From Dastarcus helophoroides (taxonomy: Eukaryota > Arthropoda > Insecta > Coleoptera > Bothrideridae), in the NCBI GenBank assembly GCA_028583605.1, contig CM053333.1, forward strand, positions 14,612,638 through 14,676,637: a stretch of 64,000 nt of DNA, given 5' to 3'. Shown here in pieces: positions 1 to 64,000 of the stretch (positions within the stretch are counted from its first letter, which is position 1; each line of letters begins with the position of its first letter). The notes below the pieces were generated by a model. That model was given only the letters and a program-made list of their open reading frames with translations. It did not search any database and was not told the DNA's origin. Both the position numbers and the translations under genes were made by a program.

Positions 1-1094
1 TTTCCAATTTTTTTTGAAAATTTTGTTTTTTTTATCAAAATTTCGACTTTTTCTCGTTTCTTAATAATATGGACCTCTTAAACATTTCAAGTTTTTAAAA
101 ATTTTTATCGTTTCTGAAAATAAATATTTTTTTCAAATTCCTTTTTTCAAAATTTTTACTTTTTCTCGTAAATTTCACTTTCTAAACAATCCCCTTTTTC
201 CTGAAAATTTTGATTTTTTGTAAGAATCTGACTGCTTCTAAATTTTCAAAAATTTTGACAACATTTCGGCCTTTTCTCAAAATTTTGAGTTATTTTTTAT
301 AATTCTGTTCTTTTTTTGCAAATTCGATTATGCAGAAATACCTTTTTGAAAACTTCCACCTTGCCTGCTTAACATATCAATTCTTTTTCTCGAAATTTTC
401 CTTTTAAATTTTAAAATGGTTTTTTATTGAATTTTTCAAAGTACAAATGTATTTCGATTTAAACTAGAAATTTCAACGTTGGATCTCGAAATTCAATTTT
501 TTAGTCGAATTTTTTTATTAAAAATTTACAGTTTGTTTTGAAATTTCAAAGATTTTTTTTATAATTCCAAGTATATATGGTTCCAGTTTTTAGATTTATT
601 TTAAGATCTCCATTATATATTTGCAATTTAAAGAAAAAAATAATGCAAATTATGTTTTTTGGAAACTTTTGGGTTTACGCCTTTATTTTGTAACTTTTTT
701 TCTTCAAAGTACGCTTATAAACTCAATTTTCAATTTTTTCTAGTATTGTTGACTTTATTTTCCAAATTTCGATCTAAGAAAAATTGGAAATTTTGTTTAA
801 ACTTGTTTTTTTTTTCTATAAATTCCGATTGTTTTTGAAATTTCGATATTTTATTCGTGATTCCAAGATTGCACTTTTAGTTTCTAATTTATTGATAAAA
901 TTTCGAGTATAGACATATTATTTTTTATAAAATACGATTTTTTCTGAAAATTTCGAAATTAAACTTCAATTGAAAAATTACAAAATACCCATTTTCTGGG
1001 TATGCCCCTTAAGATTTCTATCTATTTTTTATTTCTTACAATAAAATAGAAAACTTGTGGCTTGTGGTTAATATAGACATTTTGAAACTAAGTG

Positions 1095-1150
1095 CAGGTC
1101 CGGTTTTAAGGAGATTGGAAGGATTGGGCCCAATCGGACCCCGCACTTTC
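1095..1150. repeat. hAT-type terminus-like motif with GGGCCC palindrome
   Basis: Starts caggtccggttttaagg and contains the perfect 14-base palindrome gattgggcccaatc (1122-1135). The layout (CAG, CCGG, TTAA, then GGGCCC) matches a second copy at 63447-63493. It resembles terminal inverted repeats of non-autonomous hAT elements in insects. No partner end is visible nearby, so this is a weak assignment. Confidence 0.3.
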
Positions 1151-2611
1151 AAATTTTAAATCAAATTTAGGGTTAAGAAACTATCTCGAAAAATGTGAAA
1201 TTTTGAATACAAAAAGGCAGAATATTTAAACAAATTTTCTAATCCAAGCTCGAAGCTTTGAGAGAATAGTAAGACTTTAGAAAAAATCAGAATTCCTGAA
1301 ATAGTCGAAATATTGGATTTAAATTTTTTAAATTGAATGCGAATGCATTACTCACAATTTAACAAAAATGTTGATATTTTAAAAAACACGTAAAACTTTC
1401 TAAAAAAGCACAACACTTGAAGAAAAAATTCGAAGATTCTAAAAATTTCCCAAAATAAAAGCACAATTTGTGGAATTTTGAGTTTCAAGTGGAAAATCAG
1501 AAAATAAAAGAGCAAAAATTGATAGTGTAAACTCAAAATTTTGTAGGCAAGATGAAAATGTTGAAATTAAAAGACAAAATTTTAAAAAAATAATAAGCCC
1601 AAAAAGATTTGAAATAACTATTGTAAAATGGGAACTTCCTGGAAAAAGTAACAATTTCAAGTTATAAACATTATATTTGGTCAAAAAATTTGATCCATTA
1701 GGTTTTATTTATAGCAAGCATCAATTTAAGGCTACTGATATTTTTTAATCTTTAGACTAAAATATACTTTTGACATTAAAATCCTGATTTTAGGAAAAAA
1801 TTTAAAGTTTAAATTCAAAATAAAACAGTCTAAACTTTAAGAAAAACTAAATATTTATAGAAGATATTAGTTTTAAAAAGGAAATCATAGCTTTGAAAAA
1901 AAATCAATATATAATCTAATCTAAAGTTTCAGAGAAAAGTCAATAATTATAAAAAGTATCAAAATTTTTTTTTAATTAGAAAAAGCTCTAAGTTTTGATT
2001 ATCAAATAGTAATTCTGAAAAAACATGTGAAAATTCTTTAGAAACGTCGAATTTCGAGTTTCAAGTCAACATTCTTGACAAAAAAGTAAAAATTACGAGA
2101 TTATACTTGGAATATTGAGAAACAAATGACATTAATTATGTTACTTACAAAGAAATAGAACCAAGAAAATAATTTAAAATTTTAAGTTTTAATTCCGAAT
2201 CTTGATAAAGAGGAGACATTTCAACAACTTAGACAAATTTACTCTTGGAAATTTTAAATTTTTACGAAACTGCAGCTTTTTCTACATTTTTTTTTGTCGT
2301 GAAATTCTATGACACCGCAGAATAAATAATCATCATCAGCGAGAAAATTACGAGAATTTTGAATCAAATTCCTGTAAGCTTCGCGGAATTTTTATTTTTC
2401 CATATAAATATAGAGGTTTTTAACGTAAAATCAAAATTCCGATTAAAAAGTCGAAATTTCCAAAAAAATCTAAAAATTTCGGCTTTATTTCCTAAATTTT
2501 CAATTTGAAGATTATTGAAATACCAAAAAGATAGTCAACACTTCTAGAAAAAACTCTAAATTTTTAAAACATAACTTTAAAAAAAAGATCAAATACAAAA
2601 ATGTGCATCCT

Positions 2612-2630
2612 AAGTATTTTAAATTTTCAG
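2612..2630 (+). other. 3' splice acceptor of the LRR exon
   Basis: The pyrimidine-rich tract with ttttcag ends at 2630 and is followed directly by GTG ATA TCC TTG GAT CTG, which enters an LRR in frame (phase 0). An ATG at 2601 is in frame, but it would add only ten residues from the acceptor tract and give no signal peptide, so I read 2631 as the exon start. Confidence 0.75.
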
Positions 2631-4481
2631 GTGATATCCTTGGATCTGTCCATAAATAACTTTGAAGTACTTCCCCAGGAACTATCAACATTTGAACGAT
2701 TGGCAGCACTGAATGTCTCCAGAAACGAGCTATCATCACTGGCAACCAATGATTTGAAAGTGCTTAGACGTTTGCGCAACATAGATCTATCCAACAATTT
2801 GTTTTCGGATTGGGTAGATATCAAGATCATTATGCGACTTACTGAAGGAAACGTCAGCTATTTAAATTTTTCAAACAATCCTCTTGGACAACTACCAGAG
2901 GGCGTCTTCAGGCTGAATTCTTTGTTGTACCTTGGTCTCAGGAATTGTTCCTTGACCAGCATCAATGTTGTAAGCTTTAACAGCCTTTCAAACATAGAAA
3001 AACTTGATATGTCCCAAAATGTTATTCACCACATTAACAGCTCAAAATACATATCTACTTCCTTAAAAATACTAGACTTAAGCGAATGTAAGATAAAACA
3101 CATTCAACCGAAAGCTTTTTCAGGATTTACATCCTTGCACACATTATATCTACGTAAAAACTCATATTTTAGAAAAGCATCTTTGTGGAACACTAATTTA
3201 AAAGAGCTGTATCTAACAGAGTCAGGAATAGAAACTATTCCAAACGGAAATTTACCATCCCTAATAACACTTGATCTGTTCGGTAACAATATAAGAGAAA
3301 TAACCAAAGAATCTTTCATTGGCCTCGGTGAAATTCAGCTTTTGAATATTTCAAATAATATAATACGAACTATTGAAAACGGATCTTTTACTTATTTGAG
3401 AAAACTAAGCTATATTGATTTATCAGTCAATGTTCTAGCAACAATAGATCGCTTCATCTTCCTAAACAACTCTCAGCTAGTTCAAGTAAATCTATCCCAT
3501 AATTACGTCCAAGAATTTCCAAAATTTCGCAGCTCTTCCATTGAGTACTTAGATGTGAGCTTCTGTGAAATAACCAACATGTCAAAATGGGATTTGTCTG
3601 AAATGAAATCTTTGGAATATCTAGATCTCACATATAATAGAATTTCGAACCTCCCAGAATACACTGTAAGCTTTTCGTTAATTCATTTGGATTTAAGTTT
3701 TAACAGAATACAAAATATTAACAACAAAACCTTCGTCAATTTAAGATCCTTGAGGATTCTAACCTTAAGTGGCAACCGACTTACAACAATAAGTCCAAAT
3801 TACTTCCCACAAGTATTAAGCTTACAAATCAACGATAATCCATGGAGGTGTGACTGCAAAGCTTTATCAGCAATGTATATCTGGTTAAGTCATCAAGGTT
3901 ACAACTTTGATTCTTTAATTTGTCAATCCCCCGATAAATTCGAAGGAAAAACATGGATGGAAGCCTGTCAAAATAGCTGGGGTCAAGCAAGCTCCAGATT
4001 TCCTATGTGGTTATACATATTATCAGCAACTCTTGTCGGACTCACAATAACAATAATTATCTGCACCAACAGAAGAATTCAAAAATTTAAAAAAGAACGC
4101 CTTGATAGAGAGGCCACCCGGAGAGAAGAAGACCGACGACGGGAGGAGTTGGAAAGCCTGGAAAGAATGAGAGAGGCTGAAATTGAATTCGTTGAACCAG
4201 TTACTGAGAATGCTCCTGATCCAAGAGCTTTGCAAAGACCTCCATCTTATACGGAAGCTATGTTACTTCCACGTTTGGATGGATCTTACTCAAATTTGAC
4301 TGGTAGCTTACACAGCCTGGCATCTAAACGGAGTGCCCATGCTAGCAATCCAGAGTTAACAAAGAAAAAAAGAAGAAAACGGAGGAAGCGACCATCGGAA
4401 AGCAATCTAACTAAGGCAGCTAGTAGAGGAACTGTTACGGGTGAAAGTACAGAGGAAGATGAAGAAGATAGAAGGGAGTAG
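2631..4481 (+). CDS. LRR single-pass transmembrane receptor-like protein, last exon (5' partial)
   Basis: The exon encodes 616 residues and the stop. Residues ~1-400 hold about 16 extracellular-type LRRs of the form LxxLxLxxN (LDLSINNF, LDLTYNRI, LDLSFNRI, LTLSGNRL). A C-terminal cysteine cap begins at ~401 (NDNPWRCDC) with later cysteines near 430-445. A hydrophobic membrane segment lies at ~460-483 (WLYILSATLVGLTITIIIC). The cytoplasmic tail has a charged, arginine/glutamate-rich helix at ~490-520, a WW-domain ligand PPSY at ~537-540, and a basic cluster KKKRRKRRKR near 585. The N-terminal signal peptide and cap are missing, so upstream exons are expected outside the window. The architecture suggests a cell-surface adhesion or signalling receptor. 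I do not recognise the specific ortholog, so no symbol is given. Codon usage is normal and the reading frame is intact, which indicates a live gene. Confidence 0.85.
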   Translation: MISLDLSINNFEVLPQELSTFERLAALNVSRNELSSLATNDLKVLRRLRNIDLSNNLFSDWVDIKIIMRLTEGNVSYLNFSNNPLGQLPEGVFRLNSLLYLGLRNCSLTSINVVSFNSLSNIEKLDMSQNVIHHINSSKYISTSLKILDLSECKIKHIQPKAFSGFTSLHTLYLRKNSYFRKASLWNTNLKELYLTESGIETIPNGNLPSLITLDLFGNNIREITKESFIGLGEIQLLNISNNIIRTIENGSFTYLRKLSYIDLSVNVLATIDRFIFLNNSQLVQVNLSHNYVQEFPKFRSSSIEYLDVSFCEITNMSKWDLSEMKSLEYLDLTYNRISNLPEYTVSFSLIHLDLSFNRIQNINNKTFVNLRSLRILTLSGNRLTTISPNYFPQVLSLQINDNPWRCDCKALSAMYIWLSHQGYNFDSLICQSPDKFEGKTWMEACQNSWGQASSRFPMWLYILSATLVGLTITIIICTNRRIQKFKKERLDREATRREEDRRREELESLERMREAEIEFVEPVTENAPDPRALQRPPSYTEAMLLPRLDGSYSNLTGSLHSLASKRSAHASNPELTKKKRRKRRKRPSESNLTKAASRGTVTGESTEEDEEDRRE

Positions 4482-4912
4482 TGGTATTATGGGTCGATTG
4501 TTGATCCACTCATAAGCAAAGTAAGCTTAAGTTATCTTTAACTATGTATATCTAGTCATTATTTTAATGATGAAAGTTTCCGCCAAAATAAAAATGTACG
4601 TAATATTTGAAAATAACTCCTGAAATATTTCGTTGTATCAGGCTGCAGAAAAGTCGTTTCGTTATAAAACTAGTCTTGACATTGGATGGTTTTAATCATT
4701 GACATATATTATATGTCAATTGTTTTAACTTGGCTTTGAGTAATTAGGTTTCTCTTTAAATAATGAGCATTAATTAACCAATTCAAAAATAGTTCTTTTT
4801 ATCAGGATTCAAAGAATTTATTTTATCATCACCAGTAAATTAGAATGTAATGGTTTAGTTTTTAAATCATGAAACTTCTTTTTAAATAAAAGCGTATTGA
4901 ATCATAAACGAC
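4482..4912 (+). other. Probable 3' UTR of the LRR gene
   Basis: Follows the TAG stop directly. Candidate polyadenylation signals AATAAA lie at 4587-4592 and 4885-4890. No ORF is present. Which signal is used cannot be decided from sequence. Confidence 0.5.
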
Positions 4913-5719
4913 CCAATCTGTAGGAGGTGTTTAGAAGAATATGAGAGTATCGACGATGATTTGTCACTCCTTGGCATTAGTATCAATAAGAGGATCCAAA
5001 CTGGGAAACTTTTGGCCTAATTTTTCTAGTTTGAGAGAGGAGCATCCAAGGGGCATTCTTCAGTTTCTCAATAAAATTGGTTTGCATACCTCACTCACAA
5101 ATATAGCATAATGGGCCTAAAAAGGGAGGTCTATGTACTGACCTAATTCTAAGCAACCCAACCTAAAAGCAAAATTCTGAAAAGCGAATTAATTGAAAAC
5201 AAATTTCCAACATATTCTGTCTTAACAGACTGCAAAAAAATATTTTTTTCCTAATTTGGATATCTAATGATTTTTATTTTGCTGAAGAAAAAATTCCATA
5301 ATTGAAAATAAATTAATTCCTATTTTTCTTTCTCTTTAAATAAAAACATAAATTTTCAGGCTTTGTATTAAAGTTGAAATTATTTTGTTAAATTTACAAA
5401 ATGCTGTCCATATATGTATAAACGTGAAAGGCAATAAAAGTTTCTCACTTCTTATTCAAGAAATTTAAGTAAATCTTAACTTATCATCTCAAATTTGGCT
5501 TTCAATTAGAAATTTTGTTTTTAATTGCCATTATTCGGCTTTAAAATTGGGAATTCGACTTTAACTTCAAAAATTCGATTTCAAACACTTTTAAATCCAC
5601 AAGAGATATTTTTTGAGATATGCAGTTTTTGTACTAACTTTTTCTTATTGCTTTTTTGGCTTGAGTTTCCCCATACTCCACAGATTTTTGTAAAATATTT
5701 ACTTTCGATCTAACACAAA
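4913..5719. other. Spacer without recognised gene
   Basis: Mixed A/T-rich sequence. The only long ORF is low complexity. I see no transposase, RNA gene or repeat structure. Confidence 0.4.
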
Positions 5720-5795
5720 CAGCCAGACCAGGAAATTGAACCCGGAATCCTGACGGCAAGTAGCCCGTGTTCAATCGACTTCGCCACCGGGCCGG
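5720..5795 (-). repeat. tRNA-derived SINE head or tRNA pseudogene
   Basis: On the minus strand an A-box-like tggcgaagtcga (5775-5786) precedes a B-box-like ggttcaatttc (5732-5742) at normal tRNA spacing. The B box sits in a T-arm-like hairpin, ccggg and cctgg flanking an 8-base loop. The acceptor stem is poor, so it is not a functional tRNA. GC content is far above the flanks, typical of a SINE head. The SINE tail is not clear. Confidence 0.5.
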
Positions 5796-8700
5796 TACAA
5801 CAATGATATTTTGATTTTACATTTAAAGGCGATATTTCAACTTTAAACGCAAAAATTCAACTTTGAATTACCAAATTAGGGAACATTTTTTCAGATATTT
5901 TAAAGTTTACTTCCAAATTTTAATATTAAAGTTTCGACAAATATACTCTGCGATCATTTACTCTTTCACAGAAATTATTGAAATTCAAATGAATGGCCAA
6001 TTGGTTGTGCAGGTCAGGGTTTTCCAAGCTTTTCCTGTGATGATTTTATGAGCTTTCCTTGAAATGTCGAATGTTTGTCAAAATTTTAACTAAACTTTTA
6101 ATTCCTGTTAGTAAAACTTTTGACTTTATAACCAATTTTTTTTCTTTTTACAAATTTTGAGTTATTTTTTCAAAATATCTATTTTCTTCTGAAAATTTAA
6201 AAATTTTACATTTTTTTAAAAATTTTGACTTCCTACTCAAAATGATTTTTTCTATACTTGAATCGAAATTATAAGAAACATTTCTAAATTACAAATATCT
6301 GTTCCAAATATCGACTTCAGTATCAAATTTCAGACTTTTTTTGTATCGTGTTTAAATCCAGAAGTTCCAAACACAAACTTTAATCACGAAATTAATAAAA
6401 ATTGAAAGTGCAAACCTCGAAACTTTTAAAAAAGGTATAGAAAAAACTGAGTCTATAAAAGAACAATTTTCGAACTTTGAAAGAAGCCTTTTCTTTTTCT
6501 TTCTTATAAATTTAGATTTTTTCCCCATTTTAACCCTGGCAAAATTTCAAACTAACTTCTCCAGTTTTTTATTATTTATTTCCCGTTTTCAAAATTTTAA
6601 CAGAAATTTCAAATCTCTGTATCTTCTTTGCGAAGAAAGAGCCAATAAATAATGAATAATAAATTTCGAAATTGTAACTTTTTCAAAATTTTCAGTTGAA
6701 ACCTATTATTTAGAAACTTGGATAGATTATAACTTTTCTTGCCTTTTTAGAGTTTAAAGTTAAACTTTCGAGAAACGAGTGTAAGTAAAGAGTTTTTATT
6801 TAAGAATGGAGAAACACTACAACCTTTGAAAAAAGTTGAAACAGGTTCAAATTGAAAATCTCAAGTTGTTTTATTAACCGTTAAATTTTGGAATCACCAT
6901 TTCTTGAAAAAATTAAAAATTACAGGATTTCCAAAACCATTTTTGCAAATCTTGGTTTATTCTTAGCATTTGAGTTTAAACTTGAAATTTCTAATTATTT
7001 TCTATTTTAAAATCAATAAATTGGGATAGGAATCAAAATTCCAGGAAAAAAATGGAATAAAAATTTTGGAATTAAAACAATCATATCTTAGAAGTTCGCT
7101 TGTTTTTGCTCAAAAATTTCCCTCTGACTTCAAAATTTATGAATTTAAAAGCTTCAAGCGTTAACTTTGAACTTAAAATGAAAGTTTTAATTTTGAGAAT
7201 AATTCAAATCATGTAAACAATGAAATTCTAGTTGACACGAATTTGTAGGGAAAAATCGAAATGACGAAAGGAGCTTGAAACTTACATTCAAATGAAACTT
7301 GAAAATAATTTTCATTTTTCATTTTAAAAATGTGTTGGAATTTCTACAAACTCAAAATTTTATCTGAAAACTTCGCAATTTCGAGAAAAAGTCGTAGAAC
7401 ATATTTTTCAATAACTTAAGTTTTTCTTTGGCAGTTTTCATTTTTATTATAAATTTAGACTTTTTTAAATTGCTTCTCTCTACTTAAATAATATTTGAAT
7501 TAAAAAAATAACAGTGGTATGAATTTCGAAAAAAAAACCAAATTTATGGAAAAAAAATCTCAACATTTCCATTCTGGTCACAACGATTTGAGTTCAAACT
7601 TGAATATTCGACTTTATTTGCATAAGCGAACTTTAAAATTTCTAGGGAAAAGTTGAAATTCGCTAAAATATTAGAAAATTTAAAAAAAATTCTTTTGTCG
7701 CATGTTTTTTCCTTCGGTTCTTTAAGCAGGAATTTATAAAATTAAATTTGGGAACAGCTGATCCAAGAATTGTTTCCTCTTACCTTTCTTGATTTGTCCC
7801 TTCGTTTTAAAATTAAATTAATTTATGTAATATGATACTTTTTTCTTCTTTAAGAGAATCAGTGCTTCCCTAACTTCCATGGAGAATACGCCACTAGCTT
7901 TCCTTATGGTTGGATCATGGCATATTAACGAATGCTCTAATTTGGTGATAGTGCTAATGGACTAGATTTTTTTTAATTACAAGTGACAATTAACTTTAAA
8001 GTTGTTGACTTGAATATTAATGACTTTAAAAAGACTGTATAATTTTATAAAATAAACCATTCGTTTGGTATTTCCTGAAATACTGACAAAAAAAAAGATT
8101 AACATATGCAAAAGAGTTTTATTTTCCATAACACACAAGTAGTTCGTATTTATATTCCCAAACGGCTACCTTGAACTCCTTGAAAATAAAGATTCTTAAA
8201 AGGTATTATTATCTCTATAAGATGATTGCTTTATAATTATGGAAAGTATAATCTTCATGTAGACATTTGTCGCAGTGGTTATCTTGGGTAATAAAATAAT
8301 GGTTAAAATTAAAAATAAATCATCAGATGATTGCACAAACGTATGCAAATAAATATAAATATATACCAAAGTCCTGCATTGGATAAGCATTAGACCATAG
8401 AAAATTATGTCGTGAACCCTAAGATATTGTGAACATTATTTTGATAACCAATTATACCAATTTATTTTAAGTGTGGAATTATGTAAGATTTATTAACTTC
8501 TTGGATAATATAGAGTAAGCCCCAATAAATATTTTAATAAGAAATAGATAAATATTTTGAGAAATTACTGAAATTAATATCCGTCAAATTAAATACACAA
8601 TTTCTCCATATAAGTAATTGTGCTAAATATTTCTCACAACTAAGAAAAACTGGATTCTCACTTTCGTATTTCTTTTTAACTGAAATGTGTTTTTATATGT

Positions 8701-11700
8701 TGTAAATCAACATCAAGCTGAAAACTGGGTTAAGGTTTGTAAAACAAAATGCGAAATTGATAATCTTATTAATTTCTTAGATGTATAATAATAAAATTAA
8801 TTGCAAACTTTAATATATCAAAGTCCGAAGAATTATTTACATATCATGGTTTTACAAGGTTTGTCTCCTATTTTGTTTTATTGCCTATTCCTAATAAGTC
8901 GTTTCATGTGCAGCGTTAATTTCAAAGTTCTGTTACCTCGATTTGGCGGAATTTAATGTACTTCTATTTTAGTGTTCCCCTAGGGGTAATCTTGCGGAAA
9001 CCCCGTCGTTTAATAATCTGAAGTTATTAATTCTTATACCTGTACATATATTTAAGGCACATTAAAATATTCAAATCATTACAGCGTGCAAAAAATTTAT
9101 AAAAATTATACCTTAGTTGAAATATTAAATTACAATAGACCATTTCCTCTAATGCCATTAGAATATCGTATGAACGATTGACTCACACTAAACAATTAAC
9201 AATTAAAATTCTGGGAGACTGATATCTAATTAAGTTCCGATAGTCCCTCTTTGGAAAAAATTTGTTTTTGTTTTTATCGAGATGTTGGCATAGATATAAG
9301 CGCTTAAATGACAAGCTGGATATCTATGTAGATACCGTTAAAGCCTAACAAGCTTCATTAGAATATAAATACCCCTGCACAAGCCAGGTATTAATTTGAA
9401 AATTTTTCATTTCAGTACTATATATTAAGCATAATGTAATAGGAATTTACTATGTGACAACGGCAAATAAATTGAGACTCGGGCTTCGACAGATCAATGT
9501 CTATGAATTAATAAATATTTTAAATTTATTCAAATTATGCGCATGTATTACAAACTGTTTCTTCACTAGAATGACTTTCAATGGGAAATGAGTGCAGGCA
9601 CAAATTTTTAAAAGAAACCTTGGTCTAGAGTCAGAGTTGTAAACTACCTGCCCAAGGGCCGATGATTCTGTATACTGTCCCAATCACAATTATGATTTAT
9701 GGCTCTCTCTTCTAGGCTACTTGGGGATGAAACTGAAAAATTATTTTCAACACTTTTTAATGAACTTACCCAAACGAGCTTATAAACACGTCTTAATGTT
9801 ATTCAAGCAGCGAGCCTATAATTTCTGTACTATTCATATAAATTTCAGTTATTTATATCTCATAGGTGTATGTATGGTAACAACGTAATAATAATAATTT
9901 ATGGTTTTGATAACTTCCGACGTTGTCAGAAAACAGAAACCGTTTTATTTGCAACTTAACATGAATGAATTAAATATGACACTGGAGAAGTAATAAACTA
10001 GCCTTGACGGACGTTAATCTCGTAACAATGCCATAAAATGTCCACCAAATATACCAGATTTAGAATTTTTTTCAAGTTTAATTACTGGCTAGGTACAAAA
10101 GTTCTTGAAACACAATCTTCCAAGAAATGATTATGAAAAACGTATACTTCAAGCGTCATTGATATGGTTGACATATCATTTATTATTTCGTAGAAGTCTA
10201 ATAACAAATAAAATGAATAATTATACCTTTTTTCTCCAACAATATCAGAAGGTGGATAGGTCTAATTTTATCACTGAAAAGAGTCGACTTTGATAAATTT
10301 AGAAAATTTGCTCAGTCTACAGCTTTTTTCTGCAGCTTATTTTTCCCAAATGAAGTAGCGAACTGATGAATTGGGGTGAAGGGCAGAGGAACACATTTTT
10401 AACTAAAAGAAGAACTAATAATCTAAATAAAAAATGCAGCAATCAATTAACTCTTTCAAGAAAGTTTCGGGTTTCTATGTGAGAAATTAAAAACTACATC
10501 TAGTAACACTGATTTAGAGAAAAATTTAAATCTCACAAAAAACTCAAAACTTCGAATATATCGATTTTTTTCTCCAAATTGCCTTTTCCAATGAATTTCA
10601 ATTTTTACAAAGAAACTCCAGTTTTTCCCAACTTTCGACTTAAATTACCCTGCCATGGCTTTTTCAAAATTTGGACTCTAATAACAAATTTTAACTTTCA
10701 TTTCCAAATTTAAATCTCTATTCAAGATTTAATTTCATTTATTTTTCAATCATGGCTCTCAACTCAAAATGTAGACTATTTTCTCGTAATCTCGAGTTTT
10801 TCTTTAAAAATTTCGATTTTAGTACCGATATGTTGATTTTAATCTAGTTTATATTTTAAACTCGAACATTCTTTATTCATCTCGAAATTTTAAGGTTAAT
10901 TTCGTTTGAATTTTCAACATAAAGTTTCGATTTATTTTAAGAATTTTGAGTTCAATCTCTAAAGTTTGAATTAAAAGTCAAAAAAAATTAAATCGTTAAT
11001 TCAGCGTTCGAGAAAAAAATAGACATTCCTGAAAAAACTTGAATTTACTTTTCGGCATATCAATTTTTTCTTAAAATTTTCAGTTTCAACTCGACCTTCT
11101 TTGACTTTTTTTGGAATAATTTACATTTTTTTTTTGGAAAATTAGAGCTTTCTTTCCAAATGCTAATGATTTATTTCATCCACATTTAATTTAATTATAA
11201 ATTTCGTAATTTTGTACATTTCGATTTTAATTTTCAGCTTGATATCGAAGTTTCAGGAAAATTTTAAATTAAATCCTAAAATTCTGAGGCAAAGGCAAAA
11301 ACTATGACCAATTTCTCAAAACTTTTAATTTATTGATTTTTATTTTTTCTAGCTAAAAATTTTCCCAAAAAGTCGAAAAATTTGTTGACTACGTTTTGAT
11401 ATATTATGTATACTTAAAACTTTGGTTTTAATCTCGAATTTTGAAATTGAAACTAAAAATTTTAGAGATAAAATGTAAGGAATTTCAGAAATAAAGTACA
11501 AAGTTTGAATTTAAAGCCAGAGAATGCGAGTTTGTAGTGGAAAATTTATGTAAAAAAAATTAATAAATTGAAATCTTAAATTAAGAATATCAATTTTTGT
11601 GAAAGTTTCAGTGTCAACTCAAAAATTTTAATTTTTCGAATGTTTTTGAAAGATTTAAAATTTTTTCAAAACTTTTCGTTTTTACAAATAGGTATTTCGC

Positions 11701-12031
11701 CTTTTTCGCGCCAAGTGCTGATTATTATCCTATGGAAATTTTAAGTTTCATCTCAAACCTCATATTATTTCTGGAAATTTCTGATTTAACATTTTTACTT
11801 TACCATCTAAATATCAGAAATAAAATTGAAAATTTGGATTTAAGGTAAAAAAATTCGACTTTGATGTCAAAATTTTAAGTAAAAATTACACGTATACACA
11901 TATCGATTTTACACCAAAATTTCAGACAAAAATGTAGGAAGGTTCACATTTAAATTAAAAATTTTTAGTAGAAGTTTCGAGAAAAAGCTTGAAATTTGTA
12001 AAGTAAAAATTTCTCGAAAGTTCGAGTTTAG
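5796..12031. other. Long gene-free spacer
   Basis: 6060-7700 and 10500-12030 are degenerate A/T-rich motif sequence of the aaatttcga type. 7800-10300 is more complex but unrecognised, with short ORFs only. The 62-codon ORFs at 5863 and 10105 and the 64-codon ORF at 8196 show no domain and no coding signature. I see no RNA gene or transposon ends here. Confidence 0.5.
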
Positions 12032-12080
12032 GGCACTGCTGACGAGCTCAAATGAGAGTGAAACGTCGATGTCCAGTGCT
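12032..12080 (+). ncRNA. Hammerhead ribozyme, complete consensus (type I)
   Basis: All conserved parts are present. Stem I is ggcactg (12032-12038) with cagtgct (12074-12080). The core is CTGACGA (12039-12045). Stem II is gctc/gagt closing an aaatga loop (12046-12059). GAA is at 12060-12062. Stem III is a short acgt/atgt hairpin (12063-12072), giving the cleavage triplet GTC with scission after C12073. Only one pair in stem II and one in stem III are G-U. Short stem III and an open stem I are the features described for hammerheads in Penelope-like elements, retrozymes and some insect satellites. A T7 run follows at ~12087-12093. I find no second copy of this family in the window, so its host repeat is unknown. 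Confidence 0.8.
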
Positions 12081-13185
12081 ACAAGCTTTTTTTACGTTTT
12101 TTATATTTTTTATATTTTCGTAATTTATTTTAAAAAAAAATATATGTCTAATTTTAGTCTTCTATATTTCTTTTTTTTCTATTATATGTAAAAGAAACTG
12201 ACCCATTTTTGTCAACTGTTATTAGGTGACGTTTTAAAAAATTTCGATATCACGTAGTCATATTTCAAAAAATATTTCTGAATATTGTCAACTTTCATTA
12301 CTTCTACTACATTACTACTACTACTACTACTACATTTAAATAATTCCAAACTGAGTCGCAGAAATGTTAAATAAAATAAATAAACATAAAAAAAGATAAC
12401 TGAAAATCTAGACCTGTGAAAAAAGCAGCTGGCGGAGAAAATGCCGCTCAATAAATAACCGATATCTCGATATTGGAGCGAAAATTTTAACGAAAAAGTA
12501 AATAATGTTAAGCTTAAACTAGATGTTTTGAAAGTTCTGAGTTTGAATTTAAAACTTAGGGAAAACAGTAAGAATTTTTGGGGATAAATCACAAAATTTA
12601 TTTTTAAAAAACCAGGTTATAAATTTAAAAGCAATTTAATATCAACAGTTTGACTTTAAAGGGAATAATCGAGTTCTCAGAATCTGATATTTTTTTCTCA
12701 AAATTACGACTTGTAAAATCAGAAATTCCAAAAGAAAAATGTTGAAGCTTGCTGATGAAAGTCAAATTGCAATAAAAAAGTTAAAATTTCAAGATTAAAA
12801 TCAAGAGTTAAAAAATGTTGGACAAGGTTTTTCCTCAATATTTTGACATTTGTTTTTAAATTCTGGGTTTAACCTTGTAATTTTTACTTTTGCTAAAAAA
12901 TTCGACTTTGAATTTTAAATTTTTCAATAAATTTTTCCTTTTTTCTGTTGAACTAGTTTTGAGCTGGTTTTTTAAAAATGTGAAGTTCCTTTCAACATTT
13001 CAACTTTTGCTTAAGTTTTTAGCTCACTCTTTTGATTGTTGATTTTTTTCTAATAAAATTTCGAAATTTTGACAAAATTTTTAGCAAAAGTCATAATTTG
13101 GAATTAACACTCGACATGAACAAAATAACGATTTTAAATTCAAACTGAAATTTTTGGAAATGATTTTCTACGAATCTACTCAAAA
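12081..13185. other. A/T-rich spacer with (ACT)n microsatellite
   Basis: Contains an ACT/CTA trinucleotide run at ~12302-12334. The rest is A-rich motif sequence. The 126-codon minus-strand ORF at 12212-12592 is rich in Ser, Phe and Leu from A/T bias and the microsatellite, with no domain, and is left out as spurious. Confidence 0.5.
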
Positions 13186-14130
13186 CAGTGGTGGCTGGTG
13201 CTAATAAAATTTGGGGGTTGCAAAGAGACATTTGCAAAAATGTGCCGAAACTGGAAATTTTAAATTAAGCTGGAGGAAGGGATATTTATGATTTTAAATT
13301 GATATATGTTATACATATATCTCCTTTTTTATATTCGCAAAAAAGCAAAAGAAAAACAAGAGGAAGTCCATAGGACGGACCTTCTTTGGCAGCTGCAAAT
13401 TTATCAATAACTTTTTACTGAAGTCGAGTATTTCTTGAATTAAGTCCTTTTCTTTGAAGACATCGTTAATGCGGACAATCTTTCCTGGCATAATGTATTC
13501 TTTTTAAGTTTCTTTTCTTTTCAGACTGGAGAAGCACCACTCTGCTTCAGCAGAAGCCATTGGGATAGTTATCAGGATTTTTAAATGATTTAGGGTTTCA
13601 CTAAGCTCACTGTTTTCTGAAATAATGTTATATAGTACAAGTAAACCAAAAGCTCATTAAAACTTTTCTGTTTCGTAAATTACAGATAATTTAGTTCTTA
13701 GTTTTTGTAAATTAAAAAATGGATAAACCTTAGCGGTTCCTTTAAAATTCTTTTCGGGAAAAGTGATTCTATGTTGGTTAAACTTTTCAGAAAAAAAAAA
13801 AGTTGCTGCAATTAAATGGCCAGTGAAGCTGAATCGTTCTTTAGCTTAGCAGATAACAATGTCACATAGGTACTTCTTTAGCTTCGCGAACTACTTCTGT
13901 TAAAACTTCGCTTTTTACAAGACACCATCTGCACAATATTTAAGTCTGGAATAGGTGATCTACGTCGCTTAATTTCCAGTTTTTCCGACACAGATCGGTT
14001 ACAGAATGACTGTGCAATTAAACCTTGCACTGAATTCATTTTTATTTGTGTTTCAAGACCACCAACATTGACCGATGACAGATTATAATAGCGAATCAAT
14101 ATTTGGTTTGCACCCACAAGTGCAACCTAA
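13186..14130 (-). pseudogene. Decayed hAT (ZMYM1-like) transposase with one terminal repeat
   Basis: The plus-strand end begins cagtggtggctggtg (13186-13200), close to a common insect hAT terminus. Reading the minus strand inward, ~13600-13510 translates to a hAT dimerisation-like stretch (TIPMASAEAEWCFSSLKR), comparable to TIPVTSASAERSFSTLKR in the family. A fragment at 14117-13878 carries EIKRRRSPIP, and an alternative frame at ~13905 reads LTEVVREAKEVP, as in the N-terminal part of ZMYM1-like transposases. Frames shift and stops are frequent. The distal terminus is not found, so the copy is probably truncated. Confidence 0.5.
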
Positions 14131-14330
14131 TGCTTGCTTATGGGCAAGTATTTTAAGCGAACAAAATATGAGTTAACGCGCAGGTGCATATGTGTAAAGC
14201 AAAGGTTGCAGTCTAGCCTGCAAACTTTACAAACCATGGACCCAATAATGTCGTCAAACCCTCACGAATTGGCGGAATCCGCAATAGTCAGCAGTATGTT
14301 TGGTAACGATAAATCTGTTATCAATAAATA

Positions 14331-14744
14331 AAATAAACAACATAAAGAACAATTTACTTTCTTTTTTATCCCAGCGTTTTTTTGGAGGTTGCGCAAAAGC
14401 TTTTTTATGTCAAATTGACCTACGAAACTTAGAGATTTGGAGATTTGAAGGAATAGGAAGACGATGAAAAGATAAAATGTGTTGAAATGACTTCAAGTGA
14501 TACCTTTGGTCAGAAAAGGTAACCTGGGATAAGCTAAAGAAAATATTATATTCTAAGTTCAGAGGAAATTTATAAAACGAGTGCAATTCATCAAAACTCA
14601 AAATTCGAGTTGAGGTCTTCAGATTTGTGAAATTTCAAGAGTCAGTTAAGAGATAGAAAATCTCAGAATGCTATAAATCACCAAGCTCTTTGGTGTCTTC
14701 GTCAAATTCATGGCAGAGACTGGTTGAAATATATCAACATCATA
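14331..14744. other. Spacer without recognised gene
   Basis: Only short ORFs. No hAT terminus could be found here to close the element at 13186-14130. Confidence 0.35.
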
Positions 14745-15885
14745 ATCAGGCGTTTTGAATCCACTGCTAGACGTAGGCCTCCTGTAAATCCTTTCATTTC
14801 CTTCGGTCCTGAGCACTTTGCATCCAGTTGGGCTGGATACGCTTAATGTCGTTCGACCATCTCAAGGACGTCCTCGATTACGATACGCATCGTATCTAGG
14901 TTTCCATTCTAGAATTTTCTTCGTCCATCTTCCATCTTTAATTCTGGCAACATGGCCTGCCCAGTTCCAATTCTTTCGACTGCGTCTGTAACACCGGTTC
15001 TTTCCCTGATTATACGATTTGGAACTCTATCTCTGATGGATATATTCAACATTGATCTCTCCACTGCTCTCTGGGACACTTGCATTTTGTTTATTACCTT
15101 CTTAGTAAGGGTCAGTGTTTCTGCTCCTTATGTTAGAACCGGAAGCACACATTGATCCAAGATCTTCCTTTTCAAGCACATGGGAATATCTGATTTAAAT
15201 ACGTCCCTCAGTTTTCCGTAAACTGCCCATGCCAGTCCTATTCTCCTGCTTAATTATGTGGTCTGGTTGCCTCTTCCTAATTTAATCTCGTGCCCTAAAT
15301 ATTTATAGGTATACACTTGTTCTATTTGCCTGTCATACGTTGAAATGTTTTTGGCCACTACAAGGTTGATCATGTATTGTGCTTTTGAAAAGTTAATTTT
15401 AAGATCAACTCCTGCACAAGAACTTTGAAGATCTTGAAGGAGTTCACATGCGTGGTCTACCCGGTCTGCAATAAGGACTATGTCGTCTGCGAACCTCAGA
15501 TTGTTCAGATATTCTCCATTAACTCCCCAATTGTTGTTCTTTATGGCGCTCTGCAACAAAGCGGCGAATAATTTAGGAGAGATGGTGTCTCCTTGTCTAA
15601 TCTCTTTCTTCTAGGGAAATTTGTTGGTGTCCCCATATTACATTCTGACTTTAGCTGTTGCTCTATTATATATATTGTGGAGAAGGATTGTATACCTATT
15701 ATCAATAATGCATTCTGTAAGCGTTTTTTACATAGAGCTATGTTGGACTGAATCAAATGCTTTCTCAAAGTCTACAAATATTAATATCAATGGTTTGTTG
15801 TAGTCCATAACTTTTTCGATCAAGGACTTTATTACTTGTAGATGGTCGTTCGTTCCGTTGAAATATATACCAGATTCAGAATTCA
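14745..15885 (-). mobile_element. RTE-like non-LTR retrotransposon fragment (RT C-terminal half)
   Basis: On the minus strand the region 15860 to 15250 encodes reverse transcriptase. The catalytic motif RFADDIVLIAD is at ~15480, followed by GVDLKINFSKAQYM and by YLGHEIKLGRGNQTT. Below 15250 the frame is broken, but the usual C-terminal region continues (AVERIGTGQAGHVARI-like reading near 14990-14950, then sequence to ~14760). Stops and frameshifts separate the segments. The 5' part (endonuclease) is absent, so the copy is 5'-truncated as is typical of target-primed integration. Clade assignment is from the YLGHEIKLG motif and its resemblance to insect endonuclease-reverse transcriptase annotations. 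Confidence 0.75.
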
Positions 15886-15925
15886 GAATCTTTTAGTGTC
15901 TACCTGATTTGACAACACCAAACAA

Positions 15926-16549
15926 GGACCCTACCTCCGAAGCTCACAAATATTTCAACCAGTCTATTGCATTAAACTACTATTATTATTTATTGCTAAA
16001 ACGCAAAAAGTACTTTTTAACCAAAATTTGCATATTCCATTGATCACTTTGCGCGCATTTGAACTTGATTCCAATCAAGTTAAATTAGTCAAACATTTAA
16101 TAAAAAGCTGAAGTATTTCTGTTCAGGTTTTCTTATAAAAAGTAGTATAAAAAGGCAATAAAACATAACAAATAGTTGGGAAAAAGTAATATTTTTTGTA
16201 GTTGAATAACAGTCAGTTACTACTTAATAAGCTGTAAGGACCCAACCTCGGAAGCTGACAAATATTTCAACCGGTCTATTGCATTAAACTACTATTATTA
16301 TTTATTGCTAAAATGCCAAAAGTACTTTTTAATCAAAATTTGCATATTCCATTGATCACTTGCGCGCAATTTGAACTTGATTCCAATCAAGTTAAATTAG
16401 TCAACTTTTTTATAAAAAGCTGAAGTATTTCTGTTCAGGTTTTCTTATAAAAAGTGGTATAAAAAGGCAATAAAACATAACAAATAGTTGGGAAAAAGTT
16501 AAATTTTTTGTAGTTGAATAACAGTCAGTAACTACTTAATAAGCTGTAA
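15926..16549. repeat. Two-copy tandem duplication, 312-bp unit
   Basis: Copy 1 is 15926-16237 and copy 2 is 16238-16549, head to tail with no spacer. Both start ggaccc.acctc.gaagct and end aataagctgtaa. Only a few percent of positions differ. The unit contains no ORF, no RT motif and no hammerhead core. It lies 40 bases upstream, in the minus-strand sense, of the RTE fragment. Confidence 0.9.
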
Positions 16550-18913
16550 TTATTGGTTGGTATGTAAGTAATGATTTAATGACACCAGTGTTAATAAAGC
16601 TTAATATTTGTTGTCGATTATGAATAAGAAAAAGATAATTTTGCGAAACGTGACAAAGTATTATTGATTTATGCAAAATAGTTTTTCATTTATTTTTCTA
16701 CTATTACGATAATGAAAAATTCCGATTTTTTTCTTATCTAATTTATGACGTACCAAGTCATTGAAGCGTACAATATAATTTGTGAAACTTCAATTATAGG
16801 TTGCTTATGTAAGTGGAGACATAAAAGTACAATTTAACAGGACAATGTCCCATTAGCAATTTGATATTTAATTGCGATGAGAACTTGAATTCATTGGTAC
16901 TACATTCGATATGTTACGTTGGCGTTTTAATTTATTTTAAGTGGATGTAATGCATGTGAGAATAATGAATATCTATATTTAAAATTTGCTGAAAACGTAT
17001 CTATTGCAAGTAATGTCTCGTTATTGTCACTGCATTTGTCCAGGGTGCCAAATATTATATTTGTCTACGCCCACGTTAAAAGCAAATTGAAAGAAGTTAG
17101 ATTGAGCTCAGAGTTAAAATCACAATTTGAATTATTTAAGAGATGAACATTAATTAAAGATGGATATTTAACGCAATAATAACGTAAGTATCGTGGGTGT
17201 TTTTTGGGCTACTAAAGAAAAATTTGTTACGTATTCATCTCGAGTCGTTATCACTTATATTAGTTTTATTAATAGCATAGCGGTAAAGTAGAAAATTGAC
17301 ATTATTGCTCGCAGAGTAGGTGTACCATGCAAACTTATTATAGTTAAATATAGTAGTTATACAAAACAGTATGCCGGAAGAAAAAGATTGTCACTAAATA
17401 GGTTTCCATCTCTGCTTACGGGCAGCGCAAATAGCGTTGTCTAACGACCTTGTCATATAATCCATTTTATTAAGTTTACTGATAGTTTCTCTTGGGCCTT
17501 CACTTAGAAATTATTAGCTATATTAATTGGTCTGACAGATCAATCAAGTTATTATGAGTAATTTAAATAACTAGTGGATCTGGCAATTTTTAACTAAGGT
17601 AAAACGAGATAAAAAAAGTCACCTTTCTAGATAAATTCCAAAGTCGCTCTATTACTCCAATTTGCCGACAATGGAGCAAAAATTAACGAGACTTGTCTCA
17701 GCTTTAACACGCTAAAAGCGCATCCGAAACCATTTAAGTAAACCAACAATTTAAAACATATTTCGAAAATGATTTTGACCAGTTTATCCTTTTCAAAATA
17801 AACGCGCTTGATTTCATAGTTATAAATCGAAAGATTTTTTTTTTTTCAGAAAATAAACTTCAATTTGTAATATACTAATCATTTCTGTGCCATTTTTAGC
17901 GAAAAAATCAAGTACCGAAAAAAGAATCAATTCAATTTGCGCAAAGCGCTTATTTCACTTTTTCGAAGACAATTTGGTCTTTCGCTACACAATATTTATC
18001 AGACCTTAGCATTAAACTAGAAGAAATAATCTAAACTGCATCAAAAAGTTGAAAGATTGTAGAGGCAGTTGGTTGTTCATTTTTATATAGGATTAACAAA
18101 ATATTTAAAAACAGTTTTTGTTAAAGAATTTGATTTTTCCATTTTTTCAAGAAAATTTTAATCTAGACTTGAAACTTTTTAAAACGACTTCATACATTTA
18201 GGTTTTACTTTTTCTCCCTTAAAATTTCGACTTTAAATTCGAAGTAGTTTTAAATATAAACACAAAGATATAATTTCACTTAACATATTTTATAATTTTT
18301 TTTTTAAATATAAAGTAATTGAATAAATGAAAATATCAAGTTAATCAATTTATATTTTATCGAAAAATGATGAAACAAAAAATCTTTATTAAATTAAAAA
18401 TTGTAACTTTTTGTTAGAAATGTTAACTTTTTTCGAAATATCAGATTTAATACCCAATTATCCACTTTTTAAATATGGAGATATCGCGCTGTCTTGTATT
18501 GTATTTATATTGTAAATGTCTGAACTCAGAAGGTTGATAAACAAACAAAATTTCGAATAAAAACTTGATTTTTTTGCTTTCCGTTTATCTTACGTATGAA
18601 TATATTGAGTTTCATCTTAAAGTATCAACTTTTGCTCAGAATTTTAAGCTAACACTATCTGATTTTTACTTTTTTTTAATGAAATTTAAATTTTAACCTC
18701 GAAATATTAAAAGTGTGTATAAAAAGTAAAGATTTCGAAGAGAAACTTGTAATTTATGAAAAATTATTGCAGTTTAAATTTGAATTTTGGGATTCAATTA
18801 TTACCTAAGCAGGCTTAGAGAGTGGGGGATTCATTTTTTTCTTAGGGTTGCGACATAGGAGAGTGAAGAGTTATTTAAATTTTTCCTTGAGATAAGCACG
18901 GGAAAAGTAAATT
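16550..18913. other. Spacer without recognised gene
   Basis: 16550-17780 is complex A/T-rich sequence without domains. 17820-18800 is degenerate A/T motif sequence. I see no ends or ORFs that can be supported. Confidence 0.4.
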
Positions 18914-19129
18914 CAGGAAAACCCCGTTTAACCGAGGTAACGTGGTGAAGAGGTATAGCAGATTAGCAAAAACTGTGCTAATACGAAAGAATATTATAGG
19001 CTTACCCGCTTCATCCTTTTTCCATGTTACCCGAAATTTTAATGCAGAGTGCTTGTTCTTGGTAAGTACATTACCTCGGATAACGCGGAAACTTGGATAA
19101 CCGAAGGCCGGATAAGCGAGGTTTTACTG
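18914..19129. mobile_element. pogo/Tigger-like MITE
   Basis: The left end reads caggaaaaccccgtttaacc. The right end, reverse complemented, reads cagtaaaacctcgcttatcc. Both continue with accgaggtaacg-like and ggttatccaagt-like sequence, matching the familiar CAGTNAAACCTCGNTTATCC terminus of pogo/Tigger elements. Length is 216 bases, with no transposase. A flanking TA duplication is not obvious, so one end may be eroded. Confidence 0.55.
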
Positions 19130-19682
19130 GAGTAAAATATTTTCTGAGATATCTTCTTTTTTATCCGACAAAAATTATACTTGAAAAATAAACGTTCTTT
19201 TTAGTGGATAAAAATTATTGCTGTAAAATTGGGAACTTTCTTTTATTTGATTGATAAAATTGATTAGAACACATTTGTTTATTCGATGTATATCATATCT
19301 TAAAAATACAAGTTTTTTTAAGCAATAAAAATTCTTGCTGCAAAATTATCAACTCTTTTTAATCGATAAAATTTATTGGAACATGTTTTTTTCGACGAAA
19401 ATTATGGGCACCTCTCTATAAAAATTATTGCTACAAAATTGGAAAATTTTCTTTTATTTAATCCATAAAATTTATTGGAATACGATTTTTTATGCGATGA
19501 AAACTTTACCTAAAAAATATACCATTTTGTTTTATCGACAAAAAGTATTGCTGCAAAATTGGAAATATTTTTTAGTCGATCAAATTTATTGTAACACGTC
19601 GACAAAAACAAGTGGTATAATTTGAATCACGTATTTTTTTTAGCTTTAAAAGAGCTAAGAATTTTAAATTTTTGATTTGATA
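19130..19682. other. Spacer with locally repeated motif
   Basis: A motif of the form aaaattattgctgcaaaattgg followed by cgataaaatttattggaac recurs five or six times at ~115-125 base spacing between about 19200 and 19600. It looks like a short decayed tandem array. The 65-codon ORF at 19428 comes from this repeat and is not a gene. Confidence 0.5.
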
Positions 19683-19684
19683 TA

Positions 19685-21494
19685 AAGGGATGGCCAAAAG
19701 TAACGAATAACATTCATATCTTTTGAATGAGTTAACTTTCTTTAAAACTCGGAAACGTTAACTGATCTTAATTTGTTTCCATCTTTCGGTTATACAATAA
19801 TTAATTTTTCTTCAACCCCCTAACCCCCAGCTACCACTACTTTTTTTTCTCAAATGGAAACATAGGCATAAGGGGGCTCGTTGAAAAGCTTAAAGAAAAC
19901 CCAATCCATACCAAATAAACAAGTTTTATGTTTTCAGTAACAAGTTTTTTTTATTTAGAAATTGAAACAACTAGATAATTTACAAAAATAAACTCAATGC
20001 CGCTTATGCTGAAAATGTCTTCAATTCACTATTTGACATTAATAAGACGATAATAAAAGCTGTCCACAGCATTTCGAATGAGTTCAGCTGGTAAATTATG
20101 CATCTCCACCCTAATCTTGTTCTTTAAATTCTATTTATTTATATTTAAATTGTATTTATCTATGTATCCGGTCTTTCCTGGTAGACCCTTTCTTTCAAAT
20201 ATCCCGAAAGAAAATAATCCAGGGCATTAAGTCGGGGGATCTTGGTGGCCATTCAATTGCACCCCGTCTGCCAATCTAATGATTTGGAAATATTTCATCT
20301 AAGTATCTTCGAACATCAATACCAAAATGTGAGGGAGCGCCATCTTGTTGGAACCAAATTCTTTCATTCAGTATATCTGGATCAATTCCATGAGGGAAAA
20401 TCACAGTTAGAGCAGGTATCAGGTCAAATGTTGGGAAATCCAGGTAGCGTGCGGCAGTAAGATTATCTTCAAAAAAGAATGGGCCCAAGATTATGTTGTT
20501 GATAATGTCTGCCCATACATTAACTTTCTGAGGGTGTTGCGTATGCGATGCGCATGTCCAGTGTGGCATTTCCTGGGACCAAAGGCTATAGTTGTGCCTG
20601 TTAACCACTCCATTTTAATAAAACGTAGCTTCATCCGAAAAAAGTACGTCCCGGTGAAAACCATTATTGTCGTCACACCGCCTCATAATTTCCGCACAAA
20701 ATTGTAATCGCCTATTATAATCGTCTTCCAAAAGCTCTAGAACAAAACATACTTTATACTGGTTAAAATATGAGGATTTTCAACAAGTCATTTTGGGCAA
20801 AGGGCAAAGTCTATACTGTACCGTGTTCCTTAAATTTGTGAAATACGCTACTAACTGTCCCTTGCGAGATTTGATTTTCGGGATATTTCGCGTTAAAAAA
20901 TCGCGCACTTCAGCCTGATTCTTTATTTTGACTTCACATCCAAGCAATATCAAGATTTCGATGCGTTGCCTTTCGGACAATATCATTGCGATTCAGTAAA
21001 TAACTTGATTTTTACACAGTAGTAACCAACTAGTATTAACCGAAAGTGTGGCAAATAAGTGGTACCGAAGAAACGCAACATAAAAAAATAACTTTTTTGT
21101 GTTAGCAGTGGTAGGTACAGTTTCACATTCTTTATTTTGTTCTGTGCAAATTTATGGAGGATAACACTGAAGATAATTAAATTTTATTTCACTTCTTAAG
21201 TAGGTGTTTTATGCAATCCTAAAAACCTCGCTACTGAATACATAAAACTTGTTTATTTGTTATGGCTAGATTCAGTTTTCTATTATCTTTTCAACGAGCT
21301 TTCTCATACCTTATGTTTCAATTTAAGAAAAAAAAAGTAGTAGTAACTGGGGGTTAGGGGGTTGAAAAAAAATTAATTATTATATAACCGAAAGATAGGA
21401 ATAAATTAAGATCGGTTAGCGTGTTTCGGCGTTTTAAAGAAAACGAACTCATTCAAAAAATATCAATTTTATTTCATACTTGTGGCCACTCCTG
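19685..21494. mobile_element. Tc1/mariner-superfamily element with long terminal inverted repeats
   Basis: The 1810-base element is flanked by TA (19683-19684 and 21495-21496). Inverted repeats extend ~260 bases (about 19685-19945 and 21235-21494). They include ggccac/aaagt near the tips, a gaatgagtt block, a caaccccctaaccccc block and aaataaacaagttttatgt at the inner edge, with roughly 80-85% identity by eye. The transposase runs on the minus strand and is broken. Repeats of this length are unusual for Tc1/mariner, where 20-100 bases is common. Confidence 0.8.
20030..20986 (-). pseudogene. Broken Tc1/mariner-type DDE transposase
   Basis: The N-terminal helix-turn-helix starts MILSERQRIEILILLGC at 20986. 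The catalytic region shows SDEATFY (first Asp) immediately followed by a stop at ~20615. It then continues NRHNYSLWSQEMPHW, PQKVNVWADI, and IWFQQDGAPSHFG (second Asp), and ends EWPPRSPDLMP (third Asp) before a frameshift. The tail in another frame reads LPAELIRNAVDSFYYRLINV and ends at ~20030. The catalytic residues survive, but at least one stop and two or more frameshifts make it non-functional. It belongs to the element delimited by the TA-flanked inverted repeats. Confidence 0.85.
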
Positions 21495-21496
21495 TA

Positions 21497-22815
21497 GAAA
21501 AAAACATTTGAAAAATCTCACATAAGCACTTGGACGGAGTTTCTTATTTTAGCTTGTACGGCGGGCTGAGGAGTGGAGTTCTAAGGTAATGTTTTGTTCG
21601 CTTATTGTAATGTTTGAATTCGAGAATAGACTTGAAATTTTGAAATTGGAGCTGACATGTTCAATTAACAGAAATGATAAAAAATTAGAACTTTCAATCG
21701 AAATTTGTAAAAAAAATACATAAAAATGGAAAGTACAAATTTCTAATTTCGGAAAAATCTATTTTCGACTCGTTTTGAGATATAAGTCAACATTTCGGAA
21801 TTTCGTTCGAAACTTCGAAAATAAAACCACAATTTTTGTACCAAGACAAAGTTTTATTATTGGGTGATTCTATTTTAAAAGGTAACAAATCTTAGAAAAT
21901 TTTGTAAAACAAAAAATGTTAAATTAATTTGGTAACTGTATCCATTTTTCTAAAATTTTTTAGCTACCAGGGGCGATACTTTATACAGGGGAGAAATTTG
22001 ATTATTTGTTTATAAAAGAGATACTTTATTTTTGTTATAAATTTTGTTACAGTGTTGCCAATACTTGAAACACAATTTTGTGTCAATATACTTAGTAGTT
22101 GGTTAACTACTGCCTCATAGTCAAGCATTGGTAGCAAATTTGTCCAAATAGTTAAAACAAAAATTCAATTTTATTATAACTTAAGAAAAAACTGCCTAAA
22201 CTGATGTCTTTATGTCTCCCCCGGCCATTTGGTCTTTTTCTTGTGATCTAATGAGGCAGGAGAGAGACTTTTTGATCTAAAAACAAAAATGAATCTAAAG
22301 TATTTGGCTTAATAGAAGTAACTACGAAATATGATAATGTACTTATTAAGTGAAGTAAACATATCCACTAAAATTAAGTACTTAGGTAAGTAGCTTCAAA
22401 TTAGGACATGCCAGGGGAGAAACATTCTCAATAGTCACTGGTCACATTCCTTGGCCCCAAAAATGACCGCCAGTGTGAGCATATGAATGGCTTGTACTGC
22501 AGCTTCTGCTAATTTCACGTCAATTGTACACAGTACATAAGTTTAAATTAACAAGAACAAGGTATATACATAATATTTTGTAAAATTTAAAATGCCAAGG
22601 AAGACGCGAAAGACGAAGGACAAAATTTGAGCAGAATTTGTTGCATGAAAAAAACATTGTTTAGTAATTTTATTTGTTAGATTACAATTATTAAATAATC
22701 TAGTTTATTATATTAATATCACAAACTATGATAATTTATTTAGATTTTAATTGTTGTTATTGATTTAATGTACAAATAGCAACGGGACACGGCAGGGGAG
22801 AGACATTTTTAAAGA
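21497..22815. other. Spacer without recognised gene
   Basis: A/T-rich sequence with several ccaggggag/gggagaaa motifs (21968, 22415, 22795) but no ORF or structure that can be assigned. Confidence 0.35.
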
Positions 22816-23062
22816 TTAACACTTTCGCGCGGAAGACCGTATATTCCCGTGTTAAAAAAAGGTGACAAATAGTCAAAGATTGTATTTATCGGAATTGTAT
22901 TTTTAATTTCGTACAATATTCTTGCAGAGACGCCGATTATTGTACTTTTCCGGTAAATGTATGCTATAACGACGAAGACCATACGATCCCGTAAACCTCG
23001 AAAACTGCCCGCCTTATGAGCATACTTAAAAATAGGAAAATAGCACGTCGCGAAAGGGTTAA
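22816..23062. mobile_element. TTAA-flanked MITE, piggyBac-like
   Basis: The left end is ttaacactttcgcgcgg and the right end, reverse complemented, is ttaaccctttcgcgacg. TTAA sits at both borders (22816-22819, 23059-23062). The TTAA target and CCCTTTCG-type tips fit piggyBac-like non-autonomous elements. Length is 247 bases, GC-richer than its flanks, with no ORF. Confidence 0.6.
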
Positions 23063-25699
23063 AGGGCCATTGTAAAAAACTCGGTAAAATTAAATTTTGG
23101 AAATTATTGACAGTAAAGTGAACTTTTTTTAAAAGATCATTACATAATTTGTAATATTTTTTTTAAAAAACTGTATTATTTTCTTATGAACGTTGAAAGT
23201 ACCTCTCAAATGAGATTCGCCCGATATTTTAGATTAAATTGAAAACGTTAATTTGTAATTAAGAAAAAAAAAAAGAAAACCTCAGGATTCGTAAAAGTTT
23301 CAATTCTAAATTTTTAGAATAAGTTGAAACTTCGATATTGAAATAAATTGCGAACAAAAATTTTAAAAATTAAAAATGTAAAATGAACATGTTCAGAAAA
23401 AAATGGAAATTTCAAAAGAAAATGCCTAATTCAAATATCAATTTTGATTAAAACATTTTCGAGTTATACAAAAAAAATAGATATCCACTTTTTATTCGAA
23501 GAGGATTAAAATTAAACTAAGAATTAAAGTTAAAATTTCGTATTTTTTTTTGAAAGAAAAAAAATTATTCTTCGAAATTTCGACAAAAAGTCTTGTTTCG
23601 AATTGTGATCGATCCTTTGAAAGATAAGTCATTTCTTGAAAAGCCGAATCTTTGACTTCACTATTAAAATTATTGGAAAAAATAGAAGAAAATTTTGAAA
23701 AAATTGTAAACTCGGAATATTATGGAAAAATTTAGGTATTGATAAAATATTTATGATTTACAAAAAAAAAGGATGCTGTGTTTAATCGAAATTTGGAAAA
23801 ATCAAATTCTGGATCAGGATTTCTTTTTTTTGTTTGTTTGTTTCTAAATAAGTTACGATTTTTTTGACAACTCACAAACTGTATTTAACAAGAAATATAA
23901 CAAATTTCAAGAATAGAGTAGATGTTTCGAAACTATGGCTGAGCTTTTGAAAGAGAAGCCAAAATTTCTAGACAAAGTCAAAAATTTGAGTTCACTATTG
24001 AAATTTTTGGAAAAAAAAAATTGTTTTAATGAAATATTTATTATTCAAAAAAATAGATATGCTAGAGAAATTACTATCCACATTACGAAAAACAAAATTT
24101 CTAAATACTGGACTTTTAAAGTTTTTTTAAAGAACTCAGTTTATTCATAATTCATAAACCGTATTAAAAAATTAATGTAACAAGTTTCGAGAAAAATGTC
24201 AATGTTTCAAGATTGTGGTCAAACCTTTGAAAAATAAGTTACAATTTTTAGAACAAGTCGAAATTTTTAGGTTAGTATTAATATTATTAGAAAAAAAATA
24301 AAAAGTATAAACCCATAATTTTGAATAAAGGTTGAAATTTTGTTAAAATACTCATGATTTATAAAAAAAAACTAGATACATATGCTGTTTTTAATCTAGA
24401 GACATTACAGTGGAAATTTAAAAAAATAGTTTTCCTAGAAGTTGACATTTTGAACTTGAAAACGTTTTATAGACAACAAAAATAATGTTTGAATGCATAA
24501 TTTTCAGAAAAAATTGTAAATTTCCAAAGAATGTATCAAATATTTCGAAATAAAAATTTATTAATTATAAGAAAATACAAATTGCAAGTCTTACATGAAA
24601 TTTGTAAGAAAATTTAGAAACGTGGATTGTTGGAAAAAAAGTTTAAACACGGAATAAAAATTATAAATCAGAAACGAATTCTAAATTTATAAAAATAAAC
24701 ATTGTATTAATAAAAATAGCGTGCTAGTAAGTTTCCCAGTCTCAAGGAAATGTGGCAAGTCAATAATAATAATATAATAGAAATTGTGAGTGCGAACATG
24801 TTTTGAGATTAAAGCTGAAGTGTCCTAAAAAAATGTAGCCCAAAGACAACATTTTTGAGAAAAACAGGTTAAAAAATTTGAGGTCTGTTCTACGTACTCG
24901 TGGTTATTAGTTGGTGTTAGGAGAATTTATCCCCCACATACTCCATGTGCATATTGGAGGTTCCTCTCCAATCATAGTATTTACTTTTTTATCAGGTTAA
25001 CTCCTTCTAGGCCCTCCCTGGGAGAAACACCAATAAATATGAACTTTCATAGATAATTATCCTGGATATTAAAAGGTCAGTTATTATCTTATACTTTCTA
25101 AGTAAAACGAGTATGATTGGTAGTTAAAGTTTTCTTTTGCTTTATTTCCGTTAATATTGCAAAATATCTCACAGTTAGCAAGAAATAAGATTGCTGGAAT
25201 TAAGTAATAAAATATTATCTTTATATGTGGTTTACGTAAATGTAGAAAGTATTAAAAACAAAGTACACTATTGATGGATTTTAAATTAATCTTCTATTAT
25301 ATTATTTATTTTATTGATGAGCTATCAACTGATTCATAAGTATTAACTTTCCATTTGACCTTAGACAGGTACGTTTAGGTTCGCATTGAACTTTGGTAAA
25401 AACCCGATGAAAGGAAGAACGACCTTTAGTAACAAAATAAATTTTTAGAATCATGCGTTACTCTGAATTCTGTCTTTGAATGGAATGAGCTTTGTCATTG
25501 ACGTAAGTAAAACTACGTGTTTAATTATGTAGAAATTCATACTTACCTGCTATCTAAAATCACTTTTTATGTTTCTACAATGGTTTTCTTTCTCTCTTTC
25601 TCTCCCTCACTCTCGTTAAATATCAAATTGAAAGCAAAAATTGTCACTTTGCAAACAGTATTAGGATTAAAACATATATTTTCAGATGTGGAAGTAAAC
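23063..25699. other. A-rich low-complexity spacer
   Basis: 23090-24720 is A-rich motif sequence; the 71-codon ORF at 23935 is Lys/Phe/Asn-rich and has no domain. 24880-25100 is more complex and slightly GC-richer but unrecognised. 25500-25700 has a CT-rich tract (tctctctttctctccctcactctcg). Confidence 0.45.
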
Positions 25700-26471
25700 A
25701 CCAAATGAATAAAAAACATTTTATTTATTTCAAAATCCATACAAAACTTTAAAATAATCTTAATTCATTCAGTTACCTTCCGTGACCCTTTATATTTACA
25801 TGTCTTTTTTTAACAAAAAACTTAGGTATAAAAAATTTTGGCGACTTGACATTGGCATTTGGCAATCTTTATGTAATCAATGTCATTATTTAAGAAATTT
25901 TATCTTACAATAAATTATATAGATGTTTTATATCACATTTTGATAAAATGTTCTATATTTAACATTAAATTAATTCCGTTATCTTAATTTACTTCACTTA
26001 TGCATATAAATTTATATAAATATAACGACCGAAACTGACAACATTAACAATAAAAAGCAGTCTTAATTTTCGTATTTACACATTTTGAAGTTAAAAGGTT
26101 TAGCCATTTTTAAATTAGTTCTTGAGCTATTTCCTTACAAAATATAGATATAAAATCAAAAAGGAACATAAAATAGAATTCAAGTCGGTTCAACACTGCA
26201 TAAAATATATAATACACTAAATAAGTGTAAATAAACTATGTTCAAAAAATCGAGTTGAAACATATTTTTGGTTTATCCAACAAAACACAAGTTCTTGTGT
26301 AACTTTGGCAACATAAAATAAATAGATAAGTAGATGATACAGTTCCATTCCATATCATACAAAATTTGAGGCACCTTATTGGCACATTTAAAACACACTA
26401 TTATAGGAACCTGCTCCTTAAGTCCTCTAACGTTATTATCACAAAACTATTCATATATTCAATATCGTTCA
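25700..26471 (-). other. Probable 3' UTR of the windpipe-like gene
   Basis: This lies directly downstream of the minus-strand TGA. It is A/T-rich with no ORF on that strand. Minus-strand AATAAA signals occur at 25720-25729 among other sites, so the transcript end is uncertain. Confidence 0.45.
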
Positions 26472-28061
26472 TCAACCTACAGTTGTTGTTACAATTTCCC
26501 CATCACTATTTAAGGATCTATGAACTAACAATGGTGTCTTAGGAACTGAGTCTGGAAGATCAATCACTTTCGTCGTAACGCGCTCTTTGGGAGGAGTAAG
26601 CTCCTCTTTAGGTCGAATCTCCACGGAATCCTCCTGATTACTAAGAGAATCATCCAAAGGTAAATTACCTTGTCTAGCCTCATCAACAGCCCGAGTTCCA
26701 TTACCGTTAATCAACGGTGTCTTCTCAGCCGACGTTCCTTTCTCATTAACTGGTTTTTCAATATGACCCCCGTTTGTATTCTCGTTGAGAGTTTTCATTT
26801 CCTGACATTTAGCATCTTCAAGTAAAGAATTCCTCCTAGGCGATCCCTTCTTCTGCTTATTCCCCCGCCTTCTAACCACAAAACAAACCGTTAAGGCTAT
26901 TAAAACCAAAGACACAATTCCCACGATAAAATAAGTGTAACTATCCGAGCTGCTTCCAACAGAAGCTCGCTCAAGTTGCCCAATTTTTGTTGCATTTGTG
27001 GAAATCAATTCGCCGTCTTTATCACTAGCTTTTTCGGTTGACGATTCTTCTTTTGGAGAAGTCGCCAAATCTGGTGTAATCTCACTGCTACTAACAGCAC
27101 CCTCTGTGGTTTCTACCTCGCTTTCCTTTGGATTGCCAAAGAGGTCTCCAAACACAATTTTAAACTGTTCCCTGAGTGTAGGGGGTGGGGACGCATGTTG
27201 CTCATCGTTGCTACCCACAGGGTCAGGCGTCGAGCAATTCGATATACAAGCTTTCGGAAGTTCGAAATCACCGCTACCTTCATCACCACTACCCTCAAAA
27301 TCATTAAAAAGATTATCCATCTTGCTTTCTTCCCCTTGCTCAATCTTAGGAGTTTTGGTATCCGTCCTCATGAATTCCTGATCATCACTATCATGTGTTT
27401 CCTCAGCTTCAATAACTCCTTGATCCCCCATCATCAGGTTGAGAAGGTTACTAGTTATCACAGAGCAGTTCAATGAACTAACCGATCGTCCTGAGAATTC
27501 AGGCGTATACTGACATGTTACGTCCTCTGGAATATGAACGTGTTTCTTGAGTTCTTTAAAGTTAGATACAGTGTCGCAATCACACACAACAGGATTGTTG
27601 TTCAAATGCAACGTTTTGAGTGCTTTCAAGCTACTCCAGTCTTTTGGTATATGAGCAATGGAATTCCATGAAAGATCCAAGATTTCCAAACTTTTTGGAA
27701 ACGAAGTTGCCCTAAGGTCCTCGATATCGTTATGTCTTAGATTTAAATACTTCAATTTCGGCAAATATGGAAAGTGTGATGTTGAATCGATGTTGTTGAA
27801 GGATAGATCTAGCGAACGAAGGTTCTTGAAATATTTAATTCTTGGGTCTATTTCTCTTTGGGCTGAATCACTTAAATCCAGATATTTGATGTCATACAAG
27901 AGCTTGGTATGACTAGTAGTTAGGAAGTCTAATGACGAACATTTGGCTTTTATGTGTTCTTTAACGATCACTTCGCACTTGCAGTACTCTGGGCATGGAA
28001 GTATATGGGCGGTTTGACTCGCTTGCAAAGCGCTAAGGAATAGTAGAATTTTTTTCCACAT
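26472..28061 (-). CDS. wdp: Windpipe-like LRR transmembrane chondroitin sulfate proteoglycan
   Basis: The product is 529 residues. A signal peptide covers 1-18 (WKKILLFLSALQASQTA). The LRR N-terminal cap has cysteines at ~23, 27, 29 and 41. About four LRRs follow at ~55-155 (LDLSFNNI, LNLRHNDI, LDLSWNSI, LHLNNNP). The C-terminal cap starts VVCDCDTV at ~158. An acidic juxtamembrane region holds two glycosaminoglycan-type Ser-Gly sites (EGSGDEGSGDFE, ~257-267). A membrane segment lies at ~376-396, then a basic stop-transfer RRRGNKQKK and a long cytoplasmic tail ending LLVHRSLNSDGEIVTTTVG. Drosophila Windpipe is a small LRR protein with chondroitin sulfate chains that restrains JAK/STAT and Hedgehog signalling; domain order, the acidic SG cluster and the tail motif agree. 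The start is the ATG at 28061, six bases after a splice acceptor; an in-frame TTG at 28076 lies in the intron. The whole coding sequence is in one exon. Confidence 0.8.
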   Translation of the reverse strand: MWKKILLFLSALQASQTAHILPCPEYCKCEVIVKEHIKAKCSSLDFLTTSHTKLLYDIKYLDLSDSAQREIDPRIKYFKNLRSLDLSFNNIDSTSHFPYLPKLKYLNLRHNDIEDLRATSFPKSLEILDLSWNSIAHIPKDWSSLKALKTLHLNNNPVVCDCDTVSNFKELKKHVHIPEDVTCQYTPEFSGRSVSSLNCSVITSNLLNLMMGDQGVIEAEETHDSDDQEFMRTDTKTPKIEQGEESKMDNLFNDFEGSGDEGSGDFELPKACISNCSTPDPVGSNDEQHASPPPTLREQFKIVFGDLFGNPKESEVETTEGAVSSSEITPDLATSPKEESSTEKASDKDGELISTNATKIGQLERASVGSSSDSYTYFIVGIVSLVLIALTVCFVVRRRGNKQKKGSPRRNSLLEDAKCQEMKTLNENTNGGHIEKPVNEKGTSAEKTPLINGNGTRAVDEARQGNLPLDDSLSNQEDSVEIRPKEELTPPKERVTTKVIDLPDSVPKTPLLVHRSLNSDGEIVTTTVG

Positions 28062-28067
28062 TGTGAT

Positions 28068-28085
28068 CTGTAACAAAAATCAGTT
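28068..28085 (-). other. 3' splice acceptor in the wdp 5' UTR
   Basis: On the minus strand, tttttgttacag precedes atcacaATG. The coding exon therefore starts at 28067, and at least one non-coding 5' exon lies at higher coordinates. Confidence 0.65.
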
Positions 28086-29080
28086 GTTAATGTCGCTATT
28101 CTTTGAGGCAAAACTGTAGTATACCTCGACTGCTTATGTGGAGAAGTTTCGATTGTAATGAAACATAATCTTAGGTTAGATATTTACATTCATTAGCTTA
28201 TCTACTATTATTCACTTCACTTTTATATGAAGTAAAATGTGAGCAAAGGTTGTTATGACTAATTGTCATGATTTGTTATCAAAGATGAGCGATATAAACG
28301 AATTATAAAATGAATTTTGCACTTTGACGGCTCTTGTACGTTCATTACTAATTAATTGTACATGTGGTTTATAAAATATTACATGGTGTCTGACTGACAT
28401 TATAAAGCAAGCGAATATAATAACTGGGAAAGCAGTAGTAATTATTTGAAAGACAACTTTCTGGTGTCGATATATTTTTTTTTTAACCAAAGGATGCCAG
28501 AAATCAGAAACCAGAAACAGTAATTGTTCTTTCTTGAAATAACTTTAGGGGCAGTTTTCAAAACATATCATTGGGTAAATTAAATTTAAAAAATATCCCG
28601 GTGCACCAGCTTGCCAAAACTTGTTAATGTGTGATTTTGATGTGAACTATTTTTAATGGAGAGTCGGAAGATGGTTCCCTAACCTCTTCGACAAATGATG
28701 TTTTTGGCTTTTCTTTACAAAGGCTTTGACTATTCGATACGCTGGCACCAGATGTTTTTTTTGCCAATTTTTAAAGAACGTTTGTTAAAATTCAGGTCTT
28801 AAAAACAGAAAGGAATATAAATGCTACATATAAATACTACGTTGTAAGTAACTAAGAAAATTACCTTATTCGACATTTTTTGTAAGCACCAGACCAGGTT
28901 TGATGTTTGGTAAAGCAGAGAGTTATACAATTTTTCATTTTAAAATCTTTACTTCATATATTTAAAACTTTTTTAAAGCAATAATTTATTGAAATGATTG
29001 AAAACTACTGAAAAATTTCTTTAAAATTTCAAATTGACACACAACCAACATTCTTCTTTAAAAATATTCAGACAACATTC
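28086..29080. other. Intron or spacer upstream of wdp
   Basis: No supported exon or repeat. A promoter cannot be placed from sequence alone. The 74-codon minus-strand ORF at 28266-28490 shows no domain. Confidence 0.35.
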
Positions 29081-30515
29081 TACAGATTGAACCAAATTTC
29101 ATTTCCCCTACAGGGAACTCGGAAACCATTAGAGATACAAGGAAGCTTAAATGGGCAAAATAGTGCAATGCCTAACAATATTCCGCTGAGAAAATACATG
29201 AATTTCAATTCGTCTTGATTTTATTTAGAAAAAACTGAAAATCGCTATTTTTAATAATTAGTAACTTGTTTATTTGAAGTCCGATCGAAAAAAATAAAAA
29301 ACTGTAATAAGTTGTTTTTTAGGACCTTTTCATTGGTGTACGTTATTTTTTCTAAATTCAAATGTTTTTGAGAAAATTATACAAACTTCATTATTTCTTA
29401 CAGAAGTCATATTAAATTTTTTCATTTTCGAATTCAGCATATTTTTTTGATTAATTTGATGTATGTCATTGCATACTTTAAATGTGGCAAAGTGTGTTAA
29501 ATAAAGTAGTTTATTATTTAAAATAAAAATAAATCATATTAAGTAATTCAATCGCTATAGCTACTAATAATAAAAAACACAGTCCCTAAAAAAGCAATAG
29601 TTAATATTGTCACAAACTGCATAATATGGAAATATTTATTAATACTCTGATTCTCTTTAAATGACGTAATTCTCAGAACATTTTAAGATTTTTATTAGGA
29701 GCGACTTTCCCATGACTCATACCCAAGTGTGCGTTCTAGACTTCTCTAGAAGTTAAGTATTCTAAGACGGAAAATGTGCCTAAATATGACAGTTATTTCT
29801 AATGTTAGTTAGTTAGATATTTCACGTTACACGAGTAAGTATTCAAAGTTAAAATAATTTTTGTAAAAATTGTCGACAAAATTTTAAAACATCTACACAT
29901 TTTCATAGAATTACATCATTTAAAGGGGTGCATGCATGTTACGATTATGCTAATAACTGTTTCAATATTGCACAGTTTGTTACAATATCTTTGGTTTTTT
30001 AAAAATAATTATTACGTAATTAGGTACTGAATTTTTATTATTTAAAATTATGGCATTTGCATCGCGTACTATAATTTTTTTGTTTAAAAATAATAAATTA
30101 TTTCATTTAACTCACTTTGCCACATTTGAAGCATGGCATGTCCTATATCAAATTTATCAGAAAAATATGCTGAATTTGAAAATAATAACATTCAATATGG
30201 CATCCATAAGAAATAACAAAGTTGACATAATTTTCTTGGAAACAGTTGAATTTAGAAAAATATAACATGTACCAATGAAAAGACCTTAAAAACAACTAAT
30301 AGCGGTTTTTGAATTTTTCAGTCGTACTTTACATAAACAAGTGATATTTAAAAATGGCGATTTTCAGTTTTTTCTAAATAAAATCAAGACGAGTTGGAAT
30401 TCAATTGTTTTCTCAAGGAATATTATTAGGTATTAAATTCTGCACTACTTTGCCCATTCAGGCTTCCTTGTATCTCTGGTTTACGTAGTGGAAATCAAAT
30501 TTGGTTCAACCTGTA
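29081..30515. repeat. Foldback element with ~440-bp diverged inverted arms
   Basis: 29081-~29530 and ~30070-30515 are reverse complements at an estimated 75-80% identity. Matching landmarks run in mirrored order: tgaaccaaattt, gatacaaggaagc, tcgtcttgattttatttag, aaaaactgaaaatcgc, cttttcattggt, gaattcagcatattttt, and caaatgtggcaaagt. The ~540-base centre has no transposase. The 71-codon ORF at 30050 lies in an arm and is not a convincing gene. It may be two inverted copies of one repeat or a foldback/long-TIR transposon. Confidence 0.8.
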
Positions 30516-31859
30516 TAGCGTCGAACGCACTTACAAAGCACTTCGCGGCATTGTGCATGAAACATACAAGAAAAATTAGAGTTTAGTAAAGAAATGTGGC
30601 TGACTTACTTTCTATAGTTTTTTAACATTATTTATATTTACTAATATTCTTAATTTCAATTAATTTTACTGATTCCCCTATATACTCTTGATTTTGCGAA
30701 TTAAGGGCAAGTTTTAGATGAAAATGAATTTTTTAACACGAACTTTAAATTTATAAAACAACTAAACATTTCGAGAAAAAAGTCAAAATTTTAAAAAACA
30801 AATGTCAATGCTAACTCAAAAATTCGAAAAAATAAATCAAACTCGTGTAACTCTCATGAGTTGTGACCTTTTCTCATAATTCCAATTAATTACACTTCCA
30901 ATTTCCAACTTTTTCTTAAATTAAGTTTACTTTGCTTAAATTAAAGAAAAATGTGAAAATGGTGTAAACGTGCAATTATGAGAAAATGTTACAATTTGGG
31001 TAACATTCAGAATTTACAAAAACATGGAATTTAACATCAAAATATCTAAGACTTTCTAAGAGAAAAATCGAAATTTGTAAATGAAGCTAAACATTTAGCA
31101 AAATATATTGGGTGCGCAATAAACTTTAGGGGAAGGAAGTAAAAATTGAAACAGAAAAATTTGAAAAAAAAAATTTTAATTTTTCAAGAAACAACATTAC
31201 TTTATGTTAATCAAAATAAATTCTCGAAATATCGAATTTACAAAAAAAATACAGGAAAGTACAAATTAATAATATAAACTTGGAATTATGTAAAATAATT
31301 CGAAATTTCGAGAGAAAAACCTCCGAATTTATAAAACATTCTAATATTGTTGAAAAAAATTGTAATATGTCAAATAAAGTCTAGCGATTGACTTGGTCAA
31401 ATTGAATTTAATATCCCAAGGCCTAACACTCGTTACCCTATAACATTCTCACTCACTCATCATAATAGCCGGTTGTCTCGTCTCCCACAAATGTTGACAT
31501 CATAGTAATTTTAGTCCTCCACATATTAAAAAAATTCAATTGATGTTCACTAAATATATACATATTTATTATTCTGTTCACTAGATTTTTAATGTTATTA
31601 TTTTACTGTAGTGCACTTATCTTGTATTTAAAGTTATTCATATTTAATATTTATCCATTACAATTACAAGCTGATTTATTAGATTATTGCAAATAAATAA
31701 TGAAATAAATAAATAAATAAACTGAAACTTCACGAAAAAAATTAAAATATAGATATTATGATATAAACTCAAAAGGTCAAGAGAAAGGTAAAATGACAAT
31801 TATTATATGTTCTGTAATGAAACAGTCGAACATGCAGCAGTTAAAAATGTTTATAACCA
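30516..31859. other. A-rich spacer
   Basis: 30680-31400 is A-rich motif sequence. A short complex patch lies at 31380-31520. Nothing is recognised. Confidence 0.4.
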
Positions 31860-31861
31860 AC

Positions 31862-31912
31862 AACCATAGATCGGTTTTGGTCATCCTTCCTTGATCTCAT
31901 CAGTATAATATT
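31862..31912 (-). ncRNA. Decayed hammerhead ribozyme, G12-to-A family
   Basis: On the minus strand the core CTGATGA (31903-31897) is intact. Stem II gatca...tgacc encloses aaggaagga, with one mismatch. The second core strand reads AAAA instead of GAAA, then a near-palindromic stem III accgat and cleavage base C. Stem I pairs attata with tatggt using G-U pairs. The flanking sequence (tatggttgttggttataaacattttt) matches the copy at 44833, so both belong to one repeat family. Loss of the catalytic guanine predicts no or very low activity. Confidence 0.6.
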
Positions 31913-32159
31913 TCTCCAGAGATTTCTCCAACTTATTATCATTGGTCAGCCAGATAAGTAGCCAGGAGACGTGAATTCCATTAAGTGATTTTCGACTTCC
32001 TCTCTCTTACGAGGAACATTTTTACTATATGCTAATTAAAGCAATTATTGCCGAGAATTACAACCAGGTTATGTAGAATGTATTTAAAGTCGTAAAGATC
32101 ACAAGCACTGAAGTATCTAAAAGTAGAAATCAGTAAAAAAAGTCGAAATTTCAGAAAAC
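31913..32159. other. Spacer between hammerhead relic and GC-rich insert
   Basis: No ORF or repeat structure is recognised. It may include the rest of the repeat that carries the hammerhead relic. Confidence 0.3.
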
Positions 32160-32331
32160 AAAGCATGAACGGATTCAAGGGAGTACGGGACGGGGGTACG
32201 TGTTGCTCCTCCCCGCCCCAAACGACGTACACTATTCATATAAAAGCCTAGAAACCTACAGAACTTATGAGAACATCCCTTCCTCATCTGACCTTTACCC
32301 CCCCCCAGAAACATGTGTGGATCTGTCCTTG
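32160..32331. repeat. GC-rich patch ending in a hAT-type terminus
   Basis: The right end, reverse complemented, reads caaggacagatccacac and continues through a G run (C9-10 on the plus strand at ~32299-32307). This resembles the CAGGGGCGGATCCA terminus plus G-run of non-autonomous hAT elements. The left end is not identified. Confidence 0.35.
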
Positions 32332-35279
32332 AATAAAAGTAAGCTGATAGTAACTAAACCGATTGGGTAGAACGCAAAAATCTAAAAAAAATTCAACAAT
32401 TTAGATTTAAAAAATTATCTAGAAATTTCAAGATTATGAAGAATACAACTTTTGAAAATGTTGAGCTCATATCCCAAATTAAAAAAAAAACAACAAAAAT
32501 GTGATTGCATTTTCAGCTTTGAAATAAAAAAATGTAAATATCTAGAAAACACTCAAAATAAAATAATTCTTCATAGTTCGGATTAAACTTGAGATTAAAT
32601 AAAAATTTCTAAAATGACGACCAATTCTGTAAAAAAAATCGAAACTTGCATTTTAAAATCATTCATAATATCAACGGAATAAAATGTCAATATAAAGATT
32701 GTAATTTTGAGTTTATAATAAAAAAATAATAATAAACTTGGAACGTAGAAATTTTGGAATAAGACTCAAAATTACTTAGGAAATATTGATTCGCAAATTC
32801 GAAAAATCAATTGAAAGTTAAAATTTTAGAGAAATAAATGCAAATTATAATTGTAAAGTAGTCATTCATAAACTATATTTTAAAATTATCAAATGGAAGC
32901 AATTTAAAAACAATAATCAAAGTTTCAAAATGAAAGTCAAATGATCTAGAAAAGGTCGAAATTTTAGGAAAAAAATAAAAATTGAAAGTGCGAATTTTGA
33001 GAAGAATGTCGAAAAGAAAAATCTTTCGTCGAAATTCCTAATAATAATAATAATCAAGATTATCAGTAAGAAACTAAGACTCATTTTTGCCAAATTAAAC
33101 TTTTTCTGAAAATTTGGACTTTTTTGAAAGCACCCCTTTTTCTAATTTTGGCGTATTTGAAAATCTTATGCTTTTTCAAGATTTCGACTTTTTTCAAAAT
33201 GTCGCATTTTTAAGAATTCTATATTTTTAAAAAATTCGAATTTTTTGTAAATATTCGAGTTACGACTTTACTAAAAAGTCTAATTTTATTTGAAAATTTT
33301 GACTATTTTGTAAAGTTGACTTTTTTTTGAAAATTTCGCCCTTTTTCAGTATTTTGCTTTTTTAAAAATTCGAACTTTATTCAAAATTTTGGCTTTCTCT
33401 AAATTTCAAAATTTACGTAAAATCACCAGCTATCAGTGCCTGGTTTTTATTTCCCTATTATTTCAAATTTGTTTTCATATTCCATGTAATAAAAAACCCA
33501 ACCTGTCATGAGGTCAGTCAGGTTTGAAGAATTTTTTAATTATTTAATAAATTAATCAAGAGTTGTCTTTTTTTAACAATTTGCATACTTTTTCAAAACG
33601 TAAATGAAAAACTGTATAATTAGGTAATTTTCAGTTGTTTTAACAGTTAATTTTCAAATTTATTTTAATATAATTAAAATAGATGCAAGGAAACACAACA
33701 ATGTTAATGTTAACAAAGTATTTTTTAAGTTATCAAACAAAGGATGTACTCTTGATGTTATTGTATGTTGTTTTGGGATTGCGGTTTTAGTTTAGATACC
33801 AATAAATCGATAATAGTTTTCGAGAATACAAAGTTGACAGGCCGGATTGTGCAATCTTTAAACATCACGTTCGACTTTATCTTTATCCAAATTCCCACTT
33901 TCTTTGACTCGACATGTCGAGTGAAAAGCAACAATCCTTGTGGAAATAAGTGTAAATTTATGTTTGATTAGTGATATGAATTGCAAAATTTTCACGTAGC
34001 CATTCAAACTAAATATTAATGTCATTATGTAAACTGAACTTTGGAATTTGCATTATGTTTTGTGTCAAATATCTGGTGACAAATTTAAAGATTATTTAGT
34101 TAAAAAGTTATATACATATACAAACATATATTTACGTGTATTTGTCGTTATAACGTCTTTTGCATTAATTGTTTTATAACCTTTCTAATAAATTAAACCA
34201 GTTTGATTATGTATTCGAATTTTTCGTTGTACAACACTGAAAGATAACAATTGATATTCATATTTGGTTAAGTATGCTCAGTAAATATATATTTTCATTC
34301 TTACACTTTCATGCGGATATCAGTCGGTTAAAATTAAACAAGTTTTATTGACTTATTTAAAATTTTAGATACGTTTTTCGATAAATAAACATTAATGTAC
34401 GTCATTAGGTCAAAAGGATAAATGAAAATTAAACTTCTAACGCGGTGCAATGTTTAACTTGAAAAAGATCCGTTGCAAGTTAATGGACATTTTCTAGCCA
34501 TTGTATACTTGGAATGTCATTCCTTATACAGAAGAAAACGATAAAAGCTTGCCTTGAAAATGGAGTGAGAGTATGTATATGTAAATTTTTCTAGAGAAGA
34601 ACGCAAGAACGAACAACTTGTGAGAGTCAGTATTTGCAGTAAACATATCCAGTTAGCAAATTGTTGTGTACAGCTATGGAAAATACTACTTTGACGTACC
34701 AAAACGAGACCACTGCTTTCTAAATTAAGTTTATGTCGCATGATTCACGTACAAAAGGTAAAGAACACGTAGCTAGCCACCGAGATAACGGTATACCTAA
34801 ATCTTACCATTTAACACTCAGCCTCGCGAAATGAGAAGCCGATACTTGCAAAAAATTGCCTAATTGTCTGACATACATGAGTCACACGAAATTATTATAA
34901 CAAGGACGAAATAAGGCTCACACTGTAGCACTACGATTGCTTGTTCAATATTTATACATAAATAAAAAGCTGGTTCCAAAATATCGCAAAGGTAGAGATA
35001 ATTTCAGTCATGATTAACTCAGGTACATCCATCATTCGAAGACACGTATTACTAGATAAAGTATGAGAAATAACCTACTTTATAAGCTTTTTTTCTAAAA
35101 AGTAAAAACTACTTTTCATGATCGGGGAGTATTGGTTTTTAATATGATGACATTTTTATACGAAGAATGTTTCAATTCAGAGATAACTTTAGGTTTATTA
35201 CGGGGTCACCAGCAAATGAAGCATAATTTCCAATTCAATTGTTATGCTAAATTCTTCCATCAATTGATCTATTTATAAG
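32332..35279. other. Spacer, partly low complexity
   Basis: 32370-33090 is A-rich and 33090-33460 is T-rich motif sequence, with a sharp polarity switch near 33090. 33460-35280 is complex A/T-rich sequence with short ORFs only (33765, 34517), none recognisable. Confidence 0.4.
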
Positions 35280-35420
35280 GCCTGCCAGGGCCCTATTAAG
35301 CTTTTACGGGGATCGGAAGTCTTTTCCCCAAGTATGATATGAGGTCCCACAGGACCATCGGGCCCCGGGATTCCTAGGTATGCGACCCCGAGGCTGGACC
35401 TCCAAACCTCCTCCCTCTTA
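35280..35420. other. Anomalous GC-rich patch
   Basis: About 55-60% GC against roughly 28% in the flanks, with gggccc and ccccgggg words. No ORF with a known domain (a 69-codon ORF starts at 35380). It is probably the remnant of an unidentified inserted element. Confidence 0.35.
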
Positions 35421-37744
35421 CTCCGGGGATAAAATCTGTCTTGTAAAAATAATAGGACTATTTAAGACAAAATGTTCATGCCTTTTTTCTTTACCGCGAG
35501 GTTCATTTTTACGAATACAGACCGCAAAGAAAAGTAGACATTGTGTCAGGCTTTTAATATACGAGGGCAGAGTGGGCATTACCCATTGAGAAAGAAAAAA
35601 TTACGCTAGATTAATGAAATATTCGACAAAAATAAAATAATTAAAAATTTTAAATTGTAAATAGAGAATTTCAGAAAAAAGTGGAATTTCTCGAAACAAT
35701 TCAAAAATTTCCTCGAAATATCATTTTTTCTGATTTAGGTCGAAATTTCTAATTTAAAAAAAAAATATTTACTTACTTTAAATATGAATATGAATATCTT
35801 TTACTTACATATTTTGGCTTTTACCGCAAAATGATAACAGATACTTTTCTCAGAATTTCCGATCCAATTTTTTCCTAAATCTTGACTCAACTTTAAATTT
35901 TCTAATTCGAACGCGAAATTTCTACTCTAAAAGTGAGTTGTTGTTTTCAATTCGCAAATTCAATCTTTTTTTTCCTTCATTTTGACATCTTTTAAATTGT
36001 GACCCTTCTCCTAATTTATCTTATTTTCCGTAATCTCTGAATATAAGATCAAACGAACTTTCAACATTAAAATAATGTTAACCAGTTTTCGAAAATTTAT
36101 CTTTTAACTTTGAAATGCATTAATTATTATTATATTAATTAATACTTAATAATAATTAATGACATTACGTTAAAATTTCACATTTAAATTCTAAACTTTA
36201 TTTCAATAAATTTTGAATTGTTCTCAAAATTTTCATTTCTTTTTCTGAAAATTTTAAAGCTTAAAATAGAAATGTTTTTTCCTAGAATACTTTATTCTCG
36301 AAATTTCGCGAGTTTTTTCTCCAAGTTTTGACTGATTTTCTCCAAATATCAATTTAATTTTTCTATAAAATGTTAACGTCATACATAAAATCAACGTTTC
36401 TGTATTTTCCTTTTTCGAATTTTCCCCGTTTTGTCAAAATGTTGGCTCCAAATCTAGAATTTCGATTGTTTTAATAAATTGCATGTTTTTTTTTAATTTA
36501 GATTTTCTCCCTCAATTGATATTCGCAACATTCTTTTCCTAAAACTCTTATTTCAATTACGAAATATCACGTATAAACTTTGAACTTTTGTCTCTAAAAT
36601 GCAGCTTACAACCGGTAACTTTTCCAAATATGTTGATTTCAACAAAATTCAGTTTTTCCTTTAATTTAAAATTTCATTTAATTCTTTATTTTTATCTTAA
36701 AATTAATTTTTTCTTAATTTCATTTTTAATCGCGGAGTTTCCAATTTTTCATCAAAATTTCTAGTTTAAATTTGACCTCTTTCTAAAAATTTCCGGTTTA
36801 AATTTGAAACATTTATTGTTTTTCTTTAAATCTCAAGATTTTTATAAATTTAAAAGGTTTGCTTGTCCAGTTTTAAAGTTATCTATTTTAAATTTTTCTC
36901 GGAATTTTGAGTACGATGAAATTTTTCTTAAATAATTTATTTTTGTAAAATCATTGCCAAAGCACATTTAAAATTAAAAAAGATGCAAATTTAAGTCTTG
37001 AACTTGAGAAAACATTCAAAAGATAAAAAAAACCCGTTGCATAAATGCATACATATACAATTTTTTGAAATTTTTACTACTCTCAGAATTAAAAAAAATC
37101 GGGTTTTGCAATTATCTCATTTTGATTTCAAGCATGGAATTAAAAATATATTTTACAAACTTTGAGTACTTTTTTAGAAATTTTGAGAAAACTATCCAAA
37201 CAAGAAAAAAACTTTGAAGTTGTAAACATAAAAATTGAATTTGAAAACAAAATATTGAGAGAAGAAGATTGATTCTTTTGTATTTTAATATCATAAAGAA
37301 CTTCAAAAACTAAGAAATTTGGAAAACACAAATTCAAATTTCTAGAGAAAAACTTACACTTTGAGTCAAAATTTTTATACATATAATAAAAAAAATTCTT
37401 AAAATTTTGAGAATCTATTCCAATTTTTGCTTTTAAACCCGAAAAATCGATTTTGAGAAAATCTTTTCCTATAAATTTGGATTTTCTTCCAAAGATTCCA
37501 CAAATTAGGGCTTTAAAAAAATTCTGCTTAAAAGTCAAATTAAAAAAGGAAACAATGTTTAAAGCTTAACTAGAAATTAAATAAGTCAATACTTGAAAGA
37601 AAATCTTCAAATTTATGTAAAATAAAAATTTCCAAAATGTCTTTTGAACAGTAAAATATTAATTTCATTCAAACTAAGGTTTTTTATTCTTCGTTAACAT
37701 ATTTTTCAACATCCTAAAATTTCTAAAAAAAAGACAACATTTTG
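35421..37744. other. A/T-rich low-complexity spacer
   Basis: 36060-37000 is mostly T-rich and 37020-37640 A-rich motif sequence. ORFs at 37112 and 37140 on the minus strand are Phe/Lys-rich products of this bias. Confidence 0.45.
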
Positions 37745-37780
37745 ACAATATTTTTATTCTAATGCACAGACTCGAATCGA

Positions 37781-37850
37781 GTTGGATATCCGAAACTGAC
37801 GAAATCTAACAAAATAGAAACCATCTTTGGTTTTCAAACTTCCAATCCAA
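37781..37850 (+). ncRNA. Decayed hammerhead ribozyme, family A
   Basis: Core CTGACGA (37796-37802) and GAAA (37817-37820) remain with the stem II loop ctaacaa between them. However, stem II is reduced (aatc/aata), stem III reads accatc instead of accggt, and the base at the cleavage site is changed. The outer stem I strand gagttggatat is kept. It is recognisable by alignment to the 62 kb copies and predicted to be inactive. Confidence 0.7.
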
Positions 37851-37881
37851 TAAATATTTAAACCTTTTGGTGTGTGCATTA

Positions 37882-40800
37882 AAACTGGCATGTTTCAGAT
37901 GAAACCTCAATGTCGGACCATAGACACATCCGGTTCGATATAGAAAACTGAAATAAACGCTTTCAGTGAATACAGAAACCCCAAATTAACCGATTGGGAT
38001 CTATGTAGAACCAAACTTAAATCGGCAATTAATGATAACAACTACTCAATTGAAACGGTTGATGATTTAGAATTTTATGCTAACGAAGTGAGAGCTCTCA
38101 TAATAAACAGTTATGAGCACAGCTGTCCAGTAAAACGAAGGGTTGTAAATAAATCGTCACCCTGGTGGTACAGGACGCTCAGCCAATTAAGAGCTGAAAC
38201 AGTTCAATAAGGCTAGACGCACCAATAACTGAGGCGAATACAAAAAAGCCTTAACAGAATACAACAAAGAACTTAGAAGATCTATAAGGAAATCATGGAG
38301 GAGCTTTTGTGAGGGGATAAAGATGTGCCCCAGTCAATGCGACTCCAGAAAATCCTATCCAAAGATCACTCGAACGGAATAGGACTTCTCCAACACCAAG
38401 ACGGAATGTAAGATTGCTTATGCGAACTCATTTTCTGGGATCTACAGAAATTGAAAATACCCATAACAGTGCTTCGATTGCTGGGGGCCATTTACGTCAC
38501 TACAATCGAGTAAAAAGCCTGGCGGGGAAAATATTTACAAAAAGCAAGATAAAATGGGCGGTGAATTCCTTTGAGCCATATAAATCATCAGGAGAAGATA
38601 AAATCTTTTCAGCCCTACTACAACACGACATAATGGAACTTATAAATCCACTAGCTACAATTTTCAAAGCTAGTTACACGTTAAGCTACATTCCAATAAG
38701 CAGCCAAACGACCGTCTGCGCAGCCTAAATCATATAGACCCATTAGTCTAACGTCATTTCTCGTTAAAACAATGGGGAAATTATGAACCAACACAGTAGA
38801 AGCGAAGTACTGTCAAAGAATCCGCTTCATGAAAATCAATTTGCCTATCACGAAGGCAAATCCACAGACAGAGCCTTACACAATCTTGCCAAAAAGATAG
38901 AAAGTGCACAGTCAAACAAAGAAATAGCTCTTTGTGGATTTATAGACATAGAGGGTGCTTTTGATAACACCTCATATGAATCCATAGAGGCAGCAGCTAT
39001 CAAAAAAGGTTTTGAGAAACCTACCATCGACTGGATCGTCTTCATGTTAGATGGTAGGAGGATCAAAGCAACCTTAGGCATTAGGCAGTGATTCATTCAC
39101 AATGAGCGCAGCAAGGGATTGTCCCTAAGGAGCTGTTTTATCTCCATTGCTGTGGTCCATCGTGGTTGATCACCTCCTAAATATACTGCATTACTCGGGC
39201 TTTGAAGCAATAGGTTATGCAGATGATATTACTGTCATTATCAGGGGCAAAAACGATAAAATCCTGTCGGATTTAATGCAAAAAGCCCTGAACACCATTA
39301 ATAACTGGTGTTCAAAACAAGGGTTAAGTGTAAACTTAAATAAAACAATTATAATTCCTTTCACAAAGAGAAGGAAGCTAAATCTAACAACCCCCACTAT
39401 GAATGGAGTTCACCTTAACTTCTCAAGTGAGACTAAATATCTAGGAATAGTCCTAAACCAAAAGCTCACCTGGAATCCTCATTTGACTAGAATAATCAAG
39501 CGAGCCACGACAGCGTTCTGGACGTGCCGCAGATTATTTAGCAAAACCTGGGGTCTGAAACCGAAAATGATCTATTGATCATATAGGATGATAATTACAC
39601 CCCTGATGACATACGCTTCTTTAGTATGGTGGTCAAAAACAACGAAAAAGACAGCACAAACCAACTGAACCTAGTTCAAAGATATGCATGTCTGGGCATA
39701 ACAGGAGCAATGAACACCTGCCCAACAGCAGCTATGGAGGTAATGCTAGGTCTAACTCCTCTCCACCTTTTAGTGAAGAGGGAGGCATCAAAGGAGCCTC
39801 AAGATTACTGCAATTAAAAGAAATTAAAGAAGGAGGTTTCGCTGGTCAAATGGGAATCCTCAAGGAATGTAGCCCGGTGATTTTAGCAAGATCGGTTGAT
39901 TATATGCAACCCAGGTACGAATTTGATCATTCCTTTGAGATGGACTTAGACAGCCACACTGACGCTCAATCAGTACCTGAAGAAAAACACAAAATATCCA
40001 CCTGGTTTATAGGTGGATCAAAGACAGCACATGGGACTGGAGTGGGAATTTATGGCCCTAACTATAGGTTCTCTAAAGCCTTGAGAAAAGACCCAACTGT
40101 CTTTCAAACTGAAATACATGCAATATAACTCTGCGCTTACGAATGTCTTCGAAGAAACCTGAAAGGCACAAAGATCTACCTTAACTCTGACAGCCAAACG
40201 GCAATAAAGGCTCTCAGCAGCTGCCTTGTCAAATCCAAACTAGTTTGAGACTGTCAACAAACTCTAAAGCAACTGGCTAAACACAACAGGATCAGCCTTA
40301 AGTAAGTACCAGGGCACAAAAGAATACAAGGGAATGAAACTGCGGACCAACTCGCTAGAGAAGGATCTGCATCGTCATTTCTTGGACTTGAACCGGCTTT
40401 TGGTTTTTCTAAAAGACAAATCAACAATGAGGTCAAAAAATAGGAAGCAAAGTCAAGAATTTTCCACTGGAGATCATATCCAGGACCACGACGGGCAAAC
40501 AGATTCATATCTGGAACGCTTGAAAAGACAAAGGTATATTTAGAACTCAGCAAATCCGAATTGAGGATCCTAACCGGCCTCTTAACAGGACATTGCCCTA
40601 CAAGGTACCACCTCAAGAAAATGGGTCAGGCTGAAACAGACCTATGTCGCTTTTGCGCAGAAGCTGTGGGCACTGCAGAACATGTGCTATGCAAGTGCGA
40701 TGCGCTTGCACGCAAAAGGCGCATCCAACTCGGATGGGCGTCGTTAGACCCCTCAGATGTGGAAAAACTCAATCCCAGGTCCATAATAAACTTCTAAAAG

Positions 40801-40913
40801 AGTTTGAACCTGGGAAACTACATAGATGAAGGTATGCACAAAATATCTCCTTAGGTCAAGGTGCGGGGTGGACGAATAGAAACAAAAAATGACCCATATA
40901 TAATCTAATATAA
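37882..40913 (+). mobile_element. I-group non-LTR retrotransposon, 5'-truncated and frameshifted
   Basis: The insert opens inside the apurinic-like endonuclease: WHVSDETSMSDHRHIRFDIE, the C-terminal SDHRxI motif at ~37913. RT follows in fragments: 38414-38728 (SFEPYKSSGEDKIFSALLQ), 38783-39091 (QFAYHEGKSTDRALHNL; motif A FIDIEGAFDN) and 39147-39578 (motif C GYADDITVI; TKYLGIVLNQKLTW). An RNase H domain spans ~40006-40400 (TWFIGGSKTAHGTGVGIYGP, LNSDSQTAIKAL, VPGHKRIQGNETADQLA). The C-terminal zinc-knuckle-like segment (CRFCAEAVGTAEHVLCKC) ends at 40797. At least five stops or frameshifts occur. Borders are set by tgtgcatta (37873-37881) and tgtgcaata (40914-40922), a probable 9-base target duplication, and the 3' tail is TAA-rich as in I elements. 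Confidence 0.85.
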
Positions 40914-41076
40914 TGTGCAATAGAATCCTTGTCTTCTGGGACCTTTCTAGAGAGCAACCGTTTCCCTAGGTGTTTATGGTTAAACTGTTGTTAGTTCAAC
41001 TACCTATGATACACGTCTACTAGAGGGCTCCATGACTGTATCCACGTTACATTCTATTTGCATACAATATTTTTAT

Positions 41077-42047
41077 GACTAAAATTTTTTTCCAAATTTT
41101 GATTTCATTTTGAATATTTATAAAAAATATTAACTATTTTCGAAATTGCTGATTTCTTTTTCTTCGAAATTTTTGTATATCGATTATTAAAATTCGACTG
41201 TTTTTTCTCGAAAGAAGTTTAAACTGAAAAACTTGTAAAATTTAAAGTTTAAAAACAGAATTTGGAAAAAATTAAATTTTACGATAGTAAATATTCTTCT
41301 AATACTTTTTTATTTTTTTAAAATAACTACCACACAAATTTAGAGAAAAGTAGATACAAAAGTCATTTTTTGATTTATATTTTAGTTTGCGCGGGAAGTA
41401 TTGGGAACAAGCTAAATTTTAAAAAACTTAAGTTTCGATTTTGCCCAAAAATCGAGTTACAAGCGTCGCTAATTACTATTCAAATTCGCCAAAATTTGAC
41501 TATAAATTACAGATTGGAAAAATGTGATGGACATTTTGATATTAAAGGCGAGATTTGATAAATTTCAAAGTTAAATTTAATCTTATGCTTGAAAATGCGA
41601 CGTTTTTCCTGCTTTTGGTTATTTTCTAGTACCTAATTTAAGAGAACAGTTTGTGATTTAAAGTTAAAGTTTAAAGTTGAACGTTTAAGTGTAAGCTATA
41701 AATCCAATTCAGTGTAGTTTGGATTTTATCAACAACTTTTTATGATCCGCACACGTCACGATCCAAAAATTTTATTTGACCCATTGACAAAAAAAAGTTA
41801 CCCACCCCTGGACTAGACTATTCCAAATTTATGTTGCGTGACATTTTCTGACAAACTGATTTCAGAGTTACTAACATACACACTAATCAAAAAAAAAACT
41901 TTAAGTGATGCTATAGAAGCAACCGTTTTCGAAAGCCTTTTTTTCTTATTTCACGAGATGACGTTTAATAAAAAGGAAAAGCAAAAATTAAAAAAAATTC
42001 AGAAGGTAAATAATAATAATGAAATAAAAAAGTGTAGGTTATATTAT
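41077..42047. other. A/T-rich spacer
   Basis: 41077-41600 is motif-rich low complexity. The rest is unrecognised. ORFs at 41370 and 41838 are Lys/Asn/Phe-rich without domains. Confidence 0.4.
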
Positions 42048-42375
42048 TTTTTTTAAGTACAATCCACTCAAAGGATATGCATCCCTATTATCTTCAACGA
42101 GTAAAAGGTGGAAATGAATAAGGATAGTGATGAACCGTCGTTTTAAACAAAGATAAGTTCTAAGTATCAAGGAAAACTCTGCTCGGCAACGAATTACAGA
42201 ATTTGGAAGTTCTGTAGAAAAAGGAGTCTCCACAAATAGAAGTTTTTACTGTTACAAGTTAGACTGTACAGGAATTTGCTGTGTTGTATGCCTTCAGAAT
42301 GTTGCTTTTGAAGGGATCGTAACCATCAGTTCTTGCGAAAATCTCTTGTGAAAGTGCTTGTACTCGTGTTTTTAA
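42048..42375 (-). mobile_element. 3' tail of a CR1/Jockey-type retrotransposon (same family as 54.0 kb)
   Basis: The minus strand aligns with the tail of the element at 54009-54300: ggagactcctttttctacag, cttccaaattctg, and cggttcatcactatcc. It corresponds to the FFYSTSKLWNLLP and FKKAVHRHLSLF segment of that copy. Only the last ~300 bases are present, as usual for 5' truncation. Confidence 0.7.
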
Positions 42376-44396
42376 ACATGTAAAATGTTAAAGTTCAAGT
42401 GGAGGATCAATATAAGCTGCTATTTTTTAAAATTTAAATCCGGTTTTCGATCCGCCCAAAAATAACGGTTTTTTTTAGTTTCCGGTTTTCGATTCAGTTC
42501 CGGTTTCGCATCCCTCTTTTAACTTACCACTTAGAAATACGAAGAGTTCTTGCAAACGGAAATTAATTACCATATTTTTTTTAGATTAATTACTTCTTTT
42601 AAGCTGGGCATCCTTGCCTATTAGATTATCACTGCAGGTTTTGAAGAGCACATCGTTTCAAAATTGATTTAGCTTATTTTTGAAAACTTAAGAAAAAACA
42701 ACACCAAACTGTCTTTGAGGTAGAGGAATATTGATTCTCTTAAGGAAATCAACTAGTAGTGTTAAACAGTTCAGAAGTAACTGTTGCCATCATGAATTTT
42801 AAAATTTCAGAGTTCTGGTGATGCTTTTACAGAGCGTTTGCAATTTTTGTGAAAAATTCAAACTGAAGGCACAAGGATTTGATGATTGGTGTATTTCAAC
42901 GGGTTCAACCATTTCAAGTTCCGTTAGTATCGGCTCTTGAATTATCTGATGATCTAGCCATGGTCGCCGACTCTTGAACACCGCTGGGCACATCCCATTT
43001 ATTTTTATGGGCCTGGCGACATCTCAACTAATTGTCGGTTTAAAGTTACCGATCGGATTTCTCCCTGGGCCACTGTCGCCGTTTAGATTTTATCTTTGAA
43101 TACTTCGGTACGCAAATAGGGTTGGTAAATGGTTCGAACTTACGTAATTTGTTTAACTGTACACCAAGCAAAACTAAGGTAGGTCAGTTAATGAGAATTA
43201 TACTTTCCAACCACACTTAACGAATTACATCTTGATTATAATTAAGTTTCCTAAGAGACCTGTTTTAATAAATTAAACCAAAGATTATTAATAATGAAAA
43301 TAAATTATTCTAGAGTTTAACGCGCATTAATTATTTTTCCAAAAAAAACCTAACTCACGAGACCACCGCGGCTCAAAAATACAAAAGTGGTCGCGTTATT
43401 TACAGCAGTATTGATGTTTTTCTGGACAATTACATTAAATATGCGATAAATTTTATGTTCTTTCGCAGAACTTTTTATCTGAATACTCTTCAAGAGAGAT
43501 TTTATGTGTTTCGACGTTTAATAATGCAACAAATATACTTAACGACCAATTTGATTGCATAAACAATATGTTCTTTCTGCTGTAACGTCTTCGAAGAAGG
43601 GAAATAAGTTGAACTATTGCATTGTGTTGAACCGGCACTTTTAAATCCCGCTTTATGAGAAATAAGTGAAAACAACTCAAATACACTCTAGATATCCATA
43701 TTTTCATCACATTATGTGGTTTAGCTCGTAACAAAGTATGTATTTAAATCACTTCGTCGGTAATTCCAAAAGCAATTGAGGTCGTAGTGAAAGGATATTA
43801 TATAAAAGCCTTTTTCTGCAATCTTTTTTACATGAACTGAACCAATAAACCTGGCTTATTAATAGTGAACTTTATTAGTAAACTATTGAGAATGGAAGAA
43901 AAGTCCTTTTTATAATGTACGCAACCGGTATGTGTAAAAAATGTATCAATTAATATAATGACTAATTATGCATTCATGTTAGTCGCAATTTTACAGATTT
44001 ATAGGATATTATTTTGACCGGAATTATTTTATGACGTCAGGCGGTTTCTAGCAAAATCGAAATTAATAAATTAATGGCAAGATATAATAAAATTTTCCAG
44101 CTTTTGGAAAAATGTTACAACTGTGCTTTTATTACCTTAACTACAGTACCCACTCGGATATTAAAGATACTCAATCAATTATAGGTTCTTTCTCTTTAAT
44201 GTAAGTAAGACATTTGCTTCTAATTAGGTTTTGCTATTAATATTAATTCCGTTATACCGGCAATGAGGAAATTGGCTAATCCAAAATTAAAGTAGAATCC
44301 TGATTCATCTTAAATTTTAGGAATAAAAAATTAGTTTTATAATATCAATAATAACCATCAAAATCAAAAGAGGTTCACTAACGACAAATAAGTACC
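42376..44396. other. Spacer without recognised gene
   Basis: A short local repeat of ccggttttcgat occurs three times at 42440-42515. The 93-codon minus ORF at 43453-43734 has no recognised domain. Nothing else can be supported. Confidence 0.35.
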
Positions 44397-44588
44397 ATGA
44401 AAAAGTTTGGGGTTTTGAAGTTGACAAATTCTCAAGGGTTCTCAGCAACTGCTATTAAAAAGTATTCCCTGCAAGAAGCTGTCGAATTGCTTAAAGTAAG
44501 GGAAGGTGCAGGATATTTTTTTAGCATGTTCGCACTTACGTTGAGGACGTTTGTATTTAATGGAATTAGCTATGATGCAAATTCATAA
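44397..44588 (+). CDS. Unrecognised 63-codon ORF followed by a perfect hairpin
   Basis: The product begins MKKFGVLKLTNSQGFSA and contains KKYSLQEAVELLKVREGAG. It is a balanced, amphipathic composition, unlike the Phe/Lys-rich noise ORFs around it. It ends with TAA and a nearby second TAA. A gtaaggg within the frame after LLK could equally be a splice donor, making the first ~33 codons an exon. A strong stem-loop follows at 44603-44633. I recognise no family. It could be a small gene, an exon, a transferred fragment or chance. Confidence 0.2.
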   Translation: MKKFGVLKLTNSQGFSATAIKKYSLQEAVELLKVREGAGYFFSMFALTLRTFVFNGISYDANS

Positions 44589-44602
44589 TAATTATAAGAT
44601 TT

Positions 44603-44633
44603 AAAGGTCACTGTGCGAGGCACAGTGACTTTT
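44603..44633. other. Perfect stem-loop with T run
   Basis: gtcactgtgc (44607-44616) pairs with gcacagtgac (44620-44629) around a 3-base gag loop. A G-U and three A-U pairs extend the stem to 14 pairs. It begins 15 bases after the stop of the ORF ending at 44588 and is followed by ctttt. The form resembles an intrinsic terminator but may just be a small palindrome in this eukaryotic context. Confidence 0.6.
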
Positions 44634-44809
44634 GTAACCCATTAGGATAACTTTTAGGGTTGTATCGTAGTTGTAATTGTAATTCTCAGCAATAATTCAA
44701 TTGGCATGTAGCAAAACTATCCCTCATAAGATACAGTCGAAAGTCAGTTACACCTTACTCAATGGAGTCCGTACACGTTAAATATTTATATGGCTGACGT
44801 AAGTTGGAA
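44634..44809. other. Short spacer or upstream part of the family-C repeat
   Basis: No ORF. Sequence before the hammerhead-like motif may belong to the same repeat, but only the downstream side can be aligned with the 31.9 kb copy. Confidence 0.3.
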
Positions 44810-44885
44810 GGGTTTGCAACAATCGTACCATGCTGACGAGGCCAAGGAAGGCCAAAACCGGTCGAGAGTTGTGGTTGTAAATATT
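44810..44885 (+). ncRNA. Hammerhead ribozyme-like motif, G12-to-A family
   Basis: Core CTGACGA at 44833-44839. Stem II is a perfect ggcc/ggcc (44840-44843, 44850-44853) with loop aaggaa. The second core strand is AAAA (44854-44857) where GAAA is required. Stem III is the palindrome accggt and the base at the cleavage position is C44863. An outer stem I helix pairs acaatc (44819-44824) with ggttgt (44873-44878). Structure is well kept, but the catalytic G12 is A, exactly as in the copy at 31.9 kb. Confidence 0.65.
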
Positions 44886-46427
44886 TTCAACTTATACTAC
44901 CACCACCATTTCAGTACATTTAATTGACGGTCTAGTGTCTAGTCCAAGGTTCCAACAATTCTTTTTTAATAGTTTTTTCTCAGAGTTCAAGATTTAAACT
45001 CGCATCCTATTCCTTTTAAACTTGCTTTGACAATTATTTTATAAAAAACGATTATTTTAGAAAAATTTCATCCTATCCAAATTCCGAAAAAAAATCGAAA
45101 TTTTAAATTAAAAAGCTTTTAAACCGAATGAGCAAAACTTTTAAATTTATTAAAAAAAATCCCGAAATGTAGAAATGTTAGGGAAAAAATAACGTTTCAA
45201 CCGATAAATTTGACAAAGAGAGCGAAGTTTGAATTCAGAATTCTAAAAAAAAATTAGAAACGTCGAGATTAAAGATGAAATTTAAGCAAAACGTAATTTT
45301 AAAATAAAAATAAAACATTGGACAGTTATGGGGACTGTCGACTGAAGTGAAAACTTGAAACTATGATATAACAGTGTTTTTTTTAATTTTCAAATTGTAA
45401 TATCAAATATAAAAATTTCATATTTTGTAAATTAAAATTATTATTTCTAGTTTTTATATCTTGTATATTTGTATACGATCTAGTCTTTGATCTTGTCTAT
45501 TTTAAGTTACTGCATATTAAAAAACCTGTCACTGTCTAAATTTTATATTTGTGTGGCAAATTTCAAGATATTTCAAAAAAATATGTTTTCAATGTACTGA
45601 GTTTTCGTGATTATGTAAACACTTTAATTTAAATTATCCCAATACTGCCAATAATGAGTTACTACAGTGTTCGTTGAATGAGTCGATATACAAAATAATG
45701 TAGAATTATTTAACTTTAAAAATTCAAATATATTAAAACAATTTTACCTTTATGTTTCTATCAACAAGTGCTTCATAGGCAGCTTTCCACGCTACTTGTA
45801 TGAATAAAGGAATAGTTCACTCAGAAACATGAAAAGGATACACTAAACTTTGATCATAAAAAAAAATAATAAAAAAATCTTCAATCTGTTATTAATTCTC
45901 CTTGAAACTCCATGTAATTTTGGGATATCTCCTTCTGGCTTCAAGTGAACTGAGTAAATGTTTAAAACATTTTTCGTCCGTTCTTAAAAACAACGACCCC
46001 ACAATTGTCTTCTTGAATTTCCTAATTCATTAGATTTTATTTGCCTTCTATATAATCTATTATCTAGATCGGTTCTTTGTAATTGTCACCTGTACGAGAT
46101 TCCAATCTCAAAGATAATGCAATTTTATAACAGAAATAATAACCTAGAAAATTGACAGATCAAAAATGTAAACAAAAACATTAATGAGTTGGTAGTAGAG
46201 TAGGTAAAAAGTAATAAGTCACTAACATGGAGATGAGTAGAGCCGTTATCTCGGGCAGCGCATTTCGAATTGACGCCTGTCGGCCTACCAGAATTTTGCC
46301 AGAGGTATTTCTTTTCTAATGTAGGCAATTTTCGCTTACGGAGAGATAAGAAATAATAATAATTAAATTAAAACACAATTTAAACTATTATACTATACAC
46401 ATTTTGGCATATTCAATTTAAATTCAG
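44886..46427. other. Spacer without recognised gene
   Basis: 45000-45350 is A-rich motif sequence; the rest is complex A/T-rich. The 67-codon ORF at 46125 on the minus strand has no domain. Confidence 0.35.
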
Positions 46428-46500
46428 TGGCGCAGTGGTAGAGCAATCGATTAGTAGTTCAAAGAGCGGTTTTTTGGTAACACAATACCGATACAAGTGG
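46428..46500 (+). repeat. tRNA-like SINE head (A box only)
   Basis: agtggcgcagtggtagagca contains a perfect tRNA A box (tggcgcagtgg). A B box is only vaguely present near 46480 (ggtaacacaatacc). No cloverleaf can be folded convincingly. It is likely a decayed tRNA-derived SINE. Confidence 0.4.
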
Positions 46501-47529
46501 ATTACATATATGGCAATTCCACCCATTTTTCCCCTATCTTTAGTCGTTTAGCGTGCCTACAGAAGTTTTCACTTCAAAAATTTAGATGCCAAATTTTAAA
46601 AAAATTAAATTTTTTGGAAATGAAATTTTATTGAAAAATTTAAAAACTGTGAGCTTAAACTCAAAATGTCGGTGACAAAAGTACAAAGCTGAAAGGCGAA
46701 ACTTCGTGGCCAGAATGGATATTTTTATTAAAAGAATTTCTGAAATATCAATTTTGTAAAAATATTCAAATTTTAAAAACCCGAAATGTCAAGATAAGAG
46801 CGAATATTAAAAAAATACAAAAATGTTGATTTTTTTTTAATTTCCAGGTTAGACTCGAAAGTAATAAAAATATGAGGCGTGAAATCTTAATTTTGAGAAT
46901 AATTATAATTTCGAGAAAAACTTAAAATTTATTAAACAAACCAAATTTTTGGTTTGCTTCTCTTTCTCGTAAATTTCGACTTTTCCTTTTCCCTAAAATT
47001 TCTCCTAAAAACTAGAAATCTAAAACTTGTTTTAAACTTTCAATTATAATATCAAAATGTGATATTTTTTGTAAAATTTCGAATTTAAAGCTATGTAGAT
47101 ATTTTGACATATATTTTAAAATTATTGTGTCATTTTTCTAACTATGAACTTTTTTTATCGACATTTAATGAATATTTTCTAATTTTCGAGCCTTTTTTGA
47201 AATTTAAAATTATTTCGTTTTCTCTTCTCTTTCAAATTTACGAGCTGACACTTTTCATTTTTGCATTATTTCTAAATAGTTAGATCTTAATTTCGAAATT
47301 AGTAATTCTAGAAAAAGCGAGAAGCATTTTTTATAAATTTCAGATTTTTTTTTATTATAGGTTTTTTAGCTCCGAATTTATATTTTTAGTTTTTAATCTT
47401 CTTCCCATACTTTACACTTTTTTATATAAATCCCGATTTTTTCCACAAATTTTGATTTTTTATAGAAATTCATCTTTTATCTTAAATTCCGTCTTTAATC
47501 TGAAAATGTCGACATTTTTCTCAAATTTT
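46501..47529. repeat. A/T motif sequence with polarity inversion at ~46945
   Basis: 46560-46930 is A-rich and 46950-47520 is T-rich, both built of aaatttcga-like motifs. The switch lies on a local palindrome, aaaccaaatttttggttt (46937-46954). Confidence 0.55.
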
Positions 47530-48480
47530 CGAGATGCAATACTGTTGAACCACCAAATACCCAACTTTTTAACATAATATTATTTTGCGTGTGGTCCTCC
47601 AAGAGCATATTTGGGAATTTTAAACAATTTTTCGTAACCAAAGAATTGAAATACTAATAAACTACTAAATGCTCAAAGCTTAAGTTCAAAATTATTTTGA
47701 TCAGGATTCTTCATGAAAACATTTACCAATTTTAGAGAAGGTTTCATCAAATACCCAAATTTTTAACATAATATTATGTCGCCTGGGTCTTCCAACAGCA
47801 TATTTGTGAATTTTAGAGAATTTTTCATGATCAAACAATTGAAATACTGATGAGCTAGTAAATATCCAACGTTTTAGCTCAACATTATTTTGATCAGGAT
47901 CCACCAAATTTGCAAATTTTAGTAAAGATTTTACAGGAAAAGAACTGCAATACTAACCACCAAATATCTAACTTTTTAAAACAATATTATTCTGCTTTTG
48001 GTCCTCCAAGAGCACATGTGTTAATTTTAGGGAACTTTTCTTGACCGAGCAATTGAAATACTGATGAGCTACTAGCGTTTTAGCTTAAAATTACTTTGAT
48101 CATAATCCTCAAAATTTGCAAAATTTAGTGAAGATTTCGGGGGAAAAGAACTACAATACTAATGAAGCACCAAATATCCAACTTTTTAACATAATATTAT
48201 TTAACATATGGTTCTCCAAGAGCACATTTGTGCAGGTTACAGAATTTTTCGTGATTAAACAATTGAAATTCTTAAGAACTACCAAATGTTCAATGTTTAA
48301 GTTCAAAATTATTTTGATCAGGGTCGTTCAAGAGAACATTTGCGAATTTTAAAGAAGATTTCAAGGGAACAAACAACTGTAATACTGATCAAGTATCAAA
48401 TACTTAATTTTTCAGCATAAAATTGCTTTGTCTTTGATGGTCCAAGAGGCATTTGTGATTTTTAGAAAATAGTTTATTAC
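47530..48480 (+). repeat. Diverged satellite array, ~208-bp dimeric monomer
   Basis: The landmark ccaa(c/a)tttttaacataatattat recurs at about 47571, 47765, 47979, 48188 and 48414, giving spacings of 194-226 bases. Each monomer is itself a dimer of two related ~104-base halves: one with ctttttaacataatattatttt and ggtcctccaagagcatattt, the other with gcttaagttcaaaattattttgatcagg and ttcatgaaaacattt. Divergence between copies is roughly 15-30%. There is no coding capacity. Confidence 0.85.
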
Positions 48481-49349
48481 AAAGCATTTGAAATATTCTA
48501 ATTTTTTTCTCTTAATCTCAAAAATGTGCCAAAATTCTCTATTAAACGATTTACATTTTTTCGACGTTACACTCGAAATTCGTCTTTTTAGAGTTTAAAA
48601 CTGTGGACTTTTTAAAAATAGTTTTTTTAATAAAAAAAAAGGTCTAAATGTCGAATGAAGAAGTGAAAATTTCATTCGAAATTGCTATAAAAAAATTGAC
48701 AAAAATATTTTGTGAAAAAAGTAGAACTTTCAAAAAATTTTTTAAACGCCCGAACAACATTTCAATAAAAATGTGAAACTTCAAAAAATTGGAAGATCTT
48801 ATTTCAAAAATTCACATAAAAGTTGAAATCTTACCATCAAAGACGAAATTTTCATAAATAAATCAAATTTTGGTTTAATTTCAGTGTTATCGTCATTTTG
48901 AAACACTTTGGTGAACTAACGAGTTTAAACTCATTTTTTTTTTCTATAAATTTCGAATTGGTTTGAAATTTCAACTTTTCTTGTCCTGAAATGCTAATTT
49001 AAATTTTGCAATTTTAAAAATTTTGTTTTATAAATTTTAACATTGTGGTTGAATCTTGTAATCTTCATTGTTTCCAACATTTTTTTCTTTATATTATCAA
49101 AAGACTGACTTCAATTTTAAAATGTCGACTTTGAACTCAACGTTACAAGTCTAAATTTGGATTTTTAATCTCATGTCCTAATAATACATTTTATTGTAAA
49201 TTGCCTGTAAAATAATAACTTATTAAAATTATATTTAAGTTATATTTCATTGTTTTAGGAAATGCTTGGTTCTTTATCTCATAATTCTAAAATTCCCTGT
49301 AGAATAATTTAATCTTCTTTATTTGTATCTCTACTTTTACGTTTTTTTT
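48481..49349. other. A/T-rich spacer
   Basis: Motif-rich low-complexity sequence to ~49160, then unrecognised. No gene. Confidence 0.4.
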
Positions 49350-49480
49350 AGTAGTATCGCTCTGAAGATGCAGCTTAGCTATCGAAACGCGTTAGAGCAA
49401 CGTTTGTTGTGTTTTTCAATCTTTCTTGGTTTCAGGGGACAAGTTCTGTATTTCAATTTACTTTTACCTGTTAAAGATAT
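49350..49480 (+). repeat. Dispersed repeat with CTGAAGA...CGAAACGCGTT motif
   Basis: ctctgaagatgcagcttagc, then tatcgaaacgcgttagagca and tttttcaatctttcttgg match a minus-strand copy at ~61300-61400 and a partial plus-strand copy at 61527-61570. It is therefore a mobile repeat, not a gene. The core words look hammerhead-like, but pairing fails. Confidence 0.65.
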
Positions 49481-50646
49481 TGGTTCTAATACAGCATTTG
49501 AAACCAATATAAATACTATAAAGGATTATATCTATAGATTGGATAAATTTTGCTATTCAAATAACCGCGAGGTTTGAATTTTTTTAATAATAGATTGACC
49601 CTAAATTGAGATATTTAAGATCTTGATCAGAGTTGAGTGTCCAAGTGTCCACAGACACCTAAAAAATTTTCACAAATCGGGACACCTGACAACATTATTC
49701 CGAATCCTATGATCGACCATATTTTTATTCATGGTAGCAAGAATTAATACGTTTTTTCACTTATGAAGTAAAACTGGACTAAATTACGTGATTAGCAAAA
49801 GAAGCACGGAATGGTCGTTAAGATGTTCCATACTAAGCAATTAGACTGAGAATGTCAGTTTTGCGTACGAAATACGTAACGCGTAAATGCTGCTAAATTC
49901 TGATGTGGAAAAAGGATTTTAGTAGCATCCAAAATGTTGTTAATTCAGTTATTTTTTTGTATAGTTAATATTTTTAAAAATAGTTTACGAATACTTATTA
50001 ATATTTTTACACATCAGGAGTACATTTTGTACCATTCAACTCTGAAAACAAGAAGTCAGTCGTGATGTCACTTTGGATTGATGTAAAGAAAATAGAAATG
50101 CGATATTCTTAGAAGCTGTCCACATTAAAATTTCAGCCTCCTTGGCATTATTGCTGTACAGTGTGCAGTAATTATAATAATCCGCAAAATAATTGCTATA
50201 ATTCGTATTATTACAGTTACTAGTATATAATTCCAGTAACTATAACATTAAAAATTATGATATGTTTCGTAACTGTTCAATGTTTTACATGTGGGTTTAG
50301 GATTCGACATTAGGGATGAAACAAAACAAAGACCACCCTGAATTTCTACCTCCTTGACTTCCTTGACCATAAGCTATTGGGTGTATAAACCAGACACAAG
50401 GTATTAGTTTTATCGGCAAGTTATTGGTTTTCTTTTAACTGCTATGTACATGTAACTAATACAACGAAAATAAGTCCGATAAGATAATGGTATAAATAAC
50501 TTTTAATTGAAATTATATTTGCGGTGCGTGCACCCTTATTTACTTTGTGACCAACGGAAAAACAATATTTTTATCATCGTGTACTTGAATTTAACCGATT
50601 TCCCATTTATCGCGACTTTACAACATGATTATCCACGCTGCAGTAG
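49481..50646. other. Spacer without recognised gene
   Basis: A/T-rich; short ORFs only. Nothing can be supported. Confidence 0.35.
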
Positions 50647-50782
50647 CTTAATACTTTTGATTTTTTGCACTTATTTGTTGCGGTACTACCTTTAAGTAGC
50701 CACGCTACTTGAAGGTAGTACTGCGAACGCTACTTGAAGGTAGTACCGCGACAAATAAGAGCAAGGAATTACAAGTATTAAG
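50647..50782. repeat. Inverted repeat with 54-bp arms and a third half-arm
   Basis: 50647-50700 and 50729-50782 are reverse complements with about seven mismatches. The 28-base centre (50701-50728) holds an additional copy of gctacttgaaggtagtactg, so the right half-arm is directly duplicated. There is no ORF. It may be the core of a small foldback MITE or a replication-slippage product. Confidence 0.85.
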
Positions 50783-51366
50783 CAAGAAACCCTCCTTGTC
50801 CATAATAAGCTAAACACTTTAAAAACTTTGCCACTATAAAGAAAACTGGAGAAAAAAACTAAGTGAACACATTTCGATAGATAATATAATTGGTAGATTG
50901 TTGATTTCTCGTAAAATTTTAAATACATTTGATTAATAACAAATAAACGTACAAAATTCAAACAATTTACAAAAAATTAAGCGAAACAAGTTGAATGAAG
51001 AAAATGTTTCGGCCTTATTTATGCTCTAACATTATTTTTGACCAAACGACTTGAGAAATTAATACATTAAAATTAAGCGTCCTAAATGACATTATAGCAC
51101 AACTTATACTAAAAATTTTATTATAACAAGTAGGGGTACCAAATAAAAACAACATAAAAATGTAAATGCAAAAAGTTAACGAAAAAATCCATGAAGAAGA
51201 AAATTCTTCAACCTTGGTGCACTTGACACAAAACTTTTTTTAATTGTGCAGACCTGACAAACATAATTACAACCAATCAAGGACACATTGAGAAAAACTG
51301 TCTAAATGTTTGTTCAAACATCAATAAATTATGAATATTAATCTGACCTTTGATGCAAAAATCTAA
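50783..51366. other. Spacer without recognised gene
   Basis: A/T-rich sequence. The 89-codon minus ORF (50692-50961) overlaps the inverted repeat and is not a gene. Confidence 0.35.
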
Positions 51367-51972
51367 TTGAAAACAATTAGTTGGCCTATTTATAGAATTA
51401 AATTGAAAAGCTTGTCTACTTGGTACTTACTCGAAAATTTGCAATTCGACTATTATGGTAACTTGTCTTCAGAAAAAAACACTCAACACGTACATGTTCA
51501 AAAAAACATAATCACTTGTTACAACTGCAACGCATGGTGTTATATTGAAAGCAAATCGTTCCAACTGCAAGTTTGCGTGCTGCCCCAAAATTGCTACCGG
51601 CAATCAACTAACGACTCCCCATCCTCAAATGCACATGTTCATAGATACACTGCACGGTTGATGACGTTTAGGAACACCTTCGATCTGAACCCTAAGGTAA
51701 TGCGTTACGCAATAAGGTTGAAAACTAATCTGGCCGGCTTTTATCGTTTTGAAGTTACGCGGCTTTGGCTTCTGGGGAGATCCATCCGCCACCTACTGAT
51801 CAAGACGCGAACTTTCACAAGCGTTAGCGTAAGTGCAGCAGAAAACGTAAAACGTAACTTAGTCTTATTTTTGAACATAATCGCAGAAGCAACGCTGGAA
51901 GGCAAGAAGACTATATATATTCTTGCTGGAAAGTTTAATGCGCGTATCAGAGGACATCTACTGGTGACGTAA
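51367..51972 (+). pseudogene. 201-codon ORF, possible relic of a non-LTR endonuclease
   Basis: The length is unusual for such an AT-rich region. The last 50 residues read SVSAAENVKRNLVLFLNI, then LEGKKTIYILAGKFNARIRG. Spacing and the final motif resemble the retroelement endonuclease stretch that ends in GDFNARIG, with Asp replaced by Lys. The first 150 residues match nothing I recognise, and the expected upstream endonuclease motifs are absent. It could be a broken RTE-type element or an unrelated ORF. Confidence 0.3.
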
Positions 51973-54008
51973 ACATATCAACTACGATATTTAAATCGCC
52001 TAAAGACCAACTACGTGATTAATTGCACCTGGAGAGAATCCTTGTTGTAAATTGTAAATTTACATTAGCGTCATTTATTTCTAGTTAATATGTAGAGTAA
52101 ACATATTGTTTAAATACAATACTTCCCAGAAAGTATCGCAGCAATAAAGAGTATCAAAAGTTGCCTATTATGGTTGTGTCACTTCTATAATAGTACATGC
52201 AAATTTGCACGTCTTGTTACCATTTTAGGAACTACTTTAAAACTAACAGGAAAATCGGGAACAATATCGTAATCAAGTTAGACGTATCGGTGTCATGTAT
52301 ACAGATTAGCCGACTAAAATCGCTTTCGCTTTGTTAAAATGATCGTGTATCAGTTGATTTAGCTGTGTTAAAAAAATCCTTGTTTTCCACGCTTTTAATT
52401 TAAATTCGAGAGAATTTAAATTCAAGGGAATTTGAATGTCGCGGTAAATTTTTAAATGAAGTAGTACCTACGTTCCTCGTGGTACCATTCCTTTGGGTAG
52501 ATTAATCCAACAAGGTGCGAAGGTCTGAGTTAAGACTTCGAACTACGAACGTAGGAAAGACCAGATATCTGTTCATACCAATCATCATGACGTAAGTCTG
52601 TGATTATACCAGCCATACTACCTGTATTTGCTATTAACAATACGAATTCATTACCTGGGTTTTATCCGTTCGTTCAGTCAGGTTGTGTAACTTAAACAGG
52701 TGAAACATTACGTACTGATAATACGAAATTGTGTTTTTCGTTCAAAAAGGACCAACGAGGATACATCAGTACTTAACAGATGTAAGTAGGCAGGGTCTAG
52801 TCCTTTAAAAAAATAAGTTTAAATATTGAGACAATAGAGAAATCTAGATGGTTTTGTGTAGGTTTAGTCAATACTGCGCATACATTATTCAAGGTTAGTT
52901 ACAGGGACTCCTCAATTTTTATGCATTTTTTTCCGGAAATTATTGTCACACTTAAAAATGGACCATTAAAATCTAATAATCCTTTAAAATAAAAGTTGCA
53001 ACAAGGGGCATAATGTCAAAGTGATAATTAGGTACCAACATTACAAAAACCAGACATGTCACATTGTTTTGGCTAAATTTTCGAGACAATCAAGATTGAT
53101 CAGCCTAAATTGCAACAAAAGCTCATGCCGATTGTGACCATTTTAATCATGGTACCGTTAGGTACATGGTCACAAAGAAGGGGTTCGTTAGAGGCCCTTA
53201 CTGGTGCCTTATGATTCTAAAAATAAACATCTGAATGGGTTCACGTAAATTATAAAATACGTCCATTATTCTCCAGTAAATAACACAACAACTGACAATA
53301 TATCTTATCTATTTCCATATTTATTTAGAGATAATAAAATAAAACAAACTCGGTTGATGTTTTAAGGCATAAATATATCATAGAGATTAAATTCAAAGTT
53401 TTTCAATAATTAAATAATTGACTTTTTTTATCATTATTTCCAGCTGAGCGCTCGGACAAAGGTTTTATTAAAAATGCTAAAGGTAAATAAATTGCACCAA
53501 ACCGTTGAGTGAATATCGTCATTGAATCAACAATCAAACTAAAAGATTGTCTCAACCATCAGCGTTAATAAAAAAACCATCAGAGTTACTAATTGACAAT
53601 TCATCAAATTACGACATGTTATGCAGTAGTTGCAAATGTGTCAGCGGTATCGCAATTGTAAGAATTTTGTTTTTTCCAACCCAATAATTTCGTCATATGT
53701 TTACAATACAATAAAACCAAAAAATCCTATTTATCACTAATTTCTTTTTCAAATAATCAGCTTTTTTCTCGTTACTTTATAAAAAAAACCGTGTTTATCA
53801 ATAATTTGTTTCTTCGAAAGTTAACTAGAACTGGATAAAGTCTCCAGTGGATTGACGTAAATAGGAGGGGATTTAAGGGCTCAAGGAGTCATAAAGGAAT
53901 TATTCTTCTTTTTAGACTGTAACTGGTCTTCGACGCAATTTGGAAATATTTAAAAATTTTCAAACTGGTTTTTTTTAAAGTTTAATCCACTCGCAAAGGG
54001 CAACCCCA
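51973..54008. other. Spacer without recognised gene
   Basis: A direct repeat of agaatttaaattc-like sequence lies at 52398-52436. No ORF above 60 codons. No transposon ends recognised. Confidence 0.35.
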
Positions 54009-55640
54009 TTATGCTTTCAAAGCACTGCGAGCAGGATGCGGAAACAAGGATAGATGGCGATGAACCGCCTTCTTAAACAAGGATATGTTGTAATTTTTGG
54101 GGAAAATTCCTTTCGGTAACAAGTTCCATAACTTGGAAGTACTGTAGAAAAAAGAGTCTCCGTAGACAGAAGTCCTCACTGTGTCAAGCTGGACCGCACA
54201 GGAATTTGCTGTATCCGACTGTCTAGTAGGCCTCAAGAATCTTGCCCTTGGGGGGATCAATCCTATTAGTTCCTGCGAGTATCTTCCGTAATAGTTCTTG
54301 TAGAAAAGTCACTAACCCTACGCCTGTGCCCTAGTGTTTCGAGAGAATCGATCAGACTCTCGTCATTAATTAGGCGAATCGCTCTTCTTTGAATTGAATC
54401 CAAGAGAGCTAAAGTGTGTTTTGGGGCTGAACTCCAAACATGAGAACAGTATTCTAGTGTTGGCCTAACTTGAGCTTTGTATAGTGTTAATAGCTGATGA
54501 GATGTGAAGTACTTTTTAGCTCTAAAAAGAAAGCCTAGCTTCTGAGAGGCGGATTTGGCAATGGCGCGCACATGATCGTCCCAAGAGAAGTTAATGCTTG
54601 CATTCACTCCTAGGATAGATAGATTAGATCCCATCGGAAGGATTTTACCGTCCATTAGTATGTTTGTTGCATTATCCCTAGATGTTTTCTTAGAGAAAAC
54701 CGCGGCCTGAGTTTTTGAAGCGTTGAAGTCGACCAAATTGTTCTTACCCCATTCCAGAATAATCTCGAGATCCCGATTAATCGTCTGTATCTGCTGTTCC
54801 CTTAGTCGATCTGAAGCAGCGATAGATAATGGTTTGTCGGAGAAAAAAGGTGACAAGGTTACTATCATCTGCGTAGCTGTATATAGGATTGGAAGTTGAA
54901 GCTAAGAGATCGTTTATGTGTAACAGAAATAGAGTAGGAGACAGAAGAGATCCCTGAGGCAACCCTGCGTTAATCGCAAATGTCTCGGATGAGATGCCAT
55001 CGACGACGACCTGAAGAGATCTGTCAGCGAGAAAATTGAATATCAAATGACAGAGTCCAGGAGGAAGACCATAAGATGTTAATTTGGCGAGAAGAGACCG
55101 GTGCCAGACTATGTCGAGATATCCAATGCCACAATCCTAGCCTCACCATGTTTTTCCATAGCTGAGTTACAGATATGAGTAATATATGCCAGTAGATCGC
55201 CAGTGGAACGTTGTTGTCTAAAACCGTATTGCCTGTCGGAGATGATTCTATTTTCCTCCATATATTTGAGAATCTCGATGTTGATAACCTTTTCCATCAC
55301 TTTAGATATAACGGGCAACAAAGATATAGGGCGATAGTTGTTATCCAGATTCCTTTTTCCCTTTTTGGGGACAAGCTGCACTCTAGCAGATTTCCAGATG
55401 TTAGGGAATACACCTTTGTTGTAAGGGAGTGTGAACAATTTGCTCAGGACAGGAGTCAACTCTGGGGCGCACTTCTTAAGAACAATAGCGGGAATACCAT
55501 CAAAGGCAGAAGCTTCCGAGGTGTCGAGCTCAAGGGGAATCTTCCTGATTGTGCGTTGTCTGAAAACAACTTCAGGCATCGAAGTGCCAACCTTAGGAAG
55601 AATAAGGGGTTCTGCGTTTGAAGAAATGTTTAACTGAAAT
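54009..55640 (-). mobile_element. CR1/Jockey-type non-LTR retrotransposon, 5'-truncated RT
   Basis: The minus strand begins inside the element at ~55640 (ISSNAEPLILPKVGTSMPEV). It runs through RT: SEASAFDGIPAIVLKKCAPE, VQLVPKKGKRNLDNNYRPIS, YGFRQQRSTGDLLAYI, then motif A (VALDIST) near 55115. After a frameshift come motif B (GLPQGSLLSPTLFLLHINDL) and motif C (YSYADDSNLV). Another shift leads to the thumb (YKAQVRPTLEYCSHVW; LLDSIQRRAIRLI). The C-terminal tail contains FFYSTSKLWNLLPKGIFP and HRHLSLFPHPA, ending at 54009. At least three frame changes inactivate it. A second copy of its tail lies at 42048-42375. Confidence 0.85.
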
Positions 55641-58600
55641 TGATAATCATAAAGGAATCATCTAAAAAAAATTTCGAAAACTAGAACAAGGCCCCCACCC
55701 CGGATAAAATAACAAATTGTTGCCCTCCTTTAAAAACATTCACCAAATTTACAGTCAAGTATTTTGGTTTATAATTGATAATTTCGTACAAAGGGTTTAG
55801 CTATTGAGGTTAAAATCAGAAGAATTTCAACTATCACCATACTAACCAAGAATAAAAAATAAACAACTGCTAATTTAACCGAAGTTGCATCTTTAATAAT
55901 AAGAAATTTAGCAATAGTGACGAGTTCATTTTGAACACCCTGTATACATATTTCACTTTCTCACTAAATGCTGAGTTAAGAAATTTCAAGTTTTTCGTCG
56001 AAACTTTCCATTCATATTTAAAATTTTGTCCCTTCCCTCCAACCTCTGCCTTTTTCCTCCAAATGGCGACTTTTTATTAACTTTTTAGCTACATCTGAAA
56101 ATTTTTCATTTAAAATTTCGACTTAAAATTAAATTTTCCACTTTCACAATAATTTGTCGTTGACTCTAAAATTCTAGTTTTATTTTAAATAATTTGAGAT
56201 TAGAATTTGAAATTACGTTATTTTTTTTTCAGAATTTTTCACTTTTTCTCTCAAAATTTTCATTTTAATTAAAAGATCCAATTCTTTGAAACCAAAATTC
56301 CAAGTTTAAACTTGTAATTTGGAAACGAAAGTGTAAACTTAGAGAAATCTAAATTTCGAGAAAAGAAATCATATAATTTCTAGAAAAAGTCTACTTTTGA
56401 AATAGAAATTTTAGGAAAAAAATCGCACCTGAGCAGGCAAATTCAAATCAGCAGAGCACGGTAACTAAAATCTCTTGTTAAAACGTAAAATGTATAATAT
56501 TTGTATGAATTTTAGTTTTTTCGTAAAATTTGAATTCTATTTCCAATTCGTAGTTTAAAACTTAAAATTATTAAACTCGTAAGTATGGATATTTTTATAA
56601 ATGTGAAACATGAATAACTTTAGGCTGGATTTTAGATAAAATCCTTGATCCTACCTTTTCACCTTTTCCAGCGTTTTTCATGCGTTTATTGCCTAAATTT
56701 GAATTTTGCTTGTTGTTTGCCTTTTTATACGCAATTTCGACCTATTTTCAAAAATGTTTGCGCCTATTTATCCTTTTCTGTTCGTTTTTCCAAGTACATT
56801 GTGACACACTTCTGAAGTATTTCAGCAGAGCTATGTGATAAAACAAAGCAATAAAATAGAAATTTAAATTAAGCTTCAAGTATAAATTTCCAAGAACTAA
56901 TAATAATTTAATAACAATTACTCTTATGACCCACTCAGGCCCTTTAAAATTTTGCCTGCGATTGTGGCGCAAGACAATTGAATTATACCTTGTTTCTTTA
57001 TTTTAATATCTAAGTAGAAACAGATGTTCGGGTAAAATGATAAAATTATAGGAAGGATTTTCCTTTTCTGATTTATCTTTGAACTGCTTTGCGTAAGTGC
57101 ACTTGTGTGTGAAAAATGGCTCCATAAAGACAAAGTGCTCTAGTTAAACACTTAGTTTAGAATAATTGTGTAATCATAGATGTTAAAAATCTTTTTGTAA
57201 TAATTTAAATTATACCTCAGCAAACATTTTTTTAAGTAAAAACATTGTGTTCGTTTCAGTTAAATGCAAAAAAACCTCGTGTTGCGCAGCATCACATTTC
57301 ACATTCGCCGTTAATAAAAAAAATCAGAAACAATGGTAATGATAGTAAAAACAAATTTATCAGGCAATCTCTTTTAAAAATGTGATTGTAAAATTTAGCC
57401 TAAATATTTTTATTACAACTCTAGATAAATCAAGTAGTTCCAATTTCCGTAATTCTTTTAGTGCAAAAATATACGGAGGAAAAACTACTTAAAAATATGC
57501 TATCAAAAAACACGTTGTTTATACTTTTTATCGTTTCCCTAAAATAAGTAGTATTACGTTGTTTTAAAATGTCTATCTTTTTTAAAGAAAAAGACTTTAT
57601 CTGCGTTCACGCTAATGGTGAAAGTAATAGCTCGTTACCGAGTGATGTAATTTGGACATTGTCTATTTAAGTAGAAAAAAACTTTTTAAATAACGAGTAT
57701 ATTTATTGCCGTGAAAACGCGAAAAGTTGACAGTAGAAAATATTGAGAAATATTTAATTTGTTGGAAAAAAGTAAAGTTGAAAATTGTCAATAAATAGTA
57801 TATTTTTGTTAATTGGGATTTTGACTTTTTTTACAGTATTTTACAGTATAACTATAAATGCTAGTGTTGTTCTCAAAAGCTGTTAATAGTCAATTTTTTA
57901 TACACAACTCATTTTTTCTCAAAATATTTTTGTAATAAAATTGAATATTTTTATAATAAACCAATTATTTTTTTAAGTCGAGAATATTTTTATAATAAAT
58001 TTTTGTTTCTGCAAGTTTTCATTGGCCATAAAATTTCCCTTCCCGATTAAAGTTTTAAAAATTATAAAAGTTCCAAAGGTTAATAATATTTATTTATTTT
58101 GTTTAGCATAGCTAGTACGATACAAATAATAAATAATAATAATAATAACAATATTTATTTATTATAGCACAGCTAATGCTATACAAATACAAAATATAAA
58201 TTACTAGCTACTACCCATGATTTCGGTTACGGATTTAAGTGATAGAAGTGTTCAAAATTAAAGAGGGTTTTTAAATTTGTTGAATTGATGCATCAGTTTG
58301 TTTTGTTTTAATTTCTCTCTGGTTTTAATTAAGAATCAGACCTAGTAGACTGCTGTAAGATGGCGATAGATGGTGCTGTCGATCAAGATATTCTTTCTTA
58401 TTTGTAAAATTAGTTTGGATAAATGTAATAAAACTAACTTAATTAGTTACGCACAGAGAGTTTGGGCAGATTGCAGTATCTTCTTTTCACTGAAAGGTTT
58501 ATCAACCTCTATATCGCCACATTTGAAAAGAAGAGCTCTGTCTAAATATGCGAAAATGCACTGTATGTTCCATTAAAAAAAAATTGTATTTCGTGCACGC

Positions 58601-59880
58601 GCCGTTTTAATAATACTTTGTATAAGGTTGAATATACGAAAACGGTGACGAAAACAAAACAAGATCAAAGGATCCGAGCGATCTTTTATAAAATATATGT
58701 ATATGTTTACTTTGGTTCTGAAGATTATGCATTAGGTATAATTTATAGGGGCACTGTATTTCTATACACATCAGGAAAGTCAAACATTATCCATAGGGAG
58801 AATGTTAATAAGAGATTTAACATTGAGAGCTAAAGTGGGATAGATGGGCGGCGCCTTGTATTCTCCTACATCGGTGTAAACAATTCAACGCAGAGCGCAG
58901 AGATCAGCGCTGGTGGAGATTTCAGTAGTACATCATAGCTTCTAACGTGTTTTTTTGCGGGATTACTACTGGCAGGCAACAATTTTATTAAAATTTGCGT
59001 ACCACGTGCTGTTTGTTTTTTTAGTCCGTTGATTTAATCAACGTCTGAGGCAAAGTAAAACTGATATTCTTTGATAACCAAAATAATTAAACGAGATTTC
59101 TTAATCAAAATAAATAATAATTCTAATGAAGAATATAACATAATAACTCTTTAAACATTACAGTATAAGGAGTTCAAATAGGCCGCCAGACTGCTAAACA
59201 ATATTCCAGTCTGTTGTAAAACTCTCGACGAGTTTTTTCTAACATCTAAACTGGAAGATACGAGCATGCTGCGTCAAAGTAGGGGAATACGTACCGTAGA
59301 AAACTATGGAAGGGACAATTCTTAGCGTTTTACATGGACAATCAAAATTTTTCCTTATCTGTATGTTACGGTCAGTTAGCGATTATACATAAACGCTAGT
59401 CTTTGTGTATAATGACTAAATGTTCTGGCTAGTAATAAATTCATCACTTTATCCATAATAACTAGTACGAATTTGTCGAAGTAATCATTGTACTCTTTGT
59501 TCAGAAGTTATGCATTTATATTATCTCCTATATACTGGTCATAGTAATAATTTTTTTTTTCTGCTAAAGGGTTTCAAAATCAAAGAGCTATCTATAGGTA
59601 GCAAAGGTTTCGAGGGAAATGAATGATTTATTCGCAACGCTCAGGTTACTTTGCAGGAAGACATTTTTTTTAAGTACCTTATATATTTGACATTTAGGAG
59701 TTTAAGGGTATTAAGGTCTACATATGAATTATAATAAGGGAGTTTTAAAAAAAAATCATTTATTCTAGCAAACCAACCTAAGCGCTGTGAATGGATCATT
59801 CGCTTTGCCTGAATTCTTTGCTGCGGGCTCGAAAATTTTGCTGGCATTTCTTGGTTCAGTTAGGTTAAATTCAATAGCTA
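55641..59880. other. Spacer without recognised gene
   Basis: 55970-56560 is A/T motif sequence; 56580-58100 is complex A/T-rich sequence. An AAT-type microsatellite lies at ~58120-58150. ORFs at 58370, 58618, 59641 and elsewhere have no domain I can support. A reading NRLEYCLAVWRP on the minus strand near 59200 resembles a non-LTR thumb motif but stands alone. Confidence 0.35.
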
Positions 59881-61080
59881 CGAGGGTTGCCTTTTAAGTT
59901 TTTACAAAAAGTGAAACAGAAATGAATAAGTTCGAAACAAAGTGTTTTATTGCTTTTCGAAATATTCGTCCTTAAGGTCTATACATTGTTGCATACGCTC
60001 AAACCAAGTCTGGAAACATTTTTTCCAGTCTGAAGCTGATATCGTAGAAACATGGTTTTGAAAGTCTTCAACAGCTTCTTGAGGTGATGATAAATCGGGT
60101 GAATACGGGCAATGAGACATTAACTCGATGTTTTTCTCCTTTCAGTTGTTTGACATGTTTTATGAGAACTGGCATTGTCGTGATGAACAATGATGCGACG
60201 TTATTTGTTTTTTTTTCCTTATTTCATCGAAGACCGTTGGCAAACAAATTGTTGTATACCATTCGGTATTAACAGTTCTTCGATCCTCTAATGAAATGGT
60301 TGCGACGTGTCCAGTACAACAGAAGAAACAAGCGATCATTTTCTTGGAAGTGCTCTGTGAACGAACAACTTAAGTGGGACTGGGTTCATCATTAAACACC
60401 CAAACAGTAGACTGTTTGCTTTCAGGATCATATGAATATATCCAAGTTTCGTTGCCTGTAATAATGTTGTATACGGATTTTTTCAAGATTTCCTGACACC
60501 AATCAACACAACGCTTTTTTTGCGCTTCGGTCAAATTATGCGGAATCCATCTGGAACATATCTTTCTCACACCTAAATTTTCATACAAAATCGATTGCAT
60601 TGCAGTCTGCGATATCCTAAGAGACGTCTCTATATGTCTGTAAGTCACATGCCGATTTTCTTTAATCATGTTCCGCGCAGCATCGATGTTTCTCGGAATG
60701 ACAACCAATTTTGGCCGACCTTCTCGACATCCATCACTGACGGACGCACGACCATGATGAAATTCTGCAAACTAATTGTAAACAGTCTTCTCTGATGGTG
60801 CTTCATTACCAAAAGTTGCACAAAGCGATTCTATGCATTGCTGTTGAGTAAGGCCTTTTTTAAAATCATAAAAAATCATCCAACGTAAGCCTTCACAGGT
60901 AATTTCCATTTTTGCACAAACTTGCTTCTTTTAAACGTTCACTATCAACAACTTACTCAGTCAATTTCTAAATTGATTCTGGCTTTGCAATAACAAATGT
61001 CAATGTTCACAAATACAGTGGTGTCACAACTCATTAACGCCACCTATTGTTCGATTGTAAAAACTTAAGGGCAACCCTCG
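59881..61080. mobile_element. mariner element, irritans-like
   Basis: The inverted termini are cgagggttgccttttaagtt (59881-59900) and its complement at 61061-61080 with small differences. TA precedes the left end; on the right the equivalent bases are CA, followed by TA. Length is 1200 bases. The transposase is on the minus strand, and the flanks are unrelated A/T-rich sequence. Size and ends fit mariner elements of the irritans group. Confidence 0.9.
59947..60909 (-). pseudogene. mariner transposase with stop, D-to-N and internal deletion
   Basis: Starts MEITCEGLRWMIFYDFKKGL at 60909 and ends YFEKQ at 59947. Lesions seen: an in-frame TAG in place of Trp at TVYN*FAEF (~60777); the first catalytic Asp replaced by Asn (ITGNETWIYSYDPE); a stop after DEPSPT at 60370-60372; a frameshift in an A9 tract near 60205-60215; and a gap of about 19 codons after PYSPDL, joining it directly to SSPQEAVED. 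The second Asp (VHHDNASSH) remains. Otherwise it is typical of the family, with the HTH region, WVFNDEPSPT and WFERMQQCIDL. Confidence 0.9.
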
Positions 61081-61284
61081 CATATTGATTATAATTGGAC
61101 CCTGCGAAAAATAATGTTTTTATTCACATTGTCCGACCATGATAAATAATAACGTCTACGTATCGTATTTACTCACTTTGACCAAATTTGATCAGACATT
61201 GTACATACTAACTAGATAAACTGATTAATACCGTCAAATAAATCACATCGGCTGAATTCAGTAAACAACTATAGTCATAATAGC
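61081..61284. other. Short spacer
   Basis: No recognised feature between the mariner element and the next repeat. Confidence 0.35.
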
Positions 61285-61600
61285 TTGATATCGAAATACA
61301 AATCTTCTTCCCTGAAGCCAAGAAAGATTAAAAAACATAATAAAGGTAGCTTTAACGCGTTTCGACAGCCAAGTTATAATCTTCAGAGAAATACTAACAT
61401 CTAATCCTAAAATTAAGCCTTATATAGTAAGAATATTCATTTCGTGCATGATCGACCGCATCCGAATACGCATGCGCATCTAATCATACACGTCGTAGTG
61501 TCACAATGTGTATGATTAGATGCGCATGGCTGTCGAAACACGTTAGAGCAACCTTTGGAGTGTTTTTTAATCTATCTATCTATCTTCAAAAATTGAAGAT
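61285..61600. repeat. Inverted pair of CTGAAGA...CGAAACGCGTT repeats around a 21-bp hairpin
   Basis: A minus-strand copy (~61300-61400) and a partial plus-strand copy (61527-61570) face each other. Between them a perfect 21-base inverted repeat, 61471-61491 and 61508-61528, encloses a 16-base loop. A short ATCT run (61571-61588) follows. This is the same family as 49350-49480. The inverted arrangement resembles that of the neighbouring hammerhead element. Confidence 0.7.
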
Positions 61601-62012
61601 AACCAAGTCCATTCCACCAAAAAAATTAATAATAATAGCCAGATATTATACATAATATCTAAATTAATTACTTTGGTTGTAACATAATGGGAAAAGCTGT
61701 CAAATATATTGCCCTAGGTACTACATTACTTTTTTATTAAAATGTGTAGAACGGTTTACTCACAACAAATTAAAATCTCTTCGAAAACATTCTTCGCCTA
61801 TACCTTCCGAAAATCGTAAATTTGACACTGAATATTCCAGCGTCGGCACCGTCACGGTTCTTTTAAGGTTGCAAGCTTATAAATAACACCGTGAGTAACA
61901 TCTGACATAAATTTTAAAAAAATCTATTAAAAAAAAATTAATTTTTGAGGCAACCGGTCGGTCAAATTGCCGTCGCCGCTGTCGTGTGTAAAGTTGCATT
62001 AAACTTTTTGTT
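61601..62012. other. Spacer without recognised gene
   Basis: A small palindromic patch, accgtcacggt, lies near 61846-61856. The 73-codon ORF starting at 61945 runs into the following element and is not a gene. Confidence 0.35.
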
Positions 62013-62024
62013 ATTTAAAATTTA
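62013..62024. repeat. Left target-site duplication
   Basis: atttaaaattta, identical to 62724-62735 on the far side of the hammerhead element. Confidence 0.9.
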
Positions 62025-62049
62025 CTATAATGCACAGACCAATAGGTTT

Positions 62050-62149
62050 GAACATTTATTAGATTCGAAGTTTGGAAACCAAATACCGGTTTCGATCTTG
62101 TTAGATCTCGTCAGTTTGGTATATCCAACTCGAATGCTAATAAATGTTC
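62050..62149 (-). ncRNA. Hammerhead ribozyme, family A, inverted copy
   Basis: Exact reverse complement of the ribozyme at 62450-62549. Core CTGACGA is at 62114-62108, GAAA at 62093-62090, palindromic stem III accggt at 62090-62085, and the cleavage base A at 62084. All conserved positions are intact, so it is predicted active when the minus strand is transcribed. Confidence 0.85.
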
Positions 62150-62449
62150 CGACAAGTAAGTACTAAAACTTTCACAGGCGTCGAGCGAGTGACTTTTTAG
62201 TACTACCACCTATTGGTCCATAGAGAAACTATGGCCATCGCCAACAATGTCGTATGCAAGAAGAATGCAACCTAGACTACAAATTCATGCAGCCCTCCAG
62301 GCGTGTATAGTTGAATTTGTAGTCTAGGTTGCATTCTTCTTGCATACGACATTGTTGGCGATGGCCATAGTTTCTCTATGGACCAATAGGTGGTAGTACT
62401 AAAAAGTCACTCGCTCGACGCCTGTGAAAGTTTTAGTACTTACTTGTCG

Positions 62450-62549
62450 GAACATTTATTAGCATTCGAGTTGGATATACCAAACTGACGAGATCTAACA
62501 AGATCGAAACCGGTATTTGGTTTCCAAACTTCGAATCTAATAAATGTTC
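62450..62549 (+). ncRNA. Hammerhead ribozyme, family A, intact (type I)
   Basis: Inner stem I is accaaa (62479-62484) with tttggt (62516-62521). The core is CTGACGA (62485-62491). Stem II is gatc/gatc (62492-62495, 62502-62505) with loop taacaa. GAA is at 62506-62508. Stem III is the palindrome accggt (62509-62514), and A62515 is the cleavage base (triplet GTA). Outer stem I helices continue through gga/tcc and attcga/tcgaat to gaacatttattag (62450-62462) with ctaataaatgttc (62537-62549). A loopless palindromic stem III usually means activity as a dimer or in tandem RNA, which suits a concatemeric transcript. Confidence 0.88.
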
Positions 62550-62723
62550 AAACCTATTGGTCTGTGCATTATAGAATCCTTGTCTTCTGGGAACTCTCCT
62601 AGAGAGCAACCGCTTCGCTAGGTGGCAGTGTTGCAACTGTTGGTAGTTCAGCTACCTATGATTCACCACTATACACGCCTGGAGGGCTGCATGAATTTGT
62701 AGTCTAGGTTGCATTCTTCTTGC

Positions 62724-62735
62724 ATTTAAAATTTA
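62724..62735. repeat. Right target-site duplication
   Basis: atttaaaattta, the partner of 62013-62024. Confidence 0.9.
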
Positions 62736-63446
62736 GTCAACGAAAAACCGCTCGTGTGTAAGAAGCGCTTGTCCGTCCGTCCGTCTGTCACAGAGTAAAT
62801 AATATATTTTAGACTAAAATTGGGGGTTAATTTGTGGAACGAAAAATCAAGTTTTAATTAATATACCGTATGAAGTGTCATTCAAAAGAACTAACTCTAA
62901 AGATTCCAAATTATTTTTTTAATAATTTTTAGACCAGTGGTCTTAGTTATATAGATCAAAATTTGCAAGAAATGACCGTTGCCTCTTGGTCTCCTAAGTT
63001 TTTAAAGATAAAATTTTGATTCTAATAGGGTTAGTAGATATTGAGTCAGAGCTTATCGGGTTGCAACATCGATTAAATAAAAGTTAACAAATAAATGTCA
63101 ATCCATTACAGAACATTTATTTAACTTTGATGCAATATGTCAATATTTTAAGAAATAATTTTAAATTCGCCCGGAACTTAAACATTGATATTTTTAATCC
63201 ATTCATTCACTCATTAAATATAAACCCATTATTAATTAATATTGATTTATTTTAGTTATTGTTAATATCATTTATAAGTTATGAACCTAAACATTTTTAA
63301 ATACATTAGGTTAACAATTGATACGGGGCTATTTTTGCAAAAGCTGAATACAAATCTGTTGTCAAAATATATATCCTCGTCGTTCTTTTTGTTGCCATAA
63401 TCATAAAAATATACTGAAAATTGTAATTTTTAAATTCCCACATAAC
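62736..63446. other. Spacer with short GTCC run
   Basis: Contains a (GTCC)n run at ~62769-62788, otherwise A/T-rich and unrecognised. Confidence 0.4.
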
Positions 63447-63495
63447 CAGAGCCGGATTAAACTCCAGTTTAGACAAAATGTAAATCGGGCCCCAC
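63447..63495. repeat. hAT-type terminus-like motif, second copy
   Basis: cagagccggattaaactcc followed by gggcccc at 63487-63493. The same layout occurs at 1095-1150. It resembles a non-autonomous hAT end; no partner terminus is found before the window ends. Confidence 0.35.
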
Positions 63496-64000
63496 TTACA
63501 TTTTTTTTGTCTTTTCAACTATATTATTATTACTATAGACTCAGGCTTCTATAATTTATAAAGCAAAATATGTGGGATTAATATTAACTTAGATTATTTC
63601 AGGATTCCCCAAGAAAATTGCTTTCAGAAATTTTGAGTTCCATGAAATTTTAGCTTCTTTCCTAAAATTTCGTATTAAACAGAGATTTTTCCCTTAAACT
63701 TCGCCTTTAAACTTTCAGCTCGAAATTTCAATTTTAAACTAGTTTTGACTTTTTTATTTAGTTTTGGCCAACGTTTGTAACTGAACTGATAGTTACTAGC
63801 CTCTTTTACCGGGGGTAATACTGATTTGTTCCTATATTATAGAATATCATACATATTTTACAAAAACGTAGATGTGACTACTCGAAAATCCAATACCTTT
63901 ATTATCTGCTGAATGATAATACAAATTTAAAAAAAACTGCTAATACGAATTCTTAAAATGTTACTGCTAAAAACTGACGTAGTAGGCCTTGACTTTTGTA
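63496..64000. other. Spacer to window end
   Basis: A/T-rich motif sequence at 63600-63760, then unrecognised. Confidence 0.35.

Follow-up and report, generated by a model that had tools for sequence, protein, structure and literature searches.

The 64-kb window analysed here, a stretch of 64,000 nucleotides of the Dastarcus helophoroides genome, contains two copies of a short non-coding element that originate from one 380-nt cyclic unit, share their ends and are flanked by different target-site duplications (TSDs). In the younger copy, an antisense and a sense part of the unit are joined head-to-head. We think it reasonably probable that this is a retrozyme-like element copied from a circular or multimeric RNA by a Penelope-like enzyme, with both 3' ends of a staggered break priming the synthesis.

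The young copy spans 62025-62723 (699 nt, or to 62725 if two bases common to insert and TSD are counted). It lies between exact 12-bp TSDs, ATTTAAAATTTA, at 62013-62024 and 62724-62735, the only two places where this sequence occurs on the + strand of the window. A TSD-like match of at least 12 bases was found for 1 of 200,000 random boundary pairs (pairs less than 100 bases apart skipped). The two arms of the insert (62025-62287 and 62312-62574) show full complementarity, 263 of 263 positions, and enclose a spacer of 24 nt, in full agreement with the initial annotation, which had described a 699-base insert with a perfect 12-base TSD and identical inverted arms of 263 bases. The insert also holds a second inverted pair of 58 nt (62254-62311 and 62668-62725) and a direct repeat of 34 nt at a spacing of 380, from which it follows that it is made of 1.09 sense and 0.76 antisense units of a 380-nt repeat.

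Numbering this cyclic unit u0 to u379, with u0 at 62312, the antisense part (62025-62311, - strand, 287 nt) is the exact reverse complement of u356-379 plus u0-262, running from u262 down to u0 and then from u379 to u356; the complement of u356-379 makes up the spacer (62288-62311, - strand). The sense part (62312-62725, + strand, 414 nt) consists of one full unit (62312-62691) followed by u0-33 (62692-62725), its last two bases being those common to the TSD. Both parts can be derived from the single cyclic unit with 0 mismatches in 701 bases, and the centre junction shows zero microhomology.

The G+C content of the unit is 0.426. The 699-nt insert contains no ORF of at least 90 amino acids, and the longest stop-free stretch of the cyclic unit is 45 codons in the sense and 72 codons in the antisense direction. 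In the predicted fold of the insert transcript all 263 arm pairs are formed (-547.6 kcal/mol); such a transcript would be a 263-bp hairpin and possibly a source of double-stranded RNA (dsRNA). Rfam matches to MIR841 and mir-578 over the insert fall below the cut-off and are probably a mere reflection of the perfect palindrome. The lack of divergence between the arms had been taken in the initial annotation as a sign of recent mobility, a plausible reading rather than a proven one: two arms derived from a single RNA would be identical from the outset, and the arms of a palindrome can be homogenised by gene conversion.

An Rfam scan of the 64-kb window returned 0 matches at the gathering level. 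At an E-value threshold, RF02275 (Hammerhead_HH9) matched on both strands, at 62467-62538 (+) and 62061-62132 (-), each with 34.4 bits against a gathering score of 52 and an E-value of 6.9e-5 for the 64-kb window; the match takes in the entire 77-position model, core and stem II included. The initial annotation had proposed two intact hammerheads, to be detected by Rfam models on both strands. An HH9 core does occur on each strand, at the E-value threshold and not at the gathering level, but what is present is one hammerhead in two orientations, with no same-direction pair. As one hammerhead was copied into both arms, the two are not independent.

The features of a type I core are present: CTGACGA (at 62485 in the sense hammerhead), GAAA, stems I and II, and an A-U pair closing stem III. 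Under the hammerhead rule, cleavage is predicted between 62515 and 62516. A motif scan for the full core with a 6-bp stem I and a stem II of at least 4 bp found three sites in the window, at 62485 (+), 62114 (-) and 12039 (+), the third unrelated in sequence; 100 order-1 Markov sequences of 64 kb gave 0 hits. The site at 12039 falls in a separate, well-formed type I hammerhead at 12028-12096 (+; HH9, 31.2 bits, E 7.6e-4), which has an unrelated sequence and lies in AT-rich DNA. No hammerhead repeat was found near it within 11500-12700, and an exact-pattern scan of viral contigs gave 0 matches.

When folded freely, the 72-nt hammerhead region of the insert takes a structure of -19.0 kcal/mol that is not a hammerhead; held to stems I and II, it reaches -15.4 kcal/mol. 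Unlike HH9, the insert has a stem III without the 5-nt loop, and ACCGGU stands between GAA and the cleavage base. Since this stem III sequence is self-complementary, pairing with itself in a dimer, and leaves no space for a loop, activity would be expected mainly between two copies, and we infer from the sequence that the hammerhead is active mainly as a dimer. A dimer fold of the region produced no hammerhead dimer and was set aside because such folding ignores the tertiary core. A core-pattern search of the unit for an opposite-strand hammerhead, as in a symmetric, viroid-like cycle, found none.

The older copy lies at 37758-41063. When the doubled unit was compared with the window by blast, pieces were returned at 37777-37881 and 40914-41074; nhmmer with the same query recovered, at E < 0.01, no window sequence besides the insert and the two parts of the older copy. 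These parts adjoin each other in the unit (1-based positions 155-260 and 252-425) yet lie about 3 kb apart, with a reverse transcriptase fragment between them (RVT_1, 39129-39578), indicating that a later LINE-like insertion (37882-40913, +, boundaries approximate) splits the copy. The first sense piece (37777-37881, +; 91 identities, 14 mismatches, 1 gap) carries a decayed hammerhead that was missed by Rfam (E up to 5) and by the motif scan. The second (40914-41063, +; 126 identities, 24 mismatches, 13 gaps) runs through u379/u0 to u33.

The older copy is bounded by matching 13-bp TSDs, ACAATATTTTTAT, at 37745-37757 and 41064-41076; this AT-rich 13-mer has one further occurrence in the window, at 50562. 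The left TSD is immediately followed by an inverted left end, TCTAATGCACAGAC (37758-37771, -), which is antisense to u248 through about u263-265 with a 2-nt gap and whose 12-mer core is present in the unit only in antisense. Beyond five unassigned bases, the sense sequence sets in at about u154 and reaches u33, where the right TSD follows; the older copy thus contains less than one unit. The initial annotation had reasoned that copies sharing only the same flanks would speak against transposition, and the one other copy, within the 64-kb window, has a different TSD. This older copy, the fixed ends and the circular permutation are new with respect to that annotation.

In the young copy the inverted start is u262 and the end u31-33; in the older copy, allowing for bases shared with the TSD, they are u263-265 and u33-35. 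The internal junctions differ, u356/u0 in the young copy versus about u248/u154 in the older one. Given that the targets and the ages are different and that both ends agree within a few bases, both ends of the element look fixed, as judged from the sequences of two copies in one 64-kb window. Of 59,916 other positions in the window, 3 carry an exact 12-mer of the unit, which makes a chance origin unlikely for the one at the left border of the older copy. The inverted end of this copy has only 14 nt, however, and could be a deletion remnant. The right end of this copy is less sharp because its TSD resembles the unit past u33 (8 of 11 bases).

Together, the two TSDs are A or T at 24 of 25 positions (binomial P 0.0012 against a window AT of 0.69). 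The flanks of the young copy have an AT content of 0.69 and those of the older copy one of 0.78, which makes the AT preference weaker for the latter. Exact-pattern scans of viral and prokaryotic contig collections gave 0 matches, a result of little weight since these collections may omit near records.

To judge by most of the features tested, the element functions as a metazoan non-LTR retrozyme would. Such retrozymes are described as direct tandem repeats of units of about 170-400 nt with a GC content below 50% (PMC7229834, available excerpts). By these excerpts the resemblance covers the type I hammerhead with a core that appears intact in sequence, the 380-nt unit with 43% GC, the TSDs of more than 4 bp (12 and 13 bp) and the lack of any visible coding region; the element likewise has copies at different targets, with one other copy within the 64-kb window. 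It differs from metazoan retrozymes in being head-to-head, with an inverted left end, a direct repeat of only 34 nt and a second hammerhead that is inverted. Because the direct tandem arrangement with hammerheads in the same direction is absent, we call it retrozyme-like rather than a full member of the group. The weak helix III recalls the dimeric hammerheads of amphibians, whose retrozymes, with a helix III of one pair and a tetraloop that is palindromic, act as dimers. Most invertebrate retrozyme hammerheads, in contrast to the apparently dimer-dependent one of 62025-62723, cleave as monomers (PMC7229834, the same excerpts).

Head-to-head retrozyme copies with common ends were not found in the literature searched. 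The word "inverted" is absent from the main text of PMC7229834; in the available parts of PMC7761336 and PMC4918200 it occurs only in a reference title and in an abbreviation, respectively, and in that of PMC11722881 "inverted repeat" is used only of back-splicing and viroids. The findings support the original reading of the insert as a non-autonomous retroelement whose type I hammerhead nearly lacks stem III, with an RNA unit of about 380 nt and a link to retrozymes and Penelope.

By analogy, the insert at 62025-62723 may be regarded as the plan of a Penelope-like element (PLE) in miniature. A typical Penelope copy, for EN-containing PLEs, has direct pLTRs and, next to them, an inverted one; head-to-head is the most frequent form of the inverted junctions, three examples have TSDs of 8, 9 and 10 bp, some copies have direct pLTRs only and some lack a TSD (PMC3846280, available excerpts). 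That PLE copies may have inverted pLTRs is also stated in an excerpt of PMC8969392. The likeness, as far as these excerpts go, extends to the partial tandem, the inverted copy on the 5' side, the head-to-head junction, the short TSD, the AT-rich target and the internal start of reverse transcription. In vitro, the purified PLE protein of Anolis cleaves and extends both strands, with a preference for AT-rich ATT sites, and begins copying at two adjacent positions within the RNA (PMC11167929). For PAc, start sites are alike on both strands, and hammerhead mutants still inserted, which shows that unprocessed RNA can be the template (PMC11167929).

Several points speak against a Penelope reading, among them the like start sites of PAc on both strands, the insertion of its hammerhead mutants and the PLE copies that have direct pLTRs only or lack a TSD. 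There are also differences from PLEs. A PLE has an ORF for a reverse transcriptase and a GIY-YIG endonuclease, whereas the 699-nt insert has no ORF and could only be a passenger of a PLE. The hammerhead of the insert is canonical and that of PLEs minimal; the starts of the insert lie 151 (or 229) nt apart round the unit; and the 30-40-nt tail of PLEs, which is optional and separates two start sites, is not seen. PLE mobility is said to depend on element-specific pLTRs (PMC3846280, available excerpts), and none was recognised in the insert. No PLE gene was recognised among the 10 of 32 listed ORFs of the window that were scanned with Pfam; RVT_1 fragments were found in 3 of these 10.

The mechanism that we favour would begin with a 380-nt non-coding unit whose RNA, carrying the type I hammerhead, is a circle or a multimer. 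Such a template is needed because both parts of the insert, like the older copy, cross u379/u0 and the predicted cleavage site, and because the sense part makes more than one lap. A Penelope-like reverse transcriptase/endonuclease would cut AT-rich DNA with a stagger of about 12 bases, and the 3' end of each strand would then prime reverse transcription on the circular or multimeric RNA, with the top strand starting at u262-265 and the bottom one at about u33. The top-strand 3' end would give the cDNA that forms the antisense part, 62025-62311, and the 3' ends of the two cDNAs (287 and 414 nt) would be linked to each other in the absence of microhomology, producing the head-to-head insertion. 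A head-to-head insert that carries a TSD is most simply explained by priming from both 3' ends; we infer that the template was circular, that the enzyme was Penelope-like and that both strands served as primers. The copy at 62025-62723, having no two hammerheads in the same direction, should release no circle and is probably a dead end for the element.

A different enzyme could in principle have produced the same arrangement. In LINE-driven twin priming, the reverse transcriptase of a LINE would copy the retrozyme RNA by target-primed reverse transcription, and the end of the second strand would prime by chance. LINE-like RVT_1 fragments occur in the window, and the TSD length and 5' inversion of LINE insertions would fit twin priming. 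However, a second priming by chance should not twice reach u262-265 in insertions of different age, and the right end of the 62025-62723 insert has no poly-A. We therefore regard this origin as unlikely.

Less probable still is self-priming, in which one cDNA (or antisense RNA) snaps back on itself and is copied. It has been published as a model for head-to-head PLE copies (PMC3846280, available excerpts), and the 24-nt loop would suit a hairpin. A single cDNA that snaps back nevertheless misfits the young copy, as neither cDNA holds the template stretch for the other: the right cDNA starts at u33 and lacks the contiguous u356-379-0-262 that the left arm needs, and the left cDNA lacks u263-355, which is present in the sense part. 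The centre junction, moreover, has no microhomology. A longer multimeric antisense template might still have served self-priming.

Because both ends are alike in the two copies, one might also think of an element with defined ends that moves whole, such as a DNA transposon or foldback element with the inverted piece already in the master copy. This is very improbable: the ends are not inverted repeats of each other (the left is the complement of u262, the right is u33), and the internal junctions differ between the copies, although a later deletion in the older copy could explain the latter. Perfect long palindromes can be artefacts of assembly or amplification, but a chimeric palindrome is hardly credible for an insert that is flanked by a 12-bp TSD, has unequal and circularly permuted parts, and is matched by an old, diverged copy with the same ends.

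Under the both-strand priming that we prefer, the positions of the two starts may be related to the structure of the RNA. In the circular fold predicted for the unit, u29-33 is paired with u252-256 and u21-25 with u261-265 (probabilities 0.63-0.81), and the two start sites would face each other across one predicted RNA helix. In the older copy the changed letters still pair (-10.7 vs -8.3 kcal/mol), and the other flank piece reaches only -4.9. The two ends fall within 10 positions but not within 8, which 4.8% of position pairs equal, and among 3,000 random segment pairs 8.5% show binding of the same strength. The predicted helix between the start sites is suggestive at best. A more specific reading, namely that the insert is the record of a Penelope-type enzyme copying one ribozyme-made circle, with each end of the break starting at a fixed site on opposite sides of a helix, is offered tentatively, as somewhat more doubtful than not.

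The window contains further genes and repeats. A windpipe-like leucine-rich repeat (LRR) gene at 26472-28079 (-) has its best match in windpipe of Zophobas morio (39% identity over 99% of the query), and the next named matches are also from beetles (among the best 120 of 420 matches). Two ORF pieces, 60370-60771 (-) and 20276-20614 (-), look by eye like mariner/Tc transposases, with no Pfam match at E <= 0.001. Two direct repeats of 312 bp, 94.6% identical, lie at 15924-16549, where the core pattern finds no hammerhead; a diverged tandem array with a period of about 210 bp occupies 47535-48495; and 50646-50783 is an imperfect palindrome with two copies of a 25-bp unit.

A 118-bp sequence at 49341-49458 (+), with a CTGAAGA...GAAACGCGTT core, stands between 9-bp repeats, TACTTTTAC, at 49332-49340 and 49459-49467. 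Sequences of the same family at 61290-61396 (-) and 61518-61577 (+), about 450 bp upstream of the insert, are arranged head-to-head around an imperfect palindrome at about 61471-61528, and no clear TSD was found for them. The core shared by 49341-49458 and 61290-61577 gave no model hit and recalls the minimal hammerheads of PLEs. The Penelope-type reading of both loci is based on the shape of the motif, on the inversion and on a 9-bp TSD found at one locus; 49341-49458 may be a short Penelope-type fragment, and a 9-bp match in AT-rich DNA can arise by chance.

PLEs have been called "a strong candidate" for the mover of retrozymes on the grounds of shared hammerheads, tandem copies and co-occurrence (PMC7229834, available excerpts), and retrozyme repeats are described as showing no conserved motif that helps to deduce the partner (PMC7761336, available excerpts). 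Fixed inverted ends with TSDs would offer a clue to the reverse transcriptase of a retrozyme, one that fits the priming of both strands by a PLE protein in vitro, and the question of which enzyme moves animal retrozymes becomes directly testable through such ends in the beetle genome. If the proposed origin is true, the machinery that moves animal retrozymes would be named and would follow a testable rule in which both ends are fixed, the arm lengths are free and the left end is inverted. Retrozyme copies would then be a simple reporter of the chemistry of PLE insertion, free of the complications of an ORF or of pLTRs, and head-to-head copies encoding long dsRNA could feed RNA silencing against the family.
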